NCBI GenBank assembly: GCA_000756795.1
Contig: CCSI01000002.1
Coordinates: 62,001-126,000 of the forward strand
Reading direction: 5' to 3'
DNA length: 64,000 bases
Source: Qipengyuania vulgaris
GTDB lineage: Bacteria; Pseudomonadota; Alphaproteobacteria; Sphingomonadales; Sphingomonadaceae
Part shown: positions 1-64,000 of the stretch, one piece after another
Layout: every line of letters begins with the position of its first letter
How positions within the stretch are numbered: the first letter of the stretch is position 1
Position numbers and translations under genes: made by a program
Notes under the pieces: generated by a model
Told to the model about the DNA's origin: nothing
The model's database searches: none
What the model saw: only the letters and a program-made list of their open reading frames with translations

Positions 1-738
1 GACGAGGCCTGCCTCATGCTCGATGAGGTTGGAAATGACGAAGACCCCGATGACCGCCGTGAGCAGAACCGGGACCTTGAGGTATTCGGGGACCGCACCG
101 CGCGGGAAGGACCACGCGATGGCGAGCGCTGCGACATAGCCAATGAGGCCGGCGATGACGGCTGCAATGATAAGCGGCGGCACGACTTCGAACAGCGATG
201 CGCCCGGGCTTTCGGCGACCTTGCGGAAATATTCGTAGGCAATCACCGCGCACAGCGCGCCGGTGGGGTCGTTGACGATGGCTTCCCATTTGAGGATCGA
301 CGCGGGGCGCGACTTGATCGAGCTTTGCCGCAGCAGCGGGATAACCACCGTTGGTCCCGTTACAACCAGAATTCCGCCGAAGAGGATTGCCACTTCGGGT
401 GCAAGGCCGGCGATGTAGATGCCCGCCAATGCGCCGAACAGCCAACCGAGTATCACACCAATCGTGGCAAGCCGCGCGACAGCTCCGCCTGTGTGCCTGA
501 GTTCACGGAAATCGAGGCTTAGGCCGCCTTCGAAAAGGATGAGCGCGACGCCAACCGCGACGATCGGCTCGAGCAACTCGCCGAATGCGTGTTCGGGATC
601 GAATATGCCGAATACGGGACCTGCGAGGAAGCCTGCTATCAGCATGAGCACGATGGCCGGAAGGCCGGTGCGCCATGCAAGCCATTGGGCCCCGATGCCG
701 AGGATGCCTACCAAGGCGATGACGAGTGTCTGTTCCAT
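1..738 (-). CDS. Na+/H+ antiporter, CPA1/NhaP type (partial, runs off the left edge)
   Basis: The first 246 codons of a polytopic membrane protein that leaves the window without a stop. It starts at an ATG (736-738) as MEQTLVIALVGILGIGAQWL and continues with alternating hydrophobic segments. Motifs typical of monovalent cation:proton antiporters of the CPA1 family are visible: LILFEGGLSL near residue 67, a GPTVVIPLL segment, and the following KWEAIVNDPTGA, whose ND aspartate is the family's ion-binding position. The expected role is electroneutral exchange of Na+ or K+ for H+ across the inner membrane. The gene lies 89 bases downstream of apt on the same strand, with GAGGGG just ahead of the start. 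The C-terminal part, including any regulatory domain, is not seen, so the subfamily is open. Confidence 0.88.
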   Translation of the reverse strand, partial: MEQTLVIALVGILGIGAQWLAWRTGLPAIVLMLIAGFLAGPVFGIFDPEHAFGELLEPIVAVGVALILFEGGLSLDFRELRHTGGAVARLATIGVILGWLFGALAGIYIAGLAPEVAILFGGILVVTGPTVVIPLLRQSSIKSRPASILKWEAIVNDPTGALCAVIAYEYFRKVAESPGASLFEVVPPLIIAAVIAGLIGYVAALAIAWSFPRGAVPEYLKVPVLLTAVIGVFVISNLIEHEAGLV

Positions 739-827
739 GCCCCTCGTTGCGTTACGCCCGCATGCGGGCCGCTCCCCCCACCAATGCCCTAGCTTCGTAT
801 TTTATCCAAGTTTCGGGCGAGATTCTC

Positions 828-1364
828 TCAATCGCCTTCGAATTCCATCAGCGCAGCGGTTTCCACCCCGCATTCGGATAGCTTCTTCGCGCCGCCCAGG
901 TCGGGCAGGTCGATGACGAAGAATGCACGATCCACTACTGCGCCGGCCTTGCGAAGAAGCGCAGCCGTCGCGCTGGCAGTGCCACCGGTGGCGAGCAGGT
1001 CATCGACCATCGCAACGCGTTGGCCTGGCGCAACCGAGGCCGGATCCATCTCAAGCCGGTCGGAACCATATTCCAAGGCATAATCGACGCCGATTGTCTC
1101 GCACGGAAGCTTGCCCGACTTGCGTATGGGAAGGAAAGGCAAAGCGAGATTAGCCGCCACTGACGCGCCGAAGATAAATCCGCGCGCTTCCATCCCGGCA
1201 ATCGCTTCGGCACCGCTGTCCCGCACCCTATCGGCGAGCCATTCGACCGTGGCGGCGAAGCCCTCACCATGCCCGATGAGAGTGGTGATATCGCGGAACT
1301 GGATCCCCTTGATCGGAAAATCAGGAATGGTGCGAACCAGCGATTTCAGCTCATGCGGCGCGAT
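828..1364 (-). CDS. apt: adenine phosphoribosyltransferase, apparent ATC start
   Basis: Cytosolic purine-salvage enzyme making AMP from adenine and PRPP. The PRPP-binding motif VAMVDDLLATGGTASAT is clear, as are KSGKLPCETI and ALEYGSDRLEM, all standard for Apt. The first in-frame ATG, GTG or TTG is a GTG at 1226, which would remove the conserved IPDFPIKGIQFRDITTLIGH region. No standard start occurs upstream before the petC terminator. An ATC at 1362-1364 follows a strong ribosome-binding sequence GGGAGAGAG (1368-1376) at normal spacing and gives a 178-residue protein of the expected length beginning (I)APHELKSLVRTIPDFP. I therefore place the start there; the call of ATC as initiator is inference. 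The gene follows petC on the same strand behind a terminator. Confidence 0.85.
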   Translation of the reverse strand: MAPHELKSLVRTIPDFPIKGIQFRDITTLIGHGEGFAATVEWLADRVRDSGAEAIAGMEARGFIFGASVAANLALPFLPIRKSGKLPCETIGVDYALEYGSDRLEMDPASVAPGQRVAMVDDLLATGGTASATAALLRKAGAVVDRAFFVIDLPDLGGAKKLSECGVETAALMEFEGD

Positions 1365-1383
1365 TGTCTCTCTCCCGGATACG

Positions 1384-1420
1384 AAAACGCCCCTCGCATC
1401 GCGTGGATGGAGGGGCGTTT
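1384..1420 (-). terminator. intrinsic terminator of the petABC operon
   Basis: Perfect 11-bp inverted repeat, AAACGCCCCTC against GAGGGGCGTTT (1385-1395 and 1410-1420), with a 14-base loop. On the minus strand it ends in TTTT. It lies about 25 bases after the petC stop and about 10 bases before the apt ribosome-binding sequence, so it separates the two genes. Confidence 0.85.
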
Positions 1421-1443
1421 CAAGTCGCTTGTTTCGAAGCGGA

Positions 1444-2292
1444 TTATTTCTTCGGCTTCACCGCCGACCAGATCTGCTTCTTCGACATGTAAGCGAGCAC
1501 GGTCGCGAACAGGAGGAAGATGAGCACCGGCCAGCCGGTCTGCTTGCGCTTCACCATGGTCGGCTCTGCGGTCCAGGTGAGGAAGGCTGCAACGTCCTTC
1601 GACATCTGTTCGACCGTAGCTTCGGTGCCATCGTCGTAGGTCACCTGGCCAGCCGTGGTAAGCGGCGGTGCCATGGCGAGATTGAGGTTGGGGAAGTACG
1701 GGTTGTGATAGAGACCCGGTCCCGGAGCCGCTTCGGGATGCTCTTCGAGCAGTTCGGCCGAAGGTTCCTGATAGCCCATGAGCAGCGATGCGACATAGTT
1801 GGTGCCGTCGCCGCGCGCCTTCGTCATCAGCGAAAGGTCAGGCGGAATGGCGTTGTTGTTCGCCACAGCCGCCGCAACGTTGTTGGGATAGGGCGAGGGG
1901 AAGTAGTCGGTCGGAAGGCCCGGACGCGTGGTCGCTTCGCCGGTATTCGGGTCGATACCCGGAACCTGCTTGGCAGCGGCATAGGCCTTCACCATGGCTT
2001 CCGAATAGCCGATCTGTTCAAGATCGCGGAAAGCGACGAACTTCAGGCTATGGCAGGCTGAGCAGACTTCGTCGTAGACCTTGAGGCCGCGCTGGAGCTG
2101 GGCCTTGTCCCAATTGCCGAAGGGGCCGTCGAAGGACCATGCGAGGTCCATCGGCTTTTCATAGGGGAGGTGCCCGGCAGGTTCTTCGGTGGCAAGCGCG
2201 ATGAGGCCGATAACGAGGGCCCACAGCGCTGCGACCGCGAAAACGAGGCCGACGAGCATTGCGACGAGGCGGACGCTGAGGAGTTTGAGCAT
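1444..2292 (-). CDS. petC: cytochrome c1 of the cytochrome bc1 complex
   Basis: Haem c subunit of respiratory complex III, which passes electrons from the Rieske protein to cytochrome c in the periplasm. It is 282 residues long. An N-terminal hydrophobic segment (about 8-34) acts as signal/anchor, followed by the haem-attachment motif CSACH at 77-81, the axial methionine in NLAMAPPL (M207), and a C-terminal anchoring helix around 253-270 (TGWPVLIFLLFATVLAYMS). It is the third gene of petA-petB-petC, 25 bases after petB, and is followed by a clear terminator. Length and motif order match the free-standing alphaproteobacterial cytochrome c1; it is not fused to cytochrome b. Confidence 0.96.
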   Translation of the reverse strand: MLKLLSVRLVAMLVGLVFAVAALWALVIGLIALATEEPAGHLPYEKPMDLAWSFDGPFGNWDKAQLQRGLKVYDEVCSACHSLKFVAFRDLEQIGYSEAMVKAYAAAKQVPGIDPNTGEATTRPGLPTDYFPSPYPNNVAAAVANNNAIPPDLSLMTKARGDGTNYVASLLMGYQEPSAELLEEHPEAAPGPGLYHNPYFPNLNLAMAPPLTTAGQVTYDDGTEATVEQMSKDVAAFLTWTAEPTMVKRKQTGWPVLIFLLFATVLAYMSKKQIWSAVKPKK

Positions 2293-2317
2293 GACCTTTT
2301 AATCTTTCTCGTATCGC

Positions 2318-3613
2318 TTAGACGGCCGGCGAGGTGTTTTCGCCTTTGACGACCTTCTTGTCCGAGCCGAGCACGGCTTCGGTGATCGAATAGGGCAACG
2401 GTTCGGGTTTCTCGACGCTCGAGATGATCGGCAGGATCACCAGGAAGTGGAGGAAATAGTATGCCGTCGCGATCTGGCTGAGGATCACATAGGGCTCTTC
2501 AGCCGGGGCGCCGCCGCAGATGAACAGGACGATCATCGCGGGGATCAGGCCGAACCAGAAGAACTTGCGGAACAGCGGGCGGTAGTGGCCGCTGCGCACC
2601 GGCGACTTGTCGAGCCAGGGCAGGAAGAACCACAGCAGGATCGATGCGAACATCGCGATGACGCCCATCAGCTTCGCCGGAACGAAGAAGAAGTCCACGG
2701 TGAAGGCGCGCAGGATGGCGTAGAACGGCCAGAAGTACCATTCGGGCACGATGTGCGCCGGTGTCGAGAGCGGGTTCGCTTCGATGTAGTTATCGGGGTG
2801 GCCGAGCGCGTTGGGCAGGAAGAAGACCATCGCGAAATAGGCCAGCAGGGCGATGCCGAGGCCGAAGCCGTCTTTCGCCGTGTAATACGGGTGGAAGGGC
2901 ACGGTGTCGCTTTCGCTCTTCACTTCAACACCCGTCGGGTTCGACGACCCCGGGATGTGCAGCGCCCAGATGTGCAGGATGACGACACCGGCAATCACGA
3001 AGGGCAGCAGGAAGTGCAAGGAGAAGAAGCGGTTCAGCGCGGCGTTGTCGGGGGCGAAACCGCCGAGCAGCCAGACCTGGATCGGTTCGCCCACCAGCGG
3101 GATTGCGCCGAACAGGCCGGTGATGACCTTCGCTCCCCAGAAGCTCATCTGGCCCCAAGGAAGCACGTAACCCATGAAGGCGGTGGCCATCATGAGGAGG
3201 AAAATGACGACGCCGAGCAGCCAGATCATCTCGCGCGGGGCCTTGTAGCTCGAATAGAACAGGCCGCGGAAGATGTGCAGGTAGACGACGATGAAAAAGA
3301 AGCTCGCGCCGTTGGCGTGGGCATAGCGCATCAGCCAGCCCCAGTTGACGTCGCGCATGATGTGTTCGGTCGTGGCGAAGGCAACCTGCGCATTCGCCGC
3401 ATAGTGCATGGCGAGTACGACACCGGTTACAATCTGCACCACGAGGAAGAAGCCGGCGAGAACGCCGAAATTCCAGAAGTAGGAGAGATTGCGCGGGACC
3501 GGATAACCGGCGCCGATGGCGTTATAGACGAGGCGCGGAAGCGGAAGCCGCTCGTCGAGGAACTTCGTCAGACCGTTCTTCGGTTCGTACTGGCGTGCCC
3601 AGGGAAAGCTCAT
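2318..3613 (-). CDS. petB: cytochrome b of the cytochrome bc1 complex
   Basis: Integral membrane subunit carrying haems bL and bH and both quinone sites. It is 431 residues long. Four haem-ligand histidines are visible in the usual arrangement at about H99 and H113 (helix B) and H200 and H214 (helix D). The Qo-site motif PEWY is at 290-293. Multiple hydrophobic helices cover the protein, with a short charged C-terminus. It lies 23 bases downstream of petA and 25 bases upstream of petC, so the three are surely one transcript. Some alphaproteobacteria fuse cytochrome b and c1; here they are separate. Confidence 0.97.
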
Positions 3614-3636
3614 GTTTCTGTCTCTCGTCTTCTAAC

Positions 3637-4206
3637 TCAGCCGACCTGGATGACGGTGTCCGAGGTGAACTCGTATTCCGGCACTTCGAGGTTGGTCGGG
3701 GCCGGGCCTTTGCGAATGCGGCCGGCAGTGTCGTAGTGCGAACCATGGCAGGGGCAGAAATACCCGCCGTATTCGCCCTTCACCTCGCCTTCGGCAGCGC
3801 CCAGCGGCACACAGCCGAGATGGGTGCAGACGCCCATGGTGACGAGGATATCTTCATTGCCTTCCTTGGTGCGGTCGGCGAGGCTTTCGGGATCGCGCAG
3901 GCTGCCGGTCGAAGTGGCGTTGGCCGCTTCGATTTCGGCAGCGGTAAGGCGCTTCACGAACAGCGGCTGCTTACGGAACACGGCCTTGATGGCCTGTCCC
4001 GGTTCGATGCCGGAGACATCGACTTCGGTCGTGCTGGCGGCCAGCACGTCCTTCGACGGCGCCATCTGGCTCACCAGCGGATAGACCACGGCGAGACCGC
4101 CGATGCCTGCCGCGCTGACGGCTGCGATGTCGAGGAAGTCGCGGCGACGGATACCGTCTTCGGTCGTCGTCGCCTCGGGAGTAGCGGTTGCAGTCGTGTC
4201 TGCCAT
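3637..4206 (-). CDS. petA: Rieske iron-sulfur subunit of cytochrome bc1
   Basis: Ubiquinol-cytochrome c reductase iron-sulfur subunit, 189 residues. The 2Fe-2S ligand boxes are CTHLGC at 127-132 and CPCHGSHYD at 151-159, complete with the disulfide cysteines. The N-terminus carries RRRDFLDIAA just before a hydrophobic helix (about 25-45), fitting the uncleaved Tat signal/anchor of Rieske proteins. It is the first gene of petABC; the 229 bases upstream contain inverted repeats and a possible promoter, described separately. The start ATG at 4204-4206 gives MADTTATATPEATTTEDG. Confidence 0.97.
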   Translation of the reverse strand: MADTTATATPEATTTEDGIRRRDFLDIAAVSAAGIGGLAVVYPLVSQMAPSKDVLAASTTEVDVSGIEPGQAIKAVFRKQPLFVKRLTAAEIEAANATSTGSLRDPESLADRTKEGNEDILVTMGVCTHLGCVPLGAAEGEVKGEYGGYFCPCHGSHYDTAGRIRKGPAPTNLEVPEYEFTSDTVIQVG

Positions 4207-4298
4207 CAGCGCCTTGCCTTGCCTGCCTTACGAGCCACACCTTGAAGGCGTGGCGGAAAAAATGTTGCGAACCTTGCCGGAAGAGAGACCGGTCACAT

Positions 4299-4399
4299 TT
4301 CGCACAGGCGGATTCAGCCTGCGCAAAAGCCCCCGGTCTTTCCGGTTTGGACGCGCCTCTAGCCGCTCCGTCGCATATTGCCAACCGCCATTTTGGCAA
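4299..4399 (-). promoter_or_regulatory. petABC upstream region: two inverted repeats and a possible promoter
   Basis: The 229-base gap between pgeF and petA (4207-4435) holds no supportable gene. It contains a perfect dyad TTGCCAA-N8-TTGGCAA (4378-4399). On the minus strand its left half, TTGCCA, could be a -35 box, with TATGCG 16 bases on as a weak -10. Downstream, towards petA, lies an imperfect inverted repeat with 11-base arms (4299-4309 and 4317-4327, 7-base loop) that would form a hairpin in the leader. No factor can be named; the assignment as operator is inference from symmetry and position. Confidence 0.4.
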
Positions 4400-4435
4400 C
4401 ACTTGTGCTGCCCGGCGCAAGCAAACCGACCGCCC

Positions 4436-5095
4436 CTACGGCAAGGCAATCACGCTGGTCTGCCTTCCGGCGGTCGGTAAGCCGCGATGCGTGGACCTTC
4501 GGTAAGAGTGGAATCGCGCCTCGTCCGCATAAGTATCGAGCGCAAGATCGGCGATTCGCCCTGTGCCTGCGGTTTCGAGCCGGTGGGCCACATAGGCGGG
4601 GAGGTCGAACTGCATATGCCCATCGCGACCCGGCGCAAAGAAACGCTCGTCCGCTTCTTCGAACTGGCGGCGGAAGGTCTCGTCCACCTCGTAACTGGCT
4701 TGCGCAATGGTCGGGCCGATGGCTGCCGAAATCCGTACGCGGTCCGCGCCCAGCTCCTCCATCGCCTCCAGAGTCGCCTCGAGCACGCCTGCGCGAGCGC
4801 CCTTCCAGCCGGCATGCGCAGCGCCGACCACCCCGGCCTCAACATCGGCGAAGAGCACCGGCGCGCAGTCGGCGGTGACGATGCCGAGCAGCAGGCAGGG
4901 CCGGTCGGTGACCATAGCATCGCCCTCGCGCATTTCGCCGCCCGCCTCGCGCATGACCACGACATCGGCGGAGTGGATTTGCTTCAGCTTCACCAGCGGC
5001 GCGCCGGGCAGCACGTCGGCGCTCTCCAGCCCTTCGCGGGTGGAGAAGCCGTGCGGGACGCCCGCCAGCGCCTCAGCTGTCAGCACCTCAGCCAA
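4436..5095 (-). CDS. pgeF: YfiH/laccase-domain protein (multicopper-type purine nucleoside phosphorylase family)
   Basis: Protein of the YfiH/DUF152 family, about 219 residues from the TTG at 5093-5095. Family members bind a metal through conserved Cys/His and have been reported both as purine nucleoside phosphorylases/deaminases and as peptidoglycan editing factors. Visible landmarks are GVPHGFSTREG near the N-terminus, KQIHSADVVV, TADCAPVLFAD and GAAHAGWKG, which contain the metal-ligand residues C and H. The TTG start overlaps the last codons and stop of pepN (TTGGCTGA), indicating translational coupling; GTG at 5086 is an alternative start. The frame stays open upstream through pepN, but the family N-terminus supports a start near 5095. 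Confidence 0.85.
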   Translation of the reverse strand: MAEVLTAEALAGVPHGFSTREGLESADVLPGAPLVKLKQIHSADVVVMREAGGEMREGDAMVTDRPCLLLGIVTADCAPVLFADVEAGVVGAAHAGWKGARAGVLEATLEAMEELGADRVRISAAIGPTIAQASYEVDETFRRQFEEADERFFAPGRDGHMQFDLPAYVAHRLETAGTGRIADLALDTYADEARFHSYRRSTHRGLPTAGRQTSVIALP

Positions 5096-7739
5096 GCGAA
5101 CGGGTGACCTGTTCGAAAGTATCGCGCGACAGCTTGGGCGCAGCGGCAATGCGTTCGAGTTGCTCGCGCATGAGTGCGCTGCGACCGGGCTCCATCTTGC
5201 GCCAGCGACCGAGCGCCGGAACGAAGCGCGCAGCGGTCTGCGCGTTGATGGGATCGAGTTCGAGGATGAGGTCGGCAATCATCCGGTATCCCTCCCCGCT
5301 CGCCGCGTGGAACCCGTGCGGATTGGCGGCAAAGGCCATGTAAAGCGAGCGCACGCGGTTGGGGTTCTTCATGGTGAAGTCCTCATGCTCTGCCAGCGCC
5401 TTCACATGCTCGATGACCTGCGGGTGCAGCGACATCGCTTGCAGCGAGAACCACTTGTCGATGACCAGCGCGTTACCTTCGTAGAGATTGTAGAAGTCGA
5501 TGAGCTTGCCCGTCCTCTCGGCGCTGTCGATGCCGGTCAGAACCATGAGCGCGCCTTGGCGGTCGGTCATATTGTCGGCGCGGTCATACTGGTGCGTAGC
5601 CAATTCAGCGGCCTTTTGCGGGTCGCTGGCGGCAGCATAGACGAGGATGAGAGTCTTCAATTTGCGCGCGCCCTTGGCTTCGGCGCTCATCGAATAGGGG
5701 ACTTTCTCGGCACGCTCGTAGAGGCGATGGAGCTCGTCCTTCAAGGTGCTGCCGATATGCGCCTTCAGCGCCTCGCGTTCCTCGAAGATACGACCCGGGT
5801 CGGCGGCCTCGATCTGCTCGGAGATATAGGTCTGGCTCGGCATGGAGAGCAGCTCGCCGCGGATGAGGTCATCGAGCGATTCGTCCTCGATGACCGTTTT
5901 CAAAGCGCCGACGATGTCCTTGCGCCCGGCTTCCCGGTCAGCATCGGACAATTCACCCTTGGCCGCAGGCACGAGGTGGCCGACCATCAAGTCCTGCATC
6001 GCCTCGTAGCGCGCGAAGGGGTCGTCATCCTTGGCTGCGAGGAAGACCAGGTCTTCGCCCGAGATATCGCGCTGGATAGTCACCGGCGCGGAGAAGCCGC
6101 GGTTGATCGAAAGCACCGGCTTCTCGGCAAAGCCGCCGAAGCGGAAAGTGTCGCTCGCCTTGTCGAGCACGATGAGTTGTTCGCCCGAATGGCTGCCACT
6201 CGCCCGGTCGAACAAGGCAATCTTGAGCGGGATGGGCATCGGTTTCTTGTCGGTCTGACCCGGCGTGTCGGGCACGGTCTGCGAGAGGGTCAGAACCGCC
6301 TCGTCGCCCTCATGCGCAAGCTCGACCGTTACTTTCGGCGTCCCGGCCTGGCTGTACCAGAGGCGGAATTGGGTGAGGTCGAGGCCAGCCCCGTCCTCGA
6401 TGGATTTGACGAAGTCCTCGCAGGTCGCCGCCTCGCCGTCGTGACGGTCGAAATAGGTGTCGGTGCCTTTGCGGAAAGCCTCGTCGCCCGCCATCGTCTT
6501 CATCATGCGGATGACCTCGGCACCCTTGTTGTAGACGGTCGAGGTGTAGAAATTGCTGATTTCACGGTAGCTGTCGGGGCGGATGGGATGCGCGAGCGGG
6601 CCGCTGTCCTCGGGGAACTGCACGCCGCGCAGGACGCGCACGTCCTCGATACGCTTGACCGGCTCGGACCCCATGTCCTGGCTGAACAGCTGGTCGCGCA
6701 GGACGGTGAAGCCTTCCTTCAGCGAAAGCTGGAACCAGTCGCGGCAGGTGATGCGGTTGCCCGACCAGTTATGGAAATATTCGTGGCCGATGACGCCTTC
6801 GACCCCATCATAATCGCCGTCGGTGGCGGTTTCGGGGTCGGCCAGCACGTATTTCGTATTGAAAACGTTGAGACCCTTGTTCTCCATCGCGCCCATGTTG
6901 AAATCGGATACGGCGACGATGTTGAAGAGGTCGAGGTCATATTCGCGGCCGAACACCTCCTCGTCCCATTTCATGCTGCGCTTGAGGCTCTCCATCGCGT
7001 GCTCGGTGCGTTCGAGATCGCCGTCGCGGACATAGACATTCAGCTCGACCTCGCGGCCGTTCATGGTGGTGAAGCTATCTGTCCGCGCGACGAGATCGCC
7101 TGCCACCAGCGCGAAGAGATAGGAAGGCTTGGGCCAAGGGTCATGCCATTCGGCCCACTGGGTTTCGCCATCATCGCCTTCGGCGACCTTGTTGCCGTTG
7201 CACAGCAAGATGGGGAACTGCGCCTTCGGCCCGCTCATCTTGACCGTGTAGGTAGAGAGCACGTCGGGGCGGTCAGGGAAGAAGGTGATGCGGCGGAAAC
7301 CCTCGGCCTCGCACTGGGTGCAGAGCATGCCCGACGAGGCATAGAGGCCCATCAGCTGCGAATTGGCGCTGGGTTCGATTTCGGTGACGATTTCGATGGT
7401 GTGACTGTCACCTTCCAGCGTGACCACGAGGTCGTCGCCATCGATGGCATGGCCAGCGCACTTGCCACCGTCGCATTTCAGCGAGACCAGTTCGAGCCCA
7501 TCGCCATTAAGGCGGATGCTGGGCGATGGGTCCGCGTCCGGATTGCGCTCGACCTTCAAGGTCGTCGTCACCCGTGTTTCCTCCAGCCCGAGCTCGAAAT
7601 CGATATGCGTCACCGGGACGAGCCAGGGGAACGGCGTGTAGTCCTCGCGCCGGATTTCAGGCGGGGCCTTGGGCTCGACGGCGGCGTCGGCCATCTCGAT
7701 ATTGCCATCGGGGGTGGAGGGCGTGCGGGCGATGTCCAT
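5088..7739 (-). CDS. pepN: aminopeptidase N (M1 family)
   Basis: Zinc aminopeptidase of the gluzincin M1 family acting in the cytosol on N-terminal residues of peptides; 883 residues from the ATG at 7737-7739, close to the 870 of the E. coli enzyme. The substrate-anchoring GAMEN motif is at 283-287. The zinc site HEYFH is at 319-323 with the third ligand E342 exactly at the HExxH-X18-E spacing. A TLSQTVPDTPGQT stretch fits the PepN-specific middle domain, followed by the helical C-terminal domain. The reading frame stays open another 900 bases upstream, across the divergent SDR gene, but that part has no domain sense. AGGA precedes the chosen ATG. Confidence 0.95.
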   Translation of the reverse strand: MDIARTPSTPDGNIEMADAAVEPKAPPEIRREDYTPFPWLVPVTHIDFELGLEETRVTTTLKVERNPDADPSPSIRLNGDGLELVSLKCDGGKCAGHAIDGDDLVVTLEGDSHTIEIVTEIEPSANSQLMGLYASSGMLCTQCEAEGFRRITFFPDRPDVLSTYTVKMSGPKAQFPILLCNGNKVAEGDDGETQWAEWHDPWPKPSYLFALVAGDLVARTDSFTTMNGREVELNVYVRDGDLERTEHAMESLKRSMKWDEEVFGREYDLDLFNIVAVSDFNMGAMENKGLNVFNTKYVLADPETATDGDYDGVEGVIGHEYFHNWSGNRITCRDWFQLSLKEGFTVLRDQLFSQDMGSEPVKRIEDVRVLRGVQFPEDSGPLAHPIRPDSYREISNFYTSTVYNKGAEVIRMMKTMAGDEAFRKGTDTYFDRHDGEAATCEDFVKSIEDGAGLDLTQFRLWYSQAGTPKVTVELAHEGDEAVLTLSQTVPDTPGQTDKKPMPIPLKIALFDRASGSHSGEQLIVLDKASDTFRFGGFAEKPVLSINRGFSAPVTIQRDISGEDLVFLAAKDDDPFARYEAMQDLMVGHLVPAAKGELSDADREAGRKDIVGALKTVIEDESLDDLIRGELLSMPSQTYISEQIEAADPGRIFEEREALKAHIGSTLKDELHRLYERAEKVPYSMSAEAKGARKLKTLILVYAAASDPQKAAELATHQYDRADNMTDRQGALMVLTGIDSAERTGKLIDFYNLYEGNALVIDKWFSLQAMSLHPQVIEHVKALAEHEDFTMKNPNRVRSLYMAFAANPHGFHAASGEGYRMIADLILELDPINAQTAARFVPALGRWRKMEPGRSALMREQLERIAAAPKLSRDTFEQVTRSLG

Positions 7740-7781
7740 GCTGGTCCTGTCTTTTTGGAGGCTTTGAGCTAATACGCTGCG

Positions 7782-8573
7782 ATGCCCCGTTTGTTCATCT
7801 TCGGCCTCGGCTACACGGCAGGACGTTTTGCGCAAGAGATGCGTGCGCGCGGCTGGCAGGCCGATGCGACAGGTAGCGCGGGCAATGTCGACTTCGGCGA
7901 CCGCGTGGCGGTGTCGCGGGCGCTGGGCGAGGCGAGCCATGTCCTCTCCTCGGTCCCGCCCGACCGCGACAGCGGCCTCGACCCGGTGCTGGACGCCTAT
8001 CGCGAGGAGATGGGAGAGGCGTGGTACGGCTACCTCTCCTCCACCGGTGTCTATGGCGATGCTGCCGGAGCATGGGTCGACGAAAGCTCCCCCACCGGAG
8101 GCGGAAGGCGGACAGCGCGCAGCGAGGCAGATGAGAAGTGGCTGGAACTCGGCGCGCGGGTCTTCCGCCTGCCCGGCATCTACGGCCCCGGTCGCAATAT
8201 CCTCGAGCGGCTGGAAGCAGGCAAGGCGCATCGCATCGACCTGCCGGGGCAGGTCTTCAGCCGTGTGCATGTCGACGATATTGTGAGCGGTCTCGTGGCG
8301 GCCATCGAGAGCGATGCTGCTGCGGGCGCCTACAATCTTTCGGACGATTTGCCGACCAGCCAGAACGCCGTGGTGGAGGAAGCAGCACGGCTGATGGGTG
8401 CCGAGCCGCCACCGCTTCAGACCCTTGAGGAGGCCGACCTCTCGCCAATGGCGCGCGGTTTCTATGCCGAGAACCGGCGGGTGGCGAATGGGAAGGCGAA
8501 GCGCGTTCTCGGCTGGGAGCCGCGCTATCCGACCTACCGCGAAGGTCTCGCCGCCATCAGGGCTCTGGCGTAG
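7782..8573 (+). CDS. SDR-type NAD(P)-dependent sugar epimerase-like protein (YeeZ-like)
   Basis: A 263-residue Rossmann-fold protein of the extended SDR group. The nucleotide-binding turn is FIFGLGYTAGRF at residues 5-16. YLSSTGVYGD, RLPGIYGPGRN and SRVHVDDIVSGL are the standard epimerase/dehydratase segments, but the usual YxxxK catalytic pair is not evident where expected, as in YeeZ-like family members of unknown substrate. The gene is divergent from pepN (42 bases between starts) and its 3' end overlaps the convergent EamA gene by 17 bases. Function beyond NAD(P)-dependent sugar-nucleotide-like chemistry cannot be named. Confidence 0.8.
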   Translation: MPRLFIFGLGYTAGRFAQEMRARGWQADATGSAGNVDFGDRVAVSRALGEASHVLSSVPPDRDSGLDPVLDAYREEMGEAWYGYLSSTGVYGDAAGAWVDESSPTGGGRRTARSEADEKWLELGARVFRLPGIYGPGRNILERLEAGKAHRIDLPGQVFSRVHVDDIVSGLVAAIESDAAAGAYNLSDDLPTSQNAVVEEAARLMGAEPPPLQTLEEADLSPMARGFYAENRRVANGKAKRVLGWEPRYPTYREGLAAIRALA

Positions 8574-9501
8574 CGCGCCTTGGCGGAGGAGCCGCGCGCC
8601 CGCGCATCGCCACGACCATGCCGACAAGCGTGATGGCCGCACCTGCCGCCGGAAGCGGTCCCCAGACGAAGCCTTCGAACAAGGTCGAGAGAATCATTGC
8701 GACAATCGGGACGATGACAGAGCTATAGGCCGCCGTCCCCGCCCCGACCTTCCGCACCAACCCGTAATAAAGCGGGAAGGTCACCACCGACCCCAGCAGG
8801 CCGAGATAAAGGATGCCGAGTCCGTAGGACGGGCGCGGGTCGAATTGCGGGGCACCCTCGGTCGCCAGCGCGAAGAGCGAATTGAGCGCCACTCCGACCA
8901 CCATCGACCACGCGAGCAGGGTCAGGAGCGGCTGCTTCTTCGCGCCGTCCATCGCCTGCATGATATTGGCCGCGCTGGCTGCAAGGATACCGCCCACGGT
9001 CAGCGCCGCGCCGGTAAGGACTTCGGCGAGCGTCGCGGGCGAGGCGCGGTATTCCTGCGCGAACAGCATCGCGACGCCCACGGCTGCGATTGTCGAGCCG
9101 AGCACGAATTCGCGCCGGATGGGCTGGCCGAGCACGAACTTGCCGAGCACGGCGTTGGGCACCACCAGCAGCGCGAACATCACCGCCACGAGACCCGAAG
9201 TAATGTAGTGTTCGGCATTATAGACGAAGCTGAAGTTGAGGCTGAACTGGAACAGGCCGAGCGCGGCTGCCCATTTCCAGCCGTCGCGCGACAGCCTGAA
9301 CGGCTCGCCGCGCAGCTTCGCCAGCACGAACATGCCCACCGCAGCCACGACGAAGCGCCAGCTGATAGACCAGCTCGGCGGCACACTGGAAATCTGGTCG
9401 CGGATGACCAGCCAGGTTCCGCCCCAGATAAGGCTGACGGTAAGGAAAGCGGCAAGGTTCTTCGGTGCCAGCAGGCTTTCCGAGCCGGACGGAGCGCTCA
9501 T
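8557..9501 (-). CDS. DMT-superfamily (EamA) membrane transporter
   Basis: Inner-membrane protein of 314 residues with about ten hydrophobic segments arranged as two EamA repeats: FLTVSLIWGGTWLVIRDQ in the first half and GILYLGLLGSVVTFPLYYGL in the second. Such proteins are metabolite or drug exporters of unpredictable substrate. The ATG at 9499-9501 overlaps the threonine aldolase stop (ATGA), so translation is coupled to that gene. This may hint at an amino-acid-related export role, but that is inference only. The C-terminus is proline- and arginine-rich. The 3' end overlaps the convergent SDR gene by 17 bases. Confidence 0.88.
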   Translation of the reverse strand: MSAPSGSESLLAPKNLAAFLTVSLIWGGTWLVIRDQISSVPPSWSISWRFVVAAVGMFVLAKLRGEPFRLSRDGWKWAAALGLFQFSLNFSFVYNAEHYITSGLVAVMFALLVVPNAVLGKFVLGQPIRREFVLGSTIAAVGVAMLFAQEYRASPATLAEVLTGAALTVGGILAASAANIMQAMDGAKKQPLLTLLAWSMVVGVALNSLFALATEGAPQFDPRPSYGLGILYLGLLGSVVTFPLYYGLVRKVGAGTAAYSSVIVPIVAMILSTLFEGFVWGPLPAAGAAITLVGMVVAMRGRAAPPPRRATPEP

Positions 9502-10493
9502 AGGTTTGCGATTGCCCCAGAGAGAGCGCGGGCATCTTCCTCGCGCGTGTTCCATGCGGTGACGAAGCGCGCCGCATCCGCGCCCCAGTCGTAGAATTCG
9601 AAGCCTTGGCTGCGCAGCGCCTCGCGCTCGAATTCTGTGAGGCGGACGAACAGTTCGTTGGCCTCGACCGCATGCATCAGCCGTTCGCCGCAGGCCCCGG
9701 CAATTTCGGCAGCTGCAGCATTGGCGGCGCGGGCGTTCGACAGCCACACTTCGTCATCCAGCATGGCGTGGATTTGCGCGGCGAGATAGCGGCCCTTGCT
9801 TTGCAAATGCCCCGCCCGCTTGCGACGGTACTTCGCAACCTCGGCCAATCCCGTGTCGAAAAAGACGATGGCCTCCGCGCTCATCCCGCCGTTCTTGACG
9901 AAGCCGAAGCTGAGCGCATCGACCGGCCCTGCCACCTCTGCCGCGGGCAGGTCGAGGAAGGCCGCCGCATTGGCGAAGCGTGCCCCGTCCATGTGCAGCC
10001 CCAGCCCGCGCTGGTCGGCAAGCGCACGGATCGCGGCGAGTTCTTCCGGACGATAGACCCGCCCGTATTCGCTCGCCTGCGTAATCGAGATTGCGTACGG
10101 CTGGACCTGGTGCACATCGTCGCGGATGGGGTCGATGACCGCGCGAATGGCATCGGCGTCTAGCTTTGCCCCCTCGCCCTGCCCCAGCAACAGCTTGGCC
10201 CCGTGGAGGTAGAAGCCCGGCGCGCCGCCCTCGTCCATCTCGATATGCGCTCCCTCGTGGCACACGACGCCGCCATGCGGCTGGCACATGGTGGCGAGTG
10301 CGAGGCAGTTCGCCGCCGTCCCCGTCGCCACCCACAGCGTCGCGCACTCGCGTCCGAACAGGGCGGACATCCTTTCGTCCAGTTCTGCGCTCAGTCTGTC
10401 GCCGTCATAGGGAGAGTCGGGCGCGTCGGCCTTGCGCATTGCGTCCCACACACAAGGATGGACGCTGGCGGCATTGTCGGACAGGAATTTCAT
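9498..10493 (-). CDS. threonine aldolase family PLP enzyme
   Basis: PLP-dependent fold-type I enzyme of the beta-eliminating lyase/threonine aldolase family, 331 residues from the ATG at 10491-10493. It would cleave threonine to glycine and acetaldehyde. MKFLSDNAASVHP is the typical N-terminus. LWVATGTAANCLAL, HEGAHIEMDEGGAP and GLGLHMDGARFANA (cofactor-binding Asp) are in order, and SFGFVKNGGMSAE carries the Schiff-base lysine. This NGG form differs from the SKGLGAP of E. coli LtaE and marks the other subgroup. The downstream EamA exporter overlaps it by four bases. An upstream extension of the frame has no family similarity and was left out. Confidence 0.9.
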   Translation of the reverse strand: MKFLSDNAASVHPCVWDAMRKADAPDSPYDGDRLSAELDERMSALFGRECATLWVATGTAANCLALATMCQPHGGVVCHEGAHIEMDEGGAPGFYLHGAKLLLGQGEGAKLDADAIRAVIDPIRDDVHQVQPYAISITQASEYGRVYRPEELAAIRALADQRGLGLHMDGARFANAAAFLDLPAAEVAGPVDALSFGFVKNGGMSAEAIVFFDTGLAEVAKYRRKRAGHLQSKGRYLAAQIHAMLDDEVWLSNARAANAAAAEIAGACGERLMHAVEANELFVRLTEFEREALRSQGFEFYDWGADAARFVTAWNTREEDARALSGAIANL

Positions 10494-10547
10494 CGGAACG
10501 CCTCTAGCGCCCCGCGCATTCGAATAATAGAAAGGAAATAAAAGAAC

Positions 10548-10844
10548 ATGGGTATCGCAGAATTGGAAATAGAACGTCGCGACCGGGTCACTCACGGAGA
10601 CTATATTGCAAAATTGCATGATAGCGACAGCGTGGCCAAGCTAAGCTGGACTGATCGCGGCGGCGTGCGTCATGCCGAGCACACCTATGTCCCACCCGAA
10701 TTTCGCGGCAAGGGTATCGCCGAAAAGCTCGTCCAGGCGATGGTCGCCGATGCACGTAGCCACGATTTCAAGATCGCGCCCGACTGTTCCTATGTCGAAA
10801 GCTACTTCCGCCGGCACAAGGACCTGGCCGACCTGCGCGCCTAG
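10548..10844 (+). CDS. small GNAT-fold N-acetyltransferase (YidJ/NATD1-like)
   Basis: A 98-residue protein of the short Gcn5-related acetyltransferase family. The acetyl-CoA pyrophosphate-binding loop is VPPEFRGKGIAEKL (about residues 48-61), followed by a helix and CSYVESYFRRH at the C-terminal strand, as in the small YidJ/NATD1 group. AAAGGAAA lies about ten bases upstream of the ATG. It is divergent from the threonine aldolase and its stop overlaps the convergent PH-domain gene by four bases. The substrate is unknown. Confidence 0.85.
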   Translation: MGIAELEIERRDRVTHGDYIAKLHDSDSVAKLSWTDRGGVRHAEHTYVPPEFRGKGIAEKLVQAMVADARSHDFKIAPDCSYVESYFRRHKDLADLRA

Positions 10845-12358
10845 GAGCCGCTTCTCTCTAGCAGTTCGCCAAAATCATTGCGGGCCATGCTCTCGCACAG
10901 CGCCCTGCGCCACGCGTAGGCCTCCTCGACCGGCATCCCGTGTACACGCAGTCGGCCGCCTGCAAGTCCAAGGTGAAGGCTGGCATATCCACGCAAACGG
11001 GCAATCGGGCCTTGCGATATGTCGACCGATTGCAGCTTCACACGCGAGGCGATGGCGAGGCTGGAGGTAAACCAACCGTGGCGAGAGTAAAGCTGTCGAT
11101 CGCCCAGAGCCCGCCATGCATTACGCCAGCCCCACCACTGGTCGAGCATAACGAATGCAAGGCTGCCGAAGGGGGCGAGCCATAACCAATTGTCGGCCAA
11201 GATTGCCGAAATGGCGGTCACGGGCAGCAGGAAGAGCGCTGCCAGCACCACCTTGTCGATGCGATAGCGTTTGAGCGCCCGCTCCCATTCCAAATCGGCA
11301 CTTGGCAAGGCGAAACCCGTCGTCTCCACGACCGGTGCAATTTCCTCCATCTGGCCGAAGGGTACGGCATCGTGGTTCGCTGCCCCGCTGTCGCTGGCGA
11401 GGCTGATGACCTTGAGGCCGTGCCAGCCGAAGTGGCGGCGCAGGAAGCCGGTCTCCAGGCGCAGCGCCTGTACCCGGTGAACGGGCATGACGAGGTCGGT
11501 CCGTGTCAGCAGCCCGCGCCGTCTCCTGAGGCCCTTGGCGGTTTGTTCAAGACGGAAGTTCCATTCCCGCAAGCTCGTCCGCACGAGACCGGTCGCGACA
11601 CCGACCACGGCCAAGGTCAGCACAGCAGCTATCACCCCGACAGCCTGCGCCAGCCCGCCGAGCCCGGCAAGCCACTGGCCAGGCCCCGCCAGTCGCTGTT
11701 CCCACTGGTCGAAATCCCACAGGTCGAAGGGAAGGAGGAACTCGAACTGCTGTGCCAGACCGGCCAGGACCGCGACAACCGCCAGCGAAAACTCGAACAG
11801 GCCGAAAGTGAGGACACGTTTCGACCCCATGGTGAAGAGTGGCGTGGCTTCCTCGACCGGAGCCATCTCGGCGCCATCCGCGATCGTGACCTCGCCCTCT
11901 TGGCGGTTGCGGACCAGCTCGCGCAGCCGCTCGCCCTCGGCTTCGGAGAGATAGGTCAGCGACAAATCATCCTTGCCGCCTGCGCCTGTCTCGAACTTCA
12001 CCTCGACAAGGCCGAACAGGCGCGGGAGCAACTTCTGTTCGAGGCTCACGTCCTGAATTCGCTCGTAGGGAACCGAGCGCGCGGCGCGCGACAACACACC
12101 GCTCTCGACGCGAATGTCGCTGTCGCCGACGGTGTAGGTCAGCCGGGTCCACTGGAGATAGGCGACCAGTACGTTGAACAGGATAAGCGCACCGATGAAC
12201 GGCGCGGCCCACGCCAGTTTGCCGGTCAGCTCCCCATCGTCGAAAATCGTCACAGATGCCACGCCGAGCGGAATGACCAGCTGCGCGAGCATCATAGCGG
12301 CGCGCACGATGAACCCCTTGGGGTCTGTGCGCCGCGCCTCTGTTTCCGCCTCGCTCAT
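10841..12358 (-). CDS. PH-domain membrane protein, YdbT-like (three bPH2 domains)
   Basis: A 505-residue membrane protein related to YdbT. Two hydrophobic helices occur near residues 20-65 and further pairs near 180-250 and 370-400. Three bacterial PH-like (bPH2) modules can be seen: around 70-150 (VESGVLSRAARSVPYERIQD), 265-330 (RRRGLLTRTDLVMPVHRVQA) and 410-475 (SRHGWFTSSLAIASRVKLQS), each with the rG-hh...hP-RIQ pattern. The role is unknown; YdbS/YdbT pairs are linked to membrane stress in Bacillus. The start overlaps the stop of the upstream YdbS-like gene by four bases, making a two-gene operon. Confidence 0.87.
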   Translation of the reverse strand: MSEAETEARRTDPKGFIVRAAMMLAQLVIPLGVASVTIFDDGELTGKLAWAAPFIGALILFNVLVAYLQWTRLTYTVGDSDIRVESGVLSRAARSVPYERIQDVSLEQKLLPRLFGLVEVKFETGAGGKDDLSLTYLSEAEGERLRELVRNRQEGEVTIADGAEMAPVEEATPLFTMGSKRVLTFGLFEFSLAVVAVLAGLAQQFEFLLPFDLWDFDQWEQRLAGPGQWLAGLGGLAQAVGVIAAVLTLAVVGVATGLVRTSLREWNFRLEQTAKGLRRRRGLLTRTDLVMPVHRVQALRLETGFLRRHFGWHGLKVISLASDSGAANHDAVPFGQMEEIAPVVETTGFALPSADLEWERALKRYRIDKVVLAALFLLPVTAISAILADNWLWLAPFGSLAFVMLDQWWGWRNAWRALGDRQLYSRHGWFTSSLAIASRVKLQSVDISQGPIARLRGYASLHLGLAGGRLRVHGMPVEEAYAWRRALCESMARNDFGELLERSGS

Positions 12359-12849
12359 TGCGTATCGCGGCGGATGGCGGCGCGGATATCCTCGCGCATC
12401 GTCAGCGCATCCTCATGCGCGAGGCCCGGCAGCGAGACCGAGGCGTTATGCGAGCCCGCGGTATGCACCGTCAGCGTCGCCAACCCGAAGCCGCGCTCGA
12501 GCGGACCCTGGTCGACATCGATATGCTGGACACGGCCGAAAGGGACCACGGTATCCGAATGGAAGAGCACTCCGCGAACCACGCGCAGGCGTTCCTCGGC
12601 GAGCGAGTAGCCCCGCGTCGCATAACGGCGCATCGGCAGGTAGATCACGAGATAGGCAATCACGAGCACCGCAGGCAGCCACACCACGCCGGTCCAGCCG
12701 TCGATGGCGAATTCGGCAATGGTCGCCGCGATGAACAGCGCGAAGGCGAAAATCGCCGCCACGGTCCGCATCAGCGTCTTGTAGCGCGGGTCCAGCTGGG
12801 TCAGTTCTTCCGGCGTGCTGGCGCTCGGAGTATCGGGTGTCTCGTCCAT
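12355..12849 (-). CDS. PH-domain membrane protein, YdbS-like
   Basis: A 164-residue partner of the following YdbT-like gene. An acidic N-terminus (TPEELTQLDPRYKTLMRT) precedes two transmembrane helices (about 30-75). One bPH2 domain follows: EERLRVVRGVLFHSDTVVPF, GRVQHIDVDQGPLERGFGLA and LTVHTAGSHNASVSLPGL. Its stop overlaps the start of the downstream gene (ATGA), so the two are translationally coupled and probably form a complex. This pairing of one small and one large bPH2 protein is common in bacteria, with no enzymatic role known. Confidence 0.87.
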   Translation of the reverse strand: MDETPDTPSASTPEELTQLDPRYKTLMRTVAAIFAFALFIAATIAEFAIDGWTGVVWLPAVLVIAYLVIYLPMRRYATRGYSLAEERLRVVRGVLFHSDTVVPFGRVQHIDVDQGPLERGFGLATLTVHTAGSHNASVSLPGLAHEDALTMREDIRAAIRRDTQ

Positions 12850-12880
12850 ACCGCCTTACCTATGCAAGACAGCGCGCGCG

Positions 12881-14050
12881 TCAACGCCTTTGGTCGAAGC
12901 GCCGCCCAACGATGGCCGCCGCGATATTGGTTTTCTGCACGTCGGTGGTCCCGCCCGCGATTCCCCACGCAAAACCGTCGCGCACGCGCTGCTCCATGCC
13001 GTATTCCTTGTGATAGCCATAGCCGCCCATCACCTGCATGCCATTGGCAGTCACGCTGCGGACGATTTCATTGGCGAAGCACTTGGCGGTCGAACTTTCG
13101 TAGACGCTTGGAAGGCCGTCGTCGTTGTGTTCGGCATTGGCAGCAGCACGGTAGATTAGGAGACGCGCCGCTTCGACCTGCATCGCCATTTCCGCGAGCC
13201 GCATCTGCACCGCCTGGAAATCGACGATGGGCTTGCCGAAAGCGGTCCGCTCCTGAACATAAGCGGTCGCCTGTTCGAGCGCGGCAGCGGCAAGGCCGAG
13301 CGACTGGGTTGCATTTCCGCAGCGTTCGAGGCCGAATGCGCTCATCAGCTTCCCAAACCCGCCCGCGGGCACGATGAGATTCTCGCGCGGGACCTTCACA
13401 CCCTCGAAAGTGATGTCACGCGTTTCGATACCGCGGAAACCCATTAATTGCTCGCGCTGTCCGAAGGAGACGCCGTCCATCTCCTTGTCGACCAGCAGCG
13501 CGCCGATACCCTTCGCGCCGGGCGCATCGGAGAGGCGTGTATAAACGACATAATAGCGCGTATGCCCCGCACCCGAGGTCCAGCGCTTGTTGCCATCGAG
13601 GATGAAATGGTCGCCCTCTTCGCGCGCGCGGGTAGACAGGTCGGTCAGCGCGGTTCCCGCATCCGGTTCCGACATCGACACCGCCACGGTCGATTCGCCG
13701 CTGACCACCTCGGGAATAATCCGCGCCTTGAGCGCATCCGAACCGAACCGCTCGATCGTGCGCGCTGGGCCAACAAGAGCCTCGAAAATCGGGAAAGCGA
13801 CCGCGTTGGAAATCATCGCGAACTGTTCCAGCACCAGCAGCGCATCGAGATGGCCGAGCCCAAGCCCGCCGTACTGCTCGGGCAGGTTGACCCCGAGGAA
13901 CCCCATCTCGCCATACCGCCGCACCATGTCGGTAGGCACGGAGAAGTCCTTCTCTTCCATCTCGCGCGCGAGGTCCGGCAATTCCTTGCGCGCAAAGGTC
14001 CGCGCAGCATCCTGAAGCTCGCGTTGTTGATCGGTGAGGCGAAAATCCAT
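12881..14050 (-). CDS. acyl-CoA dehydrogenase family protein
   Basis: FAD-dependent acyl-CoA dehydrogenase of 389 residues that would oxidise an acyl-CoA and hand electrons to the electron transfer flavoprotein (etfBA lie at 27.9 kb). The family elements are in order: N-terminal helical domain, FLGVNLPEQYGGLGLGHLD, the beta-domain SMSEPDAGTALTDL and DGNKRWTSGAGHTRYYV, and C-terminal QVMGGYGYHKEYGMEQRVRD. GGGAGAG lies just upstream of the ATG at 14048-14050. The chain-length preference cannot be read from the sequence. It is a single gene; the next gene upstream is tRNA-Thr on the same strand. Confidence 0.93.
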   Translation of the reverse strand: MDFRLTDQQRELQDAARTFARKELPDLAREMEEKDFSVPTDMVRRYGEMGFLGVNLPEQYGGLGLGHLDALLVLEQFAMISNAVAFPIFEALVGPARTIERFGSDALKARIIPEVVSGESTVAVSMSEPDAGTALTDLSTRAREEGDHFILDGNKRWTSGAGHTRYYVVYTRLSDAPGAKGIGALLVDKEMDGVSFGQREQLMGFRGIETRDITFEGVKVPRENLIVPAGGFGKLMSAFGLERCGNATQSLGLAAAALEQATAYVQERTAFGKPIVDFQAVQMRLAEMAMQVEAARLLIYRAAANAEHNDDGLPSVYESSTAKCFANEIVRSVTANGMQVMGGYGYHKEYGMEQRVRDGFAWGIAGGTTDVQKTNIAAAIVGRRFDQRR

Positions 14051-14100
14051 CAAACTCTCCCTTGTAGGAGGGAGTGCCGCGATAGGTGGCTAGGTGCAAC

Positions 14101-14210
14101 CCAAAACCGGGCCGGCGGAGGCCCGGCAAGGGCGACCGCCCGCCCGCAGGTGCTCGACGCGAAAGCGTCGAAACAGCGCCGAGGACGCGCCGACGGATGT
14201 CGGTGCGAAA
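14101..14210 (+). repeat. covarying hairpin repeat, unit A
   Basis: One unit of a dispersed element (others at 22365-22472 reverse, 22501-22580, 56054-56135 reverse and 56144-56246). Hairpins in order are: H0 CCGGGCCGGCGGAGGCCCGG (14107-14126); H1 GGGC-GACC-GCCC (14130-14141); H2 CGACGC-GAAA-GCGTCG (14155-14170); H3 CCGAC-GGAT-GTCGG (14190-14203). H0 and the linker CGCCCGCAGG are nearly identical to unit B, while H2 and H3 stems differ in sequence but remain paired. It lies between tRNA-Thr and the acyl-CoA dehydrogenase gene. Confidence 0.8.
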
Positions 14211-14219
14211 GACCAAAAT

Positions 14220-14236
14220 CATTTTCGGAGAAAATG
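14220..14236 (-). terminator. hairpin immediately after tRNA-Thr
   Basis: Inverted repeat CATTTTC-GGA-GAAAATG (7-bp stem) directly abutting the CCA end of tRNA-Thr, with ATTTTGG following on the minus strand. It is AT-rich for an intrinsic terminator, but position and T-run fit termination or 3'-end definition of the tRNA transcript. Confidence 0.5.
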
Positions 14237-14309
14237 GTGCTGCTGGGGAGGATTGAACTCCCGGCCTCACCCTTACCAAGGGTGCGCTCTACCACTGAGC
14301 TACAGCAGC
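14235..14309 (-). tRNA. tRNA-Thr (anticodon GGT)
   Basis: A 75-base cloverleaf on the minus strand with an encoded CCA end. The acceptor stem is GCTGCTG with CAGCAGC; the D-arm is GCTC/GAGC; the anticodon stem CACCC/GGGTG encloses loop TTGGTAA, so the anticodon is GGT; the T-arm is GGGAG-TTCAATC-CTCCC. All stems pair fully. It decodes ACC/ACU. The gene stands alone, followed within a few bases by a hairpin and then a covarying repeat unit. Confidence 0.97.
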
Positions 14310-14423
14310 ACATGCTGCCCGTCGGCGATACCGATGGGGTGGAGGCGCGCGCTATTGGCAGACGCGGCGGATAAGTCAACCTTCGCTTGCCCCGTAAAGC
14401 GAAATTCGCAAAAGGAATGCGTC

Positions 14424-14567
14424 ATGAGCGCCGCAAACGACAAGATGACACGCGAGGAACGCCTCGCCGCGAAACTTCGTGAGAACCTGCGCCGCAGGAA
14501 AACGCAGACCCGCGAAATGCGCGAATCGGGCGCAGACGGGGTTTCCAAGCCAGATTCGGAGCGCTAA
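14424..14567 (+). CDS. 47-residue basic/charged protein, unknown function
   Basis: A short open frame [20 protein letters not shown] and onward, ending KPDSER. It is strongly charged, with a predicted helix rich in Arg, Lys and Glu (residues 7-35, [19 protein letters not shown]). AAAAGGAA precedes the ATG at suitable spacing, and codon use with G/C third positions looks like neighbouring genes. I recall small proteins of this appearance in other Sphingomonadales genomes, but no function is known to me. It sits alone between tRNA-Thr (divergent) and gpmA, with a dispersed inverted repeat after its stop. Confidence 0.65.
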
Positions 14568-14580
14568 CGCGCACTGCCTA

Positions 14581-14679
14581 TTGTTATCCCGCTTGTGCGG
14601 GGATGCGGTGCCAGCCCGCTCCCCCACCCGGCCACCCAAACAATATCGTGCCGTGGGTGGCCGGGTGGGGGAGCGGGCC
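14581..14679. repeat. dispersed-type inverted repeat with 25-bp perfect arms, in the gpmA leader
   Basis: Arms at 14614-14638 and 14654-14678 are perfect reverse complements over 25 bases (beginning GCCCGCTCCCCCACCC) with a 15-base loop. They are preceded by TTATCCCGCTTGTGCGGGGA, itself a small hairpin. The right arm ends 23 bases before the gpmA ATG, so if transcribed the hairpin sits in the gpmA leader. The composition suggests one of the interspersed palindromes common in alphaproteobacteria. Confidence 0.75.
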
Positions 14680-14701
14680 GGAGCCGAAAACGGGAGCGAA
14701 T

Positions 14702-15388
14702 ATGTCGAAGCTGATCCTCGTTCGCCACGGCCAGAGCGAGTGGAACCTCGCCAACCGTTTCACCGGCTGGTGGGATGTCGACCTGACCGAAAAAGGCGAA
14801 GCCGAAGCGCGAGAAGCCGGACGGCTGATGAAGGCCAAGGGCGTGTTGCCCACCACCGCCTTCACTTCGCTCCAGAAACGCGCCATCAAGACGCTCAACC
14901 TCGCACTCGAAGAATGCGACCGGCTGTGGATCCCGGTGACCCGCGACTGGCATCTGAACGAGCGCCACTATGGCGGCCTGACCGGCCTCGACAAGCAGCA
15001 GACGCGCGACAAGCATGGCGACGAGCAGGTCCACATCTGGCGCCGCAGCTTCGACGTTCCGCCGCCCGAAATGGAGCGCGGCAGCGAGTTCGACCTATCG
15101 GACGACCCGCGTTACGCCGGTATCGACGTGCCGCTGACCGAAAGCCTCAAGCTCACCATCGAGCGCGTATTGCCTTATTGGGAGGAAGCCATCCTCCCGC
15201 TCTTGGGCAAGGGCGAGACGGTCATCATCTCCGCCCATGGCAATTCCTTGCGCGCGCTGGTGAAGCACTTGTCGAACATCTCGGACGACGAGATTACCGG
15301 CCTCGAAATTCCGACCGGCCAGCCGATCGTCTACGAATTCGACGGCACACAGGTCTCGGGCGAACGCTATTACCTGAAGGACGCATAA
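14702..15388 (+). CDS. gpmA: 2,3-bisphosphoglycerate-dependent phosphoglycerate mutase
   Basis: Glycolytic/gluconeogenic enzyme interconverting 3- and 2-phosphoglycerate, 228 residues. [20 protein letters not shown] at residues 6-25 carries the phosphohistidine (H9). [23 protein letters not shown] (catalytic Glu in NER) and [14 protein letters not shown] (second catalytic His) follow. The length is slightly shorter than the 250-residue E. coli enzyme, in line with alphaproteobacterial forms. GGGAG lies at good distance before the ATG at 14702. purE starts two bases after its stop, so it may head the purE-purK-folA-ribF run. Confidence 0.96.
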
Positions 15389-15389
15389 G

Positions 15390-15884
15390 ATGGCTCAAGG
15401 GGGAGGAGCAAGGGTCGCAATCGTCATGGGCAGCCAGTCGGACTGGTCCACGATGAAATGCGCCGCCGAGGTGCTCGAGGAACTGGGCGTCGAGACCGAT
15501 GTCCGCATCGTGTCCGCCCATCGCACGCCCGACCGGATGTACGACTTCGCCAAAGCCGCCGAGGGTGGAGGCTTCCAGGTCATCATCGCGGGCGCAGGCG
15601 GCGCGGCGCATCTGCCGGGCATGATTGCCGCGCTGACCCATGTGCCGGTGCTCGGCGTGCCGGTGCAGTCGAAGGCGCTGTCGGGGCAGGACAGCCTGCT
15701 CTCCATCGTCCAGATGCCCGCCGGTGTTCCCGTGGGCACGCTCGCCATCGGCGAGGCAGGCGCGACCAATGCAGGCCTGTTCGCCGCGGCCATCCTCGCC
15801 AATAACGACGCCGGCCTTTCGCAGCGCCTCAAGGACTGGCGACAGGCCCGTAGCGACGCCGTGACCGAAAGGCCTGCAGACTGA
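15390..15884 (+). CDS. purE: 5-(carboxyamino)imidazole ribonucleotide mutase
   Basis: Purine-biosynthesis enzyme (class I PurE) that moves the carboxylate of N5-CAIR to give CAIR; 164 residues, octameric in known homologues. [41 protein letters not shown] and [20 protein letters not shown] are the CAIR-binding segments, including the conserved Ser, Asp and His. Its TGA overlaps the purK ATG by one base (TGATG), coupling it to the enzyme that supplies its substrate. Confidence 0.97.
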
Positions 15885-16951
15885 TGCTCAAGCGCGGGTC
15901 CACCATCGGCATCCTAGGTGGCGGCCAGCTGGGCCGGATGATGGCGATGAGCGCCGCGCAATTGGGCTATCGCACCGTGGGCTATGCGCCCAAAGGCGAC
16001 AATGTCAGCCACAGCGTGAATGACGAATTCATCGCTGCCGGCTGGGACGACGAAGCTGCCCTCGCCGCTTTTGCGGAGCGCTGCGATGTGGTGACATGGG
16101 AGTTCGAGAACGTCCCCGTCGACACGGCCCGCGCCATTCCGCAGGCCAAGATCTTCCCCGACCCGCTCGCGCTCGAAACCGCGCAGGACCGGCTCAACGA
16201 AAAGCGCTTCATCGAAGGCCTCGGCGGCAGGCCCGCAGCCTATGCCAAGTGCGATTCGGGCTACGACCTCGAAAGCGCGGTCGACCGGCTGGGCGCGCCC
16301 GGCATCCTCAAGACCCGCCGCGACGGATACGACGGCAAGGGCCAGTGGCGCATCATGTCGGTGCACGAGGCCTCCGCGCTACACTTCCCCGACGCACCCT
16401 GCGTCTACGAGGGCTTCGTCGAGTTCGACGCCGAATTCTCGGTCATCCTCGTGCGCAGCCAGGAGGGCGAAATCCGCTTCTGGGATTCGACCCGCAACGT
16501 GCATGAGGGCGGCATCCTCGCCGCCTCGCATTATCCTGCCACCAAGGAAATCGACGCGCAGGTCGCCGAGGCGCGCGAGCTGGCGCGAAAGGTGGCCGAT
16601 GCGCTCAAATATGTCGGCGTGCTGACGCTCGAATTTTTCGCCACGCGCGAAGGACCCGTGTTCAACGAGATGGCCCCGCGGGTACACAATTCGGGCCACT
16701 GGACCATCGAGGGTGCGGCCACGAGCCAGTTCGAGAACCATATCCGCGCTGTCGCCGGCCTGCCTTTGGGCGACACCCGCACAACCGCGGCGCGGGTCGA
16801 GATGCGCAACATCCTCGGCAGCGATATCGAGGAGGCTCACCGCCACCTCTCCGATTCGCGCGCGCATTTGCACGACTACGGCAAGGCCGAGGCGAAAGAG
16901 GGGCGCAAGATGGGCCACCTCACGCTGGTCTCGCGCGACACCCGCGGATGA
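15884..16951 (+). CDS. purK: N5-carboxyaminoimidazole ribonucleotide synthetase
   Basis: ATP-grasp enzyme making N5-CAIR from AIR, ATP and bicarbonate; 355 residues. It opens with the pre-ATP-grasp dinucleotide-like turn IGILGGGQLGRMMAMSA. It continues with TWEFENVP, the ATP-grasp lysine region LKTRRDGYDGKGQW, CVYEGFVEFDAEFSVI and the metal-binding end VFNEMAPRVHNSGHWTIEGA. It overlaps purE at the 5' end and folA at the 3' end (ATGA), so it is the middle of a compact operon. Confidence 0.97.
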   Translation: MLKRGSTIGILGGGQLGRMMAMSAAQLGYRTVGYAPKGDNVSHSVNDEFIAAGWDDEAALAAFAERCDVVTWEFENVPVDTARAIPQAKIFPDPLALETAQDRLNEKRFIEGLGGRPAAYAKCDSGYDLESAVDRLGAPGILKTRRDGYDGKGQWRIMSVHEASALHFPDAPCVYEGFVEFDAEFSVILVRSQEGEIRFWDSTRNVHEGGILAASHYPATKEIDAQVAEARELARKVADALKYVGVLTLEFFATREGPVFNEMAPRVHNSGHWTIEGAATSQFENHIRAVAGLPLGDTRTTAARVEMRNILGSDIEEAHRHLSDSRAHLHDYGKAEAKEGRKMGHLTLVSRDTRG

Positions 16952-17439
16952 GCCTGTTCTTGATCTATGCGCGCGCCGCCAATGGCGCGATCGGCAAGGA
17001 AGGCCGCCTGCCCTGGCACCTGCCCTCCGATTTGAAGCGCTTCAAGGCGCTGACGATGGGCAGTCCGATGATCATGGGCCGCAAGACCTTCGAGAGCCTG
17101 CCCGGCCTGCTACCCGGCCGCCGCCACATCGTGCTGACACGGCGCGAGCGCTGGGACTCGACCGGCGCGGAAGTTGTGCGCTCGGTCGAGGAAGCCATCG
17201 CCAAGGCGGGCGAAGGCGACGTGGCCGTCATCGGCGGCGCGGCGATTTTCGATGTCTTCATGCCGCTGGCCGAGAAGGTCGAACTCACCGAAATCCACCG
17301 CGATTTCGACGGTGACGTCTTCATGCCCCCGCTCGGGCCCGAATGGGAAATTGCCGGTCGCGAGGATTTCGAGGCGGAAGGCGACAAGCCGTCCTACTCC
17401 TTCCTCACCTACACCCGCGTCGGTGAGACGGCCGCATGA
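16948..17439 (+). CDS. folA: dihydrofolate reductase
   Basis: NADPH-dependent reductase of dihydrofolate, 163 residues, the usual length. IYARAANGAIGKEGRLPWHL (residues 5-24) contains the substrate-binding Trp/Leu region. PSDLKRFKALTMGSPMIMGR, TFESLPGLLPGRRHIVLTR and VIGGAAIFDVFMPLAEKVEL (nucleotide-binding GG) follow in order. The first acidic residue after LPWHLP is Asp in PSDL. It overlaps purK by four bases and ribF by four bases, all ATGA junctions. Confidence 0.95.
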   Translation: MSLFLIYARAANGAIGKEGRLPWHLPSDLKRFKALTMGSPMIMGRKTFESLPGLLPGRRHIVLTRRERWDSTGAEVVRSVEEAIAKAGEGDVAVIGGAAIFDVFMPLAEKVELTEIHRDFDGDVFMPPLGPEWEIAGREDFEAEGDKPSYSFLTYTRVGETAA

Positions 17440-18377
17440 GGTTTCTCGACCACCGCGACCCGCTGCCCGAAAGCCTTCGCGGAGCCATCATCGCGCTCGG
17501 CAATTTCGACGGCTTCCATCTCGGCCACCAGGCGGTGGCGAAGGAAGCCATCGACTGGGCGCGCGCCGAGGGTCGCCCCTCCATCATCGCCACCTTCGAC
17601 CCGCATCCGGTGCGTTTCTTCAGGCCCGATGCCGAGCCGTTCCGCCTGACCACGCTCGAACAGCGGCAGGAACTTTACCTCGCTGCCGGGGCCACCGCGA
17701 TGCTGGTGTTCCATTTCGACGGCGAACTGGCTGGCACGACGGCCGAAGATTTCGTCCGCGTGCTGCTTGCCGAGAAACTCGGAGCGAAAGGGGTCGTCAC
17801 CGGCGGCGACTTCACCTTCGGCAAGGCGCGCGGCGGGAATTTCGAGCGGCTGGTCGAGCTGGGCGGCGAGGTTGGCATCGAAGCGCGTGCAGTCGAGCCG
17901 GTGATGGACGGCGGCGAGGCGGTCTCCTCCAGCCGTGTCCGCGAGGCGCTGCGCGAGGGCGACCCGCAGGAGGCTGCGCGCCTCCTCACCCGCCCCTTCG
18001 CGATTCGCGGCGTGGTCGAGCATGGCGACAAGCGCGGCCGCACCATCGGCTATCCCACCGCCAACCTTTCCATCGAGAGTTACCTGCGCCCGAAATACGG
18101 CATTTACGCCGTAACAGGCCGCATTCTTTCGACCGGTCAGGAACTGCAGGGCGCGGCCAATATCGGTGTGCGCCCGCAGTTCGAACCGCCCAAGGAACTG
18201 CTCGAACCCTATTTCTTCGATTTCTCCGGCGACCTCTACGGCCAGGAAATCGAGGTCGCCTTCCACCACTTCCTGCGCGGCGAGGCCAAGTTCGATTCTC
18301 TGGAAGCGCTCACGGAGCAGATGGAAAAGGACTGCGACGAGGCTCGGCGGCTTCTCTCCTCGTCACCCCGGACTTGA
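17436..18377 (+). CDS. ribF: bifunctional riboflavin kinase / FMN adenylyltransferase
   Basis: Makes FMN and FAD from riboflavin; 313 residues. The N-terminal nucleotidyltransferase domain shows ALGNFDGFHLGHQAVAKEA (residues about 23-41) and ATFDPHPVRFF. VTGGDFTFGKARGGN and SSSRVREALREGD close it. The C-terminal flavokinase domain shows GDKRGRTIGYPTANLS and GAANIGVRP. The last few residues (SSSPRT) and the stop codon fall in an interspersed inverted repeat that begins at 18361, so the present C-terminus was set by the repeat. It overlaps folA by four bases. Confidence 0.95.
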   Translation: MRFLDHRDPLPESLRGAIIALGNFDGFHLGHQAVAKEAIDWARAEGRPSIIATFDPHPVRFFRPDAEPFRLTTLEQRQELYLAAGATAMLVFHFDGELAGTTAEDFVRVLLAEKLGAKGVVTGGDFTFGKARGGNFERLVELGGEVGIEARAVEPVMDGGEAVSSSRVREALREGDPQEAARLLTRPFAIRGVVEHGDKRGRTIGYPTANLSIESYLRPKYGIYAVTGRILSTGQELQGAANIGVRPQFEPPKELLEPYFFDFSGDLYGQEIEVAFHHFLRGEAKFDSLEALTEQMEKDCDEARRLLSSSPRT

Positions 18378-18457
18378 TCCGGGGTCCCGCTTTTCTTCGA
18401 ACCGGAGCGCTCCGCCAAAAGTTTAGCGGGACCCCGGCTCGGTGGCCGGGGTGACGG
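18361..18457. repeat. interspersed inverted repeat (GTCACCCCGG type) between ribF and ileS
   Basis: Long inverted repeat with arms beginning CGTCACCCCGG at 18361 and ending CCGGGGTGACG at 18457. Within the arms are GGGGTCCCGC (18382-18391, approximately) and GCGGGACCCC (18426-18435). The intervening 35 bases are not symmetric. This form of palindrome is, to my knowledge, widespread between genes in alphaproteobacteria. Its left end supplies the ribF stop codon, and the whole may also act as a ribF terminator. Confidence 0.8.
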
Positions 18458-18522
18458 AAGTGGGGTGCAGGCGCGACTCTCCACTTTATCGCAGCGCGCA
18501 AATCCCCTAACGGCCACACCCT

Positions 18523-21402
18523 ATGTCCGAACAGCGCGATTACAGAGACACGGTCTTCCTTCCCAAGACCGATTTTCCCATGAAGGCCGGCCTCCCCCAG
18601 AAGGAGCCGAAGATCCTTGCGCGCTGGCAGGAAGAAAACCTCTACGAAGAGCTGCGCGAGAGCCGCAAGGACCGTGAGAAGTTCATCCTTCACGACGGCC
18701 CTCCTTACGCCAATGGCGACATGCATATCGGCCATGCGCTGAACCGCATCCTCAAGGACATGGTGGTGCGTTCGCAGACGCTGCTCGGCAAGGATGCGCC
18801 CTTCGTGCCCGGCTGGGACTGCCACGGCCTGCCGATCGAGTGGAAGGTCGAAGAGAAATTCCGCAAGAAGAAGCGCGACAAGAACGCTATTCCGGCGGCC
18901 GAATTCCGCCAGGAATGCCGCGACTATGCGCAGCACTGGGTCGATGTTCAGCGCGAGCAGCTGAAACGCCTCGGCTTGATGGCGGATTTCGACAATCCGT
19001 ACCTCACCATGCAGTTCGAAAGCGAGGCGACCATCGTTGCCGAGCTGATGAAGTTCGCCGAGGCCGGCAATCTCTATCGCGGATCGAAGCCGGTGATGTG
19101 GTCGCCGGTCGAAGAAACCGCGCTGGCCGAAGCCGAGGTCGAATACGAGGACATCACCTCGACCCAGATCGACGTGGCCTTCGAGATCGTGGAATCGCCG
19201 ATTCCGGAACTGGTCGGCGCGCATGCGGTGATCTGGACCACCACGCCGTGGACGATCCCGGTGAACCAGGCTTTGGCCTATGGGCCGGAGGTTGAGTACG
19301 CTTACTTCATGGGGAACGACGCGAGGACTTATGTCGTCGCCCGCGAGCTGATGAGCGACTTTCTTGAGAGAACTGGCCTGCGCCCACGAGTCACGGAAGT
19401 AGCGACCGGCAAGGATACTGGCGTTGACTACTCCTTGGTCAAAGGCTCCGACCTCGCCGGAACCGTTGCCCGCCACCCGATGCACCATCTCGGCGGCTTC
19501 TACGCCAATCCGCGTCCGCTGCTTGCAGGCGATTTCGTCACCATCGACAGCGGTACAGGCCTCGTCCACATGTCGCCCGACCATGGCGAGGACGACTTCC
19601 TGCTCTGCCGCGAGCACGGCATCGAGCCGGTCTTCGCGGTCATGGGCAACGGGCGCTATCGCGACGACTGGGAATGGCTCGGCGGCCAGGACGAGCGCCG
19701 CCGCGCGGTGATCAACAAGGCCTTCAATTCGCCCGAAGGCCCGATCTGTTCGGACCTTTGCGAAGCAGGTGCGCTGCTTTCGGCCAACGACGATTACGCA
19801 CACTCCTACCCGCATTCGTGGCGCTCGAAGGCCAAGGTCATCTATCGCTGCACGCCGCAGTGGTTCGTGCCGATGGACAAGCCGCTCGACGTGGGCGACT
19901 TCGACGTCGCCGTGCCCGAGGGCTTCGGCGCGGCTGTCGCCATGGCCACGAGCAAGGACCACTCGACCTTGCGCGAAATCACCATGCGCGAGATCGAGCG
20001 GGTGAAGTTCTATCCCGAAAAGGGCCGCCGCCGCATCGGTTCTATGGTTGAAGGCCGCCCCGACTGGGTGCTTTCCCGCCAGCGCGCATGGGGTGTGCCG
20101 ATCACGCTCTTCGTCCGTGGCGACGGCTCCTATCTGCAGGACGCGGCAGTCAATGCCCGCGTGGTCGCCGCCGTGCGCGAACAGGGCGTCGATGCCTGGG
20201 ACGAATCTCGCAAGGCCGAATATCTCGGCGCCGATCACGATCCCGCAGAATTCGAGATGGTCACCGACATCCTCGACGTCTGGTTCGATTCGGGCTGCAC
20301 CCACGCCTTCACGCTCGAAGGCGACCGCTGGCCCGACCAGCGCTGGCCCGCCGATCTCTATCTCGAAGGCAGTGACCAGCATCGCGGCTGGTTCCAGTCG
20401 AGCCTGCTCGAAAGCTCCGCCACCCGCGGACGCGCGCCCTATGATGCGGTGCTCACGCACGGCTTCACCATGGCGAGCGACGGCAAGAAGATGTCGAAGA
20501 GCCTCGGCAACACCATCGACCCGCTGAAGGTCATGGAGCAGTACGGCGCGGACATCATCCGCCTCTGGGCGCTCTCGGTCGACTTCACCGAAGACCACCG
20601 CATCGGCGATGAAATCCTCAAAGGCGTGGGCGACCAGTACCGCCGCCTGCGCAACACCTTCCGCTACCTCCTCGGCGCGCTCGACGGGTTCGTCGGCGAC
20701 ATGGGCGATGCGGGCGAGATTCCGGAGCTGGAGGTCTACATCCTCGCGCTGCTGGCGGACCTCGACGGCAAGCTGAAGAAGGCGCTCGAGAGCTACGACT
20801 TCAACACCTACACGCGCCTGCTGGTCGATTTCTGCAACGAAGACCTGTCGGCCTTCTACTTCGATATCCGCAAGGACACGCTCTATTGCGACGGTCCGGA
20901 TTCGACGCGCCGCAACGCCTATCGCACCGTGCTCGACCTGCTGTTCCACGCGCTGGTCCGCTACGCCGCGCCGGTACTGGTGTTCACCGCGGAAGAAGTC
21001 TGGACCACGCGCTATCCCGATGGCGGCAGCGTCCATTTGCTCGACTGGCCGCCGGTGCCCGGCGTCACCGCCGACGGCGCGCGCTGGGACAAGCTGCGCG
21101 CGCTGCGTGAGCGCGTAACCGAAGCCATCGAGCCGCTGCGCCGCGACAAGACCATCCGCTCCAGCCTCGAGGCTGATGTGGTCGTGCCTGCAAGCGAAGT
21201 GCCCGAAGGCTTTTCCGACGAGGACCTCGCCGAGCTGTTCATCACCGCGTCAGTGACGCGCGGCGATAGCGACGAGGTGAAAGTCTCGCGCACCGATGAA
21301 CACAAATGCGGCCGTTGCTGGCGCTTGCTGCCTTCCGTCGAGGAAGACGGCGCGCTGTGCGACCGCTGCGAACCCGTTGTCGCCCAGATGGATGCTGCCT
21401 GA
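18523..21402 (+). CDS. ileS: isoleucyl-tRNA synthetase
   Basis: Class I aminoacyl-tRNA synthetase, 959 residues. The HIGH motif is at 68-71 (DMHIGHALNR). The CP1 editing domain is present (WTTTPWTIPVNQALA; HGEDDFLLCREHG with its conserved Asp). The KMSKS motif is at 656-660 (GKKMSKSLGN). The anticodon-binding domain ends in a C-terminal zinc finger CGRC...CDRC (C929, C932, C946, C949), which marks the bacterial IleS1-type enzyme that is usually mupirocin-sensitive. lspA starts one base after the stop, the classic ileS-lspA pairing. Confidence 0.98.
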   Translation: MSEQRDYRDTVFLPKTDFPMKAGLPQKEPKILARWQEENLYEELRESRKDREKFILHDGPPYANGDMHIGHALNRILKDMVVRSQTLLGKDAPFVPGWDCHGLPIEWKVEEKFRKKKRDKNAIPAAEFRQECRDYAQHWVDVQREQLKRLGLMADFDNPYLTMQFESEATIVAELMKFAEAGNLYRGSKPVMWSPVEETALAEAEVEYEDITSTQIDVAFEIVESPIPELVGAHAVIWTTTPWTIPVNQALAYGPEVEYAYFMGNDARTYVVARELMSDFLERTGLRPRVTEVATGKDTGVDYSLVKGSDLAGTVARHPMHHLGGFYANPRPLLAGDFVTIDSGTGLVHMSPDHGEDDFLLCREHGIEPVFAVMGNGRYRDDWEWLGGQDERRRAVINKAFNSPEGPICSDLCEAGALLSANDDYAHSYPHSWRSKAKVIYRCTPQWFVPMDKPLDVGDFDVAVPEGFGAAVAMATSKDHSTLREITMREIERVKFYPEKGRRRIGSMVEGRPDWVLSRQRAWGVPITLFVRGDGSYLQDAAVNARVVAAVREQGVDAWDESRKAEYLGADHDPAEFEMVTDILDVWFDSGCTHAFTLEGDRWPDQRWPADLYLEGSDQHRGWFQSSLLESSATRGRAPYDAVLTHGFTMASDGKKMSKSLGNTIDPLKVMEQYGADIIRLWALSVDFTEDHRIGDEILKGVGDQYRRLRNTFRYLLGALDGFVGDMGDAGEIPELEVYILALLADLDGKLKKALESYDFNTYTRLLVDFCNEDLSAFYFDIRKDTLYCDGPDSTRRNAYRTVLDLLFHALVRYAAPVLVFTAEEVWTTRYPDGGSVHLLDWPPVPGVTADGARWDKLRALRERVTEAIEPLRRDKTIRSSLEADVVVPASEVPEGFSDEDLAELFITASVTRGDSDEVKVSRTDEHKCGRCWRLLPSVEEDGALCDRCEPVVAQMDAA

Positions 21403-21403
21403 C

Positions 21404-21928
21404 ATGAACCCGCTTCTTCGTATGCGCCTTGTCGGCGTGGTCGTGGCCTTCGTCATCTATGCCGTGGACCAGTGGGTGAAATGGCTCATGGTCGAGCCGC
21501 TGCAACTGCGCGAGAAGGGCGTCATCGACCTGCTGCCCTTCTTCGATTTGCGCTGGACGCAGAATTTCGGTGTCTCGATGGGCATGTTCGAGGCGGACAG
21601 TTTCGAATCGCGCTGGATACTGGTCGGCGTCACCGCGCTCATCGCGCTGGTGGTGACCATCTGGATGTTCCGCGAGAAGGCATGGGGCGATATCCTCGGC
21701 CTGTCGATGATCCTCGGCGGCGCGCTGGGCAACATCAAGGACCGCTACGAACTCGGCTACGTTATCGACTATGCCGACCTCCACATCGGGGAATTCCGCC
21801 CCTTCCTCATTTTCAACGTCGCCGATGCCGCTATCACCATCGGCGTGGTTATAATCCTTGCCCGCGCCTTCTTCATGCGCGACAAGGACGAACAAGAGGT
21901 CGACGACCTCATGGAGAGCAAGCAATGA
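21404..21928 (+). CDS. lspA: lipoprotein signal peptidase (signal peptidase II)
   Basis: Inner-membrane aspartic protease that removes signal peptides from diacylglyceryl-prolipoproteins; 174 residues with four hydrophobic segments. The catalytic pair is D113 in GGALGNIKDR and D141 in FNVADAAITIG. YAVDQWVKW and WTQNFGVSMGMF are the other signature blocks. It begins immediately after ileS and overlaps by four bases with a gene for a lipoprotein, one of its own expected substrates. The acidic C-terminus DKDEQEVDDLMESKQ is cytosolic. Confidence 0.96.
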   Translation: MNPLLRMRLVGVVVAFVIYAVDQWVKWLMVEPLQLREKGVIDLLPFFDLRWTQNFGVSMGMFEADSFESRWILVGVTALIALVVTIWMFREKAWGDILGLSMILGGALGNIKDRYELGYVIDYADLHIGEFRPFLIFNVADAAITIGVVIILARAFFMRDKDEQEVDDLMESKQ

Positions 21929-22335
21929 ACACTTTCGCCCGCATCGCCCTTCTCGGCGCCACATCGAGCATGCTGGCCGCCTGCGGCAGCGGCGGCTTCC
22001 TGAATCGTGAGCGTCCCGACGAATTCGCCGTGCAGCGTCAGGCACCGCTGGTCGTCCCGCCCGATTTCAACCTCGTGCCCCCCGCTCCCGGCGCCCCGCG
22101 TCCGGCAGAAGGTTCGGCTGCCGAGCAGACCTTGGAAGCACTCTTCGGCGGCCCCGCGCAGCGCAGCTCGGTCGAAACCAGCGCGCTCGACCGTGCCGGC
22201 GCAGCCGAAGCCGGCATCCGTTCCTCGGTCGGTTCGGAAGAGACCAACACGGTCGCCAAGGGCACCGTGGTCCGCGACATCATCGCTGCACCCGAAGGTG
22301 ACGGCGCATCGGCACAGGCCGTAATTCCGGGCTGA
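21925..22335 (+). CDS. DUF3035 lipoprotein
   Basis: A 136-residue small lipoprotein: signal sequence MNTFARIALLGATSSMLAAC with lipobox LAAC (C20). The DUF3035 core follows: RPDEFAVQRQAPLVVPPDF with the proline-rich continuation NLVPPAPGAPRP. The rest is Ala/Ser/Glu-rich and likely disordered. Proteins with this region are known from alphaproteobacteria, often beside lspA. I know of no biochemical role, though an outer-membrane-facing structural role is plausible. The start ATG overlaps the lspA stop (ATGA). It is the last gene of the ileS unit, followed by hairpin repeats. Confidence 0.85.
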   Translation: MNTFARIALLGATSSMLAACGSGGFLNRERPDEFAVQRQAPLVVPPDFNLVPPAPGAPRPAEGSAAEQTLEALFGGPAQRSSVETSALDRAGAAEAGIRSSVGSEETNTVAKGTVVRDIIAAPEGDGASAQAVIPG

Positions 22336-22364
22336 CACCCGTAATTACTTTATTTCTGTTTTGA

Positions 22365-22472
22365 GAACCCGCCTCCGCGGGCTCATCCTCGGTGCTGCTT
22401 CGACGCGTAACCGCGTCGAGCACCTGCGGGCGGCCGGTCGGCTTTGCCGGGCCTCCACCGGCCCGGTTTTGG
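22365..22472 (-). repeat. covarying hairpin repeat, unit B (minus orientation)
   Basis: Read on the minus strand: H0 CCGGGCCGGTGGAGGCCCGG (22447-22466), H1 GCC-GACC-GGC (22433-22442), H2 CGACGCG-GTTA-CGCGTCG (22401-22418), H3 GAGCCCGC-GGAG-GCGGGTTC (22365-22384). It matches unit A closely in H0, in the linker CGCCCGCAGG and in the bases between H2 and H3 (CACCGAGGA against CGCCGAGGA), while the stems differ. It lies in the convergent gap between the DUF3035 gene and the CNNM gene. Confidence 0.8.
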
Positions 22473-22500
22473 CACTACGCCAGTAATATTTGGGTCAGTT

Positions 22501-22580
22501 CTTGGTCGCGGCAGCCAAAGCGCGACTGCGCGCCGCCGCTTATGCGGCGAAGCCAAGCCGCACGGACGTGCGGCGCCCGG
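22501..22580 (+). repeat. covarying hairpin repeat, divergent unit D
   Basis: Same hairpin order as units A-C but almost entirely different stems: H1 GCGC-GACT-GCGC (22520-22531), H2 CGCCGC-TTAT-GCGGCG (22534-22549), H3 GCCGCAC-GGAC-GTGCGGC (22557-22574). The GACT and GGAC loops correspond to GACY and GGAN in the other units. The H0 hairpin is weak here (GGT-CGCGGCA-GCC). It starts 28 bases after unit B. Confidence 0.7.
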
Positions 22581-22597
22581 CGTTTGAGGGCGAAAAC

Positions 22598-22626
22598 AAA
22601 AAACCGCGGAGCTACTACGTCCGCAG
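22598..22626 (-). terminator. terminator of the CNNM/CorC-type gene
   Basis: On the minus strand, CTGCGGA pairs with TCCGCGG (one G-T pair) around a 9-base loop, followed by TTTTTT (22598-22603). It begins two bases after the stop of the minus-strand gene ending at 22628. Confidence 0.75.
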
Positions 22627-22627
22627 T

Positions 22628-23953
22628 TTAATCTCCGGATACCTCATCGCCCTTCGCAGGTCCGACAGAACTCACCAGCACCTTGTCGATCCTGCGCTCG
22701 TCGAGGTCGACCACTTCGAAGCGCCAGCCCTGTTCCTCGAACCACTCACCCTCGGCGGGGAGTTTCTTGAGGACTGCGAGGCAGAAGCCTGCGACAGTGG
22801 CGAATTCGCGGTCGTCGCCGTAGTCCAGCGCCAACCGGTCGGCGAGTGCGTCGGCGCTAAGCGAGCCAGCCACCAGTAGCGAACCGTCGTCGCGCTCGAC
22901 AATACCTGGAGTGTCATCAGGGTCCTGGTCGCTGGCGAAATCACCCACCAGCGCGGTGAGGAGGTCCACCGGGGTCACGATGCCATCGAGGTGCCCGTAC
23001 TCATCGTGGACCATCGCCATCGCGATGTCGGCCTGTTGCAGCACGCGCAGCGCGTCGACCGCATCGAGCTGGTCGGGGACGACCTCCGCCTTTGTCATCA
23101 ACGCTTCGAGCTGTACGCCTTCGCCGGCGAGCAGCGCCGTCAAAACTTCGCGCACCCGCACGAGGCCGAGAACCTTGTCGGGCGAACCATCCGCCACCGG
23201 CCATACCGAGTGCGGGCTTTCCTCGAGCAGCGCGCGAACGCCTGCCTCGTCGGCATTGATATCGATCCAGTCGACATCGGTGCGCGGTGTCATCACCTCG
23301 CGCACGGGACGCTGCGCGAGCCGCACCACGCCCGCGAGCATCTGGTGCTGTTCGCTCTCGATAACGCCGGTATTGGTCGCTTCGGCGAAGAGCATATGCA
23401 GCTCTTCCGCCGTAACCGAACTCTGCCCGCCGGGTTTGACCCCCAGCAGCCGTATCAACATCCCCGAGCTCGCATCGAGCAACCACACCAGCGGCGCTGC
23501 GACCCGCGCCAGCAAGGCCATCGGCCGCGACATCGTGACGGCAATCGGCACTGCTGCACGCAGGGCGACCTGCTTGGGCACCAATTCGCCCACCACAAGG
23601 CTGAAATAGGTCGTCAGCGCGATGACCAGTGCGAAACCGGCCTGCCCTGCCCAGTCGGCAGGCACACCGATGGCCGCCAGCCGCTCGCCCACCGGCCCGC
23701 CGAGGCTCGCGCCCGAATAGGCACCGGCGATGATGCCGACCAGCGTGATGCCGATTTGTACGGTCGAGAGAAACTTGCCCGGGTTTTCCGCCAGCTCGAT
23801 GGCGGTCTTGGCGCCCGCGCTGCCCGCAGCAGCCGCAGTGCGCAGCTTTCCGGTGCGCGCGGAAACGATAGCCAGCTCGCTCATGGCGAAGACGCCGTTG
23901 AGCATGATGAGCCCGGCGATGATGAGAAGGTCGGTCCAGGGAAAGGGTGTCAC
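22628..23953 (-). CDS. CNNM/CorC-type membrane protein (DUF21, CBS pair, transporter-associated domain)
   Basis: A 441-residue protein often annotated as hemolysin-family. The N-terminal DUF21 membrane domain (about 1-200) starts PWTDLLIIAGLIMLNGVFAM and includes ELVPKQVALR. Two CBS modules follow (about 215-340; REVMTPRTDVDWIDINADE and YGHLDGIVTPVDLLTAL). The C-terminal CorC_HlyC domain ends EGEWFEEQGWRFEVVDLDER. Homologues act in Mg2+/Co2+ efflux or magnesium homeostasis; hemolysis is not implied. The start is GTG at 23951-23953. A good terminator follows the stop. Confidence 0.92.
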   Translation of the reverse strand: MTPFPWTDLLIIAGLIMLNGVFAMSELAIVSARTGKLRTAAAAGSAGAKTAIELAENPGKFLSTVQIGITLVGIIAGAYSGASLGGPVGERLAAIGVPADWAGQAGFALVIALTTYFSLVVGELVPKQVALRAAVPIAVTMSRPMALLARVAAPLVWLLDASSGMLIRLLGVKPGGQSSVTAEELHMLFAEATNTGVIESEQHQMLAGVVRLAQRPVREVMTPRTDVDWIDINADEAGVRALLEESPHSVWPVADGSPDKVLGLVRVREVLTALLAGEGVQLEALMTKAEVVPDQLDAVDALRVLQQADIAMAMVHDEYGHLDGIVTPVDLLTALVGDFASDQDPDDTPGIVERDDGSLLVAGSLSADALADRLALDYGDDREFATVAGFCLAVLKKLPAEGEWFEEQGWRFEVVDLDERRIDKVLVSSVGPAKGDEVSGD

Positions 23954-24123
23954 AAGCCTTTCGCTAGCATAATTCTGCGCCGCTGCCAGCGGTTCTCGGA
24001 ACAGGCTGTGAATTCACGTGTTTGTTGTGTTCAGAGACGCTGGTGGGCGCGTTCCATCGCACTCGGACTGAATTTGGGGCGGGAGCCTCCTTCCGGTCCG
24101 GCTCGCAGAAAAGGGAATAGAAC

Positions 24124-24819
24124 ATGACAAAATCACGGATTTTCCTCGCAGGTTTCTCGGCAGTCGCCCTCATGGGCACCTCGGCCTGCGTGACCGACCC
24201 GAATACGGGTGAAAAGAAAGTTTCGCGCACCGTGCTCGGCGGTGTCGGCGGCGCGGTTGCCGGCGGCCTGCTCGGCGGCGTTATCGGCGGCAAGACCGGA
24301 CGCATCATCGGCGCAGCAGCCGGCGGTGCAGCGGGCGGCTATGTCGGCTACCGCATGGACCAGCAGATCAAGGAACTGAAGGAACAGACGGCCGGTTCGG
24401 GCGTGGACGTGACCGAAACCGATGGCGGTGAAGCCATCCTTGTCAACCTGCCCAATGGCGTAACCTTCGCCACCGGCAGCGCCACCATCAACTCGACCTT
24501 CGCGGCCACGCTCAACAATGTCGCGGCCAGCCTGGTGCAGTATCCTAACAGCCTCGTAGACGTGTATGGTTATACCGACACGACCGGTTCGACCGAACTC
24601 AACCAGCGCCTTTCGGAACAGCGTGCTCAGGCCGTTGCCAACTACCTCATCGGCCAGGGCGTGAGCTCCTCGCGTATCCGCTGGCAGGGCTATGGCGAGC
24701 AGTATGAACACCTCAAGGTGAAGACCGCTGACGGTGTCGCCGAACCGCTCAACCGCCGCGTCGAAATCAAGATCATCCCGTTCGACCAGGATGACGTCGA
24801 CGCTGCACAGGGCAACTGA
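24124..24819 (+). CDS. OmpA-family protein with glycine-zipper membrane segment
   Basis: A 231-residue envelope protein. The N-terminal signal sequence ends near C22 (GTSAC), a poor lipobox, so lipidation is uncertain. A glycine-zipper region follows (GGVGGAVAGGLLGGVIGGKT and GAAAGGAAGGYVGYRMD, about 40-85). The C-terminal OmpA domain contains the peptidoglycan-binding pattern YGYTDTTGSTELNQRLSEQR (Asp and Arg contacts), then SSRIRWQGYGEQ and NRRVEIKI. It would anchor the outer membrane to peptidoglycan. AAGGGA precedes the ATG, and a strong terminator follows the stop. It is monocistronic by layout. Confidence 0.92.
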   Translation: MTKSRIFLAGFSAVALMGTSACVTDPNTGEKKVSRTVLGGVGGAVAGGLLGGVIGGKTGRIIGAAAGGAAGGYVGYRMDQQIKELKEQTAGSGVDVTETDGGEAILVNLPNGVTFATGSATINSTFAATLNNVAASLVQYPNSLVDVYGYTDTTGSTELNQRLSEQRAQAVANYLIGQGVSSSRIRWQGYGEQYEHLKVKTADGVAEPLNRRVEIKIIPFDQDDVDAAQGN

Positions 24820-24860
24820 CGCAATAACCGAATAGAGACGGCGTAAAGTCGCAGAAAGAA

Positions 24861-24888
24861 GGGGCCGGGTCATTCCGGTCCCTTTTTT
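24861..24888 (+). terminator. terminator of the OmpA-family gene
   Basis: GGGGCCGG pairs with CCGGTCCC (one G-T pair) around a 6-base loop and is followed directly by TTTTTT (24883-24888), 41 bases after the OmpA-family stop. Confidence 0.85.
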
Positions 24889-24909
24889 CGTGCCCCATAC
24901 CTGCGTACC

Positions 24910-25692
24910 CTAGTCGCGTGCGATCGAGTGGGCGCGTTCGGACAGGTGCTTGACCGTGGCCTCGTGTATGCCCGGCGCGCTGGCGATGACGCCAAAGGCA
25001 CGCGGGTCGCGCTTGTTGTAGTTAAGCTTGCGCCCGAAACTGTCGGACACCGCCGCGCCTGCCTCGCGCGCGATCAGCCCGGCTGCTGCGATATCCCACT
25101 CGAACCCCCAGCGCAGTGTCGCGACGAGGTCGGCGCGGTCGTCGGCCACCATGGCAATGCGCAGGGCAATGGAGTTGGGCTGCTCGACCTTGGTGAGCAT
25201 ACGGTCCTGTTTCATCAGATCCGCTGCCGGCACACGCGCCCCGTCAAATTCCTCGCGCCTAGAAGCGGTAATGCGCGCGCCATTGAGCGTCGCGCCCTGC
25301 CCTGCAACCGCCTGCCACACCTCGCCCCGCGCCGGAGCGCACAGCGTGCCGATAAGCGGGCGGCCAGCGCTGATGAGCGCCACCGAAACCGCCCAGCCCT
25401 TGCGCCCACGGATGAAATCGCGCGTGCCGTCGACCGGGTCGACCAGCCAAATGAGGTCGCGCTCCAGCCGGTCGGGATTGTCGACGGTCTCTTCCGACAG
25501 CCAGCCAGCAGAGGGCAGCAATGCCCCCAGCTCGCGCTTAAGAAAGGCGTCCACCGCAAGGTCCGCCTCGCACACCGGGCTGCCGGGGGTCTTCTCCCAC
25601 GAATCGAGCTCGGCGCCTGATCCGGGCCACAGGCCAAGCGCTATCTCGCCGGCGCTTGCGACGATCGATTCGAGGCGTTTGCTGTCAATCAT
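24910..25692 (-). CDS. cysQ: inositol-monophosphatase-fold phosphatase, CysQ-like (3'(2'),5'-bisphosphate nucleotidase)
   Basis: A 260-residue Mg2+- or Li+-sensitive-type phosphatase of the IMPase/FBPase fold. The metal-binding motif LVDPVDGTRDFIRG (about 80-93) is diagnostic; the preceding WLSEET provides the acidic ligand, and the C-terminal FEWDIAAAGLIAREAGA completes the site. The CysQ subgroup hydrolyses PAP formed in sulfate assimilation; the choice over inositol monophosphatase rests on the DPVDGTRDF form (IMPases usually have DPLDGTxNF). ATG at 25690-25692 is preferred over an upstream in-frame start that adds a non-family sequence. Confidence 0.82.
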   Translation of the reverse strand: MIDSKRLESIVASAGEIALGLWPGSGAELDSWEKTPGSPVCEADLAVDAFLKRELGALLPSAGWLSEETVDNPDRLERDLIWLVDPVDGTRDFIRGRKGWAVSVALISAGRPLIGTLCAPARGEVWQAVAGQGATLNGARITASRREEFDGARVPAADLMKQDRMLTKVEQPNSIALRIAMVADDRADLVATLRWGFEWDIAAAGLIAREAGAAVSDSFGRKLNYNKRDPRAFGVIASAPGIHEATVKHLSERAHSIARD

Positions 25693-25814
25693 GAGGTGCG
25701 CGGGGGCACTGCACCCGAAAGTCGTACTTTTCAAGCGGGCCTACGTATGCTTATGCGCGCAGCGCAACTCCCTCTCCCCCAAACGCGCCTGTGCGCGAAG
25801 GAATAGCGACCGAC

Positions 25815-27014
25815 ATGAACATCCACGAATACCAGGCCAAGGAACTCCTCGCGAAATACGGCATCGCCGTTCCCGCAGGACACGCAGCAATGACCGTCGA
25901 AGAGGCAGTCGCAGGCGCGAAGCAGCTTCCCGGGCCGCTCTATGTCGTGAAGGCGCAGATCCACGCAGGTGGCCGCGGCAAGGGCAAGTTCAAGGAACTC
26001 GGTCCCGATGCAAAAGGCGGCGTCCGCCTGTCGAAGAGCATCGAGGACGTCGAAGCCAACGCCAAGGAAATGCTCGGTAACACGCTGGTGACCATCCAGA
26101 CCGGCGATGAAGGCAAGCAGGTCAATCGCCTCTACGTCACCGACGGTGTCGACATCGAAAAGGAGTACTACCTCTCGATGCTCGTCGACCGCGCTACCGG
26201 CCAGGTCGCCATGATTGCTTCGACCGAAGGTGGCATGGACATCGAGGACGTCGCGCATGAGACGCCCGAGAAGATCACCACCATCACCATCGACCCGGCG
26301 CAGGGCTTCATGCCCCACCACGGCCGTGCGGTGGCCTTCGCATTGAAGCTGACGGGCGACACCAACAAGCAGGCGCAGAAGCTCGCCAAGCAGCTCTACA
26401 CCGCCTTCATGGACCTCGACATGGAAATGCTCGAGATCAACCCGCTGGTAGAAGACAAGGAAGGCAACCTCCTCGTCCTCGACACCAAGATGAGCTTCGA
26501 CGGCAATTCGCTATACCGCCACAAGGACGTGGAAGCGATGCGCGACGAGACCGAGGAAGACCCGGCCGAAGTCGAAGCCAGCGAATACGACCTCGCCTAC
26601 ATCAAGCTCGACGGTAACATCGGCTGCATGGTCAACGGCGCAGGCCTCGCCATGGCGACGATGGACATCATCAAATTGAATGGCGCCTTCCCGGCGAACT
26701 TCCTCGACGTGGGCGGCGGCGCGACGACCGAAAAGGTCACCGCAGCGTTCAAGATCATCCTCAAGGACCCGGCGGTCGAGGGCATCCTCGTCAACATCTT
26801 TGGCGGCATCATGCGCTGCGACACGATTGCCGAGGGCATCGTGGTGGCAGCCAAGGAAGTCGACCTCGACGTGCCGCTGGTGGTCCGCCTCGAAGGCACC
26901 AATGTCGAGAAGGGCAAGGAAATCCTCGCCAACTCGGGCCTGCCGATCGTGCCCGCAGACGATCTGGGCGACGCCGCCCGCAAGATCGTGGCCGAGGTGA
27001 AGAAGGCGGCCTAA
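25815..27014 (+). CDS. sucC: succinyl-CoA synthetase, beta subunit (ADP-forming)
   Basis: TCA-cycle enzyme subunit, 399 residues from the ATG at 25815. It opens [20 protein letters not shown] and has the ATP-grasp nucleotide site [34 protein letters not shown] contains metal-ligand acidic residues. [20 protein letters not shown] and [11 protein letters not shown] are the CoA-ligase half, and [16 protein letters not shown] ends it. No sucD follows, which is unusual since the alpha subunit is normally adjacent; instead an interspersed repeat and, further on, etfBA follow. A GTG eight codons upstream (25791) is a weaker alternative start. Confidence 0.96.
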
Positions 27015-27032
27015 GCCTGCCACAATCCAAGG

Positions 27033-27136
27033 TCATTGCGAGCGTAGCGGGCCGAAGGCGGCCAACGGCCAACCAATCCAAGGTGGCTCGGGCTAGCTCT
27101 GGATTGCCGCAGCGACTTCGTCGCCTCGCAATGACG
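27033..27136. repeat. interspersed inverted repeat (TCATTGCGAG type) after sucC
   Basis: Outer arms GTCATTGCGAG (27033-27043) and CTCGCAATGAC (27126-27136) are perfect reverse complements. Inner arms CAATCCA (27075-27081) and TGGATTG (27101-27107) are also complementary. Between them is GC-rich sequence with GGCCG/CGGCC repeats. Palindromes with these ends occur between genes in many proteobacteria. It fills the convergent gap between sucC and the DUF6265 gene and may serve as a bidirectional terminator. Confidence 0.75.
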
Positions 27137-27141
27137 GCCCA

Positions 27142-27666
27142 TTATTCGGAGTCGTGCGGACCCATCCGCTCGAAGCGGAACAACAGCTCATTTACCTCGT
27201 CGCCTGCGCTTTTCATGCGCACGGCGGCGAGTAAGCCATTGTCGCCATCGCAGCTTAGGGTCAGCGAGCGGAAATAGGCCGCACAATTCTCCACCGCGAT
27301 CAAGTGGAAGGTCAGCATCCCGTCCTTCTCCTCCCAGCCGGTGAGGTCGGCGTTGAAGTGCTTGAGGCGCAGCACCAGCGTGCCCTCTTCCTCCATCAGG
27401 TAGAGATGTTCGGTGAAGTGGATGCCGCCCTCGGCAGTTTCCTGCACGAATGTCCCGACCATCGTGTCACCACTCGGCGGGAGCCAGCTTTCCATCGCGG
27501 GCGCGCCGCCGATGCCGGTGCCGGTCCATTGCCCGACCAGCCAGTCCATCTGTTCGAGACTCGCAGGCGGCGGCACGTGGTCATCGGGAGCAACCCGCGT
27601 TTCCTGCGCAGCCAGCGGGCTCGCAGACAAGGCCAAAGCCGCCCAAACCATCATCCAACCGCGCAT
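27142..27666 (-). CDS. secreted DUF6265-type protein
   Basis: A 174-residue protein with a cleavable signal peptide ([20 protein letters not shown], cleavage after about residue 20). The mature part has the DUF6265-like pattern: [13 protein letters not shown] near the start, [36 protein letters not shown] and a C-terminal strand series ending [11 protein letters not shown]. This looks like a lipocalin-like beta-barrel fold exported to the periplasm. No ligand or enzyme activity is known to me. It is a single gene convergent with sucC. Confidence 0.75.
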
Positions 27667-27804
27667 CGCAAACCTCCTGCCGTTCGCCTGAAACTATTCG
27701 CCGCCCCGTCCATAGTAAAGATGAACGGCCCGACGCCGCTTGACCTCAGCTTTCCTGCGGGCAAGGGGCATCGCGAAGGGTCACGAATTAGCACCCCGCC
27801 CAAC

Positions 27805-27833
27805 TTGACGTTTACGTAAACGCAAGCTAGGCG
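27805..27833 (+). promoter_or_regulatory. etfBA promoter candidate with 14-bp palindromic operator
   Basis: CGTTTACGTAAACG (27809-27822) is a perfect palindrome 48 bases before the etfB start. TTGACG (27805-27810) could be the -35 box and TAGGCG (27828-27833) a weak -10 at 17 bases, so the palindrome fills the spacer, as is typical of MerR-type activators. The core resembles what I recall for LiuR, a MerR-family regulator of branched-chain amino acid and fatty acid catabolism; that identification is from memory, not a search. Confidence 0.6.
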
Positions 27834-27870
27834 GGCGCCACAGTTTCTTATCGAGAGGAAGGTAACCCCC

Positions 27871-28617
27871 ATGAAAATCCTCGTCCCCGTCAAGCGGGTG
27901 ATCGATTACAACGTAAAACCCCGCGTGAAGGCCGATGGCTCGGGCGTGGACCTCGCCAACGTCAAGATGAGCATGAACCCCTTCGACGAAATCGCCGTCG
28001 AAGAGGCCATCCGCATCAAGGAAGCGGGCAAGGCGGAAGAAATCGTCGCCGTGTCGATTGGCCCGGCAAAGGCGCAGGAAACGCTGCGCACCGCGCTCGC
28101 CATGGGCGCCGACCGTGCGATCCTCGTCGAGACCGACGATGAAGTCGAACCGCTCGCCGTGGCGAAGATTCTCAAGGCGATTGCCGAGGAAGAGAACCCG
28201 GGCATCGTGATGCTCGGCAAGCAGGCTATCGACGACGATTCGAACCAGACCGGCCAGATGCTCGCAGCCCTCATGGGCCGTCCGCAGGGCACTTTCGCCA
28301 ACACGGTCGAAGTCGACGGCGATCACGTCACCGTGAAGCGCGAAGTCGATGGCGGTCTTGAAACCGTGAAGCTGACGCTCCCGGCTATCGTCACCACCGA
28401 CCTTCGCCTGAACGAGCCGCGCTATGCCTCGCTGCCGAACATTATGAAGGCGAAGAAGAAGCCGCTCGATACCAAGAGTCCGTCCGATTACGGCGTCGAC
28501 ACCGCGCCGCGCCTCAAGACCACCAATGTCTCCGAACCGCCGGTTCGCCAGGCCGGCGAAAAGGTCGAAGACGTCGACGCGCTGGTCGCCAAGATCAAAG
28601 CGCTCGGCATCGCGTAA
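27871..28617 (+). CDS. etfB: electron transfer flavoprotein, beta subunit
   Basis: Beta subunit of ETF (248 residues), the FAD/AMP carrier that takes electrons from acyl-CoA dehydrogenases to ETF-ubiquinone oxidoreductase. [20 protein letters not shown] starts it. [27 protein letters not shown] (AMP-binding region) and [20 protein letters not shown] are standard. The C-terminus [20 protein letters not shown] is the recognition-loop segment with the Leu that docks on dehydrogenases. GGAAGG lies upstream of the ATG. etfA follows after 27 bases. A palindromic operator lies upstream. Confidence 0.97.
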
Positions 28618-28644
28618 GAACCCGGACAGGAAAGGAATAGACTT

Positions 28645-29574
28645 ATGAAAACTCTCGTCTGGGTCGAACACGACAATGCCGAGATGAAGGACGCAACGCT
28701 GGCTGCGGTGACCGCTGCTGGCAAGCTGGGCGAAGTCCACCTGCTGGTTGCGGGCTCGGGCTGCCGCGCGGTGGCCGAACAGGCCGCCAAGGTCGCAGGC
28801 GTGGGCAAGGTCCACCTCGCCGACGATGCGGCCTACGAGCATGCGCTTGCCGAAAACGTCGCGCCGCTGATCGCCGATCAGATGGGCCATCACGACGCTT
28901 TCGTCGCGCCCGCCACAACCACCGGCAAGAACATCGCGCCGCGCGTTGCAGCCCTGCTCGACGTGATGCAGATTTCGGACATCCTTTCGGTCGAAGGCGA
29001 CAAGACCTTCACCCGTCCGATCTACGCCGGCAACGCGATTGCGACCGTCGAAAGCTCGGATGAAAAGCTCGTCATCACCGTTCGCGGTACTGCCTTCGAC
29101 AAGGCCGCCACCGAAGGTGGTTCGGGTGAGATCGAGGAAATCTCGGGTCCTGCCGACGCTGGCCTCTCCAGCTTCGTAAGCGCGGAAATCGCCGAGAGCG
29201 ACCGTCCCGAACTCACCAGCGCCAAGGTCATCGTTTCGGGCGGCCGCGCTTTGAAGGACGGCGAAACTTTCGAGCAGATCATCACTCCGCTCGCCGACAA
29301 GCTCGGCGCCGGCATCGGCGCATCGCGCGCCGCGGTCGATGCTGGCTATGTGCCCAACGACTACCAGGTCGGCCAGACCGGTAAGATCGTTGCACCGGAA
29401 GTCTACATCGCCATCGGCATCTCGGGCGCGATCCAGCACCTTGCCGGCATGAAGGACTCCAAGACCATCATCGCCATCAACAAGGACGAGGACGCCCCGA
29501 TCTTCCAGGTCGCGGACATCGGCCTCGTGGCAGACCTGTTCAAGGCAGTGCCGGAATTGACCGAAAAGCTCTAA
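28645..29574 (+). CDS. etfA: electron transfer flavoprotein, alpha subunit
   Basis: Alpha subunit of ETF, 309 residues. The N-terminal domain runs to about 190. The C-terminal FAD domain is marked by [52 protein letters not shown] and [20 protein letters not shown], which hold the adenine and flavin contacts (Arg, Gln-Thr-Gly, Ser-Gly-Ala, Asn-Lys). It forms a two-gene operon with etfB. A 16-bp perfect terminator hairpin lies just past the stop and runs into the start of the next gene. Confidence 0.97.
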
Positions 29575-29591
29575 TCGCCCGTCGAAATTGT

Positions 29592-29637
29592 AAATCCCCC
29601 TGTTTCCTGTATCTTGCGGGAAACAGGGGGATTTTTT
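29592..29637 (+). terminator. etfBA terminator overlapping the next gene's ribosome-binding site and start
   Basis: Arms 29592-29607 and 29619-29634 are perfect reverse complements over 16 bases (AAATCCCCCTGTTTCC and its complement), with an 11-base loop and TTTTTT at 29632-29637. The descending arm contains AGGGGG (29625-29630), the only ribosome-binding sequence for the downstream TTG start at 29636-29638. Confidence 0.9.
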
Positions 29638-30574
29638 GCGCCATATTCCGACTTTCGCGGCCATTGCCGTCTCGCTCGCCGTAGCCCCAACGCAGGCATC
29701 GGCCGAAGGCATCAAGGCCAAGGCCTATGCCCCGCAAGGCGAGTGGCGACTCAACAGCGTTGGCGACGGCTGTACGCTGATCCGCGACTTCAAATCGGGC
29801 GAGAACCGCCTGAAGTTCACCATCCAGCAGGTCCACCCCGGCTCCATCATGCAATTCGGCATTTTCGGCGATGCGGTGGAGAAGCCCGATGAGGCTATCG
29901 ATGCCGGCTTCCTGCCCGCCGATGCCACCGGCAGTTTCGACATGTGGGCCGAAGCGGCCGTAGGTGGGCTCGACGGCTATGTTTTTGCCGGCCTTCCCTT
30001 CCCGGCGCTAAGCGCGAAGGCCTCCAACAAGGAAGCGCGCGTTGCTGCACGCGCTGCCTATCTGGAACGGGTCGAAGGGAGCGAAATGTACCTCGTGCGC
30101 GGCATGTCCCAGCTGCCGCTCGCGCTGCAGACGGGGTCGATGAAAGCGCCAATGGAGGCTTTGGAAGGCTGCATCGAAGACAAGCTTGCCGCGATGGGAC
30201 TGACGGACGAGGTACGCGATGCAACCAAGCGCGGTCCAAAACCTGACGGTCTGAAAAATTGGTCTCGCAAGGTACAGCAAGGGTATCCCCGCAGGGCGGT
30301 CTATTCACGTTGGGACGGTACGGTGAACCTGCGGCTCGTCATCGACGAGAAGGGCCGTGTCGAGCACTGCCACGTGGTCACCCAGATGACGGCCAAGGTC
30401 CTGCGCGATCATGCATGTGAGCAACTGAAGAAACATGGCCGGTTCGAACCCGCACAGGATACCGAGGGCAAAGCCGTGCAGGGCCTTTACCTGACCAGCA
30501 TTCGCTATGTCATGCCAACTGGCAGCCCGTTCTCTGCCGATGCCCACGGCTTCAAGATTGGCGACAAGTGGTGA
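29636..30574 (+). CDS. secreted protein with TonB-like C-terminal domain (paralogue 1)
   Basis: A 312-residue protein, probably starting at TTG (29636) because no other start gives its signal peptide [22 protein letters not shown]. The N-terminal domain shows W-x-L-x6-C-x-L-x-R-x-F-x2-GEN (C46). The C-terminal domain (about 205-300) resembles the TonB C-terminal fold: [32 protein letters not shown], and ending LTSIRYVMP. There is no N-terminal membrane anchor or proline-rich spanner, so it is not a classical TonB. Four mature cysteines (46, 179, 245, 261) match the next gene in spacing. Function unknown. The 3' end is seven codons' distance from the next ATG. Confidence 0.75.
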
Positions 30575-30594
30575 AACCTATAACGAGAAAATCC

Positions 30595-31521
30595 ATGTAC
30601 AAGAAGCTCTGCCTCGCCACTGCCGCGACGGCGACAGCACTTTGCGCGCCGAATGCGTTGGCCCAAGACGCGGCACCTGCCGCGGTTCTCGAGCCCTCCA
30701 GCCCTTGGCACCTCGAGGCCTCCGACACGAAATGCCGTCTCGCCCGCCAGTTCGGCGAAGGCGAGAACCAGCACATCCTCTTCATGGAAACCGGCGCGCC
30801 GTCGGCCAATGTAGACCTGCTCGTCGGCGGCCCGGCGACTGAGGCAACCGACTGGGATAAACCTGTCCAGGTACACTTCGGTGCGCTGCCTCCGGTCGAG
30901 GAAAAGCGATACAGCCGCGCATCGCTCGATGGCTACCGGACCGCTGTTTCGACGACCGCTATCACGCTCGACGAGCCCGAACCCGCGACTGGCGAAGTGC
31001 TGGTGAAACCGATCGATGGCGGGTCAACTTTCGGGTCGAACGCAAACGGCTTCCCCAGCATCCCGACAGAACGTTTCGAGGGCGTGGATACCATCCGGAT
31101 TTCACAAGGCGAGCAGACGGTAGTCGCGCTGAAGGTTCCCAACCTCCAATCATCGCTGGAGGCGCTCAATGAGTGCGGCGAGAGCTTCATCGAGTTTTGG
31201 GGGCTCGACCTTGCCAAGCATCGGACGATGCAAAGGGGGCCGGTCTGGACCAATATCAACCGGATCCTCCGCAGGATCATGAAGGATTACCCTTCGGAAG
31301 CCCTTCGCAGGGAGGAACAGGGCAAGGTCCGGGTCCTCGTCATTGTTGATGAGAAGGGCCAGATGGTCGAATGCCGCGAGGCTGATGCTACCGAGCTGAG
31401 GCATCTCGAGGCGCATCTGTGTTCGAAGATGAAATACGCGACTTTCGATCCTGCGCTCGATGCCAACGGCCAGCCGATGCGCTCCTATCTTGCGACATCG
31501 GTGCGCTACGTCCTGCCCTGA
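30595..31521 (+). CDS. secreted protein with TonB-like C-terminal domain (paralogue 2)
   Basis: A 308-residue paralogue of the preceding gene, from the ATG at 30595 (a GTG at 30571 would add eight residues). The signal peptide MYKKLCLATAATATALCAPN continues to ALAQ. The mature N-terminal domain repeats the pattern W-x-L-x6-C-x-L-x-R-x-F-x2-GEN (PWHLEASDTKCRLARQFGEG). The C-terminal domain has YPSEALRREEQGKVRVLVIV, DEKGQMVECREA and ends LATSVRYVLP. Mature cysteines at 47, 194, 260 and 276 have the same 66- and 16-residue spacings as in the neighbour. A local duplication is the simplest origin. Function unknown; likely periplasmic. Confidence 0.77.
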   Translation: MYKKLCLATAATATALCAPNALAQDAAPAAVLEPSSPWHLEASDTKCRLARQFGEGENQHILFMETGAPSANVDLLVGGPATEATDWDKPVQVHFGALPPVEEKRYSRASLDGYRTAVSTTAITLDEPEPATGEVLVKPIDGGSTFGSNANGFPSIPTERFEGVDTIRISQGEQTVVALKVPNLQSSLEALNECGESFIEFWGLDLAKHRTMQRGPVWTNINRILRRIMKDYPSEALRREEQGKVRVLVIVDEKGQMVECREADATELRHLEAHLCSKMKYATFDPALDANGQPMRSYLATSVRYVLP

Positions 31522-31524
31522 AGC

Positions 31525-32805
31525 TTAGCCGAGCACTTCCATCAGGAAATGGAGGGTCAGCCCGACGAGCCCGCCGACCAGCGTGCCGTTGATGCGGATG
31601 AACTGGAGGTCGCGGCCAACCGCGCTCTCTACGCGGTCGGTCAGCGTGGTCGCGTCCCAGCGGCGCACGGTCTCGCTCACTAGCTGGACGATCTGGTCGC
31701 CGTAGCGCTGCGCCACCCCCACAGCTGTGCGGCGCGCGAAGCGGTTGACCTGCTGCTGGAGGCGAATGTCATCGCGTAGCGCGCCGCCCAGTTCTACCAG
31801 CGTCTCGCCAAGATAGCCCTTGCCCGCGCCGCCGCTCTCGCGAATGCTTGTGATGAGACGCGCGCGAATGCGCTCCCACACCGCCTGCCACCAATCGGCA
31901 ATCGCGGGGTTGTTGAGCAGTTCAATCTTAATCTTCTCCACCCGCGCCTGCATCTCCGGGTCCTCGCGCATGCCGCGGGCGAGTTCGTGGAGGCCTTCTT
32001 CGATCTTGTCGCGTAAGGGATGTTCGGGGTCGACCAGCACCTCGGCGAGCAGCTTGTAGAGCCCGTCGATGACCGAATTGGCAAGCCGCTCGTCGAGGCC
32101 AGTAAAGCGCAGCACGGCATTGGCGCGCTTGTGCACCATTTCGCGCACTATCTGCTCGTTGTCTTCGAGCACGAGACCTGCCCAGCGGATAATCTTGTCG
32201 ATGATGAGCTTGTGTCGCCCGTCCTCGATCATCGCATCGAGCATGCCGCCGATGAGCGGGGCAACTTCGAGCTTCTCGATCTGGGCCGCGAGGCCGGCGC
32301 GCACCTGTGTTCCGAGGCGTTCCGGATCGAGCGATTCGAGCACTTCGACAGCGAGTTCGCCCGCGCCGACGCGCACGCGCGAATCCTGCATGGCCTTGGG
32401 ATCGGCAAGATAGCTGCCGACCGCGCCAGCAAGGTTCATCGCTCCCATGCGCCGCGCAACCACCTGCGGGGTGAGGAAGTTTTCGCGCAGGAAGCCCGCC
32501 ATGGTGTCGGCGATGCGGTCCTTGTTTTCGGGAATGATGGCGGTGTGCGGTATCGGCAGGCCGAGCGGGCGGCGGAACAGCGCGGTCACCGCGAACCAGT
32601 CGGCCAGGCCGCCGACCATGGCCGCCTCGGCAAAGGCATGCACGTAGCCCCAAGCCGGATGGACATCGAGCCAGCGCCCGGAAGCGATGAAGATGGCGGC
32701 CATCAGCACCAGCATGCCGGTGGCCGTGCGGCGCATCACCCGCGCACGATCGGGCGGCAGCGGCGCTGCGCCGGGGTTAGAGAGAGTTTCAGGTGTGCCC
32801 GCCAT
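31525..32805 (-). CDS. DUF445 membrane protein
   Basis: A 426-residue DUF445 family protein with hydrophobic segments near residues 25-45 (TATGMLVLMAAIFIASGRWL) and at the C-terminus (NGTLVGGLVGLTLHFLMEVL). Between them is a long, charged, mostly helical region starting GLADWFAVTALFRRPLGLPI, the family signature, with coiled-coil-like stretches. The role is unknown; the E. coli relative is YjiN. It lies 14 bases after the RND permease on the same strand and may be the last gene of that operon. Its stop is three bases from the convergent paralogue-2 gene. Confidence 0.85.
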   Translation of the reverse strand: MAGTPETLSNPGAAPLPPDRARVMRRTATGMLVLMAAIFIASGRWLDVHPAWGYVHAFAEAAMVGGLADWFAVTALFRRPLGLPIPHTAIIPENKDRIADTMAGFLRENFLTPQVVARRMGAMNLAGAVGSYLADPKAMQDSRVRVGAGELAVEVLESLDPERLGTQVRAGLAAQIEKLEVAPLIGGMLDAMIEDGRHKLIIDKIIRWAGLVLEDNEQIVREMVHKRANAVLRFTGLDERLANSVIDGLYKLLAEVLVDPEHPLRDKIEEGLHELARGMREDPEMQARVEKIKIELLNNPAIADWWQAVWERIRARLITSIRESGGAGKGYLGETLVELGGALRDDIRLQQQVNRFARRTAVGVAQRYGDQIVQLVSETVRRWDATTLTDRVESAVGRDLQFIRINGTLVGGLVGLTLHFLMEVLG

Positions 32806-32819
32806 ATCTTAGGCGACGC

Positions 32820-35800
32820 TTACTCCGCCGGTTGTATCCCGTGCTCTTTGGTATCGTCGCCCGGACGATAGGTCAGGAACCTGTTCCGGAGCCACGGCCC
32901 GGCCCGCTTTTCCAAGCCGTCCGCCAGGCTGAAACCGGCCGGGACGATGAGCAGCGTGAGCAGCGTCGACAAGATGAGGCCGCCGATCACGACCGTACCC
33001 ATGGGCGCGCGCCATGCGCCGTCACCCGACAGGCTGAGCGCGGTCGGAACCATCCCTGCCGTCATGGCGACAGTGGTCATGACGATGGGCTGCGCACGCT
33101 TGTGTCCGGCATCGATGATTGCGTCGATCTTCCGGGTGCCGCGGTCCATTTCCTCGATTGCGAAATCGATGAGGAGGATGGAGTTCTTCGACACGATGCC
33201 GAGCAGCAGCAGCACGCCGATCAGGACCGGCATGGAGAGCGGCTGGCCGACGATCCACACGAGGAAGATCCCGCCGAGCGGCGCAAGCGCGAGCGAGGTC
33301 ATGTTGACCAGGGGACTCATCAGACGCTTGTAGAGCAGCACGAGCACGGCAAACACGAGCAGGACACCTGCCACCAGCGCGACCGAGAAGTTTGCCATCA
33401 GCTCCTGCTGCATCTCGTCCTCGCCCACCTGGTCGCGAATAACGCCCTGCGGCAGGTCGGCGAGGGTGGGAAGATTGTTGACCTCCTCCATCACATTGCC
33501 GCGCAGCACGCCGCTGGCAAGGTCGGCGCCGATGAAGACACGGCGGTTCTGGTTGTAGCGCTGGATTGTCGTCGGGCCCGAGCCGAAGGAAATATCGGCG
33601 ATGCGTCCGAGCGGGACCGAGGAGCCGGTTGCCGTGGGAACGGGCAGGTTCTCGATCGTCGTAATGTCCTCGCGAGCATTTTCCGGCAGGCGCACGGTGA
33701 TGGGGATCTGGCGATCCGAGAGCGAGAACTTGGCAGCGTTCTGTTCGATTTCACCCATGGTGGCGATGCGGATCGCCTGGCTGATCGCGGCAGTCGATAC
33801 GCCGAGATCGGCCAGCAACTCGGTGCGCGGACGGATGATGATTTCAGGACGCGGAACGTCGGCCGTGATGCGCGGTGCAACGACTCCGGACACGCCCTTC
33901 ATTTCCTCGACCAGCTGGCCTGCAGTCTCGCTGAGCAGTTCGGGATTGGAGCCAGCCAGCATGATGGTGAGGTCACGACCGCTGCCGCCACCGCCCGGAC
34001 CGTTCATATTGTTCCACCGGACCCGGGCATCGGGGATGGCCGAAAGGGCGGGAGCAAGGTCACGCGTGAAGACGTAGGACGGACGCTCGCGCTCGTCCTT
34101 CAGAGTGATGTAAAGGGTAGCTGACCCTTCACTTACGCGCTCGAGGACCAACTCGACTTCCTGTTGCTCGTAGAGGAGGTCAGCGACCCGGTCAGCAACG
34201 CGCTCGGTCGATTCGAGCGTGGTGCCGGGCACCATCTCGATCTGGACCTGTGCGTTCTCGTCGTCGATCTCGGGATTGAACTGAAACGGAGTCTGCGTGA
34301 ACAGCAGGATTGTGAGCAGGAATGAGAACCAGCCCACACCCAACATCCAGACGCGATGATCGTAGAAACGTGCTTCGAGGTAGCGCCAGCTTTGCCCGAG
34401 ACGCTCGCCGACGACGCGGGTGATCAAGCCGAGCACTTTCAGCAAGCCGAAGCCGAGTGCGAAGCCTACCACGGTAGCGACCGCGAGCTGGATAAGCTGC
34501 AGCGGACGCATGACGAGTGCGTGGACGAAACTGTCCTCGCTGGCCACCGCGTTGGCCAGGGTCTCCGGAATTTTCAATCCATCGATCATGTTGAAGGTCA
34601 TGAAGACCCCCACAGCCGATGCCACCAGCAACAGCATTACGACGAGGAACAACGAAATCGCATAGGCCCAATGGCGCTTTGGACCCGGCAGCCCTTCGCG
34701 CCGCCTGCGCATCTTGCCGCGCTCGAGCGACCAGTGGAGCACGCGCATATAGCGATCCATCCACTTGCCCTCGCCATGTTCGGCGTGTCCGTGGGCCTTG
34801 AGGAAATAGGCCGACAGCATCGGCGTGATCATACGCGCGACAGCAAGGCTCATCAGAACGGCGATGACGACCGTCAGGCCGAAGTTTTTGAAGAACTGGC
34901 CCGTAATGCCCGGCATCAGGCCGACCGGGAGGAACACGGCAACAATGCAGAAACTGGTCGCGACGACGGGAAGGCCGATCTCGTCGGCGGCGTCGATCGA
35001 TGCCTGGTAGGCCGTCTTCCCCATGCGCATATGGCGCACGATGTTTTCGATCTCGACGATCGCGTCGTCGACCAGCACCCCGGCTACGAGGCCCAGCGCC
35101 AGCAATGACAGGAAGTTCAGGTTGAACCCGAGCAGGTCCATGAACCAAAAGGTCGGGATCGCCGATAGCGGGATGGCGACTGCGGAAATGAAGGTAGCGC
35201 GCCAGTCGCGCAGGAAGAAGAACACCACGACGACGGCAAGAATTGCGCCTTCGATCATGGCGGCGATCGAGCTGGAATACTGGCTCTTAGTGTACTTCAC
35301 GGTGTCGAACAGCTGGATGAAGCGGACATCCGGATTTTCCGTCTCGAGCTGCTTGATCAACTCCTGAGCCTCGTTGAAGACGGTGACGTCCGACGCACCC
35401 TTGGCGCGGCTCATATAGAAGTTGACGACTTCCTGGTCGCCAACCTTGGATATCGACCTGCGTTCGGAATTGCCGTCGCGCACCGTGGCCACGTCAGCGA
35501 GTTTGAGCGTCGTGCCGTTGGACAGACGGATCTGGCGCTGGGAGAGCTCGTAGGCCGAGCCGGTGTTGCCCAGCACACGTACCGACTGGCGCGTACCGCC
35601 CACTTCGGCCATGCCACCCGCCGCATCGAGATTGTCGCGGCGCAGGACCTGGTTGATTTCACTCGCCGTGACGCCGAAGGCCTGCATTTTGGCAAGGTCG
35701 AGCGTGACTTCGATTTCGCGGTCGACACCGCCGAAGCGGCCTGCTTCCGCCATACCTTCGATCGACTGCAGGCGCTTTGCCACCGTGTCGTCGATGAACC

Positions 35801-36272
35801 AGCTCAACTGCTCGAGCGTCATATCGTTGGCTTCGACTGCGTAAATGCCGAGGAAGCCGCCGGAAACCTCGACCTTTTCGATGCGGGGCTCGAGGATGCC
35901 GTCTGGCAGGCTCCCGCGGACGCCGTCGATGGCGTTCTTCACTTCGGAGACGGCGTCGTTCGGATCGGTGCCGATTTCGAATTCAACGAAAGTATTAGAG
36001 CTACCCTCGCGCGCGGTCGACGTGATCTTGTTGACCCCCGACACCGACCGCACGGCGCTTTCCACGCGCTGCGTGATCTGGTTCTCGATCTCGGTCGGGG
36101 CAGCACCCGGCTGCGAAATCGTGACATTGACCGCCGGGAACTCGATGTCGGGATTGTTCACCACATCCATCCGGATGAAGCTGAGAATACCGGCGAGGAG
36201 CAGCGCAGTGAACGCAACCAGCGGAATCACCGGATTGCGGATGGACCAGGCGGAGATGTTGCGGAAGTTCAT
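32820..36272 (-). CDS. RND efflux permease with an extra membrane insertion
   Basis: Inner-membrane proton-driven efflux pump of the AcrB/HAE superfamily, 1150 residues against about 1040 for Acr[21 protein letters not shown] starts it. [20 protein letters not shown] and the first-half [18 protein letters not shown], with its Asp-Asp relay in TM4, are clear; the second half has [20 protein letters not shown] and related TM segments. Unusually, about 120 residues between TM6 and TM7 (roughly 515-635) contain two additional hydrophobic segments ([20 protein letters not shown] and [20 protein letters not shown]). It follows its adaptor by 13 bases. No outer-membrane channel gene is present in the operon. 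The substrate is unknown. Confidence 0.93.
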
Positions 36273-36285
36273 TGCTGCCGCCCCG

Positions 36286-37479
36286 TCACTTGGCCTGCGG
36301 GCGCGGATTGACCGTTTCGCCCTCGGTCAGGAAGCCGCCGGCGCGAAGCACGATTCTCTCGTTCCCCGTGATGCCTTCGGCGATGACCACGCCTTCGCTC
36401 GTGACCATGCCGGTCTCGACTGCACGGCGCTGCGCCTTGTTCTCAGCATCGATGACGTAGACGAAGCTGCCCTTGTCGTCCGACAGGACGGCGCTTTCGG
36501 GAAGGATAGGAGCAGTGGTCATCCCGCTCAGGATGCGAGCGGTGGCGAAACCGCCGGGGCGCAGGGCCGGGTCGTAGGACAGCGCGATACGCGCCGTGCC
36601 CTGGCGGTTCTGGCGATCGATAGTCGGGGCGACCTGCCAGACCTGGCCGGTGAAATTCTTGGCGGAACCAACTGGGGTCACGTCGGCGCTGACGCCTGCA
36701 CGAATGCTGGCGAGCTCGGTTTCACCGAGCTGGGCGAGCATCTCCATCTCGCCGCCCTTGGCGATGGTGAAGAGCGCCGGTGAGCCGCCGCTGACCGTCT
36801 GGCCGGGCTCGACATTGCGTTCGAGGATGAGGCCGGCAGCAGGGGCGACGATGTTGAGGCGGGCGTTGCGCGCCTGGAGCTCGCGCGACTGGGCCTGCGC
36901 CACGCGGACGCGGGCAACAGCGGCATCTCGGGTTGCGGTGAGGCGATCGACATCGGCCTTGGAGACGAAACCTCGCTCGACCAACTGAAGCGCGCGGTCG
37001 AGATTGGACTGCGCAAGATTGGCATCGGCCTGTGCGACCTGGATCTGGGCAGCGGCGCTCTGTGCCTGCTGCGACTGGACCGACCGATCGATGATGGCAA
37101 GGACCTGGCCCTGCCTGACCCAGTCACCGGCATCGACGGGAACCGAGGTCACGCGGCCGCCCTCGCCAACCACGCCGACCGGGGTTTCACGGCGCGCGGC
37201 AAGTACGCCGGTGGCGACGATTTCCCCTTCGACCGTGGTGCGGCCGGGCGAGACAACCGTAATGGCCGGAGCCTGCGCTGATGTATCGGGCCCTTCTTCG
37301 GCTGCGCCAGCGGTGAGGAAAACATAGGCAGCGATGATCGCCGCCAGAACAACGAGTGCCGCGACGATGTAGAGGCGCTTGCGGCTGCGAGGGGCCTCGC
37401 CGTCATGAATGGTTTCGCCGTTCAGATGCACAGCCACCGAGTCCCCCTCGTCCGCCTTGATTTCCGATTCGTACGTCAT
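36286..37479 (-). CDS. RND efflux periplasmic adaptor (membrane-fusion protein)
   Basis: A 397-residue MFP subunit linking the RND permease to an outer-membrane channel. A cytosolic N-terminus (about 1-37) leads into one transmembrane helix (LYIVAALVVLAAIIAAYVFL). The lipoyl half-motifs GEGGRVTSVPVDAGDWVRQG and LNIVAPAAGLILERNVEPGQ flank an alpha-helical hairpin (about 130-205), and beta-barrel and membrane-proximal domains follow (TARIALSYDPALRPGGFATA). It starts at the ATG at 37477-37479; a TTG seven codons upstream is possible. A promoter with an overlapping operator lies 40-70 bases upstream. Confidence 0.93.
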   Translation of the reverse strand: MTYESEIKADEGDSVAVHLNGETIHDGEAPRSRKRLYIVAALVVLAAIIAAYVFLTAGAAEEGPDTSAQAPAITVVSPGRTTVEGEIVATGVLAARRETPVGVVGEGGRVTSVPVDAGDWVRQGQVLAIIDRSVQSQQAQSAAAQIQVAQADANLAQSNLDRALQLVERGFVSKADVDRLTATRDAAVARVRVAQAQSRELQARNARLNIVAPAAGLILERNVEPGQTVSGGSPALFTIAKGGEMEMLAQLGETELASIRAGVSADVTPVGSAKNFTGQVWQVAPTIDRQNRQGTARIALSYDPALRPGGFATARILSGMTTAPILPESAVLSDDKGSFVYVIDAENKAQRRAVETGMVTSEGVVIAEGITGNERIVLRAGGFLTEGETVNPRPQAK

Positions 37480-37507
37480 TGTCGCTGCCCCGTCTGGCAA
37501 AATAAGC

Positions 37508-37549
37508 GCTTGCGCGGTGTATTAGTCAACTAAATCACAAAGCGCAAGC
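37508..37549 (-). promoter_or_regulatory. RND operon promoter with overlapping operator
   Basis: On the minus strand, -35 TTGCGC (37542-37547) and -10 TAATAC (37519-37524) are separated by exactly 17 bases, about 40 bases before the adaptor start. A dyad TTAGT-CA-ACTAA (37522-37533) covers the -10 and part of the spacer, and outer arms GCTTGCGC (37508-37515) and GCGCAAGC (37542-37549) are also complementary. This is the layout of a repressor site of TetR or MarR type. No regulator gene is adjacent. Confidence 0.7.
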
Positions 37550-37616
37550 CTGCGGATTTCCTCGTATAGCGGAGAGGGCGCGAGGGCAATGTTACGCTCG
37601 ACCGAGGGGCGAGGCG

Positions 37617-37665
37617 GGCAGACGAATGTCGAGGGGATGCGGTCTGCCAGGCGCGCTTGGCAGAC
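37617..37665. other. two mutually exclusive hairpins (GGCAGAC / GTCTGCC / GGCAGAC)
   Basis: GTCTGCC(A) at 37642-37649 can pair with GGCAGAC at 37617-37623 or with TGGCAGAC at 37658-37665 (8 bp, 8-base loop), but not both. The set lies between the RND promoter and the glsB terminator, in a gap without genes (37480-37730). Whether it is transcribed is unknown. Confidence 0.4.
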
Positions 37666-37669
37666 ACCC

Positions 37670-37704
37670 AAAAGGGGCGGCGCAAACCTCGCTGCGCCGC
37701 CCCT
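37670..37704 (-). terminator. glsB terminator
   Basis: AGGGGCGGCGCA (37673-37684) and TGCGCCGCCCCT (37693-37704) form a 12-bp perfect stem with an 8-base loop. On the minus strand it is followed by a short T-run. It lies about 27 bases after the glsB stop. Confidence 0.85.
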
Positions 37705-37730
37705 CTCAAGACTGTAAATGTCGCTTGGCG

Positions 37731-37997
37731 TTACCGGACGCGGCCACGCTGCACGAGATTGGCAATGCCGAGCAGCACGATGGCGCCAACGATTGCGATG
37801 ATAAAGCCGGTCAGGTTGAAGGACTGGATAGTGCCTTCGATGCCGAGCAGTGTTCCGGCGAGGAAATTGCCGATAAGTGCGCCGACGATACCGACGACAA
37901 TATTCCAGAAAATGCCCATCGACGCGTCACGGTTCATGACGAGGCTCGCGAGCCAGCCAGCGACGCCGCCGACGATAATTGCGATAATCCAACCCAT
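37731..37997 (-). CDS. GlsB/YeaQ/YmgE-family small membrane protein
   Basis: An 88-residue protein made of three hydrophobic, glycine-rich helices: MGWIIAIIVGGVAGWLASLV, then IFWNIVVGIVGALIGNFLAG, then LTGFIIAIVGAIVLLGIANL, ending in a basic tail. This matches the transglycosylase-associated/GlsB family, which is general-stress related and sits in the inner membrane. A consensus ribosome-binding site AGGAGGT lies eight bases before the ATG, suggesting high expression. It is monocistronic with a strong terminator. Confidence 0.92.
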   Translation of the reverse strand: MGWIIAIIVGGVAGWLASLVMNRDASMGIFWNIVVGIVGALIGNFLAGTLLGIEGTIQSFNLTGFIIAIVGAIVLLGIANLVQRGRVR

Positions 37998-38146
37998 TGT
38001 AAAACCTCCTGTTTCACTCCCATCCGGCCCTATGACACCCGAATGGGCGGCAAGACCGGCGGTTCCCTCTCCTCACAGGGGGGACAGGGAGTTGAGCGGA
38101 TTCAGGAGGTTTTGGTTCCCGCGCACCTGCACGAGAGGGTGTCGGC

Positions 38147-38446
38147 TCAGTACTTGAACTGGCGCTCGTAAAGGTCGCGATAGTGCTGGATGCGGGTGAC
38201 ACGCAGGCCCTGCATGCCCGACCGGTCGACCGCGCGCTGCCAGGAAGCGAATTCTTCCAGGGTGAGTCCGTAGCGCTCAAGCACTTCGTCGATGGTCAGA
38301 AGACCGCCATTTACGGCTGCCACCACTTCTGCCTTGCGACGCACGACCCAGCGCTTCGTCGAAGGCTTGGGCAGGTCCTCAAGGGTCAGCGGCTCGCCAA
38401 GCGGGCCAATTACCTGTGCAGGGCGGATGTCCTGATTTTCGATCAT
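38147..38446 (-). CDS. sciP: CtrA inhibitor SciP (DUF1153)
   Basis: A 99-residue helix-turn-helix protein of the DUF1153 family. In Caulobacter, SciP binds CtrA and blocks its transcriptional activity in the swarmer stage. The diagnostic core is intact: GPLGEPLTLEDLPKPSTKRW, VVRRKAEVVAAVNGGLLTID, EVLERYGLTLEEFASWQRAV and DRSGMQGLRVTRIQHYRDLY. Its ATG directly follows the TAG stop of an upstream small gene (TAGATG), so translation is coupled. A near-consensus CtrA box lies about 90 bases upstream, inside that gene, fitting the known CtrA control of sciP. Confidence 0.93.
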   Translation of the reverse strand: MIENQDIRPAQVIGPLGEPLTLEDLPKPSTKRWVVRRKAEVVAAVNGGLLTIDEVLERYGLTLEEFASWQRAVDRSGMQGLRVTRIQHYRDLYERQFKY

Positions 38447-38740
38447 CTATTTCTCTCGGTCGCCGTGCACCGCACCAGTTGCGGCTTGGGCCCCGTCTAG
38501 CGCCTCGTCTTTTCCATGCGCTAAACCAGTTTGGTTAACAGCCCGTTTACTTGTTTCGCCATTTTCGCGGCGAACTTCGCCAAAGGCTTCGAAACCTCCG
38601 GTCTCATTGCGCGCCAGCTCTTCGCGCAGCTCGCGAGTCGCCGAAAGCTTGGCGACCAGCTCCGTCCAGCGGAACTGGTGCAAAACATCCGTTTTGCGCG
38701 CCTCTTCGACGCTCTTCTTGCTGAATTGCCCCTCAAACAT
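38447..38740 (-). CDS. 97-residue conserved-looking protein coupled to sciP
   Basis: The open frame begins MFEGQFSKKSVEEARKTDVL, continues HQFRWTELVAKLSATRELRE, and ends AVHGDREK. It is hydrophilic and mostly helical in the first half; the second half is low in hydrophobic residues and may be disordered. Its stop TAG abuts the sciP ATG with no gap. I recall similar proteins in other sphingomonads at about this length, without a named function. It contains a CtrA-box-like sequence in its coding region. Either it shares a transcript with sciP or sciP has an internal promoter. The frame has a plausible G/C third-position bias. Confidence 0.65.
   Translation of the reverse strand: MFEGQFSKKSVEEARKTDVLHQFRWTELVAKLSATRELREELARNETGGFEAFGEVRRENGETSKRAVNQTGLAHGKDEALDGAQAATGAVHGDREK
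38535..38549. promoter_or_regulatory. candidate CtrA-binding box upstream of sciP
   Basis: TTAA-N7-TTTA (38535-38538 and 38546-38549) matches the CtrA consensus TTAA-N7-TTAA at seven of eight positions. The TTAA half is followed by C on the plus strand and preceded by GG. It is about 90 bases before the sciP start, inside the upstream small gene. Confidence 0.45.
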
Positions 38741-38845
38741 GCCGACCCTGATACGCGCACATGGTAAAGAGGTTGTGAATCATGTTTTGCGGCGGAATTC
38801 GGTAAATGCTGGAGCCGCGCCTCAGCATTGTGTAAGGGGCCGCGC

Positions 38846-40000
38846 ATGCCCGAATCCCGTTATCTCGACCCGGCCGGCGCCGCCGCGCTGTTCGACCTTG
38901 GCAAGCCCGCATCCGAGGCCCGCATCGTCGTGGCCATGTCGGGCGGGGTCGATTCCTCGGTCGTCGCTGCGCTGGCAGCCAAAAGCGGTGCCGAAGTCAT
39001 CGGCATCACGCTGCAGCTCTATGACTATGGCGCGGCGACGGGCCGCAAGGGCGCCTGCTGTGCGGGCGACGACATCGCCGATGCGCGCGCCGTGGCCGAC
39101 AGGCTGGGTATCGCGCATTACGTTTCCGACCACGAAAGCGCCTTTCGCGAGGAAGTGGTCGAGACTTTCGCCGACGAATATCTTTCCGGTCGCACGCCCG
39201 TGCCCTGCATCCGCTGCAACATGGGGCCGAAATTCACCGACCTGTTCGCCATGGCGCGCGAACTGGGCGCGGATTGCCTCGCCACTGGCCACTATGTGCA
39301 GCGCGTGATGGGTGCGGCAGGCGCGGAACTGCACCGTGCGACCGACCCGGCGCGCGACCAGTCCTATTTCCTCTACGCGACGACCGACGACCAGCTCGAT
39401 TACCTGCGCTTCCCCTTGGGAGGCCTGCCCAAGAGCGAAGTACGCGAACTGGCCGAAGCATTCGGCCTGCGGAATGCGGCCAAGCCCGACAGCCAGGACA
39501 TTTGCTTCGTTCCCGACGGCGATTACGCCAAAATCGTCAAGAAGATGCGCCCCGAAGGCGCACGCGCAGGCGCCATCGTCCATGCCGCAACCGGCGAGGA
39601 ATTGGGCGAGCATAAGGGCGTCATCCATTATACCGTCGGCCAGCGCCGCGGGCTCGATATCGGCGGGCAGCCCGAGCCGCTCTATGTGGTCGGCATCGAT
39701 GCTGCCGAAGCGCAGGTGAAGGTCGGACCGAAACGCATGCTGGCGGTCTCTGCTGCGCATCTCGTCGAGACCAACCGCATCGGCCCGCTGCCCGACGTGC
39801 CGCTGACCGCCAAGGTCCGCAGTCTTGCAAAACCGGTTCCCGTCACGCTCGAAGGCCCGTTGGGGGACGATGCGCCCACCACGCTGCGCTTCGAGACGCC
39901 CGAATTCGGCGTCGCGCCGGGGCAGGCGGCAGTCATTTATGCCGGAGAGCGGGTCGTGGGCGGCGGCTGGATCGATTCGACCACCGCCTGCGAAGCCTGA
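38846..40000 (+). CDS. mnmA: tRNA-specific 2-thiouridylase
   Basis: Installs the 2-thio group on U34 of tRNA-Lys, -Glu and -Gln; 384 residues. The PP-loop ATPase motif is [15 protein letters not shown] (about 35-49). The two catalytic cysteines are in [13 protein letters not shown] and [34 protein letters not shown] marks the central domain, and the C-terminal beta-barrel ends [24 protein letters not shown] precedes the ATG at 38846 at good spacing. It is divergent from the sciP unit; the 105-base shared region contains one GANTC (38777-38781). Confidence 0.96.
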
Positions 40001-40055
40001 CTTGCCAAGACACGGCCCGCAGGCTTACCGCTTTCGCAAAACAAGGAGAAACGGG

Positions 40056-41108
40056 TTGAGCGCCAAGCGGGCATTGATAACCGGGGTGACCGGTCAGGAC
40101 GGCTGTTATCTCTCGCGGCTGCTGCTGGAGAAGGGTTACGAGGTGCACGGCATCAAGCGCCGCTCCTCCTCCTTCAACACGGGCCGTATCGAGGACATTT
40201 ACGAGGACCCGCACGAGCCCAACCCGTCGATGCATTTGCACTTCGGCGATGTCACCGATGCGACCAATCTCATCCGCGTCATGCAGGAAGTGCAGCCGCA
40301 CGAGGTCTACAACCTTGCTGCGCAAAGCCATGTGCAGGTGAGCTTCGAAACGCCTGAATACACCGCCAATGCCGATGCGCTGGGTGCGCTGCGCCTGCTC
40401 GAGGCGATCCGCATCCTCAAGCTGGAAGGCCACACGCGCTATTTCCAGGCCAGCACCAGCGAGATGTTCGGCATGGTGCAGGAAACGCCCCAGACCGAGA
40501 CCACGCCCTTCTATCCGCGCAGCCCCTATGCGGTGGCCAAACTCTATGCGCACTGGATTACTGTCAACTACCGCGAGGCGTACAACATGCACGCCAACTG
40601 CGGCATCATGTTCAACCATGAAAGCCCGGTGCGCGGCGAGACTTTCGTCACCCGCAAGATTACCCGCGCGGCAGCTGCCATCAAGCTGGGGCGGCAGGAC
40701 AAGCTCTACCTCGGCAATCTCGATGCCAAGCGCGACTGGGGCCATGCGAAGGAATATGCGCGCGGCATGTGGATGATGCTGCAGCAGGACATGCCGGGCG
40801 ACTACGTGCTCGCCACCGGCGTCACCATCAGCGTGCGCGAATTCACCCAGTGGGTATTCGAGCACGTCGGTTTCGAACTCGAATGGCGCGGTGAAGGCGA
40901 GGACGAGAAGGCCTATTGCAAGGCTTCGGGCCGCTGCCTCGTCGAAATCGACCCGCGCTATTTCCGTCCGACCGAGGTCGATTTCCTGCTCGGCGATGCC
41001 AGCAAGGCGAAGGAAAAGCTCGGCTGGGAAGCCAGCACTCCGGTGCGCGAACTTGCGCGCGAGATGTACGAGAGCGACCTCGCACAGGCCGAGGCAGGCG
41101 CGGCGTGA
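40056..41108 (+). CDS. gmd: GDP-mannose 4,6-dehydratase
   Basis: Converts GDP-D-mannose to GDP-4-keto-6-deoxy-mannose, the first step to GDP-L-fucose; 350 residues. The start is a TTG (40056) with an ideal ribosome-binding site AAGGAGAA seven bases upstream, giving [60 protein letters not shown], the catalytic S-T-Y-K set ([22 protein letters not shown]) and [20 protein letters not shown] are all in place. It overlaps fcl by four bases (GTGA). Confidence 0.96.
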
Positions 41109-42040
41109 CCCCCTATCCGCTGGCGGGCAAGCGCATCTATGTCGCGGGCCACGGCGGCATGGTGGGCAAGGCGCTGGTCCGACGGCTGGAGGCTGAGGAT
41201 TGCGAGATTCTCACCGCGGACCGCTCGGTCGACTTGCGCGAACAGGCGGCGGTGCGCGGCTGGTTTGCCGAGCATGAGCCCGACGCGGTCATCCTCGCCG
41301 CAGCGCGGGTCGGCGGCATCATGGCCAATGCCACGCGGCCGGGCGAATTCCTTTATGACAATCTCGCCATCGCCGCGAATGTCATCGAGGCGGCGCGGCA
41401 GCAGGGGGCCGAAAAGCTGCTCTTCCTCGGTTCGTCCTGCATCTACCCCAAGCATGCCGACCAGCCGATTACCGAAGACGCGCTCCTCACCGGCGCGCTC
41501 GAGCCGACCAACGAGGCCTATGCGGTCGCCAAGATTGCCGGACTGAAGCTCGCCGCCGCCTATCGCAGGCAATATGGCTGCGACTTCATCTCTGCCATGC
41601 CGACCAATCTCTATGGCCCCGGCGACAATTACGACCCGGAAGGCAGCCATGTCATCCCGGGCCTCATTCGCCGTTTCCACCAGGCGAAGCTGGCGGGCGC
41701 TGAGGAAGTCGCCATCTGGGGCACCGGAACGCCGAAACGCGAGTTCCTCCATGTCGACGACCTTGCCGACGCCTGCATCTACCTGCTCGCCAACTACTCC
41801 GACGAGACCTACGTCAACATCGGCTTCGGCGAGGATATCGCCATAATCGACCTTGCCCGGATTGTGGCCGCGACGGTGGGGTACGAAGGGCGCATCGTGA
41901 CCGACACCTCCAAACCCGACGGCACGCCGCGCAAGCTGCTCGATTGTAGCAAGCTCACCGCGCTCGGCTGGTCGCCTTCAATCGGGCTGGAGGAAGGATT
42001 GCGGCATGCCTACGCCGCTTTCCTCGAGGCCGAAGCCTAG
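41105..42040 (+). CDS. fcl: GDP-L-fucose synthase
   Basis: Epimerase/reductase giving GDP-L-fucose from the Gmd product; 311 residues from a GTG start that overlaps the gmd stop. [19 protein letters not shown] is the Rossmann turn. [36 protein letters not shown] and [20 protein letters not shown] (YxxxK) hold the catalytic Ser, Cys, Tyr and Lys, and [20 protein letters not shown] is family-specific. Together with gmd it provides fucose for surface polysaccharide. Its stop overlaps that of the convergent small gene by four bases. Confidence 0.96.
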
Positions 42041-42375
42041 TCTTCCCACTTCTTCAGCATGCAACCATAGCCTTCGCGATAGGTCGCCGTGTCCGAGGCA
42101 ATGAAGGGGATGGAGGCGGTCACGCTCTTGGTGGTTTCGTTGGCGCTGAAGGAAATCATCTCCATGCCTTCGAGCTTGTCCTTGGCGCAGTCGTCCATGT
42201 CGCGCCCCGCGACGAAGCGGCACGAGCACGCGACCCGCGCGCCATAGGCCGTACCCGCCGCACCGGTCTTCGCCAGTCCCTCGCCATAGGCCAGCCATGC
42301 CGCGCCTAGCAGGGCCGCGACCAGCACGGCGAGCCAGAGCCACCAGCGGGACAGGAGAGAGCGTTTTTTCGCCAT
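42037..42375 (-). CDS. small membrane-anchored, cysteine-containing protein of unknown function
   Basis: A 112-residue protein with one N-terminal transmembrane helix ([20 protein letters not shown] continuing to about residue 30). The periplasmic domain has [17 protein letters not shown] and a terminal [10 protein letters not shown], i.e. four cysteines at about 49, 51, 63 and 107. A similar stretch with these cysteines appears, as I recall, in proteins encoded next to serine hydrolases in sphingomonads, and here too the divergent neighbour is a serine hydrolase lipoprotein, 35 bases away. The function is unknown; disulfide bonding is likely. Confidence 0.7.
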
Positions 42376-42410
42376 TGCGCGGGCACATTCCTCATGCGAG
42401 TGACGCGAGG

Positions 42411-43538
42411 ATGTTCTCGCGGCCGCACCCCCTTATCGCCCTTGCCCTCGCTTCCACAAGCCTTGTCGGCTGCGGCGGTCCCGGACCCGCGCAGGAACCC
42501 GAACTGAGCGCCGAAGCGCTCGCCGCGGTGACCGAGAATCCCGGCGCGCCGAGCAAGGCGCTGGCGCGCGAAGTGGACGACCTTTTCACACAAGAGGGCC
42601 TCGGCGAAACACGCGCGCTTATCGTGATGAAGGACGGCAAGATTGCCGCCGAACGCTATGCCGAAGGCTATGATGCCGAGACGCGCTTCATCAGCTGGTC
42701 GATGGCGAAGACGGTGACTGCAATCCTCATCGGCCAGCTGGTCGGCGACGGGCTGCTGCGGCTGGACCAGCCCGCCCCCGTCCCGCGCTGGCAACGAAGC
42801 GGCGACCCGCGCGCCGATATCACCCTGCGCCATCTTCTCCAGATGCGCAGCGGGCTGGAGCATACCGAAGCTGGCAACCCGCCCTACGAGAGCAGCGAGG
42901 TGCGCATGCTCTTCCTCGACGGGCGCGACGACATGGCCGATTACGCCACCGCGCAGCCGCCCGAGGCCGAGCCGGGCGAGAAGTTCGAATATTCTTCCAA
43001 CACGACGGTCATCTTGGCCAACATCGCCGCGCGAACCCTCTCCGATGCGGACCACGCCGAGGCGCGCCGCCGCGCGGTGTCGGATTATCTCCACGCTCGC
43101 CTGTTCGAGCCGCTCGGGGCGGATTCGATGGTCCCCGAATTCGATCGCGCGGGCACGCTCATCGGCGGTAGCCTGATGCACGCCAATGCGCGCGACTGGG
43201 CGAAGCTGGGCGAATTGCTCCGCAATAGAGGGTCTTACCGCGGCGAGCAGCTTATTCCGCGCAGCTGGGTGGCCGAGATGGTCAAGCCCAGCCCTGTATC
43301 GCCGCAATACGGTCTCCAGACCTGGCTCAACCAGCCGACAGGCGGGACGCATCATCCGCTCTTCCCCAACCGCGCCCCGCATTCGGCCTTCTCGATGATT
43401 GGCCACATGGGGCAATACGTCTTCGTCTCGCCCGAACAGGGGCTGACGGTTGTTCGACTGGGCCATTCGAACCGCGAAGAGCGTATCGCAATGCTCCAGC
43501 AGCTGGCCGATATCGTCGAGCTTTACCCCACTGAATAA
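42411..43538 (+). CDS. serine hydrolase lipoprotein, beta-lactamase/EstB-like fold
   Basis: A 375-residue penicillin-binding-fold hydrolase. The signal peptide ends in a lipobox-like LVGC (C21). The active site is SMAK at 97-100 (SxxK) with a YSSN motif at 194-197 (YxN-like) and HMGQ near 345 as the third box. RHLLQMRSGLEHTEAG is typical of the class C/EstB group. It is most likely an esterase, D-peptidase or similar; the motif set does not indicate an antibiotic-destroying lactamase. The start ATG at 42411 is chosen because it gives the signal peptide. It is divergent from the small cysteine protein. Confidence 0.87.
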   Translation: MFSRPHPLIALALASTSLVGCGGPGPAQEPELSAEALAAVTENPGAPSKALAREVDDLFTQEGLGETRALIVMKDGKIAAERYAEGYDAETRFISWSMAKTVTAILIGQLVGDGLLRLDQPAPVPRWQRSGDPRADITLRHLLQMRSGLEHTEAGNPPYESSEVRMLFLDGRDDMADYATAQPPEAEPGEKFEYSSNTTVILANIAARTLSDADHAEARRRAVSDYLHARLFEPLGADSMVPEFDRAGTLIGGSLMHANARDWAKLGELLRNRGSYRGEQLIPRSWVAEMVKPSPVSPQYGLQTWLNQPTGGTHHPLFPNRAPHSAFSMIGHMGQYVFVSPEQGLTVVRLGHSNREERIAMLQQLADIVELYPTE

Positions 43539-43604
43539 GTCCCCGCGAAGGCGGGGACCTCCGTCGGTGTCGCGCAAGCCCGACTGAGACCCCAGCCTTC
43601 GCTG
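43539..43604. repeat. interspersed hairpins (GTCCCCGC type) between convergent genes
   Basis: GTCCCCGC-GAAG-GCGGGGAC (43539-43558) is a perfect 8-bp hairpin starting at the serine hydrolase stop. CCAGCCTTCGCTGG (43591-43604) is a second hairpin with TTCG-type loop. The segment lies in the 75-base convergent gap and may terminate both genes. The pair resembles interspersed palindromes common in sphingomonads. Confidence 0.65.
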
Positions 43605-43613
43605 GAGATCACC

Positions 43614-44408
43614 TCATTTGGGCAGGTAGAAGCTACCCTCCACCACGGTCACGCACTGGCCGCCGAGCACAGCGCGGTCGCCCTCGCGGCGGCACTCTGC
43701 ATAGCCGCCGCGCTGCGAGGCCTGGAATGCGCTAAAGCTTTCGCGGCCGAGCTTTTCGGTCCAGAAATGGGTGAGGCAGGCGTGCGCCGAGCCGGTGAAA
43801 CTGTCCTCGTCCACCCCGCCGCCGGGCACAAAAACGCGGCTGACGACATCGGTCTTGTGGCCATGGGCCGTGCAGATGAACTGGTCGTTCCCGAGTGCTT
43901 TCAGGCCCTTGAGGTCGGGGTCGAGTTCGAGAACCTCGGCCTCGCTGCCGTAATAATAAACGCCGTAGCCTTCGGGATTGATCCAGACTTCCTTCGGCTC
44001 CGCGCCCAATAGCGCCACCGCCTCTTCCCATTCGCCCGGGCTCGTCTCGATGAGCGGGAGCGCCAGCTCATACCCCGCCTCGCTCCGCCGGACTTCAAGC
44101 ACGCCGGCCTTCCTCGTGCGGAAGGTCACCGCGTCACCGCCATCGCGCTCCAGCAGGACATGCCCGCTGGCGAGCGTTGCATGGCCGCAGAGCCGCACTT
44201 CCTCGGTCGGGGTAAACCAGCGCAGTTCCCAGTCGGCCTCGCCCGTTTCGTCCTTCACCACGAAAGCGGTCTCGGCGAAATTGTTCTCCTCGCCGATGGC
44301 CTGCAGCACCTCGTCCTCCAGCCATGCATCGAGCGGCATCACGGCTGCCTGGTTGCCGGTAAAGGGCCGCGAAGCAAAGGCATCGACATGGGTGTATGGC
44401 AGTTTCAT
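43614..44408 (-). CDS. PhzF-family isomerase-like protein
   Basis: A 264-residue protein of the PhzF/YddE family, with a diaminopimelate-epimerase-like fold. MKLPYTHVDAFASRPFTGNQ opens it. ENNFAETAFVV holds the family's catalytic glutamate, RLCGHATLASGHVL the first substrate-binding loop, and EDSFTGSAHACLTHFW the second. The family includes one phenazine enzyme but mostly isomerases of unknown substrate, and no other phenazine gene is nearby. It overlaps the CDF gene upstream by four bases (ATGA) as the third gene of pdxH-CDF-PhzF. Confidence 0.9.
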   Translation of the reverse strand: MKLPYTHVDAFASRPFTGNQAAVMPLDAWLEDEVLQAIGEENNFAETAFVVKDETGEADWELRWFTPTEEVRLCGHATLASGHVLLERDGGDAVTFRTRKAGVLEVRRSEAGYELALPLIETSPGEWEEAVALLGAEPKEVWINPEGYGVYYYGSEAEVLELDPDLKGLKALGNDQFICTAHGHKTDVVSRVFVPGGGVDEDSFTGSAHACLTHFWTEKLGRESFSAFQASQRGGYAECRREGDRAVLGGQCVTVVEGSFYLPK

Positions 44409-45343
44409 TTGGCATCGCCCTCCAGCTTGGAGAATTCGTCTTCCTCGACCAGCGGGTTGTCGGGCTCGTCGACATGGCCCTCGGGGTCGATATGGATGAG
44501 TAGCTCCATATTGGGGAAGCGGCGACAAAGGTCTTCTTCCACCCGCTCGATGATGTCGTGCGCCTCTTCCACGGTCATGGTCGGCGGCATATCGACATGG
44601 AACTGCACGAAATCGCGATTGCCGCTGGTCCGCGTGCGCAAATCGTGAAGGTTGGAAAGCTCGGGGTGCTTCGCCGCCGCCTCGACGAAGGCCAGCCGCT
44701 TTTCTTCCGGCCATTCGCGATCCATCAAGTCATCGACCGCCTCGCGCGCGGCGGAGAATGCGCCCCAGCCCAGCCACGCCGCAATGGCGAGACCGAACAG
44801 CGGGTCGGCGAGTCCGAAACCGGCATATTGGTCGAGCACCAGCGCCGCGATGACCGCAAGGTTGAGCAGCAGGTCCGACTTGTAGTGCAAATGATCGGTC
44901 GCAATCGCGAGGCTGCGCGTCCGGTTCATCACGTAACGCTGCCAGCCGAGCAGCGCGAAGGTCAGCACGATGGCAATGACCGAAACCGCGATACCCTCTT
45001 CTGCCGCCGAGGTCTGCCCGCCATCGACCAGCTGGCTGATAGCGCGCACCGCGATACCGGAGGCCGAGAGAGCAATCAGCATGACCTGGAAAATCGCGGC
45101 CAATGCCTCTGCCTTGCCGTGGCCGAAGCGGTGATCTTCGTCCGCCGGCATGGAGGCAATCCATACGCCGGTCAGCGTGGCGATGCTGGCGATGAGGTCC
45201 AAAGCGGAATCGGCGAGGCTGCCGAGCATGGCGGTCGAGCCGGTCTTCCAGCTCGCCCATGATTTGAGCGCAACGAGGATGACCGCCACCGTAATGGAGG
45301 CCATCGCCGCCGAGCGGGCGAGTTTGGCGCGATTATCGGTCAT
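44405..45343 (-). CDS. cation diffusion facilitator (FieF-like)
   Basis: A 312-residue metal efflux protein, six transmembrane helices plus a cytosolic ferredoxin-like domain. Metal-site segments are MLGSLADSALDLIASIATL (first Asp pair, TM2) and DHLHYKSDLLLNLAVIAALV (His/Asp pair, TM5). EDHRFGHGKAEALAAIFQ is the conserved loop before TM3. The C-terminal domain has histidines in VQFHVDMPPTMTVEEAHDII and LLIHIDPEGH. Zn2+ or Fe2+ export is likely. It is coupled by four-base overlaps to pdxH upstream and to the PhzF-family gene downstream. Confidence 0.92.
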   Translation of the reverse strand: MTDNRAKLARSAAMASITVAVILVALKSWASWKTGSTAMLGSLADSALDLIASIATLTGVWIASMPADEDHRFGHGKAEALAAIFQVMLIALSASGIAVRAISQLVDGGQTSAAEEGIAVSVIAIVLTFALLGWQRYVMNRTRSLAIATDHLHYKSDLLLNLAVIAALVLDQYAGFGLADPLFGLAIAAWLGWGAFSAAREAVDDLMDREWPEEKRLAFVEAAAKHPELSNLHDLRTRTSGNRDFVQFHVDMPPTMTVEEAHDIIERVEEDLCRRFPNMELLIHIDPEGHVDEPDNPLVEEDEFSKLEGDAK

Positions 45344-45963
45344 GGATACAGCAACGTGTTCGACCACGCCTCCGCTTGGCCGGAACGGGTGAACTGCCGC
45401 CGGTCGTGCAGGCGGAATTCGCGGTCGCGCCAGAATTCGATTGTGTGCGGGGTGAGAAGGAAGCCGGTCCAGTGCGGCGGACGCGGAATGTCGCCTTCGG
45501 GAAAACGCTCTTCCAGCGCCGCAACGCGGTCGAGATAGACCTGCCTTTCGGGCAGCGGGCGCGACTGGTCGCTGGCAGCGGATCCCACTTGCGAGCCGCG
45601 CGGGCGCGAGTGAAAGTAGCTGTCTGCCTGTTCGCTCGAGACTTCGGTGAGCTTGCCCTCGATGCGGATCTGGCGGCGGAGGCTCTTCCAGTGGAACAGC
45701 AGCGAAGCCTGCATATTGGCGCGGATCTCCTCGCCCTTGCGGCTCTCGGCATTGGTATAGAAGACAAATCCGCCGCCCTTGCCCCATTGCGAGCCGTGGC
45801 CTTTCAGCAGCACCATGCGCACCGATGGGCGACCATCGGGGGTGGCGGTGGCCAGAGCCATGGCATTCGGGTCATTGGGCTCGGCCGCCTTGGCTTCGCC
45901 AAACCACTCCTCGAACAGGGCGAAGGGGTCGGTGACGGGAATGGCGCTTTCCGCTTCGTTCAT
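45340..45963 (-). CDS. pdxH: pyridoxamine/pyridoxine 5'-phosphate oxidase
   Basis: FMN enzyme that makes pyridoxal 5'-phosphate, the cofactor used for example by the threonine aldolase at 9.5 kb; 207 residues. MALATATPDGRPSVRMVLLK and GFVFYTNAESRKGEEIRANM are FMN-binding. LLFHWKSLRRQIRIEGKLTE and SYFHSRPRGSQVGSAASDQS are PLP-contact segments, and the C-terminus EFWRDREFRLHDRRQFTRSG closes the family pattern. It is the first gene of a three-gene overlapping run. Confidence 0.96.
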   Translation of the reverse strand: MNEAESAIPVTDPFALFEEWFGEAKAAEPNDPNAMALATATPDGRPSVRMVLLKGHGSQWGKGGGFVFYTNAESRKGEEIRANMQASLLFHWKSLRRQIRIEGKLTEVSSEQADSYFHSRPRGSQVGSAASDQSRPLPERQVYLDRVAALEERFPEGDIPRPPHWTGFLLTPHTIEFWRDREFRLHDRRQFTRSGQAEAWSNTLLYP

Positions 45964-46176
45964 GGGGCTATCCTACAGCTTGGAACACATGGAACACGGT
46001 CCATGCACGAATAATCGATGGGGCTCGAATTGCGCGCAAATCGCGGAACCTTGGCGGCTTTCGGCACATTGAGCGAAGACATGATGCGTCCCCTAGCCCG
46101 ACCCTCAGACGTAGGAAAGCCCACCGCGTGGCCGAGCATCTTGCGCGCGCGAAGCGTAGCAACTAGCTAACACACC
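45964..46176. other. divergent intergenic region, pdxH / DnaJ-like gene
   Basis: A 213-base gap with no supportable gene. It contains a tandem GGAACACAT-GGAACAC (about 45983-45998) and a 10-base palindrome TTGCGCGCAA (46030-46039). It must hold the promoters of both divergent genes, but I cannot pick convincing -35/-10 pairs. Confidence 0.4.
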
Positions 46177-47160
46177 ATGGCAGACCCCTATTCTACCCTC
46201 GGTGTTTCCCGCTCGGCAGACGAGAAGGCGATCAAGAGCGCCTATCGCAAGCTCGCCAAGGAACTGCATCCGGACCGCAACAAGGACAATCCCAAGGCTG
46301 CGGAGCGGTTCAGCGACGTGACCAAGGCCTATGATCTCTTGTCCGACAAGGACAAGCGGGCGCAGTTCGACCGCGGCGAAATCGACATGGAGGGCAATCC
46401 GACCAATCCGTTCGGCGGAATGGGCGGAGGCAGTGGCTTTGGCGGCGGAGGTTTTGGTGGCGGTGGCGGCGGCCAGCGCGGCTTCCGCGCGGAAGACTTC
46501 CAGGGTTTCGGCACCGAGCAGGTCGACCTTGGCGATATATTCGAAGGCCTGTTCGGCGGCGGTCGCGGAGGCCCGCGCGGTGGAGCCCGTGCGGGTGGCA
46601 TGGGCGGCGATCCCTTTGGCGGGCGCCGCGCGCCTCCGCAAAAGGGCGCGGACATCGGCTATACGCTGCGGCTGTCCTTCGTCGAGGCGGCCACGCTCAA
46701 GGACCAGCGCATCACGCTGGCCGATGGCAAGACCATCGATTTGAAGCTGCCCAAGGGTGTCGAAGACGGCACGCAGATGCGCCTCAAGGGCAAGGGCGAG
46801 CAGGGGCCGGGCGGTCCGGGTGACGGGCTGGTCACGATCAAGATAGACAAGCACAAGCTCTTTCAGCGCGACGGCTTCGACGTGCGTTTCGACCTGCCCA
46901 TCACGCTCGACGAGGCAGTGAACGGGGGCAAGGTCCGCGTGCCGACGGTCGATGGACCGGTGATGATGACCATCAAGGCAGGGACCGATGGCGGAACCGT
47001 TCTGCGTTTGAAGGGCAAGGGCTTCACAAAGAAGGACGGCAGCCGCGGCGACCAGTTGGTGACGCTCGAAATCCAGTTGCCGGAAGACCTTGGCGAACTT
47101 GCCAAGCGGCTCGATGGGTGGAAGGACGAAAGCGACCCGCGCAGCAAGCTCCAGGTGTAA
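46177..47160 (+). CDS. DnaJ-type co-chaperone without zinc finger (CbpA-like)
   Basis: A 327-residue type II J-protein. The J domain (1-70) has the HPD tripeptide in AKELHPDRNKDNPKAAERFS. A Gly/Phe-rich linker follows (about 75-125, GGGSGFGGGGFGGGGGGQRG). The C-terminal substrate-binding domains show GADIGYTLRLSFVEAATLKD, KLPKGVEDGTQMRLKGKGEQ and FQRDGFDVRFDLPITLDEAV. No CxxCxGxG zinc repeats are present, so it is CbpA/DnaJ2-like rather than DnaJ. It stimulates DnaK ATPase in homologues. The BrkB-type gene follows, its likely start lying inside this gene's 3' end. Confidence 0.92.
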   Translation: MADPYSTLGVSRSADEKAIKSAYRKLAKELHPDRNKDNPKAAERFSDVTKAYDLLSDKDKRAQFDRGEIDMEGNPTNPFGGMGGGSGFGGGGFGGGGGGQRGFRAEDFQGFGTEQVDLGDIFEGLFGGGRGGPRGGARAGGMGGDPFGGRRAPPQKGADIGYTLRLSFVEAATLKDQRITLADGKTIDLKLPKGVEDGTQMRLKGKGEQGPGGPGDGLVTIKIDKHKLFQRDGFDVRFDLPITLDEAVNGGKVRVPTVDGPVMMTIKAGTDGGTVLRLKGKGFTKKDGSRGDQLVTLEIQLPEDLGELAKRLDGWKDESDPRSKLQV

Positions 47161-48190
47161 CCTGACCCAGCACCCCCTTCCCCCGCCTCAGGAACGCGAA
47201 GTCCATTCGCTGTCGCCCGAGGCGCGCCGGAAGGAGGCCGCCCATCTGAGAGGCCGGATAAAGAACAGCGTCGGACCAGGGACCCGCGCATGGGACGTCG
47301 CCAAGCGCACGCTCATCGGCACCTACAACGACGGCTTCATCCACGCCGGCAACCTCGCCTATCTCGCGATGCTGGCGATTTTTCCCTTCTTCATCCTCGG
47401 GGCGGCAATATTTTCCGCCATCGGCGAGGAAAGCGAGCGAGCGGCGACCATCAACGCCGTGCTATTCGCGCTGCCTCCGGTGGTCGGCAATGTCATCGAG
47501 CCCGTGGCGCGCGACGTTATCCAGGCTCGCAGCGGCTGGCTGCTTTGGGCAGGCGCCTTCGTGGCGCTGTGGACCGTCGGCAGCCTCGTCGAGACCATCC
47601 GCGACATCCTGCGCCGTGCCTACGGCACCGAGGCGACCAAGGCTTTCTGGAAGTACCGCCTGTTCTCGACCGGCGTTATCCTCGGCGCGGTGCTGCTTTT
47701 GATGCTCAGCCTGATGGCGCAATTCGTAATCGGGACGGCGCAGCAGGTCATCGAGGCCTATTTTCCCGAGCTGGTGGACCGGCTGCTGGAACTGCAACTC
47801 TCGCGCATCGTGCCCGCCTTCGGCCTTTTCGGCTCGCTCTATCTCATCTTCTATACGCTAACCCCGTCGAAATACCGGCGCAGGCGCTATCCCAAGTGGC
47901 CGGGCGTGCTGCTGACGACCATCTGGTGGATTGCCGTCACCACCATCATGCCCGCGGTCCTGAGCAGCTTTTTCACCTACGACCTCACCTATGGAGGGCT
48001 GGCCGGGGTGATGATTGCGCTGTTCTTTTTCTGGCTTGTGGGCCTAGGGGTCGTTATCGGCGCGGAACTCAATGCTGCCCTGGCGGAAACTCCGGAAGAG
48101 GAGATGAACACCATCGGGCAGGCGGACGACCGGCGAAGGGCGCAGCTCGCACGGGAAATGCAGGAAGAGCAGGAAGGAAACGAGGAATGA
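47114..48190 (+). CDS. YihY/BrkB-family membrane protein
   Basis: A multi-pass inner-membrane protein (about 358 residues from ATG 47114). The conserved opening is DGFIHAGNLAYLAMLAIFPF. RYPKWPGVLLTTIWWIAVTT and FTYDLTYGGLAGVMIALFFF are typical, with six hydrophobic segments. The start is uncertain: family-like sequence begins only around SLSPEARRKEAAHLRGRIKN, and a CTG at 47162 (after CAGGTG) or the ATG at 47114, which overlaps the DnaJ-like gene by 47 bases, are the candidates. The function is unknown; the RNase BN annotation once given to this family is wrong. It overlaps fabI by four bases. Confidence 0.85.
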   Translation: MGGRTKATRAASSRCNLTQHPLPPPQEREVHSLSPEARRKEAAHLRGRIKNSVGPGTRAWDVAKRTLIGTYNDGFIHAGNLAYLAMLAIFPFFILGAAIFSAIGEESERAATINAVLFALPPVVGNVIEPVARDVIQARSGWLLWAGAFVALWTVGSLVETIRDILRRAYGTEATKAFWKYRLFSTGVILGAVLLLMLSLMAQFVIGTAQQVIEAYFPELVDRLLELQLSRIVPAFGLFGSLYLIFYTLTPSKYRRRRYPKWPGVLLTTIWWIAVTTIMPAVLSSFFTYDLTYGGLAGVMIALFFFWLVGLGVVIGAELNAALAETPEEEMNTIGQADDRRRAQLAREMQEEQEGNEE

Positions 48191-48996
48191 GCGGTCTGAT
48201 GAAGGGCAAACGCGGCCTCATCATGGGGTTGGCGAACGACAAGTCGCTGGCCTGGGGCATCGCCAAGCAACTGCACGAACAGGGCGCGGAAATGGCGTTC
48301 TCCTACCAGGGCGAAGCGCTGAAGAAGCGCGTCGGCCCGCTGGCAGAGCAGCTCGGCAGCGACTTCGTCTTCGAATGCGATGTCTCGAACATGGAAGCGC
48401 TCGATTCCGCTTTCGACACACTGAAGGAACGCTGGGACACTATCGACTTCGTCGTCCACGCCATCGGTTTTTCGGACAAGAGCGAGCTGCGCGGGAAGTA
48501 TGTCGACACCAGCCTCGACAACTTCCTGATGACGATGAAAATCTCCGCCTACAGCCTCGTCGCCGTCGCCAAGCGCGCGCGCGAGATGATGCCGAACGGT
48601 GGCAGCATCCTGACGCTGACCTATTACGGCGCGGAAAAGGTCATCCCGCACTACAATGTCATGGGCGTGGCCAAGGCGGCGTTGGAAACTTCGGTGCAGT
48701 ATCTCGCCAACGACCTCGGCCCCGAGGGTATTCGCGTAAACGCCATCAGTGCAGGGCCAATCAAGACGCTGGCTGCCAGCGGCATCGGCGACTTCCGCTA
48801 CATCCTGAAGTGGAACGAGCTGAATTCGCCGCTGCGCCGCAATGTCACCATCGAGGATGTCGGCGGCTCGGGCCTCTACTTCCTCTCCGACCTTTCCTCT
48901 GGCGTGACCGGCGAAACGCATCACGTCGATGCGGGCTACCATGTCGTGGGCATGAAGCAGGAAGACGCGCCCGACATCGCGCTCGATAAAGGGTAA
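48187..48996 (+). CDS. fabI: enoyl-[acyl-carrier-protein] reductase (NADH)
   Basis: Final reductive step of the fatty-acid elongation cycle, target of triclosan-type inhibitors; 269 residues. GLIMGLANDKSLAWGIAKQL is the FabI nucleotide site. VVHAIGFSDKSELRGKYVDT follows, then the catalytic Y-x6-K pattern in YYGAEKVIPHYNVMGVAKAA, and AISAGPIKTLAASGIGDFRY, where the FabI-specific AGPIKTLA loop covers the substrate. It starts within the BrkB gene stop (ATGA). Confidence 0.96.
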   Translation: MSGLMKGKRGLIMGLANDKSLAWGIAKQLHEQGAEMAFSYQGEALKKRVGPLAEQLGSDFVFECDVSNMEALDSAFDTLKERWDTIDFVVHAIGFSDKSELRGKYVDTSLDNFLMTMKISAYSLVAVAKRAREMMPNGGSILTLTYYGAEKVIPHYNVMGVAKAALETSVQYLANDLGPEGIRVNAISAGPIKTLAASGIGDFRYILKWNELNSPLRRNVTIEDVGGSGLYFLSDLSSGVTGETHHVDAGYHVVGMKQEDAPDIALDKG

Positions 48997-48997
48997 C

Positions 48998-49999
48998 ATG
49001 GCGAGAGTCCTCGTCACCGGGGCGGCAGGCTTCATCGGTGCGGCCGTCGCCGAGCGGCTGTGTGCGCGCGGCGACGAGGTGCTCGGCATCGACAGCCTCA
49101 ACGATTATTACCAGGTCTCGCTGAAAGAGGGCCGCGTGGCGCATGTCACCGCCTCCGCGGGTGAGCGGTTTACCTTCAAACAGGTCGATTTTTCAGACTG
49201 GGAGGCGCTGTCCGCCGCGCTCGACGGCGAGCACTTCGACAGCGTGATCCACCTAGGGGCGCAGGCGGGTGTGCGTTACAGCCTCGAGAACCCGCGCGCC
49301 TATGTCGAGGCAAACCTGATGGGGCATGTGAACCTGCTCGAGGTCGCACGCCATCGCGGGGTCGCGCACATGGTCTATGCCAGCTCGTCGAGCGTCTATG
49401 GCGGCAATGACAAGCTGCCCTTCTCCGTCGAGGACCGCGCGGACCATCCCGTCTCGCTCTATGCCGCGACCAAGAAGGCAGACGAGCTGATGAGCGAGAC
49501 ATACGCCCATCTCTACCGCACCCCGCTGACAGGCCTGCGCTTCTTCACCGTCTACGGCCCGTGGGGTCGCCCCGACATGGCGCTGTGGCTGTTTACCGAT
49601 GCCATCCTCGCCGGACGCCCCATCAAGGTGTTCAACCACGGCGAGATGTGGCGCGATTTCACCTTCATCGGCGATATCGTGAGCGGCGTGGTGGCCTGCT
49701 TAGACTCGCCTCCTACCGATGACGGAGGGGAAAAGGCGGGCGGCAGCGTGAAGCCGCATGCGCTCTACAACATTGGCAACCACCGGAGCGAGAAGCTGAC
49801 CCGCGTCATCGAACTCATAGAAGAGGCCTGCGGCAAGAAGGCCGAGGTCGAACTGCTCCCGATGCAGCCTGGCGATGTGGAAAAGACCTATGCCGATATC
49901 GACGCCATCCAGCGCGACATCGGCTACCAGCCGAAGACCTCAATCGAACAGGGTATACCGCGTTTCGTCGAATGGTATCGCGAATACCATGGCCTTTAG
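48998..49999 (+). CDS. NAD-dependent sugar-nucleotide epimerase, UDP-glucuronate 4-epimerase type
   Basis: Extended SDR of 333 residues. VTGAAGFIGAAVAERLCARG is the NAD-binding turn. HLGAQAGVRYSLENPRAYVE and YASSSSVYGGNDKLPFSVED are followed by YAATKKADELMSETYAHLYR (catalytic YxxxK) and RFFTVYGPWGRPDMALWLFT. This GxWGRPDMA form and the length point to UDP-glucuronate 4-epimerases (CapI/LpsL group), which supply UDP-galacturonate for surface polysaccharide or lipid A. It begins two bases after the fabI stop with AAGGG overlapping the fabI end. wecB is convergent. Confidence 0.87.
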   Translation: MARVLVTGAAGFIGAAVAERLCARGDEVLGIDSLNDYYQVSLKEGRVAHVTASAGERFTFKQVDFSDWEALSAALDGEHFDSVIHLGAQAGVRYSLENPRAYVEANLMGHVNLLEVARHRGVAHMVYASSSSVYGGNDKLPFSVEDRADHPVSLYAATKKADELMSETYAHLYRTPLTGLRFFTVYGPWGRPDMALWLFTDAILAGRPIKVFNHGEMWRDFTFIGDIVSGVVACLDSPPTDDGGEKAGGSVKPHALYNIGNHRSEKLTRVIELIEEACGKKAEVELLPMQPGDVEKTYADIDAIQRDIGYQPKTSIEQGIPRFVEWYREYHGL

Positions 50000-50002
50000 G
50001 GC

Positions 50003-51127
50003 CTAACCTCCCGCCAGCAGGTCGCAGATGCGCTGCGAGGATTGCCCGTCGCCGAAAGGATTGTGCGCGCGGGCCATGGCGGAATAGGCCTCTTCATCGT
50101 CCAGCAAATGCTCGGTTTCGCGCACGATAGTGTCGGCATCGGTCCCGACCAGTTTCGCCGTACCCGCCGCCACACCTTCAGGACGCTCGGTGGTCTCGCG
50201 CATCACCAGCACCGGCTTGCCCAAGGCGGGCGCCTCTTCCTGCACGCCGCCGCTGTCGGTGAGCATGAGATGGCTGATGTCGAGGAGGCGCGCGAAATGC
50301 GGATAGTCGAGGGGTTCGATGAGCGCGACATTGTCGAGGCCTTCGAGCTGTTCGTTCATCACCGCGCGGACATTGGGGTTCATATGCACGGGGAAAATCA
50401 CCGCAACGTCAGGTCGTGAGGCAATGCGTTTAACCGCATTCGCGATATTCTGCATGCCCTCGCCAAAATTCTCGCGGCGATGGCTAGTCATGCCGATGAT
50501 GCGCTTGCCTGCGAACCTTTGCTCGAGGCCCGCGAGCCCTGCGGCGAGCGAGGGTCGCTCCTCGATGCGCTTTGTCACCCATTTCAGCGCATCGATAACC
50601 GTGTTGCCGGTGACATGGACGCTTGCCGGATCGACATTCTCCTTCAGCAGCGCATCGGCGCTGGTCTGCGTCGGCGCGCAGTGGAGTTTTGCGAAGGTCC
50701 CTACGACCCGCCGGTTCACCTCTTCCGGCCACGGCTGGTAGATATCACCGCTCCGGAGACCCGCCTCGACGTGGCAGACGGGTATCTTGCGGTAATAGGC
50801 GGCAATTGCGCCCGCCATCACCGTGGTCGTATCGCCCTGCACCACCACCCAGTCGGGCTGTTCCTCGTCGAGCACCCTGCCGATGCCCGTCAGCGCACGC
50901 GCGGTGAGTTCGTCGAGCGTCTGGCCCGCGGTCATCAGGTCGAGGTCGTGATGCGGCTCCACCCCGGCAATTGCCAGCACCTGGTCGAGCATCCCGCGAT
51001 GCTGCGCCGACACGCAAACACGGCTGTCGAAGCGGTCGTCCGCTTCGAGCGCATGGACAAGCGGGAAAAGCTTGATGGCCTCGGGACGGGTGCCGAAGAC
51101 AGTGAGGATCTTGGGTTTGGCAGTCAT
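50003..51127 (-). CDS. wecB: UDP-N-acetylglucosamine 2-epimerase (non-hydrolysing)
   Basis: Interconverts UDP-GlcNAc and UDP-ManNAc; 374 residues, GT-B-like fold. ILTVFGTRPEAIKLFPLVHA is the diagnostic N-terminus. VQGDTTTVMAGAIAAYYRKI, HVEAGLRSGDIYQPWPEEVN, GMTSHRRENFGEGMQNIANA (HREN) and LTDSGGVQEEAPALGKPVLV follow. It is one of four sugar-nucleotide genes in the window (with gmd, fcl and the UDP-glucuronate epimerase-like gene), consistent with a complex surface glycan. Confidence 0.96.
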   Translation of the reverse strand: MTAKPKILTVFGTRPEAIKLFPLVHALEADDRFDSRVCVSAQHRGMLDQVLAIAGVEPHHDLDLMTAGQTLDELTARALTGIGRVLDEEQPDWVVVQGDTTTVMAGAIAAYYRKIPVCHVEAGLRSGDIYQPWPEEVNRRVVGTFAKLHCAPTQTSADALLKENVDPASVHVTGNTVIDALKWVTKRIEERPSLAAGLAGLEQRFAGKRIIGMTSHRRENFGEGMQNIANAVKRIASRPDVAVIFPVHMNPNVRAVMNEQLEGLDNVALIEPLDYPHFARLLDISHLMLTDSGGVQEEAPALGKPVLVMRETTERPEGVAAGTAKLVGTDADTIVRETEHLLDDEEAYSAMARAHNPFGDGQSSQRICDLLAGG

Positions 51128-51167
51128 TCTCGCGGTCTAGCCGCAAATGACTGGCGGGAAAGCGAAA

Positions 51168-51767
51168 TCAGCCTTCGCTATCGTCCTCGGCCACGACTTC
51201 TGGTTCTTCGACCGGTCCCACGGTGGGCAGATCTTCCTCACCCGGCGCAGGAGCATCGCGTTCCTTCTCGAGCCGCTCCATATATTCGCGCTCGATCATC
51301 TCGACTTCGGCCTGCGTGCGTTCGGCATCGGCATCGATTGTCGAAAGGCGTTCGGCGCGCTGGGCGGCAATCACCTCGCCGAAGCGGACAGAGGAGTCGT
51401 TTTCCTTGTCGGCATAGGCCGCATCGATCATCTGCTGCGTGCAGCCGGTAAAGCCGCCAGCGCCCACAGGCGAGCAAGACATGATGCCGGACCTGCCGAC
51501 CGTCTCGAGGCGCTCGACCCGGTTGACCCACGCTTCGGCCTTCGGGCCGTCGGTGAAGCGCAGGCTTTCGGGGATGCGATAGCGCTCGCTCTCGGCCTGA
51601 CGGGCACAGACGACGATGGTACCATCGTCGCTGGCGGGGCATTCGTCGTCGCCATAGACGATGACCATGTTGTAGCTTTCATCGCCCGTATCGACGGGAG
51701 TCTGGGCCATGGCCGGTGCAGCGAGACCGGCTGAAAGGGCGGCGAGAGCGTATAGGGACTTGGTCAT
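51168..51767 (-). CDS. secreted hypothetical protein with acidic C-terminal tail
   Basis: A 199-residue protein with a clear signal peptide (MTKSLYALAALSAGLAAPAM then AQ). The mature N-terminal half has YNMVIVYGDDECPASDDGTI, VVCARQAESERYRIPESLRF and GIMSCSPVGAGGFTGCTQQM, i.e. four cysteines that could form two disulfides. The C-terminal third is a charged helix (IDADAERTQAEVEMIEREYM) and a Pro/Glu tail. I recall sphingomonad proteins of this type annotated only as hypothetical; function unknown. ATG at 51765-51767 is chosen for the signal peptide. wecB follows on the same strand after 40 bases. Confidence 0.72.
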   Translation of the reverse strand: MTKSLYALAALSAGLAAPAMAQTPVDTGDESYNMVIVYGDDECPASDDGTIVVCARQAESERYRIPESLRFTDGPKAEAWVNRVERLETVGRSGIMSCSPVGAGGFTGCTQQMIDAAYADKENDSSVRFGEVIAAQRAERLSTIDADAERTQAEVEMIEREYMERLEKERDAPAPGEEDLPTVGPVEEPEVVAEDDSEG

Positions 51768-51857
51768 CTTGGGCCTCTTGCGAGCGGGACATTCGCACAT
51801 TGGCGCTATCCCGCGTGAACTATCGATGAAGCGAGCGAGAGCGGGTGTCCGTTCCCG

Positions 51858-52385
51858 TCAGATACGTTCGGAAATCTTGATGGCAGCCTTGCAGCCCAAC
51901 CGGATTAGGCCCGACAGCACCGGATAAGCGGGCGCGCGCTCGGCCCCGGCGGCCAGCGCGGCATCGCGGTGTTCGCGCTCGTCCTCGCGGAATTCCTCGA
52001 TCATCGCGGCGAGTTCGGGATCCTCGTTGGTCGCTTCGAGCTCGTCGAGTTGCTGCGAATAATGGAGGTCGATTTCTGTTTCGACTGCAGCGGTGCAGGC
52101 CATGGCGGCCTCCGGCCCGAGGAGCGCGGTGGCGGCCCCCAGAGCGAAGCCCGCCTTGTCCCAGAAAGGCTGGAGCGCGGTTGGTCGCACACCGCGCCGT
52201 GCCATCAGCGCATCGAACTTGGCGCGGTGGCCTGCTTCCTGCTCGGCCATGCCGGCGATTTCCGCAGAGTCGGGCGCGCGGTCGCCCATGACGGCAAGCT
52301 GCCCGGCATAAATGCGGGTCGCACCGAATTCGCCCGCCTGGTCTACACGAATCATGCGCGCGATATGGTCGGGTGTCTTGCTCAT
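51858..52385 (-). CDS. coq7: Coq7-type ubiquinone biosynthesis hydroxylase (5-demethoxyubiquinol hydroxylase)
   Basis: Di-iron carboxylate protein acting in the last hydroxylation of ubiquinone, the quinone used by the bc1 complex; 175 residues. The two ferritin-like half-sites are visible: RVDQAGEFGATRIYAGQLAV with EIAGMAEQEAGHRAKFDALM (E-x2-H), and AAVETEIDLHYSQQLDELEA with MIEEFREDEREHRDAALAAG (E-x2-H). A C-terminal amphipathic end ALSGLIR-like segment may bind the membrane. The start ATG at 52383-52385 overlaps the dsbB stop. Confidence 0.93.
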   Translation of the reverse strand: MSKTPDHIARMIRVDQAGEFGATRIYAGQLAVMGDRAPDSAEIAGMAEQEAGHRAKFDALMARRGVRPTALQPFWDKAGFALGAATALLGPEAAMACTAAVETEIDLHYSQQLDELEATNEDPELAAMIEEFREDEREHRDAALAAGAERAPAYPVLSGLIRLGCKAAIKISERI

Positions 52386-52864
52386 GCTTTCGCATCCTTC
52401 CTCAGCAGGTTGAAGACGAACAGGCTGGCCGCTGCCGAAATCAGGAAGTTGAAACCTGCAAGGCTGACGCCGAGCAGCGCCCATGCCGGCTCGTCGCAGC
52501 GCACCAGCGGGGCGTTCATGATGACGTCGAGCGCGCTTTCGCCCGAGCCTGTCTGCGGGATGGCCGCGCAGGAAGTGATGCCTTCCCACCAGCCATATTC
52601 GACGCCCGCATGGAACAGGCCGATGAGGCCCGAGGTCAGGATACCGCCGGCGGCCAGCGCGACCCACAGGCGCTTGGGCGGCGCGAAGAAGGACACCAGC
52701 ACCAGCGCAACAGCTGCAAAATGCGGCCAGCGTTGCCACCAGCACATTTCGCACGGGTAGAGGCCGAAGCCATATTGCGAGATATAGGCGCCCGCCAGCA
52801 GGAGCGCGGGCACGGCGAGCGCGGTGCGCTGGGCCAGCTTCAGGTTCGGGCTATCCGTGTTCAC
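52382..52864 (-). CDS. dsbB: DsbB-family disulfide bond formation protein
   Basis: A four-helix inner-membrane protein of 160 residues that reoxidises DsbA-type proteins using ubiquinone. Cys pair C38/C41 (CEMC, followed by WWQRWPH) is in the first periplasmic loop, and the second pair C99 and C123 is in the second loop. Both match DsbB, though this is the shorter alphaproteobacterial form. The start is GTG at 52862-52864. It overlaps coq7 by four bases, joining a quinone-using enzyme to a quinone-making one. Several secreted cysteine-rich proteins in this window would be its indirect substrates. Confidence 0.9.
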   Translation of the reverse strand: MNTDSPNLKLAQRTALAVPALLLAGAYISQYGFGLYPCEMCWWQRWPHFAAVALVLVSFFAPPKRLWVALAAGGILTSGLIGLFHAGVEYGWWEGITSCAAIPQTGSGESALDVIMNAPLVRCDEPAWALLGVSLAGFNFLISAAASLFVFNLLRKDAKA

Positions 52865-52880
52865 GCTTCAGGCGCTAGCC

Positions 52881-54221
52881 TTACTTCGAACGGCTGGCAA
52901 CGGCCCTCGGCGTGGTACGACGCAAGGTCTCGAGCGCATAGTGCAGCTGGAAATCCTCGATGCCCTGTTCCTCGAGCTGTTCGGCAGTCTGCTGGAAGCG
53001 CGGATCGTCACGGTCGTCCCGCTCCAGATCCTCGTCCTTGATGCCGAGGTCGTTGATGAGATGACCACGCAAATCGCTCTCGCGCATGGTGAACTTGGCG
53101 CGTGCAGCGAGGTCGGGGTCGGACAGCTGAGGCACCATGATATCGGGCTTGATGCCGCCTTCCTGCACCGAATGGCCCGAGGGCGTGTAGTAACGCGCGG
53201 TGGTCAGCTTCAGCGCAGCATTGCGGCCCAGCGGCAGGAGCGACTGCACGCTGCCCTTGCCGAAGCTGCGGTCGCCCATGATGACGGCACGGCGGTGGTC
53301 CTGCAGCGCACCCGCGACGATTTCGCTGGCCGAAGCCGAGCCTGCGTCGATGAGCACGATGATGGGCAGACCTTCGGCCATATCGCCGCGCCACACGGTT
53401 TCGGCATCGTAGGAAATCGATTCGCCGCGCGCACGTCCGCGCTGCGAGACGATCTGCCCCTTGGTCAGGAAGAGGTCGGAGAGGGCGACGGCTTCGTCGA
53501 GCGAGCCGCCCGGATTGCTGCGCAGGTCGAGCACGAGGCCGTTCATGCGGCCCGTCGCCTCGGTCTGGAGCGCTTTCCACGCGGCAAAGACATCCGCCCC
53601 GACATCCCGCGAGAACTCGTTGACCATGATGTGGCCGATATTGCCGTCCTGCAGTTCCCAGGTCACCGGCTCGAGTTCGATTACGCCGCGGGTAACGTCG
53701 ACATCGAAAGGCTCGCTGCGGCCCGGGCGGAAAATGCGGACATTGATCGAAGTGCCGGCCGGACCGCGCATTTGCGCAACGGCCTCGTCGAGTTCCAGCC
53801 CGACGATCAGGTCGCCATTGATGTGGGTGATGAAGTCGCCCGCCTTGATGCCCGCCTTGTCGGCCGGACTGCCGCGGAAGGGCGAAATGACCTTCACTGC
53901 GCCGTCTTCGCCGACGACCGACAGGCCGAGGCCCGAGTAATTGCCCTCGATCATGGTTTCGAGGCGCTGGAGATCGCTGCCGTCGAGATAGGCCGAATGC
54001 GGATCGAGCGCTGCCAGCATACCGTCGATAGCGCCATTGATTAGCACCTCGTCCTCGACCGGCTCTACGTAGCTCGCCTTTACCCGTTGATATACCGCGA
54101 AAAGTTTGGAGAATTCGGGGCCTGCATTGGCTTCGACCTGCGCAAGGCCGGCGGTGGTGGCGGGCACCAGCGCGACTGCAGTGACGAGGGCTGCCGAGCG
54201 AAGGAAGGCGGCAAGTTTCAT
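52881..54221 (-). CDS. ctpA: S41 carboxyl-terminal processing peptidase
   Basis: A periplasmic serine protease of 446 residues. The signal sequence (LRSAALVTAVALVPATTAGL) comes first. A cap/helical region with DPHSAYLDGSDLQRLETMIE precedes a PDZ domain (about 85-165; FRGSPADKAGIKAGDFITHI). The S41 core carries the catalytic serine in DAGSASASEIVAGALQDHRR and lysine in RSFGKGSVQSLLPLG. Preferred start is the ATG at 54219-54221; a GTG three codons upstream is possible. It follows envC on the same strand by 120 bases; linkage of ctpA with envC fits a role in cell-wall hydrolase control. Confidence 0.95.
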   Translation of the reverse strand: MKLAAFLRSAALVTAVALVPATTAGLAQVEANAGPEFSKLFAVYQRVKASYVEPVEDEVLINGAIDGMLAALDPHSAYLDGSDLQRLETMIEGNYSGLGLSVVGEDGAVKVISPFRGSPADKAGIKAGDFITHINGDLIVGLELDEAVAQMRGPAGTSINVRIFRPGRSEPFDVDVTRGVIELEPVTWELQDGNIGHIMVNEFSRDVGADVFAAWKALQTEATGRMNGLVLDLRSNPGGSLDEAVALSDLFLTKGQIVSQRGRARGESISYDAETVWRGDMAEGLPIIVLIDAGSASASEIVAGALQDHRRAVIMGDRSFGKGSVQSLLPLGRNAALKLTTARYYTPSGHSVQEGGIKPDIMVPQLSDPDLAARAKFTMRESDLRGHLINDLGIKDEDLERDDRDDPRFQQTAEQLEEQGIEDFQLHYALETLRRTTPRAVASRSK

Positions 54222-54341
54222 ATCAGGCACAACTCCGAAGTCTGTGACGGCAGTCTATATCGCATTGCCGGTGAATGAAAGATGAGCCGGAATGTGCCGC
54301 ATATGCGAGGAAATTTCTGCAAAGAGCGGATTCCTACGCGC

Positions 54342-55565
54342 TCAGCGTAGCTGGTCGAGCGGATTGACCGGCGTGCCCCCGCGCCTGAGTTCGAGGCCGA
54401 TGGCTGGCTCACCGCTGGCGGCAAGGCCGAGAGGCGAGCCGGCGGTAAGGTCCTGCCCGGTGGTGACGGCAAGGCTCCTGAGGCCCGTCACAAGGCTGGT
54501 CCATTCGCCCGAATGTTCGAGGATGACGATGCGTCCGTAACCTTCGTACTCACCGGCAAAAGCGACGCGTCCGGCGGAAGGGGCGACGATTTGTGCTTGG
54601 GGGCGCGCGCTGATGGTGATGCCCGAACTGCGTCCGCCCGAACTTGTGGCCTCGCCAAAGCCTGCCGTCACGCGGCCGACGACGGGAAGAATATAGCTCT
54701 CCAGGCTGCTCTGCGCCGACTCACTGCTGGAGTTGCGCAATGGCAAGGCCGCCGCTCCCGGCTGCGAAGGACGGGCAATCGGGCCGTCGAGAGCAGCGAG
54801 ACGCTGGCGGATGGTGGCGGACTGTTCGAGCCTGCCGACCAGCGCGTCGAGGTCGCGGGTCTGCTCGGCGAGTTCCATCGCGCGCTCCGCCTCGCGATTC
54901 GCGCCGCCTGACGCCTGCTCAGCCAACACGCGCTGCTCTTCGGCGAGAGCGACCATGTTGCGGCGGCGCTCGACCAGCAATTGTTCGGCCTCGCGGCGGG
55001 CGGCGACGAACTGGCGGCGTTCGGCCTCGAGCGATTCCGCCCGCTCCAGGTCTCCACGCAGGGAGGCGGTTCGCTGGCGCACGATAGGTATGGCGCTGCC
55101 GAGAACCGCGCGAGTGTGGACGACGTCGCGCAAGCTGCCGGGCTGGAGTGCTGCCAGCGCGAGCGGGCGCCGCGCCATCGTTTCGAGCGCACCGGTGAGG
55201 CGGGCAAGCGGCTCGCGGCGGCGTGCAAGGTCGCGTGAAAGGCTGCGGCGTTCGCGCTCGACCAGCGCAAGTGCGGCCTCGGCGGCGGAGACGTTGGCCT
55301 CTGCCTGCTGGACGCGTGCCGCCAAAGCAGCAGCATCGGCGATTGCCTTGGCGGACGCTTCCTCGGCGGCCTCAACCTGTGCTTCCAGCTGTTCGGCACG
55401 GCGACGGGCGTTGCGCTGTTGCTGGCGGGCGATGGCAAGCGCCTCGCGTGCTTCGGCAGCGCTTTCGGTGGTTGATGCAATTTGCGCAGTAAGCGGGCCA
55501 AAACCTTGGGTCCCCACGATAATCGCGAGGATGACGGCAACAAGGCTGGCGGCGGCGCGGTTCAT
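54342..55565 (-). CDS. envC: EnvC-like murein hydrolase activator (degenerate LytM domain)
   Basis: A 407-residue periplasmic protein. The N-terminal signal/anchor (ASLVAVILAIIVGTQGFGPL) precedes two coiled-coil stretches (about 30-115 and 160-260, rich in Ala, Glu, Arg; EAREALAIARQQQRNARRRA). The C-terminal LytM/M23 domain is recognised by GRVTAGFGEATSSGGRSSGI, APSAGRVAFAGEYEGYGRIV and LEHSGEWTSLVTGLRSLAVT. The zinc-ligand HxGxD and HxH motifs of active M23 enzymes are absent, so it should activate amidases rather than cut peptidoglycan, as EnvC does at division. It sits between rlmH and ctpA. Confidence 0.92.
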   Translation of the reverse strand: MNRAAASLVAVILAIIVGTQGFGPLTAQIASTTESAAEAREALAIARQQQRNARRRAEQLEAQVEAAEEASAKAIADAAALAARVQQAEANVSAAEAALALVERERRSLSRDLARRREPLARLTGALETMARRPLALAALQPGSLRDVVHTRAVLGSAIPIVRQRTASLRGDLERAESLEAERRQFVAARREAEQLLVERRRNMVALAEEQRVLAEQASGGANREAERAMELAEQTRDLDALVGRLEQSATIRQRLAALDGPIARPSQPGAAALPLRNSSSESAQSSLESYILPVVGRVTAGFGEATSSGGRSSGITISARPQAQIVAPSAGRVAFAGEYEGYGRIVILEHSGEWTSLVTGLRSLAVTTGQDLTAGSPLGLAASGEPAIGLELRRGGTPVNPLDQLR

Positions 55566-55598
55566 GACGTCAGGCTTTCCTCGGCGTCTGATGCCCGA

Positions 55599-56021
55599 TT
55601 ATCCGCTGCGATGGTAGGGGTGACCGACAATGATCGTCGTCGCGCGGTAAAGCTGCTCTGCCAGCATGGCGCGGGCCAGCAGGTGCGGCCAGGTCGCCTT
55701 GCCGAAAGCGAGGAGCAGGTCGGCATCGCGCCGCTCCTCTTCGGAGTGCCCGTCGGCAGCGCCCAGCACGAAACGGCACTCGCGCATGCCGTCGTCGCGC
55801 CAGCGTTCGAGCGTTTCAGCCAGCTTCTCGGAGGAGATATCCTTCCCGCGCTCGTCGAGCAGCACGGTCTTGCAGGGTGTCTGCGGTTCTGGGATGCGCC
55901 CGCCAGTCTCGGGCAATTCGGTGAATTTCGCCGGCCACGTCAGCCGCTTCTCGTACCGCGCCACGAGGTCGGCCTCGGGTGAGCGTGCGATTTTCCCTCG
56001 CGCGATAACATGGAGAAGCAT
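55599..56021 (-). CDS. rlmH: 23S rRNA (pseudouridine1915-N3)-methyltransferase
   Basis: A SPOUT-fold methyltransferase acting on helix 69 of assembled 70S ribosomes; 140 residues, slightly shorter than the E. coli 155. RFVLGAADGHSEEERRDADL is the SAM-binding knot segment, with LAFGKATWPHLLARAMLAEQ and the family-ending YRATTIIVGHPYHRSG. LLDERGKDISSEKLAETLER is the other conserved block. It belongs to the common nadD-rsfS-rlmH-envC-ctpA order, but here a 234-base insertion of hairpin repeats separates it from rsfS. Confidence 0.96.
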   Translation of the reverse strand: MLLHVIARGKIARSPEADLVARYEKRLTWPAKFTELPETGGRIPEPQTPCKTVLLDERGKDISSEKLAETLERWRDDGMRECRFVLGAADGHSEEERRDADLLLAFGKATWPHLLARAMLAEQLYRATTIIVGHPYHRSG

Positions 56022-56053
56022 GCTTTGTGTCTACCCGGATGTTTTTGTGTTTC

Positions 56054-56246
56054 GAACCCGCCTCCGCGGGTTCGTCCTCGGGGCTATTCCTCCGCTTCGC
56101 TACGGGCCCCTGCGGTCGGCCGGTCGGCCTCTGACTGCCGTGACCAAGAACCGGGCCGGCGGAGGCCCGGCAAGGGCGACTGCCCGTCCGCAGCGTGTGC
56201 AGTTTGCTGCACGTCTAGCGAGGACGAGCCCGCGGAGGCGGGCTCG
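56054..56246. repeat. covarying hairpin repeats, units C1 and C2 head to head
   Basis: Two units in opposite orientation fill the rsfS-rlmH gap. C2 (plus, 56144-56246): H0 CCGGGCCGGCGGAGGCCCGG (56151-56170), H1 GGGC-GACT-GCCC (56174-56185), H2 GTGCAG-TTTG-CTGCAC (56197-56212), H3 GAGCCCGC-GGAG-GCGGGCTC (56226-56245). C1 (minus, about 56054-56135): H3 GAACCCGC-GGAG-GCGGGTTC (56054-56073) and H1 GGCC-GACC-GGCC (56118-56129); its H2 is imperfect and H0 is missing. H3 of C1 and C2 differ at complementary positions. If transcribed, they lie 5' of rlmH or 3' of rsfS. Confidence 0.8.
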
Positions 56247-56255
56247 AAAAACGAA

Positions 56256-56675
56256 CTAAGCCGTTCCTGCCACGGGCGGCGCGTCTCCGAACGCCCACAT
56301 GCGTTCCAGATTGTAGAAGCTGCGCACTTCGGGGCGGAACAGGTGGACCACGATGTCGCCCGCGTCGAGCAGCACCCAGTCGGCCGCCGGAAGCCCTTCG
56401 AGCTTCACCGGGCCATAGCCGTTCTGCTTCAGCTTTTCGGCGAGCTTCTGCGCAATCGAGGCAACCTGGCGCGTCGAACGGCCCGAGGCGATTACCATGT
56501 AATCGGCGATCGAGCTCTTGCCTTCGAGATCGATAGTCACGACCTCCTGCGCCTGATCGTCGTCGAGCTGCTTCAGCACGAAGTCGAGCAGTTCCTTCTT
56601 GTCGGCATCAGTCATGCGAATGACCTTCGCCGTTTTCGTCCCGGAGACAGCCGGATCTGTATGCGCCTGAGTCAT
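56256..56675 (-). CDS. rsfS: ribosome silencing factor RsfS
   Basis: Binds ribosomal protein uL14 and blocks subunit joining on nutrient limitation; 139 residues. The core is LLDFVLKQLDDDQAQEVVTI, SIADYMVIASGRSTRQVASI, NGYGPVKLEGLPAADWVLLD and DIVVHLFRPEVRSFYNLERM, the last being the most conserved. The first 20 residues (MTQAHTDPAVSGTKTAKVIR) precede a second Met (M21) that may be the true start. nadD lies upstream on the same strand, 72 bases away. Confidence 0.95.
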   Translation of the reverse strand: MTQAHTDPAVSGTKTAKVIRMTDADKKELLDFVLKQLDDDQAQEVVTIDLEGKSSIADYMVIASGRSTRQVASIAQKLAEKLKQNGYGPVKLEGLPAADWVLLDAGDIVVHLFRPEVRSFYNLERMWAFGDAPPVAGTA

Positions 56676-56747
56676 AGGCGTTTATCGTACTCCTGAGTTG
56701 GTATGCCCTCGAGATAGGGTGCGTCATGGAAAGAACAACGCGATTCC

Positions 56748-57410
56748 TCACGTGGTCGTTTCCTCCCTTGCGGGAATCAGACGGTGCGTAACCTGGTCTC
56801 GCGGGGAAAAACCGGCGTGGCGTGATGCCCAGTCGGGGTCGGCGCGGCGGATGGCCGTGGCCGAACGCGGGTCGGGATCGAAACGCAATGTCACCAGTGC
56901 CGGTGCGCTCCATTCGCCCCCATTTCGAAAGCTGGACAAAGGCAGCTGGAAGCGCCTCAGCCAGGCCATCGCGGGGCTTGCGACAGCATCGGCATCATAG
57001 CCGGGCCGTGCGATGACTGCAATCGGCATCGCTCGCGCTATCCCACGCCAATCCTTCCACCGGTGGAACTGGGCGAGATTGTCCGAACCCATCAGCCACA
57101 CGAATTCGCGCTTGGGATAGCGGCGCTGGAGCGCGGCCAGCGTGTCGACGGTGAAGCGGGTCCCAAGCTCGCGCTCGATGGCGGAAACCCGGATTCTCGC
57201 GCGTTTCGCCTGCTGCGTGGCAGAGGTCACGCGAGCCGCGAGCGGTGCCATGCCCTTCTTCGGCTTGAGCGGATTTCCGGGCGAGACGAGCCACCAGACC
57301 TCGTCGAGGCCGAGCGCCTCGAGCGCGAAGAGCGAAATACGGCGATGCCCGCCATGCGCCGGATTGAAGCTGCCCCCGAGCAGGCCGATGCGTGTGCTGC
57401 CCATTGCCAT
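56748..57410 (-). CDS. nadD: nicotinate-nucleotide adenylyltransferase
   Basis: Makes deamido-NAD from nicotinate mononucleotide and ATP; 220 residues. The nucleotidyltransferase signature is IGLLGGSFNPAHGGHRRISL (GSFNPxHxGH at residues about 14-23). WWLVSPGNPLKPKK, FVWLMGSDNLAQFHRWKDW and AVIARPGYDADAV mark the substrate pocket; the C-terminal ISxTxIR motif of the family appears as RSATAIRRADPDWASRHAGF, leading to the terminal RDQVTHRLIPA. The first Met (57410) and the third residue Met (57404) are both possible starts. Confidence 0.92.
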   Translation of the reverse strand: MAMGSTRIGLLGGSFNPAHGGHRRISLFALEALGLDEVWWLVSPGNPLKPKKGMAPLAARVTSATQQAKRARIRVSAIERELGTRFTVDTLAALQRRYPKREFVWLMGSDNLAQFHRWKDWRGIARAMPIAVIARPGYDADAVASPAMAWLRRFQLPLSSFRNGGEWSAPALVTLRFDPDPRSATAIRRADPDWASRHAGFSPRDQVTHRLIPAREETTT

Positions 57411-57492
57411 GCCAATCAGCGGTTTCCGGCTCGTTCCATGTCTCGCGCCCTAGCAGTCACGCAAGTCCTTGTCAGCGCATGTGAACGTTCTC

Positions 57493-57635
57493 GATTCGCT
57501 GGAATATGGTTAACCCCTTTGAAACTTTTTAATCGCGGCATTTTTCGAAAATTTTGCAGTGATGAAACGCTTCACCGCATCGAGAACTCAACTCGTGGAT
57601 TCCATAGGAACCGGGATTCGATTTTATTAGGATTC
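57493..57635. promoter_or_regulatory. cluster of four GANTC sites upstream of the M23-bactofilin genes
   Basis: GATTC occurs at 57493-57497, 57598-57602, 57615-57619 and 57631-57635, within the 272-base gap 57411-57682. GANTC is the CcrM methylation target in alphaproteobacteria and a site read by GcrA. At this base composition about one site per 300 bases would be expected. The gap is otherwise AT-rich around 57505-57565, consistent with a promoter for the downstream gene. Confidence 0.5.
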
Positions 57636-57682
57636 TCACATACGACAGTCTCCAGGGATAAAAGACCAAGGGACGGGTCGTT

Positions 57683-58843
57683 TTGGACAACGCAACTTCA
57701 ACCGAAGGCTGGGCAAGCCGTATCAACAGCTGGTTTCCGGACCGTGAGTTTTTCATGCGTTCGGAAGGCCAGGTTCGATTCATCACCATTTCGTCACGCG
57801 TGCAAAAGGCTGCTGCAGCCACTGCCGTTGGCGTCGCTGTGGTATGGGCCGCATCGCTGGGCGTGGCCGGCTGGGCGCAGTATAGCGCCAGCGCCGACCG
57901 TGACAGCCTGCTGAGCCGTGAGGCGAAGGTTGCTACTTCGGAAGAACGTCTCGCCGCTTACGGCGACAACCTCGAGGCGGTCAGCACCGACCTCGACCGC
58001 CGCATGGAATTCATCGAAGGCGTTGCCGAACTGCTGCCGGCCGACATGAAGGTCGACACGAAGATCAGCGATTCCTCGTCCGAAGCTGCCGCCACCGTCC
58101 AGAAAGTCAGCGCCGCCTTCCCGCAGGCCGCCGAACTCGCCCGCATTGAAGCCCGCCAGCTGGCGGTCGTCGAAGGTCTAACCCGCTATGCCGACTGGCG
58201 TGCCAGCCGCGCAGCCTCGGCACTCAAGAAGCTCGAACTGAACCCCGACGCCGTGATTCGCCGCAGCGAACGCCAGGCGATGGGTGGTCCGCTCGAAGGT
58301 CTTGCCACCGATGCCAAGGGCAATATCGACCCGCGCTTCGAACGCCTTGGCCTTTCGATGGCGCGCATGTCGGCACTCGAAGAAGCGCTTCAGGGCGTTC
58401 CCCAGTTCGCTCCGGCACGCCGCGACATGATTTCCTCGGGCTTCGGCTATCGCCGTGACCCGTTCAACCGCCGCGCTGCCATGCACAAGGGCCTCGACTT
58501 CCGCGGTGCGACCGGCACGCCGATCTACGCCGCCGCCAAGGGCCGCGTCAGCTTCGTCGGCTGGAAGGGCGGCTACGGCAAGACCGTGGAAATCACCCAC
58601 GGTAACGGCCTGATGACCCGCTACGCCCACCTTTCGCGCTTCGACGCCAAGGTCGGTGACCGTGTCGGCGCCGGCGAAACCATCGCCAAGATGGGCAGCA
58701 CCGGCCGTTCCACCGGCCCGCACCTCCATTTCGAGGTCCGCATCAACGGCCGCGCCGTCAACCCCCGCACCTTCCTGGAGACAGCCCCCAATGTTCTCGA
58801 AGAAATCCGCCGAGCCCCAGAGCTCGCCCACGCCTCCCACTAA
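57683..58843 (+). CDS. M23 family peptidoglycan endopeptidase, membrane-anchored
   Basis: A 386-residue zinc endopeptidase starting at TTG (57683-57685), giving MDNATSTEGWASRINSWFPD; GGGACGGG lies upstream. A transmembrane helix (about 52-70, AAAATAVGVAVVWAASLGVA) anchors it with the bulk in the periplasm. A coiled-coil region (about 75-200) follows. The C-terminal LytM domain (about 250-370) has complete zinc ligands: RDPFNRRAAMHKGLDFRGAT (HxGxD type) and STGRSTGPHLHFEVRINGRA (HxH). It overlaps the bactofilin gene by 53 bases, so the two are co-translated. This fits a cell-shape module of cross-link hydrolase plus bactofilin scaffold. Confidence 0.93.
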   Translation: MDNATSTEGWASRINSWFPDREFFMRSEGQVRFITISSRVQKAAAATAVGVAVVWAASLGVAGWAQYSASADRDSLLSREAKVATSEERLAAYGDNLEAVSTDLDRRMEFIEGVAELLPADMKVDTKISDSSSEAAATVQKVSAAFPQAAELARIEARQLAVVEGLTRYADWRASRAASALKKLELNPDAVIRRSERQAMGGPLEGLATDAKGNIDPRFERLGLSMARMSALEEALQGVPQFAPARRDMISSGFGYRRDPFNRRAAMHKGLDFRGATGTPIYAAAKGRVSFVGWKGGYGKTVEITHGNGLMTRYAHLSRFDAKVGDRVGAGETIAKMGSTGRSTGPHLHFEVRINGRAVNPRTFLETAPNVLEEIRRAPELAHASH

Positions 58844-59255
58844 TCCAGGACGCAGCGCCCCCATGGCTTCCAAGAATAGCAGCACTTTCTCCGTTCTCGG
58901 CTCGGACCTCGCCATCAAAGGCGACATCAAGGCCTCTGCCGACCTTCACATCGACGGCAATATCGAAGGCGACATCGCCTGCACTAGCCTCGTCCAGGGC
59001 GAGACCAGCAAGGTCACCGGCGCCGTCGAAGCTGAAAGCGCACGCCTGGCCGGCACGGTCGAAGGCTCGATTACCGCTCGCGAGCTGGTCATCCTCAAGA
59101 CCGCCAAGATTACCGGCGATGTCTTCTATGATGCGCTGACGATCGAGCAGGGCGCGCAGGTCGAAGGCCGCTTTGCCCACCGCGACCCGAAGAAGAGCGC
59201 TGCAGCCGCTGCCCCCAAGGCAGACAGCAAGCCCGAGCTCCAGCTCGCGAACTAA
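58791..59255 (+). CDS. bactofilin (polymer-forming cytoskeletal protein)
   Basis: A 154-residue bactofilin. After a proline-rich, unstructured N-terminus (MFSKKSAEPQSSPTPPTNPG) comes the beta-helical DUF583 core (about 32-130): STFSVLGSDLAIKGDIKASA, DLHIDGNIEGDIACTSLVQG, ARLAGTVEGSITARELVILK and TAKITGDVFYDALTIEQGAQ, with regular six-residue turns. An Ala/Lys/Pro tail ends it. The ATG at 58791 lies inside the M23 gene, with GGAG upstream; a second ATG at 58863 would skip the proline-rich segment. Bactofilins form membrane-associated filaments that place wall enzymes. Confidence 0.94.
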   Translation: MFSKKSAEPQSSPTPPTNPGRSAPMASKNSSTFSVLGSDLAIKGDIKASADLHIDGNIEGDIACTSLVQGETSKVTGAVEAESARLAGTVEGSITARELVILKTAKITGDVFYDALTIEQGAQVEGRFAHRDPKKSAAAAAPKADSKPELQLAN

Positions 59256-59286
59256 GCTTACGAAATTCTCCAGCTAGGAGAGGATT

Positions 59287-59326
59287 GGGCCGCCCCGCGA
59301 CAAGACGGGTGCGGCCCTTTCTTTTT
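59287..59326 (+). terminator. terminator after the bactofilin gene
   Basis: GGGCCGCCCC (59287-59296) pairs with GGG-T-GCGGCCC (59307-59317, one bulged T) and is followed by TTTCTTTTT. It ends nine bases from the convergent fadD stop. Confidence 0.8.
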
Positions 59327-59334
59327 GCTAGGGG

Positions 59335-61002
59335 TCAGATACCCAGTTCGGCGCGCAGGGCCTTGCGGTCGAGCTTGCCTACCAGCGTCTTGGGCAGTTC
59401 GTCGCGGATGACGATGCTCTCGACCCGCTCGTGCTTGCCGACGCGGGCGTTGAGCCATTCGCATAGCTCGTCAGCCGTCGCCGTTTCGTCGTTGAGCGTC
59501 ACATAGGCGCGCGGGCGCTCGCCGAGATATTCATCGGGCACACCGATCACGAGCACCTCTTTCACCGCCTCGTTTTCGAGCAGCACGTCCTCGACCTGGC
59601 TCGGGAAGACCTTGAAACCGCCGACGGCAATCATGTCCTTGATGCGGTCGACGATTTCGAGAAAGCCGTCCTCGTCCATGATTGCGACATCGCCGGTGCG
59701 CAGCCAGCGCTTGCCGTCACGCTCGACAAAGGTGTCGTTGCCGGTCTCGGGCTTGTTCCAGTAACCGCGCATGATTTGCGGGCCGTGGATGGCCAACTCG
59801 CCCGGCTCACCCTCGGGAGCGAGCTTTTCGGGGTCCTCCTTATCGAGGAAAATCACCTCGGTTCCCATGACGAGCTGGCCGATTGTGCCCTTCTTGCGCA
59901 CGCCGTCATAGGGATTGGCCGAAACCACACCCGAGCTTTCGGTGAGGCCATAACCTTCGACCACGCGCACGCCGGTCACTTCCTCGAACTTGTTGTGCAC
60001 TGGCGCCGGCATCGGCGCGCCGCCCGAAATGCAGACCTTGAGCGACGATACGTCGGTCTTGGCGAGCTTGGGATGGTCGAGCAGTGCCTGAAACATGGTC
60101 GGCACGCCGGGAAAGCCGGTCGCCTTGTATTTCTCAATCGTGTCGAGCACCTGCCCCGCATCGAAGCGCGGGACCATGGCGATGGATGCGCCGGTCACCA
60201 TGGCATGGTTGAGCAATGCGGTGTTGGCGAAAACATGGAAGAAGGGCAGCGCGCCCATGAAAACCTCTTCCGAAGCGGTCCCGAAGGGGTTGAGCCCCGC
60301 AGTCTGCTGCGCATTCATCGCCAGCTGCGAATGGCCGAGCATCGCGCCCTTGGGCCGTCCCGTGGTGCCGCCAGTATATTGCAGCAGCGCAATGTCGCGC
60401 TCGGCATCGATGGTGGGGAATGTCGCGGAAGAAGCATCGCCAAGCGTGTCCGCCCAATCGAGCGTGGTCTTGGAGTAGCCGACCTTGGCGACCTTGCTCC
60501 GGCCCAACGTCTTCAACGCCAGCCCCTTGTACCAGGGCAGCATGTCGGCGAGCGAGCCGACCACCAGCGTTTCGAGCTGCGATTGCTGGAGCACCTCGGC
60601 CGCCGTCGCATAGAGTTCGGGCACGTCGAGCGTGACAAGCAGGCGCGTGCCGGAATCGGCGACCTGCCAGCTCAATTCCTCTACCGTGTAGAGCGGCGAG
60701 AAGTTGACCACCACCGCGCCCGCCATCATCGCGCCGTAATAGGCGGAAGCGTAAATCGGCACGTTCGGAAGGAAGAGGCCAACCCGGTCCCCCTGCTCGA
60801 TCCCGCGCGCCATCAGCCCTGCGGCGAAGGCCTTCGCCTGCTCATGGATGTCGCGATAGCTATAGGTCCGCCCGAGGAAATGCAGGAACGGCGCATCAGG
60901 CGCCTTCGCCACCGTCTGCGCGAAAAGGTCGGGCAGGCTGGCGAGCTGGAATTGCGCATCCCACGGTGTGGGATGGTGATAGGCATAGCTATTTACATCC
61001 AT
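59335..61002 (-). CDS. fadD: long-chain fatty acid--CoA ligase
   Basis: AMP-forming acyl-CoA synthetase of 555 residues, feeding beta-oxidation or phospholipid recycling. The P-loop-like motif is LLQYTGGTTGRPKGAMLGHS (about 205-224). KVCISGGAPMPAPVHNKFEE, VRVVEGYGLTESSGVVSANP, GKRWLRTGDVAIMDEDGFLE and EIVDRIKDMIAVGGFKVFPS follow in order, and the catalytic lysine near the end is in LPKTLVGKLDRKALRAEL. With the acyl-CoA dehydrogenase and etfBA in this window it outlines fatty-acid catabolism. The upstream gap holds the trcR terminator. Confidence 0.95.
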   Translation of the reverse strand: MDVNSYAYHHPTPWDAQFQLASLPDLFAQTVAKAPDAPFLHFLGRTYSYRDIHEQAKAFAAGLMARGIEQGDRVGLFLPNVPIYASAYYGAMMAGAVVVNFSPLYTVEELSWQVADSGTRLLVTLDVPELYATAAEVLQQSQLETLVVGSLADMLPWYKGLALKTLGRSKVAKVGYSKTTLDWADTLGDASSATFPTIDAERDIALLQYTGGTTGRPKGAMLGHSQLAMNAQQTAGLNPFGTASEEVFMGALPFFHVFANTALLNHAMVTGASIAMVPRFDAGQVLDTIEKYKATGFPGVPTMFQALLDHPKLAKTDVSSLKVCISGGAPMPAPVHNKFEEVTGVRVVEGYGLTESSGVVSANPYDGVRKKGTIGQLVMGTEVIFLDKEDPEKLAPEGEPGELAIHGPQIMRGYWNKPETGNDTFVERDGKRWLRTGDVAIMDEDGFLEIVDRIKDMIAVGGFKVFPSQVEDVLLENEAVKEVLVIGVPDEYLGERPRAYVTLNDETATADELCEWLNARVGKHERVESIVIRDELPKTLVGKLDRKALRAELGI

Positions 61003-61038
61003 GTCAGTAGCATGGCGTATCTGGCTTTAAAGGCAAGT

Positions 61039-61075
61039 AAAAAGGGCGGGAAAAGCTGCTGCCCTTCCCGCCCTT
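61039..61075 (-). terminator. trcR terminator
   Basis: AAGGGCGGGAA (61042-61052) and TTCCCGCCCTT (61065-61075) form an 11-bp perfect stem; the minus strand continues with a T-run (TTTTTAC). It lies 21 bases after the trcR stop and just upstream of fadD on the same strand. Confidence 0.88.
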
Positions 61076-61095
61076 CGACTGTCTTGAAACGAAGC

Positions 61096-61821
61096 TCACG
61101 CTTCCGGAGTTTCTTCGCCTGCTTCCTCGGCGGCGCGCTTGGCGGTGAGCCATGCTTCGGCTTCGGCTTCCTGCGCGGCTTCGGCAGCGGCCTTTTCATT
61201 GGCATCGCGTTCGGCGCGCAGCTCTTCGATGAGTTTCTCGCGGTCGCTGACACCGCTGACGGCGGGTGCTGCTTCCTCGCCCTCTTCGGGAGCGGGCAGG
61301 TTCTTGGCCGCCTTGGCGACGACGGCGTCGAGTTCGCGCTGCGAGCACAGGCCGAGCGTCACCGGATCCTTGGGCTGGATGTTCTGGATGTTCCAATGGC
61401 TCCGCTCGCGGATGGCGCCGATGGTGTTGCGCGTCGTGCCGATGAGCTTGCCGATCTGCGCGTCGGAGATTTCCGGGTGGTTGCGCAGGATCCAGGCGAT
61501 GCCGTCCGGCTTGTCCTGGCGCTTCGACACCGGCGTATAGCGCGGGCCCTTGGTGCGGCTGACCGCGACGGGTGCACGCTGCATCTTGAGGCGGTACTCG
61601 CTGTCTTCCTCGCCCTTGGTAATCTCGGCCTGTGTCAGCTCGCCCGAGTGGAGCGGGTCGCGGCCCGTATACTTGCTGCCCGCAAGGTCATCGGCCATCG
61701 CCTGCACTTCGAGGATGTGAAGGCCGCAGAACTCGGCAATCTGCTCGAAGGAAAGGCCGGTGTTGTCGACCAGCCAGGTGGCGGTCGCATGCGGCATCAG
61801 CGGGGTGGGTTGGTCGGCCAT
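61096..61821 (-). CDS. trcR: cell-cycle transcriptional regulator TrcR (DUF1013)
   Basis: A 241-residue DUF1013 protein. The conserved region runs from PLMPHATATWLVDNTGLSFE through IAEFCGLHILEVQAMADDLA, YTGRDPLHSGELTQAEITKG and RYTPVSKRQDKPDGIAWILR to ISDAQIGKLIGTTRNTIGAI (a helix-turn-helix-like segment) and QNIQPKDPVTLGLCSQRELD. The C-terminal 70 residues are an Ala/Glu-rich, probably coiled or disordered tail. The family is limited to alphaproteobacteria and tied to cell-cycle control in Caulobacter. It is monocistronic between two terminators. Confidence 0.9.
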   Translation of the reverse strand: MADQPTPLMPHATATWLVDNTGLSFEQIAEFCGLHILEVQAMADDLAGSKYTGRDPLHSGELTQAEITKGEEDSEYRLKMQRAPVAVSRTKGPRYTPVSKRQDKPDGIAWILRNHPEISDAQIGKLIGTTRNTIGAIRERSHWNIQNIQPKDPVTLGLCSQRELDAVVAKAAKNLPAPEEGEEAAPAVSGVSDREKLIEELRAERDANEKAAAEAAQEAEAEAWLTAKRAAEEAGEETPEA

Positions 61822-61855
61822 GAAAAGTGCCTTTTGAAGAGGTCCAAAATAGAAG

Positions 61856-61877
61856 GGCCGCCCCTTTCGGAGCGGCC
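61856..61877 (-). terminator. possible terminator after the GT4 gene
   Basis: GGCCGC (61856-61861) and GCGGCC (61872-61877) pair, with CC/GG extending the stem. The minus strand continues CTTCTATTTT. The T-run is interrupted, so strength is uncertain. It lies about 50 bases after the glycosyltransferase stop, upstream of trcR. Confidence 0.5.
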
Positions 61878-61928
61878 ATTGCGCCTTTCATGTAGGCGAG
61901 AGGAGCGGATTCGGCAAGCGATAGCGTG

Positions 61929-63005
61929 TCAGGCGGGCAGCGGCTCCCCGTCGAGCGCGGCAAGGCCGGTGAGGAATTGCTCGGTCGCCGCCTCCCAACT
62001 GAACTTCGCGCCATATTCCGCGCAAGCCCGCCGGTCGGAATAGAGTGCGGCGTCGATAGCCCGGTCGAGGTCTTCCGACAATGCGCCCACGTCATCGGTC
62101 ACGATATCGCGCGGCCCAGCGACGGGGAATGCCGCTACGGGAGTCCCGCAAGCGAGCGCCTCAATCATGACGAGGCCGAAAGTGTCGGTGCGGCTGGGGA
62201 AGACGAAAACGTCCGCCCCGGCATAGCAGCCTGCAAGTTCCGCCCCCGACTTGCGCCCCATGAAAAGCGCTTCCGGGTATTTGCGCCGCAGCGCCTCCAG
62301 CATCGGTCCGTCGCCGACGACAACCTTGCTGCCCGGGTGCTTCGCCTCGAGGAAAGCCTCGATGTTCTTCTCCACCGCGACGCGGCCGACATAGAGCTGG
62401 ATGGGACGCGGGAGGTCGGCGAACTCTTCCGGCGGGGTGGCCAGCGGGTCGAAACAGTCGAGGTCGACACCGCGTGTCCAATGGTGGAGCTTGCCGAGCC
62501 CGTGCTCGCGCAATTCGGCGCGGATGCTTTCGGTGGCGACCAGCACGCGGCGCGCCGGGCCATGGAACCACTCGATATACTTCCAGAACCAGCGCGCGGG
62601 CAGGTGCGTGCGCCGCGCGACATATTCCGGAAATTGCGTGTGGTATGCGGTGGTGAACGGCGTGCCGCTCCGCTCGCAATAGCGCCGTGCCGCCACGCCC
62701 AGCGGACCTTCGGTGGCAATGTGGATGGCGCCCGGCGCGAATTCACGCAGTTTGCGAGAAATGGCGCCCGGAGGACTGATTGCCAAGCGGATTTCGGGAT
62801 AGGTCGGGCATGGCAGCGAAGCGAACTGGTCGGGCGATACGACCATGACGTCGTGCCCCTGCGCCTTGAGCAGGTCGCAGGTCGTCGTCAGCGTGCGGAC
62901 GACGCCATTCATCTGCGGCAGCCAGGCATCGGTGACGATAGCGATGCGTTGCGGAGCCTCGGTGCGGATGCGCGGGGCGGGCATGCCGTCCTCGGGCAAT
63001 TTCAC
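61929..63005 (-). CDS. GT4-type glycosyltransferase
   Basis: A 358-residue GT-B-fold glycosyltransferase of family 4. RIAIVTDAWLPQMNGVVRTL opens the acceptor domain; IHIATEGPLGVAARRYCERS and TTAYHTQFPEYVARRTHLPA are conserved. The donor domain has LYVGRVAVEKNIEAFLEAKH, VVVGDGPMLEALRRKYPEAL and SRTDTFGLVMIEALACGTPV (E-x7-E region). Relatives act as mannosyl- or glucosyltransferases on lipids. The start is a GTG (63003-63005) overlapping the stop of the upstream phosphoesterase gene (GTGA); an ATG at 62984 is an alternative. This coupling suggests both act on the same lipid. Confidence 0.88.
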   Translation of the reverse strand: MKLPEDGMPAPRIRTEAPQRIAIVTDAWLPQMNGVVRTLTTTCDLLKAQGHDVMVVSPDQFASLPCPTYPEIRLAISPPGAISRKLREFAPGAIHIATEGPLGVAARRYCERSGTPFTTAYHTQFPEYVARRTHLPARWFWKYIEWFHGPARRVLVATESIRAELREHGLGKLHHWTRGVDLDCFDPLATPPEEFADLPRPIQLYVGRVAVEKNIEAFLEAKHPGSKVVVGDGPMLEALRRKYPEALFMGRKSGAELAGCYAGADVFVFPSRTDTFGLVMIEALACGTPVAAFPVAGPRDIVTDDVGALSEDLDRAIDAALYSDRRACAEYGAKFSWEAATEQFLTGLAALDGEPLPA

Positions 63006-63889
63006 GCAGCTTCCAGTTCTTTGCCAGCAGCCGCGCTCTCGCGGCTCGCGATTTCGTCTGGCCAGTGGAGCAGTTCCATCGTGCCGTCGAAATGTTCGAC
63101 CAGAGCGTTGCATCCCTCGACCCAGTCTCCGTCGTTGTAATATTCGACCTTGCGGCCCTCATGGATGAAGTCGCGAATTTCGGCGGTGTGGATGTGCCCG
63201 CAGACCACGCCATCGACCCCGCGCTCGCCTGCTGCGCGCGCGACAACTTCTTCATATTTAGAGATAAACTCGACCGCATTCTTGACCTTGTGCTTGGCCG
63301 CCTTGCTGATGGACCAATAGGGCAGGCCCAGAAGCTTGCGCACGCTCGCAACCCAGCCGTTGAGCTTCATCATCGCGTGGTAAAGCGCGTCACCCACGAA
63401 GGCGAGCCAGCGGTGGGCGAGCATGATGGTGTCGAACTCGTCGCCATGCAGCACCATCAGGCGGCGTCCGTCGGCGGTCTCGTGGAAGGCCGCGCGCAGG
63501 ATTTCGACCCCGCCGAAATTCATGCCGCTGAAGGGCCGCACCATCTCGTCGTGATTGCCGGGGATATAGACGATACGCGTGCCGCGTTTCGCGCGCTTGA
63601 GGATGCGCCAGACGATGTCGTTGTGTTCGGGCGGCCAGTAGAACTTCTTCTTCAGCCGCCAGCCGTCGATGATGTCGCCGACGAGGTACATCGTCTCGCT
63701 GTCGGTATGGTCGAGGAAATCGATGAGCAGCTCGGCGTTGCAGCCCTTGGTGCCGAGGTGGACGTCGCTGATCCAGATGGTGCGATACTTGCGCCTTTCG
63801 CCGAGAGTTCGCTCCGGAACGCTGGGCTCGACGGGCGGGAAGCCTGCAACATTGGTGAAGGCGGAAAGGTCTTTGGGCAGCTCACTCAT
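63002..63889 (-). CDS. metallophosphoesterase, UDP-2,3-diacylglucosamine diphosphatase-like
   Basis: A 295-residue calcineurin-type phosphoesterase. The five metal-site boxes are in order: ISDVHLGTKGC, LVGDIIDGWRLKKKFYWPPE, IPGNHDEMVRPF, VLHGDEFDTIMLAHRWLAFV and VVCGHIHTAEIRDF. The GDIID-W and HGDEFD forms place it near LpxH-like enzymes, but it is longer than LpxH (about 240) and the lipid A pathway genes are not adjacent. The ATG at 63887-63889 follows GGGGGAC; an in-frame start ten codons upstream is less likely. It is coupled by GTGA overlap to the GT4 gene, so a glycolipid substrate is likely but not shown. Confidence 0.87.
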   Translation of the reverse strand: MSELPKDLSAFTNVAGFPPVEPSVPERTLGERRKYRTIWISDVHLGTKGCNAELLIDFLDHTDSETMYLVGDIIDGWRLKKKFYWPPEHNDIVWRILKRAKRGTRIVYIPGNHDEMVRPFSGMNFGGVEILRAAFHETADGRRLMVLHGDEFDTIMLAHRWLAFVGDALYHAMMKLNGWVASVRKLLGLPYWSISKAAKHKVKNAVEFISKYEEVVARAAGERGVDGVVCGHIHTAEIRDFIHEGRKVEYYNDGDWVEGCNALVEHFDGTMELLHWPDEIASRESAAAGKELEAA

Positions 63890-64000
63890 GGGATGTCCCC
63901 CGAAGCTTCTTCGGGCCAACCCATGGCAGCGAATTGTTACGGCAGAATCTCGTTTCCGTTACGTTTTCGCGGAATTGCTACAGTCTGGCGTCACTCCGCC

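Follow-up and report, generated by a model that had tools for sequence, protein, structure and literature searches.

The gaps between genes in the 64,000-nucleotide stretch of Qipengyuania vulgaris DNA analysed here (the window) hold arrays of hairpins whose loops stay nearly the same from copy to copy while their stems change, and the question is what such an element might be. An earlier note on five of these units (A, B, C1, C2 and D) had offered a structured RNA family, a protein-binding DNA hairpin or a transposed element maintained as structure. All the hairpins quoted there are present in the sequence, the true units being slightly larger than given. Each unit is an array of about 85 nt, H1-H2-H3, often with a further hairpin, H0, in front. 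On the forward strand of the unit the order is H1, a linker G-N-CCGCAG, H2, a linker CGAGGAC/T, H3 and an A-rich tail (GAAAAACAAAA) in which about 13 nt are conserved; the aligned copies mostly carry CAAG ahead of H1 and CGAGGAC/T ahead of H3. H1 has 4 bp and a GACC or GACT loop and is preceded by H0 or by an alternative module recognised by pattern (GGTCRCGGCAGYCARAG), and H3 has 8 bp and a loop that is mostly GGAN. H2 had been described as a stem in a fixed place with wholly different bases, which is only partly so: its outer CC/GG and its GCA/GA internal loop are constant, and its inner stem comes in several types for which pairing fails when the columns are compared one by one (61 of 132 units leave one pair unpaired). 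As far as reading of the sequence shows, the element codes for no protein.

We built a covariance model from eight training copies, four of them units of the window (A, B, C1 and C2) and four taken from other parts of the genome, and withheld D on purpose; the first four therefore match by construction. Unit A is single and lies on the forward strand at 14127-14210 (91.8 bits with the R1 model), with an H0 found by pattern at 14107-14126; it is downstream of a reverse-strand tRNA gene (14238-14309, RF00005). Its H3, GCGCCGAC GGAT GTCGGTGC (14187-14206), is a stem of 8 bp that includes one G.T pair and not the 5 bp first reported. Units B and D share the gap between a DUF3035 protein gene on the left (21472-22335, forward, PF11233, start codon uncertain) and, convergent with it, a CNNM/CorC-type transporter gene on the right (22628-23953, reverse, PF01595 and PF03471). 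Unit B, of the beta type and in the training set, occupies 22361-22446 on the reverse strand (R1 model, 87.2 bits). Sequence and fold give its H3 as GAGCCCGC GGAG GCGGGTTC (22365-22384), its H1 reads (A)GCC GACC GGC(C), with loop GACC (22432-22443), and the H0 pattern matches CCGGGCC GGTGGA GGCCCGG (22447-22466). On the forward strand, the alternative 5' module GGTCGCGGCAGCCAAAG (22504-22520, by pattern) stands ahead of unit D (22517-22578), whose H1 is GCGC GACT GCGC (22520-22531) and whose H3 is GCCGCAC GGAC GTGCGGC (22557-22574). In the 64-kb window the model trained without D recovered it at 21.2 bits (E = 0.0096), the next match outside the training set standing at 0.15. Of the five units proposed, four (A, B, C1, C2) count as full members of the family, and D belongs to it only as a divergent variant. 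By eye, D-like units (22550-22602 in the window, and loci L114 and L136) appear to have an extra outer helix round H3, for example AGCCT...AGGCT, before the A-rich tail. At the third locus, unit C1, of the beta type (56050-56132, reverse, R1 model 92.5 bits), with its alternative 5' module GGTCACGGCAGTCAGAG (56129-56145, reverse, by pattern), is paired with unit C2, of the alpha type (56171-56249, forward, R1 model 89.4 bits), whose H0 lies at 56151-56170 (forward, by pattern). C2 abuts the stop codon of rsfS, and rlmH lies beyond C1, both genes being named by NCBIfam and Pfam.

The family reaches well beyond these copies. The covariance-model search that had been proposed gave 14 matches at E ≤ 1 in the organism's own genome, 11 of them strong; three strong copies were not used in training (86.0, 81.7 and 80.5 bits), and many more were found in relatives. 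At E ≤ 0.01, 23 of the 25 genomes of the genus, our own counted, carry the element, copy number across the 25 ranging from 0 to 33, and none of 16 genomes from other families of the order has a match. With stricter filters and E ≤ 1e-5 it was found in 63 of 298 genomes of the family and in 24 of the 91 genera sampled, and a pattern scan of named genomes gave at least 116 stretches. Among the matches listed (80 titles) are Erythrobacter, Porphyrobacter, Qipengyuania, Aurantiacibacter, Alteraurantiacibacter, Altererythrobacter, Pelagerythrobacter and Croceibacterium, the remaining titles being unplaced Erythrobacteraceae, Sphingomonadales or Alphaproteobacteria records. With 22365-22480 as query, blastn against plasmids returned nothing at E ≤ 1e-5, and we found no description of the element family among the open-access PMC papers listed.

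Units also occur in an apparent gene transfer agent (GTA) structural cluster. Four stretches of 4-7 kb, selected because matches clustered in them (L071, L072, L073 and L074, from genomes G005, G008, G024 and G002), hold 25 units at E ≤ 0.1 (7, 7, 5 and 6, respectively). These lie in the gaps protease/capsid, capsid/connector, orfg8/tail and orfg11/orfg12, with one ahead of the portal gene, and homologous gaps are occupied in several species. The portal, protease, capsid, tail and Rcc01695-family proteins of L072 scored above the NCBIfam cut-offs; the GTA genes of L071 were named by reading, and shared flanking proteins served to name those of L073 and L074. The four genomes together have 92 matches at E ≤ 0.01. 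Six IMG/VR contigs called viral (L287-L292) carry one or two units each and are possibly pieces of gene transfer agents rather than phages.

The claim that structure is kept while stems change was borne out by the alignment of 142 distinct units. The 79 loci, of our choosing, held 151 matches at E ≤ 0.1, and 150 of these were aligned. Overall 95.2% of cells are paired, changes on both sides occur at 17 of the 19 pairs, and the covariation score, 0.458, is beyond chance, compared with 0.117 ± 0.006 for shuffled alignments and at most 0.059 for slid structures. Because this alignment had been fitted to the model, we repeated the analysis of H3 with a plain pattern, applied to 385 fetched loci, that fixes the CGAGGAY linker and the GGA loop and leaves the stem free. 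It gave 162 distinct arm pairs, of which 66 are perfectly Watson-Crick and 50 have one departure; for 64 of the perfect 66 there is another perfect stem that differs by one base pair. When the loop was also left free, 164 distinct hairpins were paired at 7 or more of 8 positions, and GGA followed by G, T or C accounts for 144 of them (GGAG 75, GGAT 62, GGAC 7, other 20). As background, positions taken arbitrarily within these loci, with the elements counted in, show a perfect 8-bp stem round a 4-nt gap in 79 of 255501 cases. The picture given by the H3 arm-pair data is not one of uncompensated stem changes or of the decay of a single palindrome. Such upkeep might nevertheless be neutral if template switching during replication copied one arm onto the other, so that stems would covary without selection on structure. 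Template switching can yield multi-base compensatory changes, according to the available text of PMC8794818, and among 127 pairs of perfect stems that differ by a single base pair, 83 cannot be linked through a G.U or A.C intermediate (44 can, in GC-rich stems that limit the options). We consider the neutral origin rather improbable, because the loops and linkers, which lie outside the stems, are conserved too, and because the inverted loops expected from such copying (CTCC, ATCC, GTCC) are absent from the 164 free-loop hairpins. On its own it would also leave the simultaneous differences at several positions of both H3 arms unexplained.

If the fold were under selection in forward RNA or single-stranded DNA, G.U mismatches should exceed A.C mismatches. 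For distinct H3 arm pairs with at most two departures we counted 36 G.U/U.G against 15 A.C/C.A (binomial P = 0.0046), although 13 of the 36 fall at one stem position and the arm pairs share ancestry, so that lineages are not independent. The tally had moved from 11:7 through 30:13 to 36:15 as loci were added. We take the excess as suggestive only. H1 has no bias (5 against 6), and the patterns for H0 and H2 yielded cases that were too few or unpaired. The strand that carries the H3 excess is antisense to the gene which the unit abuts; a hairpin in an mRNA 3'-UTR would predict the reverse. A forward-strand role, as RNA or single-stranded DNA, is possible. In its fuller form it would make the element a structured RNA, or an obligatory forward single-stranded DNA fold, whose H1 and H3 loops are read by a candidate protein and whose copies act as modules in cis or in trans. 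The strong covariation, the GAC[CT] and mostly GGA[GTC] loops, the constant linkers (CCGCAG, CGAGGAC) and the H3 mismatch ratio favour this proposal; set against it are the unbiased H1, the many stem differences that have no G.U intermediate and the lack of an Rfam match, and we hold it to be doubtful. The element shares with structured RNAs of Rfam a covarying architecture of several hairpins, but only the tRNA reaches a gathering threshold in the window, and relaxed matches over 22300-22650 are far below cut-off. It is just as doubtful, in our judgement, that the units form a class of single-strand-folded modules (RNA or single-stranded DNA) whose fixed loops, GACY and GGAB, and linkers would be read by a dedicated candidate protein whatever the stem, and which would be placed as heterodimers behind genes and repeatedly between GTA structural genes.

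A particular protein, CsrA, had come to mind in the earlier note from the GGA in the H3 loop, to which the AGGA of the linker can be added, the element then serving as a sponge or a set of binding sites. The lead fails because CsrA is absent: PF02599 has no match in our genome or in 14 of 15 other genomes of the genus, and the sole match lies at the edge of a contig (C195) of a draft assembly (G013) in 380 contigs with a completeness of 75% and a contamination of 4%. With 15 of 16 genomes lacking the protein, a canonical CsrA sponge is ruled out, and CsrA-type sites of any sort are scarcely credible.

The comparison with repeated palindromes is closer. RIME and other rhizobial intergenic mosaic elements resemble the element by description, being palindrome mosaics between genes in alphaproteobacteria. 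The earlier note had expected REP-like DNA to conserve its stems, an expectation not supported by the CGTC-tagged REPs of alphaproteobacteria, for which alternative stems are described in the available text of Di Nocera et al. 2013 (PMC3733652). Loops that are conserved round stems that change are thus compatible with REPs. As far as that text goes, the CGTC REPs resemble our element in several ways: family 1 has an 8-bp stem and a 4-nt loop; inverted dimers occur, and heterodimers in some families; the repeats lie in co-directional and convergent gene gaps, in many cases no more than 20 bp from the 3' end of an ORF; and they have no dedicated transposase. Within the same limits, the element differs in having three to four hairpins per unit, stems that need not start with A/T pairs, an A-rich tail where the CGTC REPs have CCA, and pairs arranged tag-inward (TT), an order described in that paper as rare for CGTC repeats. 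Furthermore, the CGTC of the element comes after the stem, whereas in the CGTC repeats of L072 and L287 (CGTCATTCCCGC...GCGGGAATCCA) it comes before it. Membership of the CGTC REPs, which are marked by CGTC ahead of a stem of 8-9 bp and by a CCA tail, was rejected: GACG precedes H3, the tail is GAAAAACAAA, and some loci carry CGTC repeats apart from the element, the published polarity being judged from those repeats. In the part of the RepRanger paper available (PMC12306157), Erythrobacter cryptus appears in a table of counts only.

Inverted doublets of palindromes with a spacer, in extragenic space, are also the form of BIMEs and REPINs as presented in the accessible portion of PMC3116915, and it could be asked whether the element is a REPIN mobilised by a RAYT. 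Compared with that account it has no RAYT, no GTAG tag and much longer arms. The Y1 transposase family (PF01797, Y1_Tnp) has no match in our genome and matches in 1 of 25 genomes of the genus, against 5 of 14 control genomes, and no GTAG precedes the hairpins in the aligned copies that we read. As the Y1 transposase is lacking in 24 of 25 genomes, REPIN membership fails; a Y1-type RAYT/REPIN system is ruled out in these genomes, and a REPIN origin of the element is highly improbable. An intrinsic terminator was likewise rejected because no T run follows H3: the forward tail of H3 is A-rich and its reverse side reads GTCCTCG. Rho-dependent or processed ends may occur at the element.

Placement was analysed for 95 unit groups, with genes called by a simple codon-usage caller of our own and two loci (L044 and L056) left out because they overlap L072 and L071. 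Of these groups 62 lie in co-directional, 21 in convergent and 8 in divergent gene gaps, and the other 4, two of which sit at the edge of a locus, were scored as lying within ORFs, all as raw counts. A complete element consists of two inverted units with their H3 ends outward, usually of different types, and single units are common: we counted 46 '-+' pairs, no '+-' pair, 48 singles and one '--' group. After four of 174 distinct units had been dropped because no gene was called on their H3 side, the H3 end faced a stop codon in 126 of 170, at 15 nt or less in 82; the other 44 faced a start codon. Among singles in co-directional gaps the preference is weak (20 toward the stop, 12 toward the start). 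By H2, 276 distinct units divide into beta (152), alpha (93), gamma (15) and other (16). Partners are of the same type in only 3 of 28 distinct '-+' pairs, those in which both units match the pattern, where random pairing gives 9.9 (P = 0.002), although the types were defined after the pairs had been seen; one of the three, in L074, looks misclassified. Partners show no avoidance of shared sequence: their H3 arms are identical in 1 of 28 pairs, where the null is 1.0, and their H2 in 0 of 28, where it is 0.9. A test by length class gave P = 0.08, so that the three-type comparison, made after these, was the sole positive one. For REP heterodimers, the available text of Di Nocera et al. 2013 (PMC3733652) proposes that unlike arms protect from the removal of long palindromes.

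Single-linkage grouping by similarity of both flanking proteins gave 13 site groups that hold loci of at least three genomes. For two sites, rsfS/rlmH and B/D, an orthologous match was found in 59 of 60 genomes of the genus, and the best 30 loci were fetched for each. At least one unit is present in 21 of the 30 rsfS/rlmH loci and in 17 of the 30 B/D loci, two of the latter weak (L117, 31.2 bits; L120, 42.2 bits). Pattern matches in 18 of the 30 rsfS loci show the H3 kinds GCTCGCGC, GCGCCGAC, GCAGCCGC and GAGCCCGC as well as two imperfect variants, and H3 is perfectly paired in 16 of the 18. At this site genomes G053 and G059 have two differences ahead of H3, yet unlike H3 stems, and in G000 one H2 sequence is joined to three different H3 5' arms. 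At the B/D site, unit types vary between species. In six B/D loci that have no element (L122-L124, L126, L128 and L129) a single simple hairpin, noted by eye, follows the stop codon, as if hairpin and element stood in for each other.

Sites A and B/D are also the ends of an inversion. Compared with the window and G053, both G073 (L362, L382) and G055 (L363, L383) have the 8 kb between and including the tRNA and DUF3035 genes (14238-22335 in the window) in inverted order. The tRNA/CNNM junction carries an element in both genomes. The other junction holds an element pair in G055, where we did not find, within the stretch fetched, the acyl-CoA dehydrogenase gene that lies beside site A; in G073 the acyl-CoA dehydrogenase gene stands 73 bp from the DUF3035 gene with no element between them. 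The inversion is most simply read as the outcome of recombination between copies in inverted orientation.

Another way to account for such a distribution is a MITE or a SINE-like non-autonomous element still moved by some enzyme, its ends formed by the outer H3 and the A-rich tail. The units do form terminal inverted repeats, usually of different type; the outer ends are constant, copy number differs widely among related genomes, and the B/D site exists with and without an element. But the Y1 family, the one searched, is absent from 24 of 25 genomes of the genus, no target duplication can be read, the empty sites being too diverged, and many sites are orthologous, so that we judge continuing movement unlikely.

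The explanation we prefer, at a probability of roughly 0.55, is a compound intergenic palindromic family of the Erythrobacter group, BIME/REP-like, that would have spread long ago and been reshuffled by recombination and that may act at 3' ends. Like REPs and BIMEs, it consists of multicopy extragenic palindromes in inverted pairs near ORF 3' ends. Copies would have spread long ago through some activity, and present reshuffling would be mainly by recombination between copies. Pairing and loops would be kept because a unit could work only when folded on its own strand, and the left and right arms may be kept unlike in a way that avoids one long unstable palindrome. The role at the 3' ends of transcription units, where the hairpins could protect ends or separate transcripts, is the least certain step, a tentative proposal that we would not back at even odds. 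Several observations sit uneasily with the preferred explanation: the search for a mobilising enzyme, which covered the Y1 family, identified none; more than a quarter of the H3 ends (44 of 170) face a start codon, and the co-directional singles show only the weak preference given above; the G.U excess is antisense to the abutting gene; the inversion junction of about 73 bp in G073 has no element, and the acyl-CoA dehydrogenase gene of G055 is missing from the stretch fetched; and the pair types are post hoc, while neither by H3 arm nor by exact H2 do partners differ more than chance would have them.

Among the options first offered, a transposed element maintained as structure fits best, and the element is best filed as a new, structurally elaborate REP/BIME-like variant, kept at gene ends and exchanged between copies, rather than as a proven new RNA. 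Covariation alone is no proof of RNA, and this family is a warning case. With many perfect stems round nearly one loop, at dispersed as well as orthologous sites, it is also a natural test case in which three sources of covariation can be told apart: selection for structure, exchange from copy to copy and repair by template switching.
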